Shown one piece after another: positions 1-32,932 of a DNA stretch of 32,932 nt. How positions within the stretch are numbered: the stretch's first letter is position 1; each line of letters begins with the position of its first letter. The translations under genes and the position numbers were made by a program. The notes under the pieces are model-generated. The model had not been told where the DNA came from and ran no database searches. It was given only the letters and a program-made list of their open reading frames with translations. This DNA is from a virus. The DNA is taken from IMG/VR virus record IMGVR_UViG_3300042448_002205, positions 1 to 32,932 of that record; one strand, 5' to 3'.

Positions 1-230
1 CTGCCGTCACAGCCCTTGCCGCCGCCACGACTCCCGAAAGACGAGTCAGCGTCATTATCCAGAACCAACACGCTTCTGCCCTGCTGACTGTCGTTTTTGC
101 CAATACAGGCACAACTGGTCTAAAGGTCAAGGCTGGAGAGAGCATCTCTCTGGACAATTACAACGGCATCGTTCGTTGTATTTCTGACACCGCCGCTACC
201 CCTGTCCATATCGCCTACGCTATCTGCTAA
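1..230 (+). CDS. C-terminal part of a small virion-type protein (5' end outside window)
   Basis: The reading frame is open from base 3 to the TAA at 228-230 and gives 75 residues ending in HIAYAIC. The composition (Ala, Thr, Val, Ile, regular beta-type alternation) resembles small phage head or head-tail proteins, and the gene lies directly ahead of tail genes. The stop overlaps the next start (TAATG), so the two are translationally coupled. No family can be named from this fragment. That it codes is well supported by the open frame and the coupling; the function is inference from position only. Confidence 0.7.
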   Translation, partial: AVTALAAATTPERRVSVIIQNQHASALLTVVFANTGTTGLKVKAGESISLDNYNGIVRCISDTAATPVHIAYAIC

Positions 231-910
231 TGGGCGTTGACTTCCATTGGATAGGTACGACTATCTCCAGAGGCGGTAGTCACAACGGGTTCGGGACTAT
301 CGTGTCGTTCCCTAGCGTTGTGTCGTTCCCTGCCGCTGGGACTATCCTTGAGACGCTGACAGGACAGACATACCCAATTGTCAATGGAGGGGGTGCTGTT
401 ACATACGATAATGTGTCTTATCCAAACCAAAATGCGGATGTTTATCGCAAGGCAGATGGAATTGGTGGCGACTACCTAGACTGGGCTAACGCTTTTAATA
501 TTCAATTCAAAGCCAATGGAACGCCATTTTATACTTATGTAGGACAGTCAGGAACTGGAAATAGCGTAGAAGTTCCTTCTTCAAGTAATAATTTTTATCC
601 GTCTGGATATTATGTAAATACTACATATTACCACGATGGGTCTGGGGCGTATTATACGAATGGAACTGGTGATTATGTTTATTACACTAGTGGAACTCTG
701 ATTTTTGAAAATGTAACAAGCACTAATTCTATTTCACTTCCTTCTGCAACTTCAGTAGTGTCAACCTACCACGGAGATAGGTACACTTGGAATGGTTTTG
801 GTAATTACGACTATATCAGCACTTGGTATGTTCCTAATGGCACATACATTGAGTTCTATGATGGCTATAACTATTACCACGATGGTAACGGGTCTTATTA
901 TCAATATTAA
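230..910 (+). CDS. Tyr/Asn/Gly/Ser-rich hypothetical protein, possible surface or adhesin-type virion protein
   Basis: A 226-aa protein coupled to the preceding gene by TAATG. I do not recognise a family. The first 60 residues are ordinary; the rest is strikingly rich in Tyr, Asn, Gly, Ser and Thr. A short unit recurs, YYHDGSGAYY near residue 133 and YYHDGNGSYY at the C-terminus, and the underlying DNA shares a 14-base perfect match at 627-640 and 872-885. Such low-complexity aromatic/polar beta repeats are typical of surface-exposed phage or bacterial adhesion proteins. The gene sits between structural genes and is clearly more AT-rich than its 5' neighbour, which would fit an exchangeable receptor-contact segment. 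Function is inference. Confidence 0.75.
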   Translation: MGVDFHWIGTTISRGGSHNGFGTIVSFPSVVSFPAAGTILETLTGQTYPIVNGGGAVTYDNVSYPNQNADVYRKADGIGGDYLDWANAFNIQFKANGTPFYTYVGQSGTGNSVEVPSSSNNFYPSGYYVNTTYYHDGSGAYYTNGTGDYVYYTSGTLIFENVTSTNSISLPSATSVVSTYHGDRYTWNGFGNYDYISTWYVPNGTYIEFYDGYNYYHDGNGSYYQY

Positions 911-915
911 ACTTT

Positions 916-1104
916 ATGGCTATTGAACCTATCAACATCGCCAAAGGCTGGAACGCCTTCGTCAAGGACGGCAAGTCCTGCCTTGGCTATCGTGAGTTCC
1001 CCGCTGGCGGCAAGTACTTCGGCAAACTGACGCTCATCAACAAGCCCACCGAGGCTGAACTAAAGGCCGAACTCAAGCGTCTCAAAATTTCTCTCCCTGC
1101 CTAA
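916..1104 (+). CDS. Small conserved-looking phage protein, 62 aa
   Basis: Starts 5 nt after the previous stop, with no Shine-Dalgarno sequence before the ATG. The product is small, soluble and basic (many Lys, ending in an ELKAELKRLKISLPA-type helix). An amphipathic helix runs from about residue 45 to 60. No family is recognised. Its place in the late block, tightly packed between structural genes, suggests a minor virion or assembly protein, but nothing in the sequence proves this. Confidence 0.65.
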   Translation: MAIEPINIAKGWNAFVKDGKSCLGYREFPAGGKYFGKLTLINKPTEAELKAELKRLKISLPA

Positions 1105-1105
1105 T

Positions 1106-1213
1106 ATGATTACACTTATCCTTGCTACAGTCACCTTCCTTGGTGGCGTTTATGTCGGTACACGCTGGTCTGAAAAGATTAAGGCTGTGTACTATTCTAT
1201 TGTTTCTCAGTAA
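1106..1213 (+). CDS. 35-aa single-pass membrane peptide
   Basis: The ATG lies one base after the preceding TAA, and the stop TAA overlaps the start of the next gene (TAATG at 1211-1215). The peptide begins MITLILATVTFLGGVYVG, a hydrophobic segment of about 18 residues, followed by the short basic tail TRWSEKIKAVYYSIVSQ, so an N-out/C-in single-span membrane protein is likely. The tight coupling on both sides argues that it is a real gene despite its size. Role unknown; a small lysis-accessory or membrane-anchoring function is possible. Confidence 0.6.
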   Translation: MITLILATVTFLGGVYVGTRWSEKIKAVYYSIVSQ

Positions 1214-2823
1214 TGCCTAATGAATACCAAAAGGACGGGGACATAGGATTTGTCGGGCTTAACAGCCGTGACAACCCTAGTTCTTTGCCCCAAGGTATTG
1301 TTAGTCGTTCTCAGAATTTTAGATTAGATAGGGGTGTTGCTACTGTCCGCAAGGGTATGCAACGCAAGACCATTGGTGCTCTTGTTGGCAATACCATCTA
1401 TGGCGTAGGAACTTACATTAACTCCACAGGACAAGAAATCATAATCTGTGTTGTTACTGATGGCTTGTATTCCTATAATCCTCAGACGGAAATTCTTTCC
1501 GCAAAAGTGGCTTTTCCTTCTGGAGAAACTATCACAACGCAAGACGGGTGTGATGTAGTTGCGGCTGTAGATAAAGTGTTTATAACAAGAGGCTTTAGCA
1601 AGCGTCCCTTGATGTGGGATTTGAATGTTACTGTAATTGCATTGCCTACAACAACAGGTGTTGGGCATCAGTTTCCTAATTGCTCTGGCCTGTTGTTTTA
1701 CGCAAATAGATTAATTGCCCTTGGTAAACACCATTCAGAAATCAATGTGGCTAGAAACCATGACACAATTTCTGTCAGCAACTTTCTTGATTATGCACAT
1801 TGGGACGCTCTCGATGCGTTCACTATCAACAACGGAAGTAATGACGAAGTCGTAGGTGTCGCACCTTGGACTCTTAATGAGTTCTTGGTGTTTATGCGTA
1901 ACAGCATCTTCTATGTAAATGTAGGCTCTAACAGATACGCAAGTGGTGATGGATTGTCCTCCGATTCGTATGTTAAGACGCTTGCAATAGATATCGGGTG
2001 TTCCGCAAGAAGGTCTGTTGTTCAGGCTGGTGGAGGCGTGTTTTTCCTGTCTGATAACGGCGTTTATTTCCTACAACCCCAACCAGCCTCTGCTGAGTCA
2101 ATGAAGTTGCTCACGCTGGCTGACCCTATCTCTGCCCCTATCGATGATGTCATCCAGCGAATCAACCGCAATTACGCTTATCGCTCTGTCGCTACCTATT
2201 GGAATAACAGATACTATCTTGCAGTTCCTCTGGACAACTCTGTTGATAACAACGCTATTCTTGTATATAACTTTATTCTAAAACAATGGGAGTCTATTGA
2301 CACATTCCCTGCTGGATTTGATGTCTTTGACTTTGTCATTGCCAAGAAAGACAACCAAAGACGGATGTACGGAGTAGACACAGACCAAGGACTATTTCTA
2401 ATGGAGCAACTAAACTGGGATGAATACGGCCCTTCTACAGGCTCTCCTATTCTTCCGTTTTTTCTCCCTGCAACGCTTGCTCCTCTTTCGTTTACTCCAA
2501 ATTCTATTGTTGCTGTGCTTAAGACAAGGCGTTACTCGTTCAATAGCATCGGCGACAAGAGATTCAGCACCGCTGAGACTGAGATGGTTTCAGACGCTGG
2601 TTCTCAGATAGAGACAGTTGCTGAGGTCTTTAATCCCGACATCTCCGCTGTGGTGGACACCTTTGGTGCTCAGTTCACGGAGGACTCCGCTAGACGAGTA
2701 GGTCTTCGTAAGATAGGCACAGGTGTCCAACTTCAGTACACTTCCAGCAATCTCAGACCTTCTATTCGTTCTGCGTTTATCTACGCTACAGTTCAGAAAC
2801 AAACTAACACTTCTAAAATATAA
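1213..2823 (+). CDS. Tail component (hub/nozzle-type, beta-rich), 536 aa
   Basis: The N-terminus has the pattern GFVGLNSRDNP, then LPQG, SQNFRLDRG and TVRKGMQRK. This 'gl(N/S)xRdnP...LPxGxxxxxxNxrxxxGxxxxRkGmxr' signature opens many podovirus tail tube, nozzle and stabilisation proteins. The remainder is a long series of beta strands (for example VYFLQPQPAS, YYLAVPLD, ILVYNFILKQWESIDTFP), which looks like a beta-propeller core; the AILVYNFILKQWESID-type blade resembles that in other phage tail proteins. The C-terminus carries a beta domain of about 100 residues. Position directly before the tail fibre and the internal virion genes matches the T7 gp12 place. The structural role is fairly safe; the exact tail ring it forms is inference. 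Confidence 0.75.
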   Translation: MPNEYQKDGDIGFVGLNSRDNPSSLPQGIVSRSQNFRLDRGVATVRKGMQRKTIGALVGNTIYGVGTYINSTGQEIIICVVTDGLYSYNPQTEILSAKVAFPSGETITTQDGCDVVAAVDKVFITRGFSKRPLMWDLNVTVIALPTTTGVGHQFPNCSGLLFYANRLIALGKHHSEINVARNHDTISVSNFLDYAHWDALDAFTINNGSNDEVVGVAPWTLNEFLVFMRNSIFYVNVGSNRYASGDGLSSDSYVKTLAIDIGCSARRSVVQAGGGVFFLSDNGVYFLQPQPASAESMKLLTLADPISAPIDDVIQRINRNYAYRSVATYWNNRYYLAVPLDNSVDNNAILVYNFILKQWESIDTFPAGFDVFDFVIAKKDNQRRMYGVDTDQGLFLMEQLNWDEYGPSTGSPILPFFLPATLAPLSFTPNSIVAVLKTRRYSFNSIGDKRFSTAETEMVSDAGSQIETVAEVFNPDISAVVDTFGAQFTEDSARRVGLRKIGTGVQLQYTSSNLRPSIRSAFIYATVQKQTNTSKI

Positions 2824-2825
2824 CA

Positions 2826-3749
2826 ATGGCTCAAATTTCCAAAGGCGATACTTTTACGGACGGACAACAGGTGACTGGTTCTCGTCTGAACCAACTCGTA
2901 GACTCTTCCACACTTCTTGTCGGTGCTATTACCGACCAGCCGAGCATCACGGCTAACACACTACAGGCTACCGACACAACTATTGTCAATGACGCTGGCG
3001 TTCTCAAGGAAGCCACTATCGGTGACTTTCTGAACTCTAATCTGCCTATCACTACCTCTGCTATCACAGGTGGTTCTGGAGTGGATATTGCCGTGACCCC
3101 TGCGGCTGGTCAGAAGATGGATGTCGCTGGTGCGTTTGAGGCTAACAGCATTAACTCTACTGGTGCTACGACAGTTGGTGGCACTCTTACAGTTACAGGA
3201 GGTTCTACCCTAACTGGGAATGTAATTGCTGACAACGGATTCACAAGCAATGGTATTGCTAACTTCACGGGTACGCTTCAAGTCAATGGAACAGTTGGTT
3301 ATGTGCTTACTGAAATTTACGAAGAAACCATACCGCCTTGGTCAGCCCCTTCTAACGGACAGTTTTGGGGGGTATTTACTTCTGCCTCTTTTACAAAACC
3401 CGCTGGTGAAATATGGGCTTTTGAAGTAACTTTTAACTGGAGAGGTTATTTTGGCTATGGTGGTGGTGAATGGGCTGGGAGATATGGAAGCGTTGCTCAA
3501 GGAACAGGTGCTTATCATTTCCACGATTACTATTTTGACTCTCAAGGTGGTGGCACTTTTTACAGACAACAAGTTCTTTATAGATGGACTGCTGATTCTG
3601 CCACAACATTTACAAGTGAAACATTTAAGATTGATGCCGCTAATGGTGGCGTAGGGCTTCAACTGTTTGCTACAGTAAGCACAGGACATACACTTTCTAC
3701 TTCTGTTACACCTTCCAAGTTCCGAATCTACAAATACAAGACCGCTTAA
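2826..3749 (+). CDS. Tail fibre / receptor-binding protein, 307 aa
   Basis: Residues 1-45 (MAQISKGDTFTDGQQVTGSRLNQLVD) are of the type that attaches fibres to a phage tail. Residues about 45-155 are repetitive beta strands rich in Thr, Ser, Gly and Asn (STGATTVGGTLTVTGGSTL), typical of trimeric fibre shafts. Residues about 165-307 form a different, aromatic-rich globular tip with Gly-Tyr and Trp clusters (GYFGYGGGEWAGRYG), probably the receptor-contacting domain. The tip half is visibly more AT-rich than the shaft half, as expected for an exchanged tip. It follows the 536-aa tail gene by 2 nt and overlaps the next start (TAATG). No enzyme motif is seen. Confidence 0.8.
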   Translation: MAQISKGDTFTDGQQVTGSRLNQLVDSSTLLVGAITDQPSITANTLQATDTTIVNDAGVLKEATIGDFLNSNLPITTSAITGGSGVDIAVTPAAGQKMDVAGAFEANSINSTGATTVGGTLTVTGGSTLTGNVIADNGFTSNGIANFTGTLQVNGTVGYVLTEIYEETIPPWSAPSNGQFWGVFTSASFTKPAGEIWAFEVTFNWRGYFGYGGGEWAGRYGSVAQGTGAYHFHDYYFDSQGGGTFYRQQVLYRWTADSATTFTSETFKIDAANGGVGLQLFATVSTGHTLSTSVTPSKFRIYKYKTA

Positions 3750-4156
3750 TGCTCTCTGAACTCAAAGACTTCGCCTTAGCACACCGAACCAAAGGTCGTG
3801 GTGAGTCGTTTGGCTTTGATGACAATACGCTTGATACATATCTCCAATGGGCTTATATCAAAGACTACCTATTGACTGTCATTGAAGATGACAAGTTTGT
3901 TGCTCTGGCTGTAGTCTATCCGTTCAAATACGATGGTGCTGAGTCTCTAATGTCTTTCAACACAGGCATTCGCAAGGAAGAAGAGTATAAGTTTGACTTA
4001 TGCATAATGGATGTTATCTCTCTTAACTCAGAGGCTCTTAAAAAACTCATCCTGAAATTTAAAATCCGTTTCCCACATTGGGATAGGGTAAACAAGTGGG
4101 CTTATCGTTTTGGTAGCCCTAGACAAATAACCAACAAATATCTTAATCTTTTATAA
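3749..4156 (+). CDS. Possible GNAT-fold protein at the T7 gp13 position, 135 aa
   Basis: Coupled to the tail fibre by TAATG. The order of elements suggests a degenerate acetyltransferase-like fold: helices at 1-40, a strand LLTVIEDDKFVALAVVYPF at about 45-65, a central strand DLCIMDVISL, a long helix (EALKKLILKFKIRFP) and a final strand WAYRFGSPRQ. T7 gp13, the first of the internal virion genes, is of comparable size and place. No acetyl-CoA loop (Q/RxxGxG/A) is evident, so catalysis is doubtful. Identification rests on length, position and fold pattern, and is tentative. Confidence 0.5.
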   Translation: MLSELKDFALAHRTKGRGESFGFDDNTLDTYLQWAYIKDYLLTVIEDDKFVALAVVYPFKYDGAESLMSFNTGIRKEEEYKFDLCIMDVISLNSEALKKLILKFKIRFPHWDRVNKWAYRFGSPRQITNKYLNLL

Positions 4157-4158
4157 CT

Positions 4159-5085
4159 ATGGGAAGAACAAGAGTTAACGCACCGCCGCCTAGAGACTAC
4201 ATGCAGGAAATGCTTAATGCTATGTCGGCACAGGAAGCCATACAGCCTCGCCTGTTGGCTCTTGAACAACAGTATACTCCGCTGTACCAGCAACTGCAAG
4301 AAAAGGGAATTGGCGGTGGCATTGAGACTATGGGTAGGCTTTATGGTCAGGCCAATGCTATATCTGGAGGTCTTCAAAGAGACTTTCTTGGAATGCAAGC
4401 CCCGATATACGGCATGCTTGGACAAGCCTCTCAGGACGCATACAGGCAGACTCTTGGTTCTGGCACGATGGGCCTTTACGATTCCCTAATGCAGTCGGCT
4501 CAGGCTGACCTTTCGGCTGGAAGAGGTCTAACCCCTGAGATGCAACGAGCCTCTCAACAAGCGGCTAGAGAGGCTATGTCGGCTAGAGGTCTTACTGGCA
4601 ATCAAGCGGTTGCTCAGGAAGTTCTTAACTCTTACCAGATGGCTGATGCCCGTCAGAATCGTGCCAGAGAGTTCGCTGGTCGTGTTTACGATGCTGGCGT
4701 TGGACAGGCTCAGCAAGCAATGAGCATGTACGGTCAACCCCTGATGAGTCAGATGGCTGGAATCTCAAGTGCTGGCCTTGTACAGGGCGGCTCTGGTCTT
4801 TACGGCTCAATGGGCCCTCAAATTTTCCAACCTGAATCCCAATACAACGCTCAACTAATTACCGCTAATCGTCAGGAAGAGATGCAAGCAAGGATGGCTA
4901 CATCTCAAGCCCGTGCTGGCATGATGAGCGGCCTGATGAAAATGGGTGGTGCTATTATCGGCGGTATGGCTACTGGTGGTACTGGATTCTTTGCCAAAGC
5001 CGCTACTGGTGCTGGTGCTGGTACTGTAAGTGCTGGAAGTGGAATGGGAGCAGGTATTATTTCTGGTAACGATATGGCTTACTAA
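4159..5085 (+). CDS. Internal virion / DNA-ejection protein, gp14-like, 308 aa
   Basis: The N-terminal 230 residues are helical and rich in Gln, Ala and Met (LLALEQQYTPLYQQLQEKG, RASQQAAREAMSARGL). The last 60 residues are a Gly/Ala/Met-rich hydrophobic stretch (MMSGLMKMGGAIIGGMATGG, then GAGAGTVSAGSGMGAG). This layout, helical Q/A-rich body plus glycine-rich membrane-active tail, is characteristic of the small ejection proteins of podoviruses (T7 gp14, P22 gp7 type) that enter the host envelope with the DNA. It lies immediately before the two very large internal proteins, as in T7 (gp14, gp15, gp16). Family membership is inference from composition and order. Confidence 0.7.
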   Translation: MGRTRVNAPPPRDYMQEMLNAMSAQEAIQPRLLALEQQYTPLYQQLQEKGIGGGIETMGRLYGQANAISGGLQRDFLGMQAPIYGMLGQASQDAYRQTLGSGTMGLYDSLMQSAQADLSAGRGLTPEMQRASQQAAREAMSARGLTGNQAVAQEVLNSYQMADARQNRAREFAGRVYDAGVGQAQQAMSMYGQPLMSQMAGISSAGLVQGGSGLYGSMGPQIFQPESQYNAQLITANRQEEMQARMATSQARAGMMSGLMKMGGAIIGGMATGGTGFFAKAATGAGAGTVSAGSGMGAGIISGNDMAY

Positions 5086-5094
5086 TTTACGACA

Positions 5095-8000
5095 ATGGCT
5101 TCACCTTTTCAAAGATATCAACAGGGAATTCAGCCCGTTACGGGCATGCAGGAGCACGGTGTTAACCTTGCTAACACATACGCTGGAATGGGCGACACGC
5201 TCGCCAAGGGTATTTCTGAATACTACGAGAACTCTGCGAAGTGGGACCAAGCCTCTGCTGAGGCTGACACCCTCGCTGTGGACGTAGCGAATACGCAGAA
5301 ACTCCTGCTTTCGCATCCTGCTTATGCTCCTCTGGCAGAGGGCCTGAATCCCTACATCGAGCAACTCGGCAAGGTCAAGACCTCGTCGTTGCCGAAGGCC
5401 CTTGGTATCCTGAACTCAACCAAGGCGGCGTATCAATCGACGATGCAGAGATTCCCCCTGTTCGAAGCAATTCGAAAGGAGCGTGAGGCTAGTGCGTTCG
5501 GAGAAGGTCTTCCTGAGGCGAACAAACCCCAGACTAGGTCTGTGCCTGTTTCTACCGCACCTAACGACTTGGTGTGGGATTACACAAAGGGGTATGCTGA
5601 AAACTACGGACTTGCCATTCAGTACTACAATACGTTCAAAGCGGCTCATCCTGATGTTAAGATGGTTCCTCAAGACCAATGGATTAACTCTTGGATGAGA
5701 AACCTCCCGACACAGATTGCGAACGACCAGAACGCTCCTCTGCCAGTCAGGAACAAGTCCATCGAAATCATCAACAAGGCTCTTTCCTTGGGAGGAAAAG
5801 ATGCTGATTGGTCTACGCTCCATCCGTTTGCTGAAGGAAACGTGTTCGAGGCTCCTGAATATTATAACCCCAACAGGCCAGTACCTCCGTCCAAGGCTCC
5901 TTCCCTTGTTGCTCCAAGAAAGCCAGCAGAACAAGCGACAAAGCCAGACGGGAAGCCTCAACGTCCAGCGGAAAAGACTCAGGTCGAAAGGCTTCAACAG
6001 AGAGTGGCAGAACTTGGTGAAGAATACAAGTCCCTTCATGAAAGACTTGGAACTGGCTGGTTTGATGTTGTCACAGGAGAAGATGGAAGAATCAGACAGC
6101 GGATGTCTAGCATTCAACAGGCCATAAAGGACTACAACACCCAGATAGAAGGTCTTACTGGAAATCAGCGTCCTGATGCTACGGTCAGACGTCCTCAGCA
6201 AAACAGCGTTCCGACGCCCCCTGCTGGGGTTATCGTGCGTGACGGTGCTAATCCGACACCCCCTGCTCCGTCTCCTGCGGCTGAGGTTGAGAATGAGGTC
6301 GTCGAAGTTCCTCCGCTTCCTCTTCCAGACTATAGCCAGCCTCAGGCTTCTGAGCCTGTACCCGCTCCACTTAGAGCGGCCCCTCAAACAAGTGCTCCAA
6401 GTTATGGCAATCGTAAGGATGGAAGTCAAAAAGGAAAAGGATTCCTTGGAGAGATTAAACTTCCAGATGGAAGCGTTGCTACAGAACTAAGCATTGGTGT
6501 TAATATAAACGGTAAAGAGTTTGAAATCCCAGTTCTTACTCCGTTGCTTACCAAAGAGCAGAGAGAATACATTGCTAACGGCGGCGACCCTCTCAAGCGT
6601 AGAGATATTGTAGATTCTGCCATAAAGCATGCAAAAATCAGAATAGACCGTGGGCTGAGCCCGTTTGAGGGCGATGCGAGAACGCCAGAAGAACTCTACG
6701 GAAAGCCAATATCTGAAACGCCAGCGAAAGGGGTAGAAAATACGGCAGTCGAGACTTCTCCCGTAAACGCCCCTCAATACGACACTAAGCAAGAGGCTCA
6801 GGCTCAAACCCCTGCTCCTGCCCCTGCTCCTGCCCCTGCTCCTGCCCCTCAGAAGGTTGAAGCCCAGCCACAGGCTCCAGCAAGGGTTTCCCCTCCAACC
6901 CCTGCTTATGACACAAAGCCTCAGGCTCAGCCTCAAGCCCAACCTCAGGCTCAGCCTCAGGCTCAGTCTAACGAAAGACAGTTCGAAATCTCCGTAAGCG
7001 GACCTAAGGGAGAGACGGTGTTTGCGACGTATAAGATTACCCCAGACTCAAGAAGGCATAAAGTCGTAAAAGGACAGCAACTATTCAATATAGGCCAGAA
7101 GACGGGCATTAATATAAATGCTATCGCTAAGGCGAACGGATTGCCGCTGAACATAATGCCTAATGAACTCTTCGAGATTTCTGAACAGCGTGGCGGTCTT
7201 GTCATTCCTGAAAGAGTAAAGAAAGAAGACCTCCCCCCTGCCAAGAGAGACAGCAAGAAGTATGTTTCTGAAGGTCTTTCTGGAGGACGCCTGTTTGCTA
7301 TGGCTCCTCCCCTGTTTACGCCAGACATGGGCGAGAAGAAAGAGGAAGCAAAGACGGAAGGCCCTACTAAGGTCAGCGGTGTCAGCGGCTCTGGAAGAAA
7401 GCCAATAACGCCTGTCGGTCAGGTCCAACTTGACCCAGTTCAAGACGAAAAGAATAGAATTGCTTCTGGCATGACCAAGGAAGAATGGGCCAAGGTAAAG
7501 GTGGTCAGAAATCACGTTGCGGCTGAAAACGACAAACTTACGAAAAAGAGCAACGCCTATAACCAGACTGTAGAGTGGCTTACAGAAATGAGAGACAGCG
7601 TGGCAGACGGAAAGTCTGACCTTGTTGACTTCGGTCCTTACGGTCAATGGGAAAGCATTCACCCGACTTTTGCTACAACGGTTCAAGTCGGATTCGATGC
7701 CGCAACCATTCTTTTGTCTGCCTCAAAGATTAAGAATATTCACACGGCTAAGTCTGGAATCGACAAGACAAAGATGGTCGCTGAAAAGGCCAAGGTTGCT
7801 TATGAAGCCGCTATGAAGGCTAGGGCTGAGGCTCTCGCCAAGGCTCCTAAGATGATTACGCAACAAGGTCGTGTCGGAGAAGAACTCGCCAGACGCACCG
7901 CTCAGAGAATTGCGGCTGAAGAGGCCGCTATATTTGAGAAGGCCCTTAAGGAGGCTGGTATTAAGGTTGACGGTGAGGTCAAGGAACTCATCAAGGGAAT

Positions 8001-9288
8001 GAACAAGGATATCTTCAAGGAGATGGGCAAGGGTGTCTTCTGGACCACCGTGTTCGAATCTTTGTATGGCGTCAGAAACGCCGCTCCAGACCAAGCCACG
8101 GGAGACGACGAAACAAGAGCGGCTCTTAACAACGCCCTTGATGGTGTCAGAAAACTAAGAACTGGCTACATTCCATTGCTCGGACTTGGGCAAGGCGAAG
8201 GCTACGTCGCAGAAGCAACTGGCGGATGGGCCCCCCTGACACCAGAAGAACAGGTCAACATCGTTGCCCACCTCGACGGTAAACTCGATGAACTTGAGGC
8301 CAAGAGAGATAACTTCGCAACGCAACTTAAACTGAACTCGGCTGACCTGTACGACAACCAGAGACTTCTTTCAAAGTTCGGCTCGCTGAAGCAGAACTCT
8401 CCTACTGCCCAAGAAGTCGATGCGGCTGGCTATACGCCGACAAGACCGATGGGCACGCAGTCCATCATTGCCGCTAAGACGTTCGAAGTTCCTGCCAGCA
8501 TAGACCAGAAGCGTGAATCGCTCAGGGGCTTTATGCAGAAGCGTCTCGGCTACGTCCCCGCTGGATTCGAAACTATGTTCCAGTCGCAGTTCCCTGAAGC
8601 GACCCTTAAGATGCAGGAAACTCCTTATGGCGTGATGTTCCACGATGGTCAGTCTTGGAAGCCTCTCAACACAGGAAAGGGCGAAAAGCGTGGTCCTGAG
8701 GATATCGCCAAGTCTAACTCTGTTATGTTCGGTGAGCCTCAGCCAGACGGCACGTTCAAGTCTACGGAGTTTATTAAGGGTTCTGGCATTAAACTTGGCG
8801 GTATTGGCTCATTCGGCACTCCAGAAGCCGCCGCTAAGTTCAGAGAAAACTTCCCGAAGTTGCTCAAGGCCAAGAAGTTGGCTCAAGAACTCAAGGCTCT
8901 TAACGAGCAAACCTTCCGCTCGCTTGACCCAGAAAAGTGGGGCCGTGCGGCGGCTAAGGTGTCAGAACTCATTGCACAAATGAGAATTACGCTTATCGGT
9001 GTGGGTTCCGTGTCCGACTTCGAACAACAGATTCTTAAGGACTTGGTGCAAGACCCAACCGCTTTCTTCTCGCTTCAGTCCACGACTAGGGCAAAGTATC
9101 AGGCGATGCTTGAGAACATCGACGATTCTATAATGACAATGCCACAGTCGTTCGGACTTACGGTTGAAGTCGAAAAGGATAAGGCCGATGCCCTTCTTGC
9201 GGCTAGACAAGCATATCAGGAAGCCAAGGGCTGGTCTGAACTTACGCCAGAACAGCGAGCCAAAATCAAAGCCTCAATCAATAAATAA
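5095..9288 (+). CDS. Large internal virion protein with LysM domain, gp15-position, 1397 aa
   Basis: Visible parts in order: an alpha-helical N-terminal region (1-270); a charged, Pro-rich segment; a domain at about 443-530 with the phage motif KGKGFLGEIKLPDGSVATEL, then SIGVNINGKEFEIPVLTPLL and IDRGLSPFEGD, which I know from other podovirus internal proteins; a Pro/Ala/Gln-rich linker at about 568-626; a LysM peptidoglycan-binding domain at about 655-698 (HKVVKGQQLFNIGQKTG, then INAIAKANGLP); and a long helical C-terminal half with coiled segments around 880-990. LysM binds N-acetylglucosamine chains, so the protein probably contacts the cell wall during DNA ejection. No lytic transglycosylase catalytic motif was found. 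Coupled spacing and order place it as the gp15 counterpart of an ejectosome. Confidence 0.75.
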   Translation: MASPFQRYQQGIQPVTGMQEHGVNLANTYAGMGDTLAKGISEYYENSAKWDQASAEADTLAVDVANTQKLLLSHPAYAPLAEGLNPYIEQLGKVKTSSLPKALGILNSTKAAYQSTMQRFPLFEAIRKEREASAFGEGLPEANKPQTRSVPVSTAPNDLVWDYTKGYAENYGLAIQYYNTFKAAHPDVKMVPQDQWINSWMRNLPTQIANDQNAPLPVRNKSIEIINKALSLGGKDADWSTLHPFAEGNVFEAPEYYNPNRPVPPSKAPSLVAPRKPAEQATKPDGKPQRPAEKTQVERLQQRVAELGEEYKSLHERLGTGWFDVVTGEDGRIRQRMSSIQQAIKDYNTQIEGLTGNQRPDATVRRPQQNSVPTPPAGVIVRDGANPTPPAPSPAAEVENEVVEVPPLPLPDYSQPQASEPVPAPLRAAPQTSAPSYGNRKDGSQKGKGFLGEIKLPDGSVATELSIGVNINGKEFEIPVLTPLLTKEQREYIANGGDPLKRRDIVDSAIKHAKIRIDRGLSPFEGDARTPEELYGKPISETPAKGVENTAVETSPVNAPQYDTKQEAQAQTPAPAPAPAPAPAPQKVEAQPQAPARVSPPTPAYDTKPQAQPQAQPQAQPQAQSNERQFEISVSGPKGETVFATYKITPDSRRHKVVKGQQLFNIGQKTGININAIAKANGLPLNIMPNELFEISEQRGGLVIPERVKKEDLPPAKRDSKKYVSEGLSGGRLFAMAPPLFTPDMGEKKEEAKTEGPTKVSGVSGSGRKPITPVGQVQLDPVQDEKNRIASGMTKEEWAKVKVVRNHVAAENDKLTKKSNAYNQTVEWLTEMRDSVADGKSDLVDFGPYGQWESIHPTFATTVQVGFDAATILLSASKIKNIHTAKSGIDKTKMVAEKAKVAYEAAMKARAEALAKAPKMITQQGRVGEELARRTAQRIAAEEAAIFEKALKEAGIKVDGEVKELIKGMNKDIFKEMGKGVFWTTVFESLYGVRNAAPDQATGDDETRAALNNALDGVRKLRTGYIPLLGLGQGEGYVAEATGGWAPLTPEEQVNIVAHLDGKLDELEAKRDNFATQLKLNSADLYDNQRLLSKFGSLKQNSPTAQEVDAAGYTPTRPMGTQSIIAAKTFEVPASIDQKRESLRGFMQKRLGYVPAGFETMFQSQFPEATLKMQETPYGVMFHDGQSWKPLNTGKGEKRGPEDIAKSNSVMFGEPQPDGTFKSTEFIKGSGIKLGGIGSFGTPEAAAKFRENFPKLLKAKKLAQELKALNEQTFRSLDPEKWGRAAAKVSELIAQMRITLIGVGSVSDFEQQILKDLVQDPTAFFSLQSTTRAKYQAMLENIDDSIMTMPQSFGLTVEVEKDKADALLAARQAYQEAKGWSELTPEQRAKIKASINK
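6799..6966 (+). repeat. Pro-Ala and Pro-Gln-Ala-Gln coding microsatellite
   Basis: Within the 1397-aa gene, 6808-6850 is a tandem run of a 12-base unit (cctgctcctgcc) encoding PAPAPAPA. The stretch 6919-6966 repeats caggctcagcct-like units encoding PQAQPQAQ. The two runs flank a short non-repetitive piece. They make an extended flexible linker just before the LysM domain and are prone to length change by slippage or recombination. Confidence 0.85.
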
Positions 9289-9291
9289 ATA

Positions 9292-12200
9292 ATGTCCGAT
9301 ATCTTCGAACAGACGCCCATAGTGGCGGACCCTATCAATGATGCAAACGCTGGACAAAAAACATATACTGGGAATCCAGAGATTGATAAGTACATAAACT
9401 CTCTTCCTGAAGCGGAGAGAGAAGAGGCATTCAAGACGATTACCGCACCAAAGACTGGTGAGGAAATCTGGAAAGACATGCTCAAGGCTGACACGGCGAA
9501 GGTTGTCTACGACCCTAACTATGATGATTGGCTTAAGTTGAAGGCGTATCAGGACACCATAGATAACGACAACCTAGAACTGCTTACGAAGTCTGGTGCA
9601 CACATCTACGAGTTGGCTACGAAGATGGTCGAAGGTGGCATCAAGGAGCCTACAAAGATTCCTGCCTCCGTGGTAGAGGCTTTTGCTCAGGGCACGAAGA
9701 GTCTTTATGGCGTGATGGCAATGTCAGCCGACTCGTCGAGCGTACAGGCTCAATTCTTCAATGCCATCAATGGCGTAGAGGAAAACAGCAGGGAGGCGTA
9801 CAACGAGTTCCTCAGAGCGAGAAACGTCGTCAGAGAACTTAACGACCTTTGGGATGGTTCTAAGACAATCATCATGGACAAGAATCTCGTCAACAACGAC
9901 TTCGTCCAAGGTGCGGCGATGGTGGCTGACGCCTCGATGATTGTTCCGTTCGGCAAGGCCGCTACAGCCGCTACAAGGTTTCTTGGTATGGGCGAGAAGG
10001 CCCTTATCCTTCAGGCGAAGACAGCCGCCCTTAAGAGTGCCGTCATCGGCGGTGCTGTCAAGTGGGGCGTCGGAGCCCCAGTCGAGTTCGTCGGTAGAGC
10101 CGTAAGAGGCACGATAGACTACGGCATTGCCAAAGGCGGAACCGTGTTTGAGACAGCCGTCGGCGTTTCTGCTAAAGAGTTCGAAGATACCGTCAAGGGC
10201 ACGATGCGTGTCGGCGGTATCGGTTCAATTGGTGCTGGTGCTTTTGGTTACAGCATACCGTACGCTTCAAGCATCACAGGTGCTTATACGTACGCAAACG
10301 CCGCAGTAGGCGTCGGTGAGGCTGTGGGAGCCATCGGTGGTGCGATGGCCCGTGGCCCTAGGGGTCTTGCTTCATATGCCGCCGATGCAATGAAAATGTC
10401 TGCCAAGGAGGGCGTGCAACTCACTCCGCATGCCAAGAACCTCCTGACGATTATCGACAAGTTCGACCCTATTCTTTCTTACGCTGGTACAATCGGGAGA
10501 GGCATGGCTAAGGGCTCCCTGATTGGTGCTGGTATCGGCTACTGGGCTGGCGGTAGAGACGGGCTTTGGTCTGGCGTAGGTGCTGGTATGGCATTGGGCT
10601 CTATTGGCTCCGTGACTGGCAAGGTTATTTCTGACGTCGCTGGTCAGACCAGAAAGATGCATACGAACATAACCGCCAAGTACGTCTTGGAGGCAATGCG
10701 TGATATCGACCCAGTCGAGGCTATGCATTGGGAAAATGCCCAGATTTTTGCCAAGGCTAATGATACCTCGTTCGACGGGATACTAGCCGCCAAGGACAGA
10801 ATCCACCCGAAGACTTCCATCAGACTGTACAACAATGAGATGTTCGACAGAATGCTCATGCAGAACGGCATTGACCCTAAGAAGTCTTCTGGATTTCACA
10901 TCCTTCCTGACGGTGAAATGGTGATGGGCAAGAAGCAATGGAATCTGCACAACGGCTATGTCATCGAAAACAAAGCCAACGGTCAGGTCAGAATATACAT
11001 CAATGCAGAAAACGCTGGCAGACCTACGCTTGGTCACGAAATATTCCACAGCGTGATGAGAACTAGTGCCCTGAAGAATCTTTACGTCAAGGGCCTCAAG
11101 GACCAAATCATAGGCATCAGAGACGAGAAGGGTCAGTTCACTCAACGACCAGTCGTCTCTGCTGGAGAGACAAAGGCGTTCTTCAGGAGATACATACAGG
11201 CCGAATACAGGGAAGACCCTGCTGGCCTTAGAGATGCTATGGCTAGACTTGAGATAGCCGAACGTGAGTTCCAGAAGGACGGAACGCTCATCAATGACCC
11301 AGACCTTGGCAGACCGCTTCTTGAGCATCTCGCCGAAGAGTTCGGTGCTTATTACTACAGCCACATGTTGATGGATAAGCCCATTGATTGGATGTATTAT
11401 GGAGGTGAACTTCCGGGGATAAGAGGTGCACTTGACTCCGCTTCTATGGCTTGGATGAAGTTCATGAAGAGCAGGGTTTCAGACAACGTCCATGAGTTTG
11501 ATTTCAACAGAACATTCAAGGACCCTGTCACGGGACTTGAAAAGCCTGTCACTATAGACCAAGTGTTTGCTCCGCTTCGGAAGACGTTCTTCGGCGGTGT
11601 CGAGGCTAAGCGTATCGTCAATCCAGCACTTGACGCTTTCTTCACGGACGTGATGCGTATGGAGAAGAAGGTCAACGAGACTGGAGGCTTTGATATCTCA
11701 TCGATGACCAAGGAGAGCCAAAAGGCTTTCATCGAAGGAAACGGTCTTGATGGCGTCTTCGAACGCAACATTGACGGCTCCTATAAGCCGAAGACTCAGG
11801 CTCAGATAAAGCGTGAGAACAAGTTCAAGGGTAAAGAAGTTTACAAGTTGCTGATGGGTGTGCCGATGGATAAGCGTACATTCAGGGTCGATGCCGACGG
11901 TAGCATCAGAGGTCCTTTCAGCGACGAGATTCTGGATATGATAGTCAACTCTGGTCATATGAGCAGAGAGATGGCTAATAAGATGCGTCTCTTCCAGAAC
12001 ATCACGGAAGGACGTCTGGACAGCAACATCGTCGATTTCGGCGGCATCGGTGCGTCGATGGAAATGCTTTCGAGCGGTAGCAATCCTCCAAGACTCAAGG
12101 GCAATGCCGTGCCGTTCAAGATGCGTACTGGCGTCGTCTTCGGCCTTGACGTGAAGATTTCCCCCAGAGGCGAGTTCGAGATAAAGGGCAACATGCTCGA

Positions 12201-15200
12201 CTACGACAACATCCAGACCAGAGCCAACAACCAATGGCGTAATCCTATCGTCCAGATGCTGTGGAACGGCAACCACACGAACTACATGACCGACCTCTTC
12301 AGGTATCTGGAGAACGCTTCTAAGGACCCAATGGACAAGACAAGGGTCGTTTCGGCAGACCTATGGGTTGACGGCAAGGGTGGCGAACGTCGCAACGTTT
12401 TGCATCAAGTGATGGGTATGGCTAAGGGTCAGGCTGACACCTACCTTAATACTCCTAACGGGGAAATCGCCAGAAACCACCTTTCCACGGTCATGTCATT
12501 CAGCCTGAACAGAATGACCAATCTGCGTCTTCGTGACCAGAAACTGCCGTTCACGTTCAAGAACGCTTACAAGGATATCGTCAGGAACATGCACCCGAAG
12601 GAACTTGACGGCGAGCCTACGCCTCAGGGCTTCAACTTCAAGCACCCGTCTGGCTATACCTTCCTCGTCAAGATGAAGGAGTCGCAACAGGCTGACTCTG
12701 CCCCATATGGTAGCGTCGAGGTGTTCGACGACAGGGGGACCAGACTCGGCAGATTCGCCACGATGGACGAGGCTTCTAAGGTTGCCCTTGAGAACATCAG
12801 AAAGAACCCGCCTATGGTTCTTAACAACCCGATTCTCAGAGGAGATGCTTTTGGTAGCGAGTATGAACTCAGGGAATACGCCGCAAGCAGAGGGTACAAT
12901 GAACTCGGCTACGTGCATGCCTCGAACGAACAAGGCATCAGGGTGTTTGATGTGCAAGCCCAGCCAAAGAACAGAACCAGCAACCCTTCTGGCATCTACT
13001 TCCGCAGAACATCGAACCCAGCAGAAATGCGTCAGTACGGTTCAAACCTGTATACCGCTCACCTGAGCCTTCATAACCCGTGGGGCCTCGATGGACGTAC
13101 GTACAACTCCGACGGAACCGTAAAGGGCAGAAACCGCATTACCAAGGAACTGCTTGAAGACCTTCGTGCCATCCTTGTTAGGGCCAAGGAAAAGAACTCC
13201 GCCCTCAGCGACGGCTGGGTTGATGGCAAGATGGAGAGATTCCAGAACAGCGGGTCATTCTCTTATCTAGGAATTGAGTCTATACTTAACCCGAACGCTA
13301 TGCGTGACCTCCTTGTCAGGCATGGCTTCGACGGTATTGACGACGGCATGGACAAGGCCGTGTTTTTCCCTGAGCAGATTAAGTCTGATAAACTCATCAC
13401 CACAGACGCACACGGAAATCCTGTCCCGAAGAGCGAACGTTTCAACAGGGCCTCTGCTGATATCAATAGGTCTGTTGCCGAAGGTGCTGGTGAGGCTGTA
13501 AGGTTTCCGTCCAGAAAGAAGGAGCCAATGTTCAAGGACTCTTATATGGGTTACGGAGGCTACTTCCTGCCAGAGGGTTCCGACCCATTCCCAATGCTTG
13601 ACCCTTATGAATACGACAAGGGGTTAGATGGCAAGGCTGTCAAACTCTATCCAGACGTAAAGCCTTCGCATAAGGATAGCACGCTATACACGTTCATGCG
13701 TTGGCATGCTGAGTTTAACAAACCGCTCACAATCAAGGACGTCCTTCAATTCCTAGACAACCAAGGAACTTCTGTTCACTCTAATATCGCCAGAAGTTAT
13801 TGGTCCAATTGGGCTAGGACGCTTATGTCGCTTGCGTCAGAGCGTGAACTTAACAGAATCCTGACCCTTACTCAAAAGGACGAAGCCTTTGCTTCTTCTG
13901 TTGAAACTGTGCTTGGCCTCAAGCATGAGAAGGTTCAGTCATTTGAATCAGACCCAACCAATCAAAGAGGCTTCCGCTTTGACAAGGTTGAAGACGACCC
14001 AGAACCGAAAAAGAAAGGTGAAAAACAGGAAAAGAAAGATGTCGGAGAGGACTTTGGTGAAACCGATTCAGAGAACGCAATCTTGGATAAAGACGCTGGT
14101 AAGCAGACAAAGACAAAAAAGCCATATAAGGTCATAAACAAGACGATGGTTCATCAGCAATTCGCTTACTTGCCGTTGCAGATGATTATTGATAAGATGT
14201 ATGAGAGAGAGCGTGCTGGAACAATAACCTTTACTGAGACAGAAAAGGGAGTGGAAAAGAAAAGAACATATCCATCTCAGGCTCAACTTATCTGGAACTC
14301 GCTTCAAGGTCGCTCGTTTGAAGGAGTTGCACTTGAAGAGATAGGCCATACGTTCGAAGGAAGAATCGCAAGTGAAGCAGAAGCCAGAGATAGTACTGGC
14401 CTCCTTAAGCAGATAAATTCACAAGGGGAAGGAAACACCTCTGGAAAGGCTTGGATGGATGCCGTCGATAAGTTTATCGACATGTATGAAAAGCGTATCA
14501 TCAATGACCCGACAGTCGTAGACCCAATAGTACTGTCTTATGCCAGATTCATGAAACTCTACAGAGAGGTCATGAAGAACTACTTAGTAAAGAACGAAAA
14601 GACTGGAACAATTTCCAACCTATGGGACCCTGCGGTAATAGAGCACAACAAAAATTACATAAAGGTAAACGACAAGACTGGGAAAGTGACTCTTGACCCT
14701 AAGCGTGGAAGCCTGAAAAAAGGCTGGAAAACAATCCCCTCTTCATCAACATACTCTGGGAAAGCGATACTTGATACACAGATTGCCCTTGATATCGGAA
14801 AGGCTGGAAGAACTGGTCCACTTGTAGGAGCATTCTTTGACTCTAGCAAGGAATATAGACTTGCATATCCGCATGAGTTTTTCATCTCCCTGATGAACGA
14901 CCCTCAGTTCCTTGTTCAACTTACTGGAATGAAGATAAACCCAGACCTTCTTACCAATCTCGATACTGATGCTATAAGGACTGGATTTTCTCAGAACGTG
15001 GCATCTTTGCATAATCAAATGGCATGGGACTTGGCTAGGTTCTTGAGCGTCGATGGTGCTCCAAAGTATGGTGCTGCCCATATGTTGCTCGAAGAGGTTG
15101 TTAGAATACTAGACCTTAACAGACGTGGCTCAAAGGGAATAGACATAAATGACATGAGTGCGACGGCAGATATTCAAAGAACATCACTTATGCTAGGCAG

Positions 15201-16068
15201 GGATACACCAACAGCATTTCTACCAGACCGTCCGCACGGTTTCCTTACTCCATCTGAAAAGGAAATGATGGGAATGCACAGAGAAGCACTTAAAGCGTGG
15301 AAGGAAAAAGGCTACGGTGAAGACTTCTCCGAAGGTCTTTCTGACTTCGAATTGTGGGAAGAACTAAAGAACAGGAAAGATAACTCAAATTATTGGACTT
15401 GGTACTTTGGCCCAACCCAAGGAGAAAGACCTCTTAAGTACACAAGAGAGGAATCTCAGATGATTGGTATAGGTGGCATCGAGGGAATTATCCGTAACCC
15501 AGAAATCCCCGCTGAGTTCAAGAAAACCCTGTTCACAGATAAGGAAGGCTTCCTTGATGTCAAGTACATCGACGACAGCGGAAACGTCTGGGACGTTGAG
15601 AAAGGCAAGATTGACAATAAGGCCACGAAAGAAAACAAGGCTCAAATCGATAAGGCTGTTAAGGAAAGAAAGAAACAAGAGGCTGAACAACAGACCCAGC
15701 AAGAGCAAACACAGCCCCCGAAGGAAGAGGAAACGACGACCAAAGAGACTGAGGCTGAACGTGAGACTCAGCAAGATACTGGCGAAGACCAGACAGTACC
15801 GCCTGACAGACGTCCTCCCCCAGAAGGTCAGGAGCCCTCTACTCCCCTGCCTCAACGTGACCTTACACGTGAAGACTACAGAGTCTGGAAGGACTGGATT
15901 CCTGTCGATAACGGCAAGACCTCTATGGTCAAGAACGCCATGAACTACGCCATCATGCACATCAACGGCAAGTTCAGGCTGTACAATCCTTCCCGTGAAA
16001 TCATCGGTGTATACAAGGATATCGAAGAAGCCAAGCGTAGGGCACTCAGAGAAAGGCCGAAGAGATGA
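9292..16068 (+). CDS. Giant polyvalent internal virion protein with metallopeptidase motif and ADP-ribosyltransferase-like domain, 2258 aa
   Basis: The largest gene and probably the gp16-position ejectosome protein. Residues about 215-455 are Gly/Ala-rich and hydrophobic (IGAGIGYWAGG, VGAGMALGSIGSV), suited to membrane insertion. A zincin motif HEIFHS lies at H582-E583-x-x-H586, followed about 96 residues later by EHLAEEFGAYY, whose E682/E683 could be the third zinc ligand. Residues about 1204-1370 match the ART domain of phage polyvalent proteins: YVHAS (H1209), GIYFRRTSNPAEM (Y1236), HLSLHNPWGLDG, and HGFDGIDDGMDKAVFFPEQI followed by KS (E1361). This gives an H-Y-E triad. Highly charged linkers occur at about 1560-1610 and 2103-2187, and a compact C-terminal module at 2189-2258. 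It starts 3 nt after the previous stop. The domains are recognised by motif; delivery into the host is inference from family and position. Confidence 0.8.
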   Translation: MSDIFEQTPIVADPINDANAGQKTYTGNPEIDKYINSLPEAEREEAFKTITAPKTGEEIWKDMLKADTAKVVYDPNYDDWLKLKAYQDTIDNDNLELLTKSGAHIYELATKMVEGGIKEPTKIPASVVEAFAQGTKSLYGVMAMSADSSSVQAQFFNAINGVEENSREAYNEFLRARNVVRELNDLWDGSKTIIMDKNLVNNDFVQGAAMVADASMIVPFGKAATAATRFLGMGEKALILQAKTAALKSAVIGGAVKWGVGAPVEFVGRAVRGTIDYGIAKGGTVFETAVGVSAKEFEDTVKGTMRVGGIGSIGAGAFGYSIPYASSITGAYTYANAAVGVGEAVGAIGGAMARGPRGLASYAADAMKMSAKEGVQLTPHAKNLLTIIDKFDPILSYAGTIGRGMAKGSLIGAGIGYWAGGRDGLWSGVGAGMALGSIGSVTGKVISDVAGQTRKMHTNITAKYVLEAMRDIDPVEAMHWENAQIFAKANDTSFDGILAAKDRIHPKTSIRLYNNEMFDRMLMQNGIDPKKSSGFHILPDGEMVMGKKQWNLHNGYVIENKANGQVRIYINAENAGRPTLGHEIFHSVMRTSALKNLYVKGLKDQIIGIRDEKGQFTQRPVVSAGETKAFFRRYIQAEYREDPAGLRDAMARLEIAEREFQKDGTLINDPDLGRPLLEHLAEEFGAYYYSHMLMDKPIDWMYYGGELPGIRGALDSASMAWMKFMKSRVSDNVHEFDFNRTFKDPVTGLEKPVTIDQVFAPLRKTFFGGVEAKRIVNPALDAFFTDVMRMEKKVNETGGFDISSMTKESQKAFIEGNGLDGVFERNIDGSYKPKTQAQIKRENKFKGKEVYKLLMGVPMDKRTFRVDADGSIRGPFSDEILDMIVNSGHMSREMANKMRLFQNITEGRLDSNIVDFGGIGASMEMLSSGSNPPRLKGNAVPFKMRTGVVFGLDVKISPRGEFEIKGNMLDYDNIQTRANNQWRNPIVQMLWNGNHTNYMTDLFRYLENASKDPMDKTRVVSADLWVDGKGGERRNVLHQVMGMAKGQADTYLNTPNGEIARNHLSTVMSFSLNRMTNLRLRDQKLPFTFKNAYKDIVRNMHPKELDGEPTPQGFNFKHPSGYTFLVKMKESQQADSAPYGSVEVFDDRGTRLGRFATMDEASKVALENIRKNPPMVLNNPILRGDAFGSEYELREYAASRGYNELGYVHASNEQGIRVFDVQAQPKNRTSNPSGIYFRRTSNPAEMRQYGSNLYTAHLSLHNPWGLDGRTYNSDGTVKGRNRITKELLEDLRAILVRAKEKNSALSDGWVDGKMERFQNSGSFSYLGIESILNPNAMRDLLVRHGFDGIDDGMDKAVFFPEQIKSDKLITTDAHGNPVPKSERFNRASADINRSVAEGAGEAVRFPSRKKEPMFKDSYMGYGGYFLPEGSDPFPMLDPYEYDKGLDGKAVKLYPDVKPSHKDSTLYTFMRWHAEFNKPLTIKDVLQFLDNQGTSVHSNIARSYWSNWARTLMSLASERELNRILTLTQKDEAFASSVETVLGLKHEKVQSFESDPTNQRGFRFDKVEDDPEPKKKGEKQEKKDVGEDFGETDSENAILDKDAGKQTKTKKPYKVINKTMVHQQFAYLPLQMIIDKMYERERAGTITFTETEKGVEKKRTYPSQAQLIWNSLQGRSFEGVALEEIGHTFEGRIASEAEARDSTGLLKQINSQGEGNTSGKAWMDAVDKFIDMYEKRIINDPTVVDPIVLSYARFMKLYREVMKNYLVKNEKTGTISNLWDPAVIEHNKNYIKVNDKTGKVTLDPKRGSLKKGWKTIPSSSTYSGKAILDTQIALDIGKAGRTGPLVGAFFDSSKEYRLAYPHEFFISLMNDPQFLVQLTGMKINPDLLTNLDTDAIRTGFSQNVASLHNQMAWDLARFLSVDGAPKYGAAHMLLEEVVRILDLNRRGSKGIDINDMSATADIQRTSLMLGRDTPTAFLPDRPHGFLTPSEKEMMGMHREALKAWKEKGYGEDFSEGLSDFELWEELKNRKDNSNYWTWYFGPTQGERPLKYTREESQMIGIGGIEGIIRNPEIPAEFKKTLFTDKEGFLDVKYIDDSGNVWDVEKGKIDNKATKENKAQIDKAVKERKKQEAEQQTQQEQTQPPKEEETTTKETEAERETQQDTGEDQTVPPDRRPPPEGQEPSTPLPQRDLTREDYRVWKDWIPVDNGKTSMVKNAMNYAIMHINGKFRLYNPSREIIGVYKDIEEAKRRALRERPKR

Positions 16069-16367
16069 ACGACATGAGCGATATCGCCGAAGAGTTCAAG
16101 AAGACTGGCTGGCTCTTCGCCATACTCGGTGGCCTAGGTATGCTCGCTAGGCTCATACTTACGGACGAGAAGTACAACTCCATCAGATGGGTACGCATGG
16201 TAATCGCTGGCTCCATAGTAGGGGTCATCTGTTACTTCTCTATATACAGGATGGACATAGACCCTTTCTATAAGAGCGTCTTGTCTTGTGTGTCTGGTTC
16301 CTTTGCCCCAGAAATGTTCGAGTGGATGAGGAAAAAAATCTCAGACAAACTGAACCAAAATGGCTGA
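16065..16367 (+). CDS. Holin-like membrane protein (LydA / phage_holin_3 type), 100 aa
   Basis: Starts within the stop of the giant gene (ATGA). The N-terminus is short and charged. Three hydrophobic segments follow: WLFAILGGLGMLARLIL (about 16-32), VRMVIAGSIVGVICYFSIY (about 43-61) and YKSVLSCVSGSFAPEMFEWM (about 69-88), then a basic tail. The pattern 'LLGGLxRLxxxxxxxxxxxWxRxxxxxxxSxxxG' and the final SGxxxPxxxE helix fit the LydA-type holin family. A holin makes timed holes in the inner membrane. No endolysin was identified in this window, so its partner lies elsewhere or is unrecognised. Confidence 0.65.
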   Translation: MNDMSDIAEEFKKTGWLFAILGGLGMLARLILTDEKYNSIRWVRMVIAGSIVGVICYFSIYRMDIDPFYKSVLSCVSGSFAPEMFEWMRKKISDKLNQNG

Positions 16368-17823
16368 CCCTATTCTTCCAGTAACAAGATTTAATGATGG
16401 ATTTATAAAGGATGGCATCGGCTATGACCTGTATACACACCCTGTTTCATCAAACAACTTTAGCAGAGGTAGTGACTTCTACAGGCTTATGGATGTTGAA
16501 CCAGCCCCGCTAATTCCAAACGTACATAATAAACCTTTTTCAGAAAACAATTGGTTAAAGTGGAGACGTAATAATCCTAACCTTAAAGGAACCCTTTCTT
16601 ATGACGAGTACGACACTTGGAGGGTTTTATCACAAGAAGGAGCATCAGTTACGAAAGAGGGATATCTTACAAATCCTGTAAATGACCTTCTGAGAACTGG
16701 ACAAGTTCGTGGCACGGCTGGATTTGGAGGCTCTGCTTATTTTAACGCTGGATTTCCTGCTGAAGAATATCGGTCTACTGCTGTTTTTGACAAACTTGGA
16801 AACCAAGTAGATAACATGGGTAGTTTCGGAATGTATACATCTAGGGCAACTCCATTAACAAAAAACATTTACATTCAGGCTACGCCGCAATTTATGGAAA
16901 GAGCGGCAAGTGGTGCTAATCCTTTGTATGACTCTATATCAAGTAGAGGCTTTATATCTCAAGGCTCTGACTTGTTGACCGACAAAACAAGACAAGGCGA
17001 CCCTTGGAAAATAATCAGGCCAGAAGCACTTAAAGAATGGGAGAAGGCATCTCAAGGCGTTAGTCTAAAGGCAACTCCATTTAACAACGGATATCTTGCT
17101 CTTAATCCAAGTGAAAATCCTTCTTTCATAGATAGGGTAAATCCTTGGAACAGGCAGGGGCTTAGAGTTATGCAAACAAGCACAGCCCCAGTAGCAAATG
17201 GCTCAGAGGTTTATAGGCTTGTTGGAAACGTTCCACAAGAAATACTTGATAGAGATTTCATTCCTGTTGGTAACAGCATGTATAGACCAAGGTATTCTGG
17301 AAATACTATTATCCCAAAGGAAATGAAAGCAGTAACAACCACTATTGGTCCTCTTAATATGAGGACACTTTACGACGGCATAACTCCTTTTACAGAAAGA
17401 ACTATTGGTCAACATCTTAGAAACGCCAAGTGGAACGCAACAAGCCTTTACGTTCAACCTGAAGTTCAGACCGCTATCGCTGGTGCTACAAAGGCTGGAG
17501 GTGCGGCGACGTTCTTGCTTGAGACACCGTCTATAACGGCACGTGAGGATAGAATAAGAAGGTCTAAGTACCCTGCTGATTATACTGGTCCAAGAGATGC
17601 CAGCCTACTTGAGACGGCACAGATGGTAGGCAAGGGCGTGGTTGGCTCTGTTGCTAACTCACTTACAATGGGTATGACTGGCGTCGGCAGTAATGAAAGC
17701 CGTGGAGGACGTGGCCCTGCACGCATGGAAGATACTGGAAACGAGATTACCAGAAGGACTATGGAGAGGGCGAACAGTTGGGTCCCATCCATCAACGACG
17801 ATATCAAAGAACACTCCAAGTAA
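16360..17823 (+). CDS. Late protein with unique N-terminus and shared C-terminal module, 487 aa (paralogue 1)
   Basis: Overlaps the end of the holin gene by 8 nt. I do not recognise residues 1-375; they are soluble, aromatic-rich, and contain segments such as GLRVMQTSTAPVANGSEVYR and DRDFIPVGNSMYRPRY that look like mixed alpha/beta enzyme or toxin-type domains. From about residue 380 to the end the protein is nearly identical to the C-terminus of the next gene: FLLETPSITAREDRIRRSKY, YTGPRDASLLET, VVGSVANSLTMGMTG, RGGRGPARM, then RANSWVPSINDDIKEHSK. One shared C-terminus behind different N-terminal domains suggests a packaging, anchoring or delivery tag on separate cargo domains. This is inference; no catalytic motif is assigned. 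Confidence 0.75.
   Translation: MADPILPVTRFNDGFIKDGIGYDLYTHPVSSNNFSRGSDFYRLMDVEPAPLIPNVHNKPFSENNWLKWRRNNPNLKGTLSYDEYDTWRVLSQEGASVTKEGYLTNPVNDLLRTGQVRGTAGFGGSAYFNAGFPAEEYRSTAVFDKLGNQVDNMGSFGMYTSRATPLTKNIYIQATPQFMERAASGANPLYDSISSRGFISQGSDLLTDKTRQGDPWKIIRPEALKEWEKASQGVSLKATPFNNGYLALNPSENPSFIDRVNPWNRQGLRVMQTSTAPVANGSEVYRLVGNVPQEILDRDFIPVGNSMYRPRYSGNTIIPKEMKAVTTTIGPLNMRTLYDGITPFTERTIGQHLRNAKWNATSLYVQPEVQTAIAGATKAGGAATFLLETPSITAREDRIRRSKYPADYTGPRDASLLETAQMVGKGVVGSVANSLTMGMTGVGSNESRGGRGPARMEDTGNEITRRTMERANSWVPSINDDIKEHSK
17505..17820 (+). repeat. Direct repeat copy 1: shared C-terminal module coding segment
   Basis: About 310 bases encoding the common C-terminus of paralogue 1. The first and last parts are close to identical in DNA with copy 2, for example gagacaccgtctataac and gcgaacagttgggtccc. 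The match is well above that of the surrounding sequence, and the unit sits in the same place at the end of both genes. Confidence 0.85.
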
Positions 17824-17824
17824 C

Positions 17825-18994
17825 ATGGCTGAACAAAACTTTCCACTTTATCATGGTGCTTGGCTATTCAATGCTCCTTATCTTGATGCCTTGTCGGGCA
17901 AGGCTCAACTTATCCCTGCCGAAAACGTAACTAGGACGTTTACAAACGTAGATGATGCCGTTGCTTATACACGGGGAAGCGAGTTCAATAGAAGATTTAA
18001 CCCAACCAATGAAAGATACTTAGGGATAAGGGCTGACTTTCAGGGTCCTGATAGAGACGCTAGGCTTCCTCAGTCTGCAATAAACGCAAACGCAGAGGCA
18101 AAATTAAAGACACTTAGAGTATCGCTTGCAAACGCAACCACAGAGGCGACACGACTCGAAATACAACAGGCAATAAACCAGATAGAAAATCGGGCTTGGT
18201 ACTCAAAAAGGTTTTACACCGATGTTAATGCCGCTACTGCTCCTAGGGATTTAAAATATTACTTTGCTGGCGGATTAAAGAATCAAGGTGTGTTCACAGT
18301 TCCCTCTCCACTTACTGTCGTTGCTGGAAGCGAAGAAGCGGCGATGATTCCATTGGCTCAACACCCTCCTTTTGGAGGTGCTACTACCAATCATAGCCAC
18401 GGACAGGAATGGATTAAGTCTTGGAAGAAGCAGTACAATTTTCCTAGGTTAATTCTTCAGGGTGGTAACGAGGCCAAAGCCGCTTCCTATTTATCTACGA
18501 ATACAGCAAGCGAACTTTTTCCTACTTCAGATACAATAGAAAGATATTCTCGTACTGCTGGAGTAATAGACCCTGATACTCAAACTATTCAATTGCATGG
18601 AAGGACAGGACAGGGTGTAAAAACGGTTGATACGCTAGGACGCTCAGGTCGAATCGCTGGAAAAATAGGAGGCATTGCTTCTTTCTTGTTTGAGACACCG
18701 TCTATAACAGCCCATGAGGACAGGATAAGAAGGTCCAAGTATCCAGAAAACTATACTGGTCCAAGAGACGCCAGCCTACTGGAAACAACAGGGATGTTGG
18801 GTACGGGTGTACTTGGCTCTGTGGCTAACTCAATTACAATGGGCATGGCTGGATTCGGTAGCAACGAAGGACGAGGCGGACGTGGTCCTGCCAGAATGGG
18901 TGACGCTGGAGATGAAGCGTCAAGAAGAATTATGGAACGTGCGAACAGTTGGGTCCCGTCCATCAACGACGACATAAAAGAACACATAAAATGA
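17825..18994 (+). CDS. Late protein with ART-like N-terminus and shared C-terminal module, 389 aa (paralogue 2)
   Basis: The ATG lies one base after the preceding TAA; a longer in-frame opening upstream lies inside paralogue 1 and is rejected. The N-terminus reads FPLYHGAWLF, then TFTNVDDAVAYTRG and YLGIRADFQGP. The LYHG / F(T)xxxxxAxxYxxx / beta-strand order is that of ADP-ribosyltransferase-like domains of phage polyvalent proteins, with H10 as first triad residue. A candidate acidic residue is in the GSEEAAMIP segment around residue 178. Catalytic competence is uncertain. Residues about 280-389 repeat the C-terminal module of paralogue 1. The gene lies between the holin-like gene and a lipoprotein gene, and its stop overlaps the next start (ATGA). 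Confidence 0.75.
   Translation: MAEQNFPLYHGAWLFNAPYLDALSGKAQLIPAENVTRTFTNVDDAVAYTRGSEFNRRFNPTNERYLGIRADFQGPDRDARLPQSAINANAEAKLKTLRVSLANATTEATRLEIQQAINQIENRAWYSKRFYTDVNAATAPRDLKYYFAGGLKNQGVFTVPSPLTVVAGSEEAAMIPLAQHPPFGGATTNHSHGQEWIKSWKKQYNFPRLILQGGNEAKAASYLSTNTASELFPTSDTIERYSRTAGVIDPDTQTIQLHGRTGQGVKTVDTLGRSGRIAGKIGGIASFLFETPSITAHEDRIRRSKYPENYTGPRDASLLETTGMLGTGVLGSVANSITMGMAGFGSNEGRGGRGPARMGDAGDEASRRIMERANSWVPSINDDIKEHIK
18676..18991 (+). repeat. Direct repeat copy 2: shared C-terminal module coding segment
   Basis: The second copy of the module, encoding FLFETPSITAHEDRIRRSKY through NDDIKEHIK. Differences from copy 1 are mostly third-position changes plus a few conservative substitutions, so the duplicated segment seems to be under protein-level selection. 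Two near-identical copies about 1.17 kb apart could recombine and delete or shuffle the intervening N-terminal domain. Confidence 0.85.
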
Positions 18995-19659
18995 GATTCA
19001 TTATTGTAGCAATCCTTCTTACGGGTTGTGCCACCAAGCAACCAGAACCAATAACCCCGCCTAAAATTGAGAACAAAGAGAAAGACAAGTACATCGAGAA
19101 GGTCGAAGCAGTCGTATCTGACTCTGCTTCTGCCCTTACTGCTGTCGTTCCTGTCCTCGATAAAGGAACTGTCAGAGAAGTTGTCGAAGCCCAAGTGACC
19201 CGTTTGTCTGGTGTCGCAAAGCCTGACGTCAAGAAGGTGCAGGAGTTCACCCGTATAATAAGTCAGAACGACACCAAGGCCATAGAGAAGGACAAGAAGA
19301 AGGCGGAGAAGGTCGAGGAAGAAACGAACGCCCTGTACGACCTAGTCATGCAGAAGGACTTCGAGATATCAGAGGCTTATGCCAAAGCAGACGCTGAGTT
19401 CAAGCAGAAGATACTATGGCAGTACAGCACCGCTGGCCTTGGAATCTTCGTGGCTGGCCTCCTTGCAATGGCCTTTACTCCGTTCAAGAAGTCGGCTGGT
19501 ATAACTATGGCTGGAGGCATGCTGGCTATGGCCTCGTCTTGGATATTCGATTCCACTTGGTTTATGTGGATAGTCGGCGGAGCCATAGCAACCACGACGC
19601 TCTGCATACTGTACTCTATTCTTCGTCCTCGTCCCAAGGAACCGTCTCAAGAAATATAG
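18991..19659 (+). CDS. Lipoprotein with C-terminal membrane domain, spanin candidate, 222 aa
   Basis: The ATG at 18991 overlaps the previous stop (ATGA), and the protein opens with a lipoprotein signal: MRFIIVAILLTGC, lipobox LTGC with the acylated Cys at residue 13. A Pro/Lys/Glu-rich periplasmic stretch with a coiled-coil tendency follows (about 20-140: ENKEKDKYIEKVEAVV, EKDKKKAEKVEEET). Then come three hydrophobic segments (LGIFVAGLLAMAF, GITMAGGMLAMASSWIF, WIVGGAIATTTLCILYSIL) and a basic tail. A lipid anchor at one end and membrane spans at the other is the layout of unimolecular spanins, which link outer and inner membrane in the last lysis step; classical ones have a single span, so three is unusual. 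Its place after the holin-like gene supports a lysis role. Its 3' end overlaps the convergent gene by 44 nt. Confidence 0.65.
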   Translation: MRFIIVAILLTGCATKQPEPITPPKIENKEKDKYIEKVEAVVSDSASALTAVVPVLDKGTVREVVEAQVTRLSGVAKPDVKKVQEFTRIISQNDTKAIEKDKKKAEKVEEETNALYDLVMQKDFEISEAYAKADAEFKQKILWQYSTAGLGIFVAGLLAMAFTPFKKSAGITMAGGMLAMASSWIFDSTWFMWIVGGAIATTTLCILYSILRPRPKEPSQEI

Positions 19660-19897
19660 GGGTGCGGTCCCCGACGTAGCAGTTGAAAATATTATATTCG
19701 GCGTACTCGACTGCCGTCTCCTCGTCCATCATGTCCTGATTCATCAGGTTGGATATGATTGCGTCGCATGAGTACACGGCTACAACGCCATTGGGAGTCG
19801 AGGCTATCCCTACGAACGCTGAGTCGTGACCGTCAGCCAAGACGATGCCTTCGTCTATCTCGGCTAAGTACTCCCTGAGTTTGTTTTTGGATGGCAT
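19616..19897 (-). CDS. Small acidic phage protein, 93 aa
   Basis: The last gene of the leftward block, convergent with and overlapping the lipoprotein gene by 44 nt. The product is acidic (ends in WDEDEE) and has the pattern VAVYSCDAIISNLM, then EETAVEYAEYNIFNCYVGDRTPIFL. The 'ExAxEYxEYNxxxxYVGxxTPxF' motif occurs in many small phage proteins of unknown function encoded near replication genes. The start overlaps the previous gene's stop by one base (TAATG). No enzymatic function is known to me for this family. Confidence 0.75.
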   Translation of the reverse strand: MPSKNKLREYLAEIDEGIVLADGHDSAFVGIASTPNGVVAVYSCDAIISNLMNQDMMDEETAVEYAEYNIFNCYVGDRTPIFLETVPWDEDEE

Positions 19898-20148
19898 TAG
19901 ATATCAATCTTGTAGTGTGGATAAGGACGGACAACTCCGTTACGTTCAATGCGAAATATCTTAGGTGCAGGAATGACACATTTCTTTACTAGGCTTGTTA
20001 TCAAATTCATAGAAGTTGTTCTTGGCTTTCCTAGCATTTTGCATATTTTATCTGACGTGTACCACCCGCTTGGAACCTTGTCAACTAATTTCACGTTGAG
20101 CATGTGCTGTAGTTCCAGCAAACGCTTATTGGTCATCTTTTTTTTCAT
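19897..20148 (-). CDS. Winged-helix-like small DNA-binding protein, 83 aa
   Basis: The chosen start (20148) overlaps the stop of the phosphoesterase gene as ATGA; a longer in-frame opening would lie almost wholly inside that gene. The N-terminus is basic (MKKKMTNKRLLEL). Residues about 25-55 look like a helix-turn-helix (GWYTSDKICKMLGKPRTTSM, then LITSLVKKCVI), followed by a two-strand wing (KIFRIERNGVVRPYPHYKI). This suggests a small transcription regulator or DNA-binding accessory. Targets are unknown. Confidence 0.65.
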   Translation of the reverse strand: MKKKMTNKRLLELQHMLNVKLVDKVPSGWYTSDKICKMLGKPRTTSMNLITSLVKKCVIPAPKIFRIERNGVVRPYPHYKIDI

Positions 20149-20885
20149 AGGTCTGTGTATGAGAAAATGAACTTGTCTCCTACCTTGTGTGCTTGCCAGA
20201 CCTTCCAGTTCTTTCCTTGGATGTAGCCGTAGGTCCAGCCTGTACCCCACTTGCTGGTATTCAAGCGATTCTTTGCATAACCCATAGCCTGTTTCTTGCA
20301 CAAGCAACCCCCAGAGAAGCCAACGGCTCCTCCGAACTTGCGTGCATTGGTCTGCTGGATAGAATGGATGTGGCCCATGATAAGAGCACCGTGGCGGTCC
20401 GCATAATGAATGGCATGCTCTTCGACGGCCCTGACTCCGCATGTATATCCGTGTACGAACGCCACAGGTCCGATGCGATGCACGCCCAGTTCGGCGTGGT
20501 ACGGGTATATCTTCTTACAGCCAGCGTCCTTCAGCGTACCCTTGACGTCGCCGTCTAGGTCCTCGATGTAGTCGTGCAGGATTCCGTTCTGCGTGCTGGA
20601 TAGTATCTGCTCAAGTCTGTCCTCATGGTTGCCGTACATGTACACCGTAGGCTGTAGGCGTTTGTTGAACCAATGTCCCTTGAGTACGTCCTTGACCAAT
20701 GACTCGTCAGCCTCTTTGCCAGACGCTCCACGCCTAATGCTTCTGAAATCATACCCATCACCAAGGTGTACGATTTGGTCTGGCTGATACTTGTCGCAGA
20801 AGTTAAACAGTTCCTTGGCGGCTGACTCGTCTACCATGTCGCCGTGGTTATCTCCGACGGCTACGAACTTAATTACTTTGCTCAT
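20145..20885 (-). CDS. Calcineurin-like metallophosphoesterase, 246 aa
   Basis: All the metal-binding motifs of the superfamily are present in order: GDNHGD at about residue 11, HLGDGYD at about 40 (GDxxD), YGNHEDR at about 83 (GNHE), VHGY at about 143 and MGHIHS at about 169 (GHxH). Such enzymes use two metal ions to hydrolyse phosphomono- or diesters. Phage members include nucleases and nucleotide or RNA phosphatases, so the substrate cannot be fixed here. Length is typical of a stand-alone catalytic domain. It overlaps the preceding HTH gene by 17 nt and the next gene by 4 nt, inside the leftward operon. Confidence 0.85.
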   Translation of the reverse strand: MSKVIKFVAVGDNHGDMVDESAAKELFNFCDKYQPDQIVHLGDGYDFRSIRRGASGKEADESLVKDVLKGHWFNKRLQPTVYMYGNHEDRLEQILSSTQNGILHDYIEDLDGDVKGTLKDAGCKKIYPYHAELGVHRIGPVAFVHGYTCGVRAVEEHAIHYADRHGALIMGHIHSIQQTNARKFGGAVGFSGGCLCKKQAMGYAKNRLNTSKWGTGWTYGYIQGKNWKVWQAHKVGDKFIFSYTDL

Positions 20886-21084
20886 TTTGTTTTAGTGATA
20901 AGATGTTATATCCATACGGTGCTTTTGCAAAGTTTATGTTGTACCTGTAGGACAATGTGTAAAGAGTCCTCATGCTTATGCCAAGAATCTTTGCGGCGTC
21001 AACAGGATAAAGATTCTTTGCGTCTAGTGCGTACATCTTTTCCTTAAGTTCACCCATTTGAAACTTTCGTTTATGGCGTTTCAT
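20869..21084 (-). CDS. Small HTH protein, 71 aa
   Basis: The product is strongly basic at the N-terminus (MKRHKRKFQMGELKEKMY). A helix-turn-helix is visible at about 29-50: PVDAAKILGISMRTLYTLSY, where DAAKILGIS is the first helix and turn and MRTLYTLSYRY the recognition helix. It overlaps the phosphoesterase start by 17 nt and the gene upstream by 14 nt. It resembles the 102-aa HTH protein at 21870-22178 in having HTH then a YRYNI/SKYKL segment. Probably a DNA-binding regulator; targets unknown. Confidence 0.65.
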   Translation of the reverse strand: MKRHKRKFQMGELKEKMYALDAKNLYPVDAAKILGISMRTLYTLSYRYNINFAKAPYGYNILSLKQNEQSN

Positions 21085-21274
21085 TTTTTATGTCGAACGT
21101 ATCGTTTCGGATGACGGCAAACTGGTCGGAAAGCATATGCCTGATGACACCATCTTTCTCAAGGACCACGGCGAAGATATCGTTGCAAAAAGTCCCACCG
21201 CTTTGGACGTACAGCAGATACCCATATCCAAGTTTGGTCTTGACTGGAATGGTATTACGAAACTCGTGAATCAT
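21071..21274 (-). CDS. Hypothetical small protein, 67 aa
   Basis: Coupled to the gene upstream by ATGA (21271-21274) and overlapping the next by 14 nt. The sequence alternates hydrophobic and polar residues (TKLGYGYLLYVQSGG, then NDIFAVVLEKDGVIRHMLSD), suggesting a small beta-barrel or beta-sheet fold. No family is recognised. The dense coupling supports a real gene. Confidence 0.6.
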   Translation of the reverse strand: MIHEFRNTIPVKTKLGYGYLLYVQSGGTFCNDIFAVVLEKDGVIRHMLSDQFAVIRNDTFDIKNETP

Positions 21275-21513
21275 TTGAGGTTCCTCAGGTGTTCGAGGTC
21301 TTCAAGGGTACGTAACCAACGCCCGTGGTCGCACTCGGCTTCAACCTTCCAGTATCTTACCTGACCCTTGAGCATCTCGACCTCGGCCTTGAGGCGGTCA
21401 CGCTCCTCGCAGACTTCACGGACTTGCTTGCCAAGGTCTAGCACGTTTTTGTTTAGGAACTCGAAGTGAGAGTACCTGATTGTTATTTCGTGATTTATTT
21501 TGTCGGAGTCCAT
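21271..21513 (-). CDS. Small coiled-coil protein, 80 aa
   Basis: The ATG at 21513 is chosen; an in-frame TTG three codons upstream is possible but less likely. Residues about 20-60 form a clear heptad-type coiled coil (LDLGKQVREVCEERDRLKAE, then VEMLKGQVRYWKVEAE). The C-terminus is basic and hydrophobic in turn. No enzyme motif is present. It may act as an oligomerising accessory protein. It overlaps the upstream gene by 19 nt. Confidence 0.6.
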   Translation of the reverse strand: MDSDKINHEITIRYSHFEFLNKNVLDLGKQVREVCEERDRLKAEVEMLKGQVRYWKVEAECDHGRWLRTLEDLEHLRNLK

Positions 21514-21665
21514 TTGTTCCAAGGTTTTGACATGAGTTCATTCCATCTGTCCCTGTCCGCTTTCGTGGTCTTCTCGACACGTTGGACTTCTTCCCATGTC
21601 AGGCCCTTCTTGACGAAGCGGGTGTTCTTGCAGGACATGCCTACTTGCTTAGGGTGCTTGGTCAT
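21495..21665 (-). CDS. Small basic protein, 56 aa
   Basis: The start at 21665 overlaps the previous stop as ATGA; a longer opening to 21746 would lie inside the upstream gene and is rejected. The product is rich in Lys and Trp (MTKHPKQVGMSCKNTRF, LTWEEVQRVEKTTKADRDRW, ending SKPWNKWTPTK). It is too short to assign. Coupling at its 5' end is the main evidence that it is translated. Confidence 0.55.
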   Translation of the reverse strand: MTKHPKQVGMSCKNTRFVKKGLTWEEVQRVEKTTKADRDRWNELMSKPWNKWTPTK

Positions 21666-21892
21666 TTCCTGAAAGCCTTGGAGGTTTCCTTCCAGCCGTC
21701 GCAAGTGTAGGCACGTAGGCTTGCCGTGTAGCCTAACGGCGTCCACTCCAAGCGTACGGTGACGTCTTCGTATTCGTACGTCACGTTGCCCTCTCCATGC
21801 ATGAGGTACGGCGTGTCCTCGATGGCGTTGACAATCTTATTGTCAGCCCAAGAGTCGAAGCCTAGGCGATTAATTGCTTCCTTGAATGACAT
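21662..21892 (-). CDS. Small hypothetical protein, 76 aa
   Basis: The ATG at 21892 is preferred over an in-frame GTG at 21931, which would overlap the upstream gene by 62 nt rather than 23 nt. The product begins MSFKEAINRLGFDSWADN and continues with beta-type strands (GNVTYEYEDVTVRLEWTPLG, then YTASLRAYTCDGW). No family is recognised. It lies in the run of small coupled genes between the ERF gene and the phosphoesterase. Confidence 0.6.
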   Translation of the reverse strand: MSFKEAINRLGFDSWADNKIVNAIEDTPYLMHGEGNVTYEYEDVTVRLEWTPLGYTASLRAYTCDGWKETSKAFRK

Positions 21893-22178
21893 TGGCTTTA
21901 CGGCGTGCGATTTCTTCTTGGACGGCTTCACGTTCCTGATAGCCAGTCTTGGCGTTCTTAGGAAGTTGGATGGCGTTCCAGTACGCCTCCAGTTGGACGT
22001 CGTTCATGCCCTTGATTTGCTCGTCGATTTTCTTCCTGAACTCCGTCTTGAGTTTAGGGAGTTTGTACTTGGAGCCAATCTTGTGCAGGGATATGGACTT
22101 GCAACCATACTTTTGCCCCGCTTCCACGGCTGTCAGTCCCTCGCACACGGCGAGCCTGTATATTTCTCGGATAGTCAT
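21870..22178 (-). CDS. HTH DNA-binding protein, 102 aa
   Basis: The ATG at 22178 begins one base after the preceding TAA. The first 40 residues carry a helix-turn-helix, MTIREIYRLAVCEGLTAVEA then GQKYGCKSISLHKIGSKYKL, of the short homeodomain-like type that phages use in small regulators and terminase-like adapters. The rest is a charged helix with a coiled tendency (FRKKIDEQIKGMNDVQLEAY, then QEREAVQEEIARRKA). Probably a DNA-binding protein. The exact role is not shown by the sequence. Confidence 0.65.
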   Translation of the reverse strand: MTIREIYRLAVCEGLTAVEAGQKYGCKSISLHKIGSKYKLPKLKTEFRKKIDEQIKGMNDVQLEAYWNAIQLPKNAKTGYQEREAVQEEIARRKANVIQGSN

Positions 22179-22179
22179 C

Positions 22180-22557
22180 TTAGAAGTTCTTGGCACGCAC
22201 CCATTCACGGACGTGCTTGACGTTGTTGTTCTCAGCGACGGCGTCGCCAGCCTCGACCAAGAGTTTAATCTTGTTCTTGAGTTCAGCGATTTCAGCCATG
22301 TACTCCTTAGGCGTCTTGCCGTTCATGCGTTCGACGAGTTCACTCGGCTCGACGCACAGGACCAAGGCGGCGGCTCGCACGGAGTTCTGCCTGTGGTCGT
22401 ATGTTCCTTGTGGGTTCATCTGGCTTGCCTGTTCTATGATTTCCTCGGCCTTCTCGATTGGGATTGTCACGTATTTGTTCTTGGCGTTACGCTTGCAGAT
22501 TGCTAGTGCTCGTCTGAGGTAGAAGACTCCGCTGGTCTTAAGCGTTGAGGTTATCAT
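22180..22557 (-). CDS. Hypothetical protein, helical, 125 aa
   Basis: It overlaps the upstream gene by 20 nt and is followed after one base by the HTH gene. The N-terminus is basic (LRRALAICKRNAKNKYVTIP). A central helix-rich part contains SVRAAALVLCVEPSELVERM, which may be another HTH-like unit, and the last 40 residues are a charged helix (EYMAEIAELKNKIKLLVEAG). No enzymatic motif is seen, so no function is assigned. Confidence 0.6.
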   Translation of the reverse strand: MITSTLKTSGVFYLRRALAICKRNAKNKYVTIPIEKAEEIIEQASQMNPQGTYDHRQNSVRAAALVLCVEPSELVERMNGKTPKEYMAEIAELKNKIKLLVEAGDAVAENNNVKHVREWVRAKNF

Positions 22558-22738
22558 CGTTGACTTCGCTGAAGGGTTCCATGAGTTTCTCCTTGTTCAC
22601 CCGCTTCATCTCACCATTGAGGATGAGATTGTAGTAGGTCTGATTATGGATTTTGGTTTCCTTCAGGGTGCGAGCCACCGTGCCGTCTTCGAGCACGATG
22701 TACTGGCTGTCAGGATACTTGTAGTAATGAGGCTTCAT
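22538..22738 (-). CDS. Small hypothetical protein, 66 aa
   Basis: The first gene after the ERF gene, separated from it by about 20 nt, with the leader aaccacgaac before the ATG and no Shine-Dalgarno. The product is of the type QYIVLEDGTVARTLKETKIH then NQTYYNLILNGEMKRVNKEK, a beta-rich start like the short N-terminal modules of phage HNH proteins but without any nuclease residues. It may be a small DNA-associated accessory of the recombination genes; no proof. Confidence 0.55.
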   Translation of the reverse strand: MKPHYYKYPDSQYIVLEDGTVARTLKETKIHNQTYYNLILNGEMKRVNKEKLMEPFSEVNDDNLNA

Positions 22739-22757
22739 GTTCGTGGTTCAGTTGGGA

Positions 22758-23531
22758 TTAGAAGGGGACTTCGTCGGACGGGGCGTCTTCCTGAGGGCCG
22801 TTGGCGGAGGACCAGAGACGCTGGGCTTCAGCCTTGGTCGCAAGGTCCTTGGCGGAAATCTTACCGCTGTCGCCGAACGGACGGGGCTCCCAGACGTTGG
22901 CCCAGTAGTTCAGGTCGGCACACTTCTTGGACTTGTCCGTCGAACGCAGGGGAAGTTCCGACAGGGCCACGCCCTTGGCGTCGCCGAAAGGAACCACGAA
23001 CGAGGCGTTGGAGCCGCTGGCAGGAGCGGACTGGGTGCTGACCGCCTTCTTCACGGGCTGAGCCGTGGCGGGGCTGGCAGAGGGCTTGGACGTCGTCTTA
23101 ATCTGACGGTCAGTTTCGGCATCGTCGTCGTCGGTGGCACAACCGCACACGGAGGCGAGGGCATAGCGACGGAGGTAGGAGTAGATGGCCCCAGCGTGCT
23201 GGCCCTGCATGCCACGCTCGGAGGGGACGATGGCGTCGGCGGACATGACGCCGCCGTCGGTATGCACGATGGTCGTGCGTACCCCGACGCCGTACTCGTC
23301 GCCGATGGGCATCTGGACGATGGCGAGGCCGTGCTTCTTGGCGATGGGCTTCAGCACCTTGAGGTGCATGGAGAGGCTGGCGAACTTCGAGCGGAAGTGC
23401 GGGTTGTAGTCGTCGGCCTGAATGTCAGTCGTCTCGGCGATGAAGTTGACGAGGGCCTTGTACAGTTTGGTTTGGGCTTCGGTATTTTCGGGGGTCATGG
23501 CGGTGTAGGAATGGATGTTGAGAGGATACAT
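22758..23531 (-). CDS. erf: ERF-family single-strand DNA annealing protein, 257 aa
   Basis: Residues about 20-140 match the ERF superfamily: DYNPHFRSKFASLSMHL, HGLAIVQMPIGDEYGVGVRT, VHTDGGVMSADAIVPS and GQHAGAIYSYLRRYALASVC followed by DDDDAET. These proteins bind and anneal single-stranded DNA in phage homologous recombination, usually with a 5'-3' exonuclease such as the one at 25212-26012. The C-terminal 110 residues are a Lys/Ser/Ala-rich linker plus a conserved-looking tail ending DAPSDEVPF, similar to acidic SSB-interaction tails. Own promoter upstream, with about 9 nt from -10 to ATG. An internal ATG at 23498 is an alternative start. Confidence 0.88.
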   Translation of the reverse strand: MYPLNIHSYTAMTPENTEAQTKLYKALVNFIAETTDIQADDYNPHFRSKFASLSMHLKVLKPIAKKHGLAIVQMPIGDEYGVGVRTTIVHTDGGVMSADAIVPSERGMQGQHAGAIYSYLRRYALASVCGCATDDDDAETDRQIKTTSKPSASPATAQPVKKAVSTQSAPASGSNASFVVPFGDAKGVALSELPLRSTDKSKKCADLNYWANVWEPRPFGDSGKISAKDLATKAEAQRLWSSANGPQEDAPSDEVPF

Positions 23532-23540
23532 GGGAGATAG

Positions 23541-23567
23541 GTTTTACCGTGTCTTACTGGTTGTCAA
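23541..23567 (-). promoter_or_regulatory. Promoter of the ERF gene
   Basis: On the minus strand TTGACA (23567-23562) is followed after 15 bases by TAAAAC (23546-23541). Only 9 bases separate the -10 from the ATG at 23531, so the transcript would have a leader of about 2-4 nt. The -35 lies just past the end of the ribbon-helix-helix gene. Confidence 0.6.
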
Positions 23568-23574
23568 CAACAAA

Positions 23575-23742
23575 TCACACGGTCTTCAAAAAGCGTTCGA
23601 TGAGGGACCTGACGAGGTCCGAACGGGTGGCGAAGTCGCTGGACTTGGCACGGGCCGTCAGTTTCTTGAACGTGCTGGATGGCATGCGGACGGTGAGCAT
23701 TGCCTCGTTGTTGGTGCGGATTGCGGTAATCTTGGTTTTCAT
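23575..23742 (-). CDS. Ribbon-helix-helix DNA-binding protein, 55 aa
   Basis: A 55-aa gene between the helicase-loader and ERF genes. The sequence shows the Arc/CopG-type layout: a short strand EAMLTVRMPS at about 13-22, helix A (TFKKLTARAKSS), a turn, and helix B (TRSDLVRSLIERFLKTV). Such proteins bind DNA as dimers through the paired strands and are usually repressors. It has a promoter immediately upstream and the ERF promoter immediately downstream, so autoregulation and control of ERF are plausible. The stop (TGA) is followed 8 nt later by the ERF -35. Regulation is inference. Confidence 0.75.
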   Translation of the reverse strand: MKTKITAIRTNNEAMLTVRMPSSTFKKLTARAKSSDFATRSDLVRSLIERFLKTV

Positions 23743-23755
23743 GGGTGGAAGTCGG

Positions 23756-23783
23756 GTTATGGGAAAATGGTAATACGGGTCAA
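23756..23783 (-). promoter_or_regulatory. Promoter of the ribbon-helix-helix gene
   Basis: On the minus strand TTGACC (23783-23778), a 16-base spacer and CATAAC (23761-23756). The ATG is at 23742, 13 bases after the -10, giving a leader of about 7 nt. It lies directly downstream of a strong hairpin that closes the preceding transcript. Confidence 0.55.
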
Positions 23784-23796
23784 GAGGAAAGAGGAA

Positions 23797-23824
23797 GGGC
23801 GGGTCAGATTTCTCCGACCCACCC
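23797..23824 (-). terminator. Hairpin terminator after the helicase-loader operon
   Basis: A 12-pair stem with one mismatch (gggcgggtcaga / tccgacccaccc on the plus strand) and a four-base loop. On the minus strand it is followed by the pyrimidine-rich ttcctctttcctctt. It lies in the 135-nt gap 23743-23877, which otherwise holds a second -35-like TTGACA (23888-23883) with no clear -10 and no gene. Confidence 0.6.
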
Positions 23825-23877
23825 CTGTGGAGTCACACAACCACGAATGACAACAGGTGCATATTCATTGGGCCTAA

Positions 23878-24555
23878 TCAGTTGTCAAGCCCAATTCCGA
23901 CAGCCTTATAATAATCTCTCAGGCGTCGGATGATGGCGGCTCCAGTCTCCTTGTCCTTGCCATCGAAGCGGTCAAGGAAGGCGGAGCCGTTGAAGTTCGT
24001 GCTGATGATGGTCGGGTTGCGGGACGTGCTACGCTCGTCGATGATGGCGAACAGGTCGGAGGCCATGCGGTTCGTCAGACGCTCCTTGCCTAGGTCGTCA
24101 AGGACCAGCAGACCGCAGGAGATGAGTTTGTCGATTTCCTTGTTGTGGGTCTTCGTGTCGAACCCAGCCTCGATGATGCCTTCGAGTTTACGCATCGTCA
24201 GGAAGGTATAGTTCAGTTGCTTGTCACGCTTGGCGTGCTCCTCCCACATACGCCTGACGACCTCCCAGATGCCTCTGGTCTTGCCGACGCCAGTCGTGCC
24301 GTGGTACAGCAGTCCGCTGACGTCGCCCTGAGGACGCCAGTCCAAGGACGCCTGAATCTTCGGGTGCAGGAGTTCGACCTTGGTGTCAAGGAACACGCTC
24401 GGCATCGACGGCGGGGCCTTGCTGTCCGTCAGGCCCTCGCTGGCTACCCGCTCCTTGTCAAGATGCTCACGGCAATGATGCCAGCGAACCAGCGTCCTGT
24501 CCTGTCTGGCGAACAGGGCTCCACGTTTCCCACAATGGCATGCGATATCGCTCAT
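23878..24555 (-). CDS. DnaC-like AAA+ helicase loader, 225 aa
   Basis: The N-terminus has Cys/His pairs (CHCGKRGALF, then HHCREHL) that could bind zinc. The AAA+ core shows Walker A HGTTGVGKT at about 83-91, Walker B GLLVLDDLGKE at about 144-154, a sensor-1 segment PTIISTNFNG and an arginine-rich end (AAIIRRLRDYYK). This is the DnaC/IstB type that loads a replicative helicase onto melted origin DNA. The helicase itself is not in the window, so a host or distant phage enzyme would be loaded. The ATG is one base after the stop of the initiator gene, as expected for co-expressed initiator and loader. Confidence 0.85.
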   Translation of the reverse strand: MSDIACHCGKRGALFARQDRTLVRWHHCREHLDKERVASEGLTDSKAPPSMPSVFLDTKVELLHPKIQASLDWRPQGDVSGLLYHGTTGVGKTRGIWEVVRRMWEEHAKRDKQLNYTFLTMRKLEGIIEAGFDTKTHNKEIDKLISCGLLVLDDLGKERLTNRMASDLFAIIDERSTSRNPTIISTNFNGSAFLDRFDGKDKETGAAIIRRLRDYYKAVGIGLDN

Positions 24556-24556
24556 G

Positions 24557-25210
24557 TCAGAATCCTTGATTGTGGTCGTTGGCTGTCAAGGGCTTTGTGT
24601 TGGCGTTCGACCTGTTGGGTTCGAACAGGCCCTGCCAGCCCTGCTTGATGGACTGCTCGATAGCGGTGATGGACTTGCTCTCGCCCCACGTGGCAAAGTC
24701 CTTGCATTGGGCCTGTACGCTGGCGTCAGTCAGTTTGCGTCGGATTTGCTTACGGTAGGCAACCCAAGACTTCCAAGCCTCCAGAAATGCCTGAGAACCA
24801 AAAGGAAGACGCACAATCCAAGCCTGTTCCTGTGTTGTATCTTTATCTTCTTTTTTATCTACTTTACTATATGGGTGCATTTTTTTGCACCCCTCCCCCG
24901 TATTTTTTTGCACCCCCCCCCGCAGATTTTTGCACCCCTTGAGGGCGATGCCTTCCACGGTGCGGATGATGCGTTTTCCGTTGACCTCTTCCCTGACGAT
25001 GAGGCCAGCGTCTTCGAGTTGCTTCAGCAGGACCTGAATGGACCGCTCATTCTGGTTCAGGTGGGCTTGGAGGTAGGCGTTGGAGGCATAGCACCCATCC
25101 TCACCGTCCAGACCCGCCACTACCCCGTAGAGCAGTTTAGCGGTGTTGGACAGTTCGGACTGGAAGACCTGAGCGGGAATCCAGACTCCCGTGAACTTCG
25201 GGCGGTCCAT
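24557..25210 (-). CDS. Replication initiator, winged-helix / DnaD-like, 217 aa
   Basis: Residues 1-85 form a winged-helix DNA-binding domain (FTGVWIPAQVFQSELSNTAK, then ASNAYLQAHLNQNERSIQVL, LKQLEDAGLIVREEVNGKRI). A basic linker of about residues 86-120 carries repeated GCK motifs (GCKNLRG, GEGCKKMHPYSK). The C-terminal part (WKSWVAYRKQIRRKLTDASV, then WGESKSITAIEQSIKQGWQG) is the DnaD-like helix region with its final 'AIExSIxxGWxGLFEP' element. Such proteins bind the origin and recruit the loader encoded next door, as lambda O does with P. The repeated GCK codons coincide with the iteron cluster, i.e. the origin appears to be inside this gene. Confidence 0.85.
   Translation of the reverse strand: MDRPKFTGVWIPAQVFQSELSNTAKLLYGVVAGLDGEDGCYASNAYLQAHLNQNERSIQVLLKQLEDAGLIVREEVNGKRIIRTVEGIALKGCKNLRGGVQKNTGEGCKKMHPYSKVDKKEDKDTTQEQAWIVRLPFGSQAFLEAWKSWVAYRKQIRRKLTDASVQAQCKDFATWGESKSITAIEQSIKQGWQGLFEPNRSNANTKPLTANDHNQGF
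24834..24938. other. Putative origin of replication: iterons plus AT-rich tract inside the initiator gene
   Basis: Three perfect copies of TTTTTGCACCCC at 24882-24893, 24905-24916 and 24927-24938 are spaced 23 and 22 bases apart, about two helical turns each. A fourth, inverted partial copy GGGTGCATTTTT begins at 24873. A tract of about 37 bases that is almost pure A/T or pyrimidine adjoins them at 24836-24872 and would suit initial melting. The arrangement copies the lambda origin, which lies inside gene O. A nine-C run (24913-24921) and T7 runs within it are prone to slippage. Confidence 0.65.
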
Positions 25211-25211
25211 G

Positions 25212-26012
25212 TTAGACTTCGACGGTGACGGTGTTCGTGCTGTAGCAGGGCCAGACGTCGCCAGTCGAGCACACGTCGAACTTGTTCATCAGGGCGTCCC
25301 ACTCGTTGCGAGCCCTGTCGAGCGTGATATCTCCGATGCGATAAACGGCTACTGCGAACGGCGGTTCCTTCTCCACGAAGATGAACTCGAACGCCTGAAG
25401 TTTACGCTGGAAGCACTCTTCGAACAACTTCTCATAATGCACGTTCTGGAAGTCATAACCATAGTTGCGAATCGACTTCCTGACGCCTTCGACGCTGGCG
25501 TCTTCGCACGACTTCAGGTCCCCGATGATTCCGTTGCCGACGTCCACCAAGTCCATGCGACCTTTGCATGCGACGTTCTTCAGTTTCGTGAACAGGCTGA
25601 GTTCCTTGTACGCACAGCCCTCGATGATGGAACGGGCCTTCGGGTGCATCATGATGGAGTCCAGCATGCCGACCAACTGGGCGTGCTCTTCGGCGGTCAC
25701 GACGGTCTTGCCTACGGACTTGGCCTTGAACTCGTCACGGATGGCCTTGCCAGCGGTAGTGCGAGCGTCGTACTCAGGCGAGACGACCACGCCGTCGAGT
25801 TCAGGCGTCAGGACCATGCTGTGCAGGGCGGTCCCGAAGTTCAGGGCCTTGGTGTCCTTGTGAGGCTGGCTGAGGCTGGCCTTGTAGTGGGCTGGCGTCC
25901 GTCGGAACTCCTTGAGCATCGAGTTGCTCAGACCTTCGGCGGAACGGTATTCAGGGTCTGGCATGCCAGCGAAAGCCTTGCCAGTAGTATTGTCAGGATT
26001 GATGTGCTTCAT
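25212..26012 (-). CDS. RecE / exonuclease VIII-like PD-(D/E)XK nuclease, 266 aa
   Basis: The N-terminus carries the family's opening motif (GLSNSMLKEFRRTPAHYKAS, then LNFGTALHSMVLTP). The catalytic core follows: YKELSLF with an early Glu at about 149, GRMDLVDVGNGIIGDLKSC giving D...D-x-K at about 164-180, and YGYDFQNVHYEKLFEECFQ, the Q/Y-rich segment of the family. It should degrade one strand of duplex ends to expose single strands for ERF. Length fits the C-terminal nuclease domain of RecE. The stop is followed after one base by the initiator ATG. The promoter lies upstream, with its -35 on the endonuclease VII stop codon. Confidence 0.82.
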   Translation of the reverse strand: MKHINPDNTTGKAFAGMPDPEYRSAEGLSNSMLKEFRRTPAHYKASLSQPHKDTKALNFGTALHSMVLTPELDGVVVSPEYDARTTAGKAIRDEFKAKSVGKTVVTAEEHAQLVGMLDSIMMHPKARSIIEGCAYKELSLFTKLKNVACKGRMDLVDVGNGIIGDLKSCEDASVEGVRKSIRNYGYDFQNVHYEKLFEECFQRKLQAFEFIFVEKEPPFAVAVYRIGDITLDRARNEWDALMNKFDVCSTGDVWPCYSTNTVTVEV

Positions 26013-26030
26013 GTTGGTGAGGGACGCCCA

Positions 26031-26057
26031 CGATTACAGGCGTATCACAACTGTCAA
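26031..26057 (-). promoter_or_regulatory. Promoter of the nuclease-initiator-loader operon
   Basis: On the minus strand TTGACA (26057-26052) overlaps the TGA stop of the endonuclease VII gene. TAATCG (26036-26031) after a 15-base spacer is the best -10 candidate. The ATG of the nuclease is 18 bases beyond it. Confidence 0.45.
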
Positions 26058-26425
26058 CCCTTATTTTTGGCCCGTCGCTTTCTAGCCCGTGCGTTCTTCG
26101 CCAACCTCTTCTCGTCGGTGGTTCTGTGCGTCGGGTGCAGGATGGGCATAGGGCTGTCGGCGTGCTTCTTCCAGTAGTTCAGGATATGCGTCACGTATTC
26201 GGATTTCCCCAACGCACGTCGGCCCCGCCTGACGAGGTTGTGAATCTTTCCCTCGATGCCGTTGCAGTTCCCGCACAGCACGCCCCTGACGTTGCCGTCG
26301 GTATGGTCGTGGTCTAGGCACGGGTTCGAATCCCTGAGAGGGCCGTGGCACAACGGGCACACGTCGCCCTGCTCAGAAATCAGTCTCTCACGAAGGGCAG
26401 GAATATCCTTAGTCTTTATACGCAT
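26054..26425 (-). CDS. Recombination endonuclease VII (HNH/ββα-metal), 123 aa
   Basis: The chosen ATG is 26425; upstream in-frame sequence lies in the next gene. Residues about 20-70 show the family pattern: GDVCPLCHGPL (zinc knuckle), CLDHDHTDGNVRGVLCGNCN (catalytic DHDH plus second CxxC) and GIEGKIHNL. T4 endonuclease VII cleaves Holliday junctions and branched DNA; short phage relatives resolve recombination or replication intermediates or act at packaging. The C-terminus is very basic (KRLAKNARARKRRAKNKG), suiting DNA binding. The position beside the RecE-type and ERF genes fits this role. The gene overlaps the upstream membrane gene by 17 nt. Confidence 0.85.
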   Translation of the reverse strand: MRIKTKDIPALRERLISEQGDVCPLCHGPLRDSNPCLDHDHTDGNVRGVLCGNCNGIEGKIHNLVRRGRRALGKSEYVTHILNYWKKHADSPMPILHPTHRTTDEKRLAKNARARKRRAKNKG

Positions 26426-26567
26426 TCCGTAACCTAATACGCTCTTTACGCTGGCTGTCCAGCACCTCGTCGCCGTGCCCCAGCAAGAGGCGTATAAAGA
26501 CGATTGCATAGACCAGCAGATAGAACCCAGCAAGGCACAGGCCAGCGACGTACAGGAACGGAATCAT
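26409..26567 (-). CDS. Small single-span membrane protein, 52 aa
   Basis: One long hydrophobic segment (MIPFLYVAGLCLAGFYLLVY, then AIVFIRLLL) is followed by a charged cytoplasmic tail (DEVLDSQRKERIRLRNAYKD). The ATG at 26567 is preferred because a perfect -35 (TTGACA, 26606-26601) would place transcript initiation at about 26571; ATGs at 26594 and 26588 give N-terminal extensions of nine and seven residues and would be upstream of the transcript. It is the first gene of the leftward block, divergent from the early genes. Function unknown; small phage membrane proteins of this type often act in host takeover or superinfection exclusion. Confidence 0.6.
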   Translation of the reverse strand: MIPFLYVAGLCLAGFYLLVYAIVFIRLLLGHGDEVLDSQRKERIRLRNAYKD

Positions 26568-26577
26568 GAGGGCGGTG

Positions 26578-26606
26578 GGAAATGCCATTTGCATTCCTGC
26601 TGTCAA
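26578..26606 (-). promoter_or_regulatory. Promoter of the leftward block
   Basis: On the minus strand TTGACA (26606-26601) followed after 17 bases by ATTTCC (26583-26578), a weak -10. The downstream ATG at 26567 is 10 bases away, giving a leader of a few nt, as at other promoters here. Confidence 0.45.
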
Positions 26607-26618
26607 TCCTTTAGTTAT
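26589..26618 (+). promoter_or_regulatory. Possible promoter of the rightward early block
   Basis: TTGCAT (26589-26594), an 18-base spacer and AGTTAT (26613-26618), with the ATG at 26624 only 5 bases on. TTGCAT is also the -35 of the last array unit. It faces the leftward promoter across an intergenic space of under 60 bases. Confidence 0.35.
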
Positions 26619-26623
26619 GAAAA

Positions 26624-27094
26624 ATGGAATACGAATCTAAACCCGATAGGCTGTCCACGAACCCGTCCGTGCAATGCAACGGCAAGAACATCCCGAAGGA
26701 GAAGCGGAAGAAGGTGCTTGACCTCCTGCACGACGGCGTCGGCACGAACGAGGTGGCTCGTCAGGCCGAAGTCTCAAAGCAGTCCGTGATAGCCATACGT
26801 AAGGACGAGGAGGACGCAGGGAAGTTCAACCTAGGCACGTGGAAGAAGAACACGGCGTCCCTGCTCTCGCAGATAGTCTCGAAGGGTAGCAACAGGCTCC
26901 TGACGGAGATAGAGAACATCCCCGCTGGGCAACTGCCGATAGCGATTGCAATCATGACCGACAAGGTGCTGGCCCTACAGGACGCCCCGACCACGGTGGT
27001 AGAACATCGTTTACGGGTATCCCACGAAGACATAAACATGATGCTGAAGGGCGAGAAGGCCCCGATTATTATAGACGTTGAAGAAAAGAAATGA
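26624..27094 (+). CDS. HTH protein resembling small-terminase-type adapters, 156 aa
   Basis: The first rightward gene, preceded by an A-rich leader (gttatgaaaaATG) without a Shine-Dalgarno. Residues about 25-60 are a helix-turn-helix (KRKKVLDLLHDGVGTNEVAR, then QAEVSKQSVIAIRKDEED). The rest has the pattern SNRLLTEIENIPAGQLPIAI, then AIMTDKVLALQDAPTTVVEH and RLRVS, which recalls phage proteins with an HTH, an 'AIxxDKxLxLxGxPTxxxEHR' helix pair and a beta tail, often annotated as terminase small subunit-like. The distance from any large terminase in this window makes a regulator equally likely. The stop overlaps the next start (ATGA). Confidence 0.65.
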   Translation: MEYESKPDRLSTNPSVQCNGKNIPKEKRKKVLDLLHDGVGTNEVARQAEVSKQSVIAIRKDEEDAGKFNLGTWKKNTASLLSQIVSKGSNRLLTEIENIPAGQLPIAIAIMTDKVLALQDAPTTVVEHRLRVSHEDINMMLKGEKAPIIIDVEEKK

Positions 27095-27360
27095 CGCATA
27101 CGCACAACCTCAATAACTTCAGGCTCAGGCACGACGGCAGGGAGTACGTCTTATATGCAAAAGTTCATTACACCGTCGAGAAGGACGAAGGAGGAGACGA
27201 AGCCGTCTTCGAGTCAGCCGTCGTCGAGGAGGCAATCGGTCAATCTGGCATCATCAGGGAACGCAAGTTCCTCGACTCGCTGGAGATGCCCCTGCTGGGC
27301 GTGCTGAATAACGACGTGCATATAGCCCGTTCGGTTGCCCTCAGGTCCAAAAAGTCTTGA
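27091..27360 (+). CDS. Small hypothetical protein, 89 aa
   Basis: Coupled to the HTH gene by ATGA. The product is soluble with a beta-rich centre (RHDGREYVLYAKVHYTVEKD, then EAVFESAVVEEAIGQSG) and ends ARSVALRSKKS. No family is recognised. Its TGA stop is embedded in TTGACG (27357-27362), the probable -35 of the following gene, so the end of this gene doubles as promoter sequence. Confidence 0.65.
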   Translation: MTHTHNLNNFRLRHDGREYVLYAKVHYTVEKDEGGDEAVFESAVVEEAIGQSGIIRERKFLDSLEMPLLGVLNNDVHIARSVALRSKKS

Positions 27361-27394
27361 CGTCAGGGTGGGCCGTGATACGCCTGACGGTCCT

Positions 27395-27622
27395 ATGTCC
27401 AACAACCAACTGACGCCCGAAAACAAATACTTCTATGCCCTCTATAGCAGGGCCTACCAGCGTATGCAGTACTGGCAGGACCAGATGCACAAGAGAGAAG
27501 GCGGTTCCCCCGCATGGCAGATTGCCTCGACCTACAGGGCCCATTATGCGGACCTATGCCTATGGCTGGACTCGAACTCGCCTTCGAACATCGGCTTCAA
27601 GTTCCATGCAAAAAAGGGTTGA
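27395..27622 (+). CDS. Small aromatic-rich hypothetical protein, 75 aa
   Basis: The ATG at 27395 lies 33 nt beyond the -35 TTGACG; an upstream in-frame opening would overlap the previous gene and is rejected. The product is rich in Tyr, Trp and Gln (ENKYFYALYSRAYQRMQYWQ, then DQMHKREGGSPAWQIA), predicted mostly helical. No family is recognised. The TGA stop is again part of a TTGACG -35 box (27619-27624). Confidence 0.6.
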   Translation: MSNNQLTPENKYFYALYSRAYQRMQYWQDQMHKREGGSPAWQIASTYRAHYADLCLWLDSNSPSNIGFKFHAKKG

Positions 27623-27671
27623 CGTTGTCCTCCCCCAGCATTCTCCTATCTCTCCTCCCCCTAACAACCAC

Positions 27672-27881
27672 ATGAGAAAATCCAAACAAGACCGTATCGA
27701 AGCGAACAAGAAACAGGCCGAAGCGTCCGCCCAGCGTCTCGCCCGCCGTAAGGAACGGGAAGAGTACGTGAAGCAGAAAGCGAACGGCACGCTCCCGCCC
27801 CTGCCTGAGTTCATCTACATCCCGATGCCCGACGTCGGCGGACTCCAGATGGACGGCGAGACGCCCGTAAACAACGCTTGA
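27672..27881 (+). CDS. Small basic coiled protein, 69 aa
   Basis: The ATG is preceded by ctaacaaccac, a leader motif shared with other right-hand genes. The first 35 residues are a strongly basic helix (MRKSKQDRIEANKKQAEASA, then QRLARRKEREEYVKQKANG); the C-terminus is Pro-rich (LPPLPEFIYIPMPDVGG). Such proteins may bind nucleic acid or host proteins. No family is recognised. The leader region 27623-27671 is pyrimidine-rich (cctcccccagc, then ctctcctccccc). The stop forms part of TTGACA (27878-27883). Confidence 0.6.
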   Translation: MRKSKQDRIEANKKQAEASAQRLARRKEREEYVKQKANGTLPPLPEFIYIPMPDVGGLQMDGETPVNNA

Positions 27882-27923
27882 CACGTGCCCACACCGTATT
27901 ACAACCCAATTCCCTCCACAACC

Positions 27924-28163
27924 ATGCGTATCCCCGAAACCTATACCGAAGAACGTAAACAGAAGGCCCACGATGCCGTAATGAAGCATTGCACGCCCGA
28001 CGGCATCATGGCCCTTAATTGGGACAAATGCCGCCCGTCGGACCAGTTCCGCCGTGCCGATATCCTGCACGCCGAAGTCTTGTCCCTAGCGGCCCGTCTC
28101 GAACAGGCACATCAGGCAGTCGGCAAACTCGCCGACAGTCTCCACCAGATTTCCAACTCCTAA
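27924..28163 (+). CDS. Small helical hypothetical protein, 79 aa
   Basis: The ATG at 27924 follows ctccacaacc; an in-frame GTG at 27885 is possible but lies inside the presumed promoter. The product is charged and helical, beginning MRIPETYTEERKQKAHDAVM, with Cys at two positions and a leucine/alanine-rich helix (ADILHAEVLSLAARLEQAHQ). No family is recognised. It is probably one of the small early host-interaction genes. Confidence 0.6.
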   Translation: MRIPETYTEERKQKAHDAVMKHCTPDGIMALNWDKCRPSDQFRRADILHAEVLSLAARLEQAHQAVGKLADSLHQISNS

Positions 28164-28177
28164 TCTCCCTAAAACAT

Positions 28178-28510
28178 ATGAAGTTCCCCGACAAATATCA
28201 GGTCATCATGATGCACAAGAGTTCTTATAGCGACAGCCTTGTCATAAGGTTCCAGTTGTGCGAAACCGCAACCGAAGCGTTGCGGACCGCAAAAATCGAA
28301 CGCTTGGAACATGAGAAGACGTTCGACGCCGACAAGCGTCCTCTCCTCACGATTCAGTTCACGGAGATTTGCGTCTACCCTTCGATTCATTCGGTCCGTG
28401 TTTATGCGAAGAGTGAGTTCGATATGGCAATACTTGCGAAGCAGGAGTTCGCCGAAACGGTGCAACCCCTGTTGCCCACTCCCGAAGAAGCAAAGGAGGC
28501 TCAGAAATGA
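28178..28510 (+). CDS. Hypothetical protein, 110 aa
   Basis: The ATG at 28178 is chosen; it follows the A-rich leader ccctaaaacat and lies 14 nt after the previous stop, whereas a longer opening overlaps that gene. The product looks like a small alpha/beta protein (KYQVIMMHKSSYSDSLVIRF, then KRPLLTIQFTEICVYPSIHS, VRVYAKSEFDMAILAKQEFA). No motif is recognised. The stop is coupled to the next start (ATGA). Confidence 0.65.
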   Translation: MKFPDKYQVIMMHKSSYSDSLVIRFQLCETATEALRTAKIERLEHEKTFDADKRPLLTIQFTEICVYPSIHSVRVYAKSEFDMAILAKQEFAETVQPLLPTPEEAKEAQK

Positions 28511-28806
28511 GCCTCCCTTTTTTCGTCTTCCGTCGTCTCTCCGTACCCTTCGAAGGGAGTACGGAATACACCGTCAGCGGGTCAGCCTGTTACGTCGTCG
28601 AGTCTTCGCACTTCGGGAAGGAAGCAACTTTCGTCTCCGTTCTCCTGACGGACGCCGAACGCAAGGGGGAAACCGTCGGGCCTGACGGCCCCCTGAATGG
28701 CTTGACCCCTGACGGCTGGGAGCGTCTCGCCGACGCCGTGGTCGAGCGGTTGAACCGAGACGCCCCCATTCGGGAGGAACTGGCAAAAGATTGGAAAGAC
28801 TATTGA
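28507..28806 (+). CDS. Hypothetical protein, 99 aa
   Basis: Coupled upstream by ATGA. The N-terminal half is beta-rich (SLPFFVFRRLSVPFEGSTEY, then SACYVVESSHFGKEATFVSV); the C-terminal half is a charged helix (PDGWERLADAVVERLNRDAP). No family is recognised. The TGA at its end lies within TTGACA (28803-28808), the -35 of the 407-aa gene. Confidence 0.65.
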   Translation: MSLPFFVFRRLSVPFEGSTEYTVSGSACYVVESSHFGKEATFVSVLLTDAERKGETVGPDGPLNGLTPDGWERLADAVVERLNRDAPIREELAKDWKDY

Positions 28807-28831
28807 CAGCCCTCCCAGTCCTTCCGATTTT
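28803..28831 (+). promoter_or_regulatory. Promoter of the 407-aa gene
   Basis: TTGACA (28803-28808), a 17-base spacer and GATTTT (28826-28831). The -35 contains the stop codon of the previous gene. The leader then runs about 20 nt to the ATG and ends in gcacaaccac. A short hairpin tcctt/aagga (28819-28835) overlaps the -10. Confidence 0.5.
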
Positions 28832-28854
28832 AAGGACGCACATCGCACAACCAC

Positions 28855-30078
28855 ATGAAAATCAAAAAACATCAAAAGAATATTACTTCCCTGATTCACA
28901 ATTATGCGAACGGGGTGCAGAAAGAAATGGTAAGCGGGAATGTGAGTTCCATTCCCGACGGCGACGAAACCCGCCTTGTCACGTACTCGACGACGCTGGC
29001 AAAGCGTAAGGTTTTCGACGACGTCAACAGGAACGCCGTCTTCCTGATTAACTCCCGAACCTACTCCGTAAGTTCGACTCGGCACAAGGGGGCCCTCTAC
29101 CGCTCGATTCCCCTTGAAATCCCTTGCCCGACGGAAGCGACACTCGACTGGAAGACCGTGGATGAGTTCATCCAGTACAGGATTAAACAAGGGTATGCCG
29201 TAACGTTCCCGATTGACGGCCCCTTCTTCTCCTTCTCCCACTCCGTCGTCGAAGACGTTGCGAAGCAAATCGGGAAGTTTCTCGAACACATCGGGAACAA
29301 GCGAATCAGGTCCGCAAGCGTTATTGATATCTGGCGGAACTATAAACTCCTGAAAACCGCACAATGGTTTCAGAAAGTTCTCAACCAGCGAGACGGCGAA
29401 GAGAAGCGAGTGAGCAAGGCACTTCGCAACGTCGGGAAGAAGTTCAGAAAGACCGCTCAGGAATATGTCGCACGTGTCGAAGATTACAACGCACGTAAGG
29501 GAGAACTTAGGCAGAAGCGATTAGATGATAGCGTGCAAGCGGTCCGCAGTAAACTCAACCAGTTCGGCGAATCATATCGGGACGCCGTGGACGTTTGCCT
29601 AGAGGAACTCAGGTTCCGACGGGAAGCGTGGAGGCAGGGAGTTATGCCGATGCACCTGACGTCACCGTTCTCCGTGTTCTCTGACGGCTCGAAGAAGGCG
29701 GGGCTGATGTTCCGCAGTTTCTGGGAAGAACTTCAGGACCGAAAGAAGCACACGGCGTTCGACTCCTTCACATCATTCGTCAGGTTTATCGTCGAAGAGG
29801 TTAAAGGGGCCGATGCTCTCGCCGACACGGGAGAGGTTTTGAGGGTAGAGGCCGAAGAGGTTGCGACGTCACGGGGTGCGAGAGTTCCCGAAGGGATTGC
29901 CTCAAGGGTGTTTCGCCGACACGCCGAAGAACTCAGGAAGGACGCCCACAAGTTCGAGCCTCCCGTCGCCGTCGGGCCGTTCCAAATGCGAGAGGTTGCC
30001 GACGGGTTCGTCCTGATAGGTTGTCACCGTATCAACCAAAGGGACCTGTTGAGACTGGCGGAAGAGCGGGGCTGGTAA
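28855..30078 (+). CDS. Large early-type protein of unknown function, 407 aa
   Basis: By far the largest gene of the right-hand early region, and I do not recognise it. The N-terminus is basic (MKIKKHQKNITSLIHNYANG). The middle (about 180-260) is a long charged helix with coiled-coil tendency (KALRNVGKKFRKTAQEYVAR, then ARKGELRQKRLDDSVQAV). The C-terminus is a separate small module (REVADGFVLIGCHRINQRDL, then LRLAEERGW). Composition and a 'CHRINQ' segment do not identify a catalytic site. It has its own promoter with a 17-base spacer and a strong terminator immediately after it, so it is a monocistronic unit just ahead of the repetitive array. It may be a host-takeover protein. Confidence 0.7.
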   Translation: MKIKKHQKNITSLIHNYANGVQKEMVSGNVSSIPDGDETRLVTYSTTLAKRKVFDDVNRNAVFLINSRTYSVSSTRHKGALYRSIPLEIPCPTEATLDWKTVDEFIQYRIKQGYAVTFPIDGPFFSFSHSVVEDVAKQIGKFLEHIGNKRIRSASVIDIWRNYKLLKTAQWFQKVLNQRDGEEKRVSKALRNVGKKFRKTAQEYVARVEDYNARKGELRQKRLDDSVQAVRSKLNQFGESYRDAVDVCLEELRFRREAWRQGVMPMHLTSPFSVFSDGSKKAGLMFRSFWEELQDRKKHTAFDSFTSFVRFIVEEVKGADALADTGEVLRVEAEEVATSRGARVPEGIASRVFRRHAEELRKDAHKFEPPVAVGPFQMREVADGFVLIGCHRINQRDLLRLAEERGW

Positions 30079-30085
30079 GCAAAGC

Positions 30086-30117
30086 GAAGGGGGCCGAAAG
30101 GCTCCCTTCTTTTTTTG
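30086..30117 (+). terminator. Terminator after the 407-aa gene
   Basis: A 10-pair stem (gaagggggcc / ggctcccttc, one G-T pair) with a GAAA tetraloop, then tctttttttg. It is a textbook intrinsic terminator and separates the early operon from array unit A. Confidence 0.9.
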
Positions 30118-30126
30118 CCTTACGTG

Positions 30127-30155
30127 TTGACGGCCTCCCTAATGTGTTACACGTT
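30127..30155 (+). promoter_or_regulatory. Promoter of array unit A
   Basis: TTGACG (30127-30132), a 17-base spacer and CACGTT (30150-30155). The GTG is 6 bases after the -10, the same distance as in the other five units. Confidence 0.6.
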
Positions 30156-30158
30156 CAA

Positions 30159-30234
30159 CCCGTGGACACTAACCACCACGGGGAATCCTCCGACGCTGTC
30201 TCCCCCAGCGTCACCGCCCGAAGCGGTTCTTCGG
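30159..30234 (+). ncRNA. Array element A: 5' three-hairpin RNA element
   Basis: H1 pairs CCCGTGG (30159-30165) with CCACGGG (30176-30182) and contains the start codon. GGGGA (30180-30184) follows. H2 is GACGCTG/CAGCGTC (30192-30198, 30206-30212) with loop TCTCCCC. H3 is CCGAAG/CTTCGG (30218-30223, 30229-30234). This is the only unit whose H1 loop is ACACTAACCA rather than AACCTAWCAA. The loop of H2 is complementary to GGGGA. Confidence 0.7.
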
Positions 30235-30482
30235 AACACGTGCCGTTCTCTGCCAATCCTGCCAGCCCCGCCGAAAAGCGGTTTCTGACGGCCCTCTCTC
30301 GCACCCGTGCGAGAAAGAACGGAATCCTCCACTCCTATAACAAGATTATGGAAAATCTAGAGGAGGCCCGAAAGTTCGCCGAACAAGCGAGTGGGCACAA
30401 CGTCAGCGAATCGGACCGCAAGGTTCTGTTCACCCTTGCGACGAAGGCCCTGAAGGGTTTCCGACTTAAGACGCCGAAATAA
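30162..30482 (+). CDS. Array unit A protein, 106 aa, leaderless GTG start
   Basis: The first ATG in this frame is far downstream (30346), so the GTG at 30162, at the predicted transcript start, is the sensible start. The N-terminal 25 residues are dictated by the RNA element (VDTNHHGESSDAVSPSV). The rest is a basic helical protein (RFLTALSRTRARKNGILHSY, then NLEEARKFAEQASG, VLFTLATKALKGFRLK). No family is recognised. It has no visible homology to the other units beyond the 5' element. Confidence 0.6.
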   Translation: MDTNHHGESSDAVSPSVTARSGSSEHVPFSANPASPAEKRFLTALSRTRARKNGILHSYNKIMENLEEARKFAEQASGHNVSESDRKVLFTLATKALKGFRLKTPK

Positions 30483-30504
30483 TCCAACCGAAAGGTTCCA
30501 CAAC

Positions 30505-30532
30505 GGGCCCCCGCAAGGGGGCTCTTTTTGTT
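30505..30532 (+). terminator. Terminator of array unit A
   Basis: An 8-pair stem GGGCCCCC / GGGGGCTC with loop GCAA (30513-30516), then tttttgttt. The GCAA loop recurs in the next two terminators. Confidence 0.88.
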
Positions 30533-30534
30533 TA

Positions 30535-30563
30535 TTGCGTTCGACGTCGTCGTGTTCCACATT
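30535..30563 (+). promoter_or_regulatory. Promoter of array unit B
   Basis: TTGCGT (30535-30540), a 17-base spacer and CACATT (30558-30563). The GTG at 30570 is 6 bases after the -10. The -35 starts only about 6 bases after the previous T-tract. Confidence 0.6.
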
Positions 30564-30568
30564 GTGAG

Positions 30569-30643
30569 CGTGGAACCTATCAACCACGGGGAAAAAAACG
30601 ACGCTGTCTCCCCCAGCGTCAACCAGCCGACGGTCTTGTCGGC
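30569..30643 (+). ncRNA. Array element B: 5' three-hairpin RNA element
   Basis: H1 is CGTGG/CCACG (30569-30573, 30584-30588) with loop AACCTATCAA. GGGGA is at 30588-30592. H2 is GACGCTG/CAGCGTC (30600-30606, 30614-30620) with loop TCTCCCC. H3 is GCCGAC/GTCGGC (30626-30631, 30638-30643) with loop GGTCTT. Confidence 0.75.
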
Positions 30644-31109
30644 GAGTTTCAAAACCTCCCTCTTCGTCGCTGGGATTTTGAACGGGGCCCTAGAAACTGG
30701 ACTCAACCCGAATTGGTTTCAGTTAAAGCACAAGCGAAGTCACGACGGCTTTCTCGACGCCGCTTTTGCCGAAGGCGGGCTCGACACTCCCAGCGGGAAA
30801 CCCGCACGGGAAGACTGGAGCCTGACGGTGCGGATGAATGCAAACGACGAAGACGACGACGCAGATTCACCGTACAAGCGAATCACCGCCAAGTCAGCCG
30901 TCGCCGTTTGGAAGCGATACGCTTACGGGAAGCGAGAAATGACGGCCCACGCCCGTGCCCGATTCGTCAAACTCTTATGCGTCGTCGAACTGCACGCCCG
31001 TGGACTGCACGACGATGCCGACGAAATCCTGAGTACGTTCGACTTCGACGGTGTGGATTATGACTGCTTCCTTCAGGTTGCGACGTGCGGAGACGTCATC
31101 TACGGATGA
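30570..31109 (+). CDS. Array unit B protein, 179 aa, leaderless GTG start
   Basis: The GTG at 30570 is at the predicted +1; an in-frame GTG two codons earlier (30564) exists but not in most other units. Residues 1-25 are the element-encoded VEPINHGEKNDAVSPSVNQP. The rest is an alpha-helical protein with an acidic patch (NANDEDDDADSPYKR) and helices AVAVWKRYAYGKREMTAHAR then VKLLCVVELHARGLHDDADE. No family is recognised. Likely an early phage accessory protein. Confidence 0.65.
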   Translation: MEPINHGEKNDAVSPSVNQPTVLSASFKTSLFVAGILNGALETGLNPNWFQLKHKRSHDGFLDAAFAEGGLDTPSGKPAREDWSLTVRMNANDEDDDADSPYKRITAKSAVAVWKRYAYGKREMTAHARARFVKLLCVVELHARGLHDDADEILSTFDFDGVDYDCFLQVATCGDVIYG

Positions 31110-31115
31110 CACGAC

Positions 31116-31144
31116 GGGGCCCCGCAAGGGGCCCCTTTTTGTTT
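31116..31144 (+). terminator. Terminator of array unit B
   Basis: A perfect 8-pair stem GGGGCCCC/GGGGCCCC (31116-31123, 31128-31135) with loop GCAA, then tttttgttt. Confidence 0.9.
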
Positions 31145-31145
31145 C

Positions 31146-31174
31146 TTGTGTTTGTCCTGTAGGCCGTGCAGATT
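31146..31174 (+). promoter_or_regulatory. Promoter of array unit C
   Basis: TTGTGT (31146-31151), a 17-base spacer and CAGATT (31169-31174). The GTG at 31181 is 6 bases further. Confidence 0.55.
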
Positions 31175-31179
31175 GTGAG

Positions 31180-31255
31180 CGTGGAACCTATCAACCACGG
31201 GGAAAACAACGGTGAGCGTCTCCCCCGCTCCCAATCCGCCGACGATATCTTCGGC
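31180..31255 (+). ncRNA. Array element C: 5' three-hairpin RNA element
   Basis: H1 is CGTGG/CCACG (31180-31184, 31195-31199). GGGGA is at 31199-31203. H2 is GAGCG/CGCTC (31214-31218, 31226-31230) with the invariant loop TCTCCCC. H3 is GCCGA/TCGGC (31238-31242, 31251-31255). Both arms of H2 differ from units A and B, but pairing is kept. Confidence 0.75.
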
Positions 31256-31588
31256 ACTAACTTCGTCGGCTTGTGCGAGTTCCCTAAAAACGAACTCCAC
31301 CAGCGAGACACGATTCTACTCCAGATTCGGAACATCGGCTGGTACGTTGAGGATGAGGACGGCGTTCGAATCGAGCCCGACGGCACGCACTTGTTTCTGA
31401 TTCTCGAAGACACGTTCGAAGAGTTCGCCGACCCGACTGACATCAGCCCCGCCGATACGAAGAACATTGCCGACCGAATCGAGCGGTTCTTGTCCGACAA
31501 GTTCGAGCGGGAACTCGCAACGCTCCAGTTCCGAGTCGTGCAACGGAAGAAGAAGAAAGGGACGCCCGACGACGTCAGGCTGAACTAA
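31181..31588 (+). CDS. Array unit C protein, 135 aa, leaderless GTG start
   Basis: Starts VEPINHGENNGERLPRSQSA; the H2 loop is read as L-P-R here instead of V-S-P as in units A, B and D, i.e. in a different frame. The remaining residues form an acidic alpha/beta protein (LLQIRNIGWYVEDEDGVRIE, then GTHLFLILEDTFEEFADPTD) with a Lys-rich end (QRKKKKGTPDDVRLN). No family is recognised. Confidence 0.65.
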   Translation: MEPINHGENNGERLPRSQSADDIFGTNFVGLCEFPKNELHQRDTILLQIRNIGWYVEDEDGVRIEPDGTHLFLILEDTFEEFADPTDISPADTKNIADRIERFLSDKFERELATLQFRVVQRKKKKGTPDDVRLN

Positions 31589-31593
31589 CAACT

Positions 31594-31621
31594 GGCCCCC
31601 GCAAGGGGGCCTTTTTTGTTT
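31594..31621 (+). terminator. Terminator of array unit C
   Basis: A 7-pair stem GGCCCCC/GGGGGCC (31594-31600, 31605-31611) with loop GCAA, then ttttttgttt. Confidence 0.9.
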
Positions 31622-31635
31622 CCCGTTTTTGTCGC

Positions 31636-31665
31636 TTGCACGCCCGGCCTTTTGTCGCCTAGTGT
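31636..31665 (+). promoter_or_regulatory. Promoter of array unit D
   Basis: TTGCAC (31636-31641), an 18-base spacer and TAGTGT (31660-31665), the best -10 of the set. The GTG at 31672 is 6 bases on. Confidence 0.6.
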
Positions 31666-31668
31666 TCT

Positions 31669-31745
31669 CCCGTGGAACCTAACAACCACGGGGAAATCCA
31701 GAAGAGCGTCTCCCCCGCTCTCAACCAGCCGACGGTCTTGTCGGC
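31669..31745 (+). ncRNA. Array element D: 5' three-hairpin RNA element
   Basis: H1 is CCCGTGG/CCACGGG (31669-31675, 31686-31692) with loop AACCTAACAA. GGGGA is at 31690-31694. H2 is AGAGCG/CGCTCT (31703-31708, 31716-31721) with loop TCTCCCC. H3 is GCCGAC/GTCGGC (31728-31733, 31740-31745) with loop GGTCTT. Confidence 0.75.
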
Positions 31746-32091
31746 AACCGAAACGCTCCGCCGTTACATCCTCGGCGAGTACAAGGGCAAGTTCCCCAGC
31801 GTCAACTGGAACACCGACGGCAACATCTTCGCCGTCCTCGGAACGCTCAGCAGGGCGTGGAAGCATACGGACCGCAACGTTGCGGACCGCCTCCGAATCC
31901 TCAGCCAGTTCGCAATGGCGGGAGAACTTCCTGAGAGCGTGCCGAACGCTCGAACGCTCAGCGAGAACCTCAGGAAGGAAATGGAAGGATACGACGAACT
32001 CCTCTCCTTCTGCATCGGCCTGAGCGTCGCCGACTACGTCGAAGACGACGAAGAGGACAGCGACGACGACGACGAAGACAGCGACGAATAA
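31672..32091 (+). CDS. Array unit D protein, 139 aa, leaderless GTG start
   Basis: The N-terminus is element-encoded (VEPNNHGEIQKSVSPALNQP). The middle is helical (ETLRRYILGEYKGKFPSVNW, then FAVLGTLSRAWKHTDRNVAD). The C-terminus is a highly acidic tail (EDDEEDSDDDDEDSDE) that could mimic nucleic acid or bind basic proteins, a feature of some phage inhibitors of host DNA-binding proteins. That last point is only a possibility. No family is recognised. Confidence 0.65.
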   Translation: MEPNNHGEIQKSVSPALNQPTVLSATETLRRYILGEYKGKFPSVNWNTDGNIFAVLGTLSRAWKHTDRNVADRLRILSQFAMAGELPESVPNARTLSENLRKEMEGYDELLSFCIGLSVADYVEDDEEDSDDDDEDSDE

Positions 32092-32097
32092 AGCAAC

Positions 32098-32126
32098 GGG
32101 GCCCCAGCGATGGGGCCCTTTTTGTT
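32098..32126 (+). terminator. Terminator of array unit D
   Basis: A 7-pair stem GGGCCCC/GGGGCCC (32099-32105, 32112-32118) with loop AGCGAT, then tttttgttt. Confidence 0.88.
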
Positions 32127-32128
32127 TG

Positions 32129-32157
32129 TTGCGTCGGGCATCGTGTAAGGCTTTTGT
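32129..32157 (+). promoter_or_regulatory. Promoter of array unit E
   Basis: TTGCGT (32129-32134), a 17-base spacer and TTTTGT (32152-32157), a weak -10. The GTG at 32164 is again 6 bases on. Confidence 0.45.
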
Positions 32158-32238
32158 CAGGACGTGGAACCTAACACACCTGAGGGCAATCCCGATTCGA
32201 ACCCCCTCTCGAATCAGTCCGCCGACGACGCTGTCGGC
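32158..32238 (+). ncRNA. Array element E: divergent 5' hairpin element
   Basis: H1 is weak here (CAGG/CCTG, 32158-32161 and 32179-32182, is the only obvious pairing). H2 is GATTCGA/TCGAATC (32194-32200, 32209-32215), a completely different stem, with loop ACCCCCTC. H3 is GCCGAC/GTCGGC (32221-32226, 32233-32238). The upstream G-rich strand is GAGGG (32182-32186), which matches CCCTC in the loop, so the loop-strand complementarity is preserved by a double change. Confidence 0.65.
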
Positions 32239-32610
32239 ATCAACATCAACCGAGGCTTGTGCAACCTCTCGACGTTCCTGCACAAGAATCGCAACTGGGG
32301 CCCGTCGCCTCCCCGCTGGTCTTCGCTGTATGAAATCGAACGGTGCTTCGGCGGACCTGAGGAAGGAGGATGGTGGTATGACTGGCTCACCCCCATCGCT
32401 TGCGTCAGGGAACCGTTCAGTCAGGAGGACCGCAAGGCGATGCTCGAACGCTTCAGGAATGAACACGGGGCAATCTTCGAAGGCGACGAAATCGACGGTA
32501 TCAAAACTCCCGCTTTCTGGTCCGCCTCCCGACGACGTGCGACGCACATCGTACTCGACGACGACGTCCCGTTCTCAGAATCCAGTCATACCGTACCACA
32601 TTACGAATGA
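32164..32610 (+). CDS. Array unit E protein, 148 aa, leaderless GTG start
   Basis: Starts VEPNTPEGNPDSNPLSNQSA. The body is rich in Trp, Gly and Arg (RNWGPSPPRWSSLYEIERCF, then GGPEEGGWWYDWLTPIACVR) with a helical part (EDRKAMLERFRNEHGAIFEG). No family is recognised. The two Trp/Gly segments may form a compact beta or zinc-free fold; no catalytic motif is visible. Confidence 0.65.
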   Translation: MEPNTPEGNPDSNPLSNQSADDAVGININRGLCNLSTFLHKNRNWGPSPPRWSSLYEIERCFGGPEEGGWWYDWLTPIACVREPFSQEDRKAMLERFRNEHGAIFEGDEIDGIKTPAFWSASRRRATHIVLDDDVPFSESSHTVPHYE

Positions 32611-32615
32611 ACTCA

Positions 32616-32642
32616 GGGCCCCAGCGATGGGGCCCTTTTCTT
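32616..32642 (+). terminator. Terminator of array unit E
   Basis: A 7-pair stem GGGCCCC/GGGGCCC (32616-32622, 32629-32635) with loop AGCGAT, the same loop as unit D, then ttttctttt. Confidence 0.85.
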
Positions 32643-32647
32643 TTGCG

Positions 32648-32676
32648 TTGCATCAGGACGCCCGACGTCTCACATT
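32648..32676 (+). promoter_or_regulatory. Promoter of array unit F
   Basis: TTGCAT (32648-32653), a 17-base spacer and CACATT (32671-32676), the same -10 as unit B. The GTG at 32683 is 6 bases on. Confidence 0.6.
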
Positions 32677-32680
32677 CGAG

Positions 32681-32757
32681 CCGTGGAACCTATCAACCAC
32701 GGGGACAATTCTCCCGAACGTCTCCCCCGTTCGAACTCCGCTGAGGAGATTCTCAGC
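32681..32757 (+). ncRNA. Array element F: 5' three-hairpin RNA element
   Basis: H1 is CCGTGG/CCACGG (32681-32686, 32697-32702) with loop AACCTATCAA. GGGGA is at 32701-32705. H2 is CGAACG/CGTTCG (32715-32720, 32728-32733) with loop TCTCCCC. H3 is GCTGAG/CTCAGC (32740-32745, 32752-32757), a stem unlike any other unit, with loop GAGATT. Confidence 0.75.
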
Positions 32758-32932
32758 AACCTCAACAAGACGCTCGAAGCCGTCAGGCTTCGGAAGACGC
32801 ACGTCGGCGACGAAGTCATCGCCCTGCACGACGAAATCGAAGCGATGCCCGTTGCTGACCGTCGCCTCCCGTTCCTTCGCTCCCAGCGGGACGAACTGCG
32901 GAAGGCTTACAGGGCACTCGACGCAATCGAAG
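32683..32932 (+). CDS. Array unit F protein, N-terminal 83 residues (runs off the window)
   Basis: Open from the GTG at 32683 to the window edge. The N-terminus is element-encoded (VEPINHGDNSPERLPRSNSA). A charged helical region follows (NLNKTLEAVRLRKTHVGDEV, then LPFLRSQRDELRKAYRALDA). The array therefore probably continues beyond the window. No family is recognised. Confidence 0.6.
   Translation, partial: MEPINHGDNSPERLPRSNSAEEILSNLNKTLEAVRLRKTHVGDEVIALHDEIEAMPVADRRLPFLRSQRDELRKAYRALDAIE

Follow-up and report, generated by a model that had tools for sequence, protein, structure and literature searches.

We describe, in an uncultured phage, a candidate replication origin that appears to be built into the linker-coding part of its own initiator gene, a reading to which we give a probability somewhat below nine in ten. 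The window analyzed here is the whole 32,932-base IMG/VR record IMGVR_UViG_3300042448_002205, and the features computed from it and from related loci are the repeats, their dyad form, their retention, constraint at the DNA level, an adjoining AT-rich tract, synteny with a helicase loader gene, and covariation between the repeats and residue 59 of the initiator. So read, the segment is an iteron origin that works in the manner of lambda ori and of pSK41 rep, and by sequence it is a member of neither family.

Initiator gene, repeats and AT-rich tract

The initiator gene (654 bp) matched HTH_36 (PF13730) in Pfam at 40.8 bits, against a curated cut-off of 25, and PHROG 678 ('replication initiation O-like') spanned residues 9-213, i.e., both of its domains (E-values in Table 1). 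The same PHROG was matched by all 29 aligned relatives, and the winged-helix initiator named by the first-pass annotation is thereby borne out. In the AlphaFold2 model, pLDDT fell below 50 at residues 96-106 and 113-126, and it is this low-confidence linker, between the winged helix and the C-terminal domain, whose coding sequence carries the repeats, as had been claimed. The model predicts a helix-turn-helix, and residue 59 falls in its second helix, i.e., the recognition helix. The DnaC-like loader, which also matches IstB_IS21 in Pfam, does lie directly downstream as annotated earlier, its ATG starting one base past the initiator stop codon (TGA-C-ATG). Likewise, a loader homologue follows the initiator in 58 of the 61 relatives described below, and two of the three loci in which none was seen have too short a downstream sequence to judge. 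The two genes are flanked by one for an ERF-type annealing protein and one for an exonuclease VIII-like protein (22758-23531 and 25212-26012), and the surroundings (22758-26012) make up a compact replication and recombination block. A host search in cellular genomes gave four distant matches only, and a nucleotide search for relatives among isolated phages gave none.

Table 1. Features of the candidate origin and its genes in the window
Feature	Position	Strand	Basis or remark
Initiator gene, 217 aa	24557..25210	-	PF13730 E 1.9e-10; PHROG 678 E 3e-19; AlphaFold2 model
Winged helix of initiator	about residues 8-86		AlphaFold2 model, PF13730
Recognition helix, residues 55-67 (predicted)	25010..25048	-	model helix 54-66 (model numbering starts at Asp2, one lower)
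Gln59 of initiator	25034-25036	-	within recognition helix
Disordered linker of initiator (predicted)	about residues 92-127		pLDDT under 50 in AlphaFold2 model
Iteron 1, 14-bp dyad core TGCAAAAATCTGCG	24921..24934	-	overlaps perfect 12-mer 24927-24938
Iteron 2, 14-bp dyad core TGCAAAAAAATACG	24899..24912	-	overlaps perfect 12-mer 24905-24916
Iteron 3, perfect dyad TGCAAAAAAATGCA	24876..24889	-	overlaps perfect 12-mer 24882-24893; hairpin
AT-rich tract, proposed DNA unwinding element, CATATAGTAAAGTAGATAAAAAAGAAGATAAAGATAC...	24824..24873	-	72% AT over 50 bp
C-terminal domain of initiator	about residues 138-200		AlphaFold2 model
DnaC-like AAA+ helicase loader	23878..24555	-	PHROG 50 E 8e-19; PHROG 3277 E 1e-16; PF01695 E 8e-6

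The 12-mer TTTTTGCACCCC occurs three times without mismatch, with starts 23 and 22 bp apart, which confirms the three perfect repeats noted before. No further exact copy was found anywhere in the 32.9-kb record, and a search of the window within one mismatch returned a single other place (28912). A triple 12-mer inside the 654-bp gene arose in 1 of 5,000 synonymous-codon shuffles and in 2 of 5,000 dinucleotide shuffles. Because the relatives showed it, we parse the units as dyads with an A-rich centre rather than as one-sided 12-mers: three 14-bp dyads of the form (T)GCA-N6-TGC(A), at spacings of 22 and 23 bp, which on the coding (minus) strand read TGCA-AAAATC-TGCG, TGCA-AAAAAA-TACG, and TGCA-AAAAAA-TGCA. 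The inverted partial copy reported by the first-pass annotation, which had missed the dyads, is indeed present (GGGTGCA at 24874-24880, facing TGCACCC at 24886-24892 in a hairpin with z -2.0); it is no separate element, as it forms the right-hand half of dyad 3. Taken by itself, the window has a dyad score of 24, only modestly above the maximum of 60 shuffles (22), since the right halves of iterons 1 and 2 are imperfect, and the case for dyads leans on the relatives more than on the window. The three copies encode GCKN, GVQK, and GCKK, using two reading frames.

The AT-rich tract is A/purine-rich on the coding strand and located 3' of the iterons along the gene, and its AT content compares with 45% for the initiator gene as a whole. 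Over 24834-24873 it reaches 78% AT, a level attained by 0.11% of the window's 40-mers, in agreement with the adjacent tract described earlier. A turn of GC skew at the site, raised earlier as a check, was not found: cumulative GC skew stays level between about 24 and 27.5 kb, with no turn at the iterons, and AT skew tracks gene orientation. This comparison says little, because gene orientation changes nearby.

Elsewhere in the window, positions 30100-32800 hold a series of short plus-strand ORFs, each with a terminator-like element (GGGCCCC-GCAA-GGGGCC-TTTTT; five copies, 30505 to 32616). A leader/start segment, CGTGGAACCTATCAACCACGGGGAAAA, likewise occurs in five copies (30150 to 32671) and gives related N-termini (VEPINHGE...); the series looks like an expanded small-gene family with a common leader.

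Retention and DNA-level constraint in relatives

Relatives were collected by IMG/VR scans with profile alignments, and after removal of proteins more than 97% alike, 61 usable initiators of the clade were available, the window's own included. Dyads were located with a finder that reads DNA alone and spares GGAA its low-complexity penalty, a choice made after the data had been seen. Three dyads at 22-24 bp were found in all 61 genes, the spacings being 23 bp (97 cases), 22 bp (23), or 24 bp (2). Dyad scores averaged 26.6 in the linkers (range 22-30), whereas the two remaining domains of these genes averaged 20.4 and 20.6 and shuffled linkers 19.7; the lowest linker scores overlap the highest controls, and single weak members are thus without standalone proof. 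An AT-rich tract lies beside the iterons in 61 of 61 relatives (mean 68% AT), and among them there was no case of repeats lost while the protein was kept.

At one locus (L017, 1959-2660), a single perfect dyad is left, and the initiator frame is broken directly after it, the C-terminal domain continuing in another frame. The reduced array may reflect true loss or faulty assembly. As the locus no longer encodes an intact protein, it is no example of a protein that outlived its repeats.

In none of the 61 genes do all three copies lie in one frame, and the spacings are almost never multiples of three; therefore, it is the DNA and not the protein that is repeated. Half-site words differ by lineage (TGCA, TGCGG, TGTA, GGCA, GGAA, and TGAA), and within one gene most half-sites have the same word, iteron 1 being the most degenerate. 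Word switches mostly hit all copies together and rewrite the linker peptide, so that dyads of equal geometry encode unrelated peptides in different relatives (e.g., GGAENCGGGVQK, LGRGKPVSRR, and GGKKLPRGRQEIA). Since the peptide follows the iteron word across the relatives, the DNA dictates the peptide, as the first-pass annotation had held, and a linker peptide in an initiator of this type is not to be taken for a protein motif.

Synonymous choice is unusually rigid in both parts: excess synonymous identity was 0.34 for iteron codons and 0.35 for AT-tract codons, whereas the folded domains gave 0.13 and 0.15, and residues 114, 116, 118, 120, and 122, within the AT tract, used one codon in every compared pair (to two decimals). 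The earlier suggestion that origin function constrains coding gains support from these values.

The spacers between dyads (8-9 bp; 24890-24920 in the window and the clade's linkers) contain a G or C run of at least 4 in 108 of 122 cases. These runs fall beyond the symmetric part of the dyads, their strand differs between relatives, and 14 of the 122 spacers have none.

Covariation of residue 59 with the half-site

Of the 61 genes, 39 have G as base 1 of the half-site and 22 have T or C, and residue 59 predicts this base in every one: Gln goes with T or C (22/22), and both Arg (20/20) and Lys (19/19) go with G. When all variable protein columns outside the iteron-coded linker were scanned, residue 59 reached a Theil U of 1.00, and the next best column 0.58. 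At the level of single half-sites, G was found in 120 of 120 for Arg and in 90 of 114 for Lys, some Lys members mixing GGAA with TGAA/TGCA half-sites, and T or C was found in 130 of 132 for Gln. When the tree was built with the recognition helix and the linker left out, residue 59 and base 1 changed 11 times each, and 11 of 11 independent pairs were concordant on the best tree; on well-supported branches the pairs were 4 of 4 concordant, too few for sign-test significance. A natural minimal pair, L103 (EVRQVQN, TGCA) and L109 (EERQVRN, GGCA), shares 69% DNA identity in the iterons and 88% and 93% in the DNA flanking them. We also used a word-free check, in which one base was read at a fixed distance from a CATATA-like anchor, and the outcome was the same in 57 of the 59 genes that could be read; of the misses, one (L111) is an anchor mis-hit inside an iteron and the other (L160) a real mixed case.

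That Gln and Arg/Lys should face different bases fits established protein-DNA recognition chemistry, and we infer that residue 59 contacts base 1 of the half-site. The covariation is strong indirect evidence that the initiator would bind the iterons. A bolder reading, towards which we incline only slightly, is that residue 59 (Gln vs Arg/Lys) sets base 1, that about 11 joint initiator-origin switches may have taken place, in which most iteron copies were rewritten and the linker recoded as a by-product, and that the gene-internal pair may be fixed or exchanged as a unit. Such fixation or exchange would be possible because the two partners are no more than about 160 bp apart in a single gene. 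If true, joint switches may create replication types without cross-reaction.

The rule is local to the window's clade: for the distant GGGGTGCA group it fails, Gln, Arg, and Lys varying there with a constant word. For a second rule, concerning base 3 of the half-site (C or A), the best column reached a U of 0.79 and is confounded with phylogeny, and we make no claim for it.

Origins inside their own initiator genes have been known since lambda, and this one is ordinary in kind and well supported; its use lies in the covariation series. To our knowledge, natural series in which initiator and origin specificity change together are rare, and a literature search, with most subscription papers outside its scope, found no paper on the window's clade or on a residue-level iteron code. 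Close pairs within the clade combine few recognition-helix residue differences with concerted iteron change, and with such natural sequences one can test how a protein and several of its sites switch without a non-functional intermediate.

Proposed mechanism and alternative explanations

The steps that we infer are the physical binding itself, the stoichiometry of the dimers, unwinding, recruitment of the loader, and firing of the origin. In the mechanism we propose, winged-helix dimers of the initiator would bind the three dyad iterons, each half-site being read by the recognition helix and its first base by residue 59. With the repeats about two helical turns apart (22-23 bp), the bound dimers would fall into register and put the neighbouring AT-rich tract under strain until its strands part, and the C-terminal domain, together with the DnaC-like loader, would recruit the host's replicative helicase to the opened region.

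The same binding could serve another end: the repeats might work chiefly as an operator or autoregulatory roadblock, and replication might start at another place. The covariation leaves room for this, as it shows co-change with the DNA-binding domain and not replication as such. However, the repeats are located about 276-335 bases into the gene, no promoter-like site was found in the region, and no second copy of the perfect word occurs in the record. Moreover, the AT-rich tract always adjoins the repeats and has its own synonymous constraint, and replication or recombination genes lie on both sides. We therefore consider a roadblock improbable.

Two further explanations stand lower still. A structural DNA or RNA element (a G-quadruplex, hairpin, or terminator) could be the selected feature, given the G-run spacers, with G or C runs in most of them, and the one hairpin; yet the strand of the runs varies by relative, some spacers are without runs, no terminator-like site was found in the region, and the link to the recognition helix is left unexplained, which makes such an element very unlikely. 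Least credible of all is that the DNA repeats merely reflect a GCK linker motif selected in the protein. The linker does read GCKN/GVQK/GCKK, but it is predicted to be disordered, the copies occupy different frames, synonymous codons are fixed, and relatives encode unrelated peptides from dyads of equal geometry; frame and codon data already disfavour this explanation. We thus retain a replication origin within the initiator gene as the preferred reading, and compare it below with known systems.

Among the model's best structural matches are N-terminal domains of Rep initiators (4pql, Z 9.5; 5kbj, Z 8.7), one of which is a Rep-DNA complex (5kbj), with unrelated winged helices at 8-9. A sequence search of solved structures gave weak matches only, nearly all to winged-helix regulators. 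Pseudomonas phage Cruim01, Bordetella phage PHB09, and many IMG/VR phages also carry HTH_36/O-like initiators, most of them with linker repeats at a period of about 20-24 bp. Each has its own words and copy numbers, the residue-59 rule is not transferable to them, and PHB09 has the GGGTGCA core in common with the window. Some O-like proteins with other N-terminal domains showed no clear repeats. In more distant loci (L041, L054, L066, L075, and L083), a second family of short repeats, AACCGTCA, AACCAGTCA, and ACCAGTAATCAGG, lies 3' of the iterons with a period of roughly 10-15 bp, where the unwinding region would be.

In the Vibrio cholerae satellite PLE, the phage-associated initiator RepA binds three semi-palindromic iterons, and replication modules have been exchanged between variants; unlike the origin proposed for the window, the PLE ori is in a noncoding region and not within the initiator gene (PMC8263062). 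Closer in layout is the staphylococcal plasmid pSK41 (RepA_N), in which, as proposed for the window, the origin is in the middle of the initiator gene: four Rep boxes located centrally within rep are bound by the N-terminal domain, and the linker that they encode is dispensable (PMC5703833). In the pPR9 chimaera, the RepA_N domain has given way to a PF13730 N-terminal domain and the origin has been exchanged with it, so that the PF13730 domain and the in-gene origin region are exchangeable as one block that still replicates (PMC5703833). The window's initiator gave no match to RepA_N (PF06970) up to E 1 in Pfam, and its C-terminal domain is O-like, whereas that of pSK41 contacts DnaG primase (PMC5703833); the one is a phage and the other a plasmid.

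The parallel with lambda O/P drawn by the first-pass annotation holds for layout, i.e., iterons, AT tract, and loader order, and not for the protein families. More specifically, the window's initiator is an HTH_36 protein with no match to Phage_rep_O (PF04492) up to E 1 in Pfam, whereas lambda O gives PF04492; the loader is a DnaC-like AAA+ protein, whereas lambda P gives PF06992; and three 14-bp cores stand against four 18-bp iterons. Direct profile comparison of the window's initiator with lambda O was not significant, and both match PHROG 678. By family, the window module is not lambda O/P. The architecture is nevertheless shared. In lambda, the central part of gene O contains both the iterons and the AT tract (PMC7466680), and in both systems dyadic iterons with an A-rich centre, placed mid-initiator gene, are followed immediately 3' on the same strand by an A-rich tract, with the loader gene next. 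When lambda was measured in the same way, its iteron spacings were 20, 24, and 23 bp, its frames 0, 2, 2, and 1, and the next 50 bp 72% AT; thus, spacings of 22 and 23 bp in the window compare with 20-24 bp in lambda, and both have mixed frames and a tract of 72% AT.

Follow-up and report, generated by a model that had tools for sequence, protein, structure and literature searches.

Organization of the locus

The window analysed here is a stretch of 32,932 nucleotides of freshwater phage DNA (IMG/VR record IMGVR_UViG_3300042448_002205). Near its right end lies an array of six small genes on the plus strand: A (30162–30482, 106 aa), B (30570–31109, 179 aa), C (31181–31588, 135 aa), D (31672–32091, 139 aa), E (32164–32610, 148 aa), and F (32683–32932), which is cut by the contig end and is complete, at 158 aa, in the near-identical contig G001. 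None of these genes gives a protein match to another within the genome, in keeping with a first-pass annotation of this DNA that had called them unrelated. In phages w, m, and p, a ~407-aa protein is encoded just upstream of the array.

Each gene begins with a copy of a common element. The copies have the same architecture and orientation and lie at 30162–30234 (A, with its GTG start at 30162), 30570–30643 (B), 31181–31255 (C), 31672–31745 (D), 32164–32238 (E), and 32683–32757 (F), the first coordinate of each being that of the start codon (30162, 30570, 31181, 31672, 32164, and 32683). All six are recognized by sequence, covariation, and covariance model, and these are the six units of about 75 bases each that the first-pass annotation had listed. 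The covariance model, a check which that annotation had proposed, recovers exactly these six, all at full length with E values of 1e-17 to 1e-24, and finds nothing else in the whole window up to E=10. A 22-base start motif, allowing three or fewer mismatches, occurs five times in the window and not at all in 100 shuffles. Related phages contribute ~20 further copies for a total of ~26, among which are natural compensatory mutants.

Genes unrelated to one another share the element, which behaves as a common module, and comparison with other phages supports this part of the earlier description: orthologues of gene D in L246 and L276 begin without the element, and the orthologue of gene E lacks it in L246 and carries it in L276.

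Promoters and predicted transcription starts

A sigma70-like promoter precedes every copy for which there is upstream sequence, and its −10 box lies at −12 to −7 relative to the start codon (z=12 against shuffles), which places the predicted 5′ end of the transcript on the start codon itself. Base preferences are pronounced, with T at −7 in 22/22 promoters, T at −35 in 21/22, C at −1 in 20/22, and A at −11 in 17/22. The promoter of gene A (30127–30161) has a −35 TTGACG at 30127–30132 and a −10 CACGTT at 30150–30155, with a predicted +1 at 30162. Those of the other genes are at 30535–30569 for gene B (TTGCGT, and CACATT at 30558–30563; predicted +1 at 30570), 31146–31180 for C (TTGTGT, and CAGATT at 31169–31174; 31181), 31636–31671 for D (TTGCAC, and TAGTGT at 31660–31665; 31672), 32129–32163 for E (TTGCGT, and TTTTGT at 32152–32157; 32164), and 32648–32682 for F (TTGCAT, and CACATT at 32671–32676; 32683). 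An intrinsic-terminator-like hairpin followed by a T run is present before gene A (30090–30118), with equivalent terminator-like hairpins before B–F at about 30507, 31117, 31595, 32099, and 32617 (same array in L176). With its own promoter and terminator-like hairpin, each gene appears to form a separate transcription unit.

Two copies in L246 have ATG in place of GTG, indicating that these codons are start codons. We also considered initiation 3′ of the last hairpin (H3); there is no conserved start there, and a GTG or ATG is present in frame at +1 in all copies. The promoter register strongly suggests that the array mRNAs are leaderless, and that the element is their translated 5′ end, corresponding to the first ~25 codons, and not a 5′ untranslated leader. 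The first-pass annotation had named it a 5′ RNA element; the module would occupy the opening 25 codons of mRNAs predicted to be leaderless. Near-leaderless promoters are also found on genes of these arrays that carry no element, so the element is not required for leaderless translation.

A pseudoknot and a hairpin

The first-pass annotation had proposed three hairpins, with H1 enclosing the start codon, then a G-rich strand, H2, and H3. The H2 and H3 stems match that description, and strong covariation bears out the claim of a structured RNA; H1 does not hold up, and the G-rich strand is one half of a pseudoknot that had been overlooked. A fold consisting of one pseudoknotted hairpin (H2) and one further hairpin (H3) is well supported by comparison of the copies. 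In copy A the G-rich strand (S1a, 30180–30184) pairs with the H2 loop (S1b, 30201–30205), the H2 stem (S2) is formed by 30192–30198 and 30206–30212, and H3 by 30218–30223 and 30229–30234. The corresponding S1, S2, and H3 arms are at 30588–30592/30609–30613, 30600–30606/30614–30620, and 30626–30631/30638–30643 in copy B; 31199–31203/31221–31225, 31212–31218/31226–31232, and 31238–31243/31250–31255 in C; 31690–31694/31711–31715, 31702–31708/31716–31722, and 31728–31733/31740–31745 in D; and 32701–32705/32723–32727, 32714–32720/32728–32734, and 32740–32745/32752–32757 in F. Copy E, in which H1 is absent, has a compensatory S1 (GAGGG at 32182–32186 with CCCTC at 32204–32208), S2 at 32194–32200/32209–32215, and H3 at 32221–32226/32233–32238.

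Together, the pseudoknot, H2, and H3 comprise 18 pairs; among 22 copies, 94% of their cells are paired, compared with 38–48% in slid controls, and 17 of the 18 pairs show changes on both sides, with 117 double-change cells versus 32 in shuffles; these counts come from an alignment fitted to the structure, and copies within one phage are not independent. S1 taken alone is 97% paired, with 14 double-change cells against 2.6 when shuffled, and four of its five pairs are altered on both sides; its pairings include GGGGA/TCCCC, GGGAG/CTCCC, GGAAG/CTTCC, GAGGG/CCCTC, GCGGG/CCCGC, and GCAGA/TCTGC. The loop bases of H2 therefore pair outside their own hairpin and covary with their partners, as a pseudoknot demands. 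Arm-swap tests gave 0/20000 for S2, 0/20000 for H3, and 7/20000 for S1. Compensatory changes thus exceed both shuffled and slid controls for H2, H3, and the pseudoknot, but not for H1. A recent example is seen in comparison with G001, from which the window differs at 9 positions in 21,170 bases; six of the nine are inside element F and include two compensatory pairs.

The case against a helix at the start codon is that 64.4% of H1 cells are paired in the 22 copies versus 63.3% in shuffled columns. The GTGG and CCAC segments are present in every copy of the window except E; in several copies GTG can pair weakly with a CAC in shifting registers, and the partner is missing in L178, both ATG copies of L246, and q5. 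The first 18 bases of the element are A- and C-rich with no conserved pairing, and +19 is the first position of S1a in 20 of the 22 clean copies (+22 in q3 and +18 in q5). The stems vary freely; conservation appears limited to the H3 loop (GRNNUU-type), the beginning of linker 1, and a G/C bias in S1. For comparison, a metabolite riboswitch would have a conserved core for ligand binding and downstream genes that are related.

Searches for relatives

The fold appears unlike any Rfam family, as the first-pass annotation had anticipated in noting no resemblance to a known riboswitch or phage RNA. Rfam 15 gives no match to the window at gathering score, and up to E=10 only weak matches, mostly to terminators or coding sequence, with none meaningful on the elements. 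A broad pattern scan (CCACGGGGA..TCTCCCC) returned one genuine new relative, L032, among matches that were mostly due to chance. In the bacterial chromosomes of 141 genomes of the class of an Opitutae MAG there are four weak matches (E 0.001–0.007 per genome) that look like chance; three of the four lack most of H2 or H3, and the best folded, L281, lacks a start codon and is buried well within a 718-aa coding ORF. Covariance-model matches near E=1 in L219 and L242 have no start or promoter context, and gene D has a mycobacteriophage match (E 0.04) that runs antisense to the annotated gene and is attributed to chance. Protein searches for more arrays returned known contigs only, or none, annotated phage records yielded nothing relevant for either the element or the array, and a literature search on the element found no paper.

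Comparison with known systems and alternative explanations

The phage T4 gene 32 translational operator is also a pseudoknot near the start of a phage mRNA, where it controls translation, but it lies in the 5′ leader, upstream of the Shine-Dalgarno site, of one gene. The element described here would be within the coding region of predicted leaderless mRNAs, is present in several copies per phage, and has its loop strand abutting the 3′ arm of H2 with no third loop. By analogy with T4 gp32, a phage or host RNA-binding protein could recognize the pseudoknot and repress or time translation of all array genes together. The shared specific fold, the conserved H3 loop, and several targets per genome have the look of a coordinated operator, and with the start codon only 18 bases away a bound protein could block the ribosome; we nonetheless consider this unlikely, as no candidate regulator was found and no RNA-binding domain was detected in the ~407-aa upstream protein. 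An action on transcription, in which the nascent 5′ RNA modifies RNA polymerase to ignore pauses or terminators, is improbable. The HK022 put RNA acts on polymerase in this manner and is likewise a structured RNA at the 5′ end of transcripts, and the location of the element at +1 to +75, together with the strong terminator-like hairpins between genes, would suit such a role. Put, however, is formed of two simple hairpins in the untranslated leader of phage early transcripts, without such a pseudoknot and not once per gene, and neither the fold nor the translated position of the element corresponds to this. Read-through is moreover not needed where every unit has its own promoter and terminator, and element-free array genes in L246 carry the same terminators.

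We rate just as low the suggestion that the element stabilizes the mRNA or blocks a 5′–3′ nuclease: a compact pseudoknot placed close to the 5′ end of a short transcription unit could do so, but the 18 free bases before it leave the end unmasked and translating ribosomes would unfold it at each pass. Least probable is that conservation acts on an N-terminal peptide (VEPxNxGExxDSVSPxxNQ), such as a tag for targeting or packaging, with RNA pairing secondary. All copies are translated in frame and their first residues (VE, G) are similar, but codon phase varies, S1b occupying two of the three and H3 every one, indicating that the fold is conserved and not a peptide; the loop is read as SVSP, ERLPRS, or SNPLS with base pairing kept, and compensatory changes alter the peptide. 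On account of the varying codon phase, we reject a peptide tag as the main constraint. A further parallel is with the SAS/ESAS of Cluster K mycobacteriophages, reportedly a conserved sequence upstream of the start codon at the ribosome-binding site; both are short modules that recur at the beginning of numerous small phage genes, but the present element is downstream of the start codon and is conserved as structure.

A proposed role in leaderless translation

The element is most likely a cis-acting module of leaderless mRNAs that serves translation initiation or regulation. As in the leaderless mRNAs of mycobacteria, Deinococcus, and lambda cI, there would be a start codon at the 5′ end, no Shine-Dalgarno sequence, and A/C-rich bases after the start codon (PMC9031893 and general background). 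On balance we think it probable that the element is the translated 5′ end of monocistronic leaderless phage mRNAs, with a fold that may control initiation in cis. The first base of the start codon, usually GUG, would be +1 of the transcript, whose first 18 bases are A/C-rich with no conserved pairing; the pseudoknot begins at +19 (the H2 loop pairing with +19 to +23), and H3 follows. A ribosome initiating with the start codon in its P site would cover the mRNA to about +16, placing the beginning of the pseudoknot just outside its footprint; the ribosome could thus load on the free 5′ end with the pseudoknot still folded at its leading edge. The fold may keep the 5′ end open and position or recruit the ribosome, or it may gate initiation, and the element, as a module close to the promoter, would have been copied between genes. 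Translation is reportedly enhanced by CA repeats that follow the start codon (PMC9031893), which fits the A/C-rich beginning of the element. In some species, on the other hand, leaderless mRNAs are translated less when stable structure surrounds the start codon, such that the element may repress instead of help (PMC9031893).

A 2022 review knew of no structured cis element for a particular leaderless mRNA, stated that no gene-specific strategies had been reported, and pointed out that a riboswitch of a leaderless mRNA could only lie in coding sequence (PMC9031893). The element bears on how a cell or virus might control one leaderless mRNA and not every one: a covarying fold sits exactly in what is predicted to be coding sequence, beside promoters of predictable start. 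We tentatively propose a new class of cis-regulatory RNA, in which a translated 5′-terminal pseudoknot and the initiating 70S ribosome would together select individual leaderless mRNAs, and which may have been disseminated in modular form among small phage genes that are probably early. The copies are ready constructs for studying ribosome recruitment without a leader and offer a portable 75-base module; if confirmed, the element would represent a new way to control individual leaderless genes.

Structure and distribution of the element

A covariance model search of the window matches six copies of the element and no others, confirming the first-pass annotation, with one copy at the start codon of each of the small genes A–F (30162, 30570, 31181, 31672, 32164 and 32683, plus strand). 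This model (R2) was built on 21 copies from the window and its relatives and an earlier one (R1) on seven; R1 gave 19 matches at E<0.02 in 82 related loci, each a known or syntenic copy, and six remaining matches at E≥0.6. In diverged phages the element again lies in an array of small genes, with six copies plus a degenerate one in L032, one plus a degenerate one in L178, three in L246, five in L276/L260, and four in L284, which was located by its start-motif pattern once both models had been built and whose copies were then recovered by R2. The total is about 26 copies, including a strain variant in L003, which like contig G001 is a close strain of the window phage. Element-free arrays are present in two related phages (L204:5990-7530 and L209:6080-7610), with a terminator-like hairpin ending each small gene and an ATG directly 3' of CCTGTT or CCCGTT.

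Aligned part by part, the copies share the order start codon and 15 bases, a 5-base strand S1a (+19 to +23; its first base is +19 in 20 of the 22 copies), a 4–8 base linker, the 5' arm of hairpin H2, 2–3 bases, a 5-base strand S1b directly adjoining the H2 3' arm, 4–7 bases, and hairpin H3. The H2 arms are 7 bases each, and H3 has six pairs and either a 6-base loop, mostly GRNNUU, or a 5-base CGNNY loop; L246 copies p1 and p7 have no clear H3. Pairing of S1a with S1b, found fully formed in seven kinds (GGGGA/TCCCC, GGGAG/CTCCC, GGAAG/CTTCC, GAGGG/CCCTC, GCGGG/CCCGC, GGGGG/CCCCC and GCAGA/TCTGC), forms a pseudoknot with H2.

In an alignment of 22 copies condensed to fit the structure, 93.9% of 396 cells are paired versus 63.6% when shuffled and 38–48% when slid, with both-sided changes in 17 of 18 pairs and a covariation score of 0.79 versus 0.21. 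S1 alone is 97.3% paired (14 double changes versus 2.6). All these figures call for some caution, as some copies were found by patterns demanding part of S1, and L178 by a descriptor demanding pairing; most of L032, L246 at 7254, and L276 q3 and q5 were found independently of pairing, by synteny or the common start motif. When arms were swapped among copies in 20,000 trials the observed pairing was reached 0 times for H2 and H3 and 7 times for S1. The proposal of a structured RNA with varying stems is thus borne out, covariation exceeding both the shuffled and slid controls, but the proposed helix H1 around the start codon fails the same pairing test. The structure is almost certainly real.

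The window and G001 (99.96% identical) differ at nine of 21,170 aligned bases; six of these, close to the contig end, are inside element F, and include an A-T to G-C change in H2 (32718/32730) and a T-A to C-G change in H3 (32742/32755). Eight of the nine are grouped at 32715-32817, in and just 3' of element F. Because the G001 allele is also that of L003, the differences may have come in together by recombination over a short tract and not by new mutation; whichever their origin, pairing is retained in both alleles. The third copy differs between L276 and L284, its H3 changing from CGCAAC/GTTGCG to CCCAGC/GCTGGG.

Translation and modularity

Position 1 is GTG (ATG in two L246 copies) and in frame with its gene in every copy, and the element is evidently translated, not untranslated. 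The codon phase of S1b is 0 or 1 and that of H3 takes all three values; the fold is independent of the reading frame. The N-terminal stretch of ~25 residues is present only in genes bearing the element, and the L246 and L276 orthologues of gene D begin directly at their own N terminus, indicating a module gained by or lost from pre-existing genes.

With the start codons as anchor, an alignment of the 22 upstream regions reveals conserved T at -35 (21 regions), -34 (16) and -7 (all 22), A at -11 (17) and C at -1 (20), and a sigma70-like score has a single peak with the -10 box at -12 to -7 (z=12). With the usual six-base spacing this places +1 at the start codon itself, and the terminator-like hairpin of the preceding gene ends ~40 bases before, leaving space for little beyond a promoter. 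An evident Shine-Dalgarno is also absent from most other genes of the phage. Element-bearing messages are very likely leaderless, as predicted from these signals.

The phage and its relatives

The window spans an entire 32,932-base IMG/VR viral contig of a tailed phage, with a minus-strand replication module (Erf, DnaC-like loader, O-like initiator, exonuclease VIII and endonuclease VII) and giant proteins encoded in the tail region. The near-identical G001 (25.5 kb) overlaps it and extends into tRNA genes and the terminase. Terminase relatives occur in at least 471 stretches among viral contigs; the sole bacterial assembly with one is an Opitutae MAG contig (34% identity), which hints weakly at a Verrucomicrobiota host.

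ORFs 16360-17823 and 17693-18994 each have, at the end or close to it, one copy of a 300-base direct repeat (17497-17796 and 18668-18967; 77% identical, spaced 1171 bases), possibly a duplicated tail-fibre domain. A 407-aa protein of PHROG 7247 (function unknown; 28855-30078), with a C-terminal motif IGCHxI...LAExxGW, is upstream of the array in three element-bearing phages. A C-rich stretch without an evident gene (L176:7770-8420, L032:6430-7080, L246:7790-8280) separates the array from the tRNA cluster; it contains CCAGCC and CCCTGAG repeats and ends in G runs.

Possible role

An initiating ribosome whose P site holds the start codon leaves a toeprint near +16, and since S1a starts at +19 a free 5' end precedes the pseudoknot. 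This A/C-rich end would be roughly as long as the downstream channel of the ribosome, with the pseudoknot following, and the fold could recruit or position ribosomes, or act as a factor-responsive switch. CA-rich bases are reported to have a positive effect on translation and structure around a leaderless start codon a negative one (PMC9031893), and the layout agrees with both. For leaderless mRNAs the same review describes global mechanisms only; riboswitch-like control, it notes, would need to sit within the coding sequence.

The first-pass annotation noted no resemblance to a known riboswitch or phage RNA, and an Rfam search agrees, giving no match; no paper describing such an element was found in a literature search covering few subscription journals. 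The RNA family is real and new, and its location is unexpected. It probably serves to initiate translation or to control that step, if one counts in the rival reading of an operator at which a phage or host RNA-binding protein would act on the pseudoknot, as with T4 gp32.
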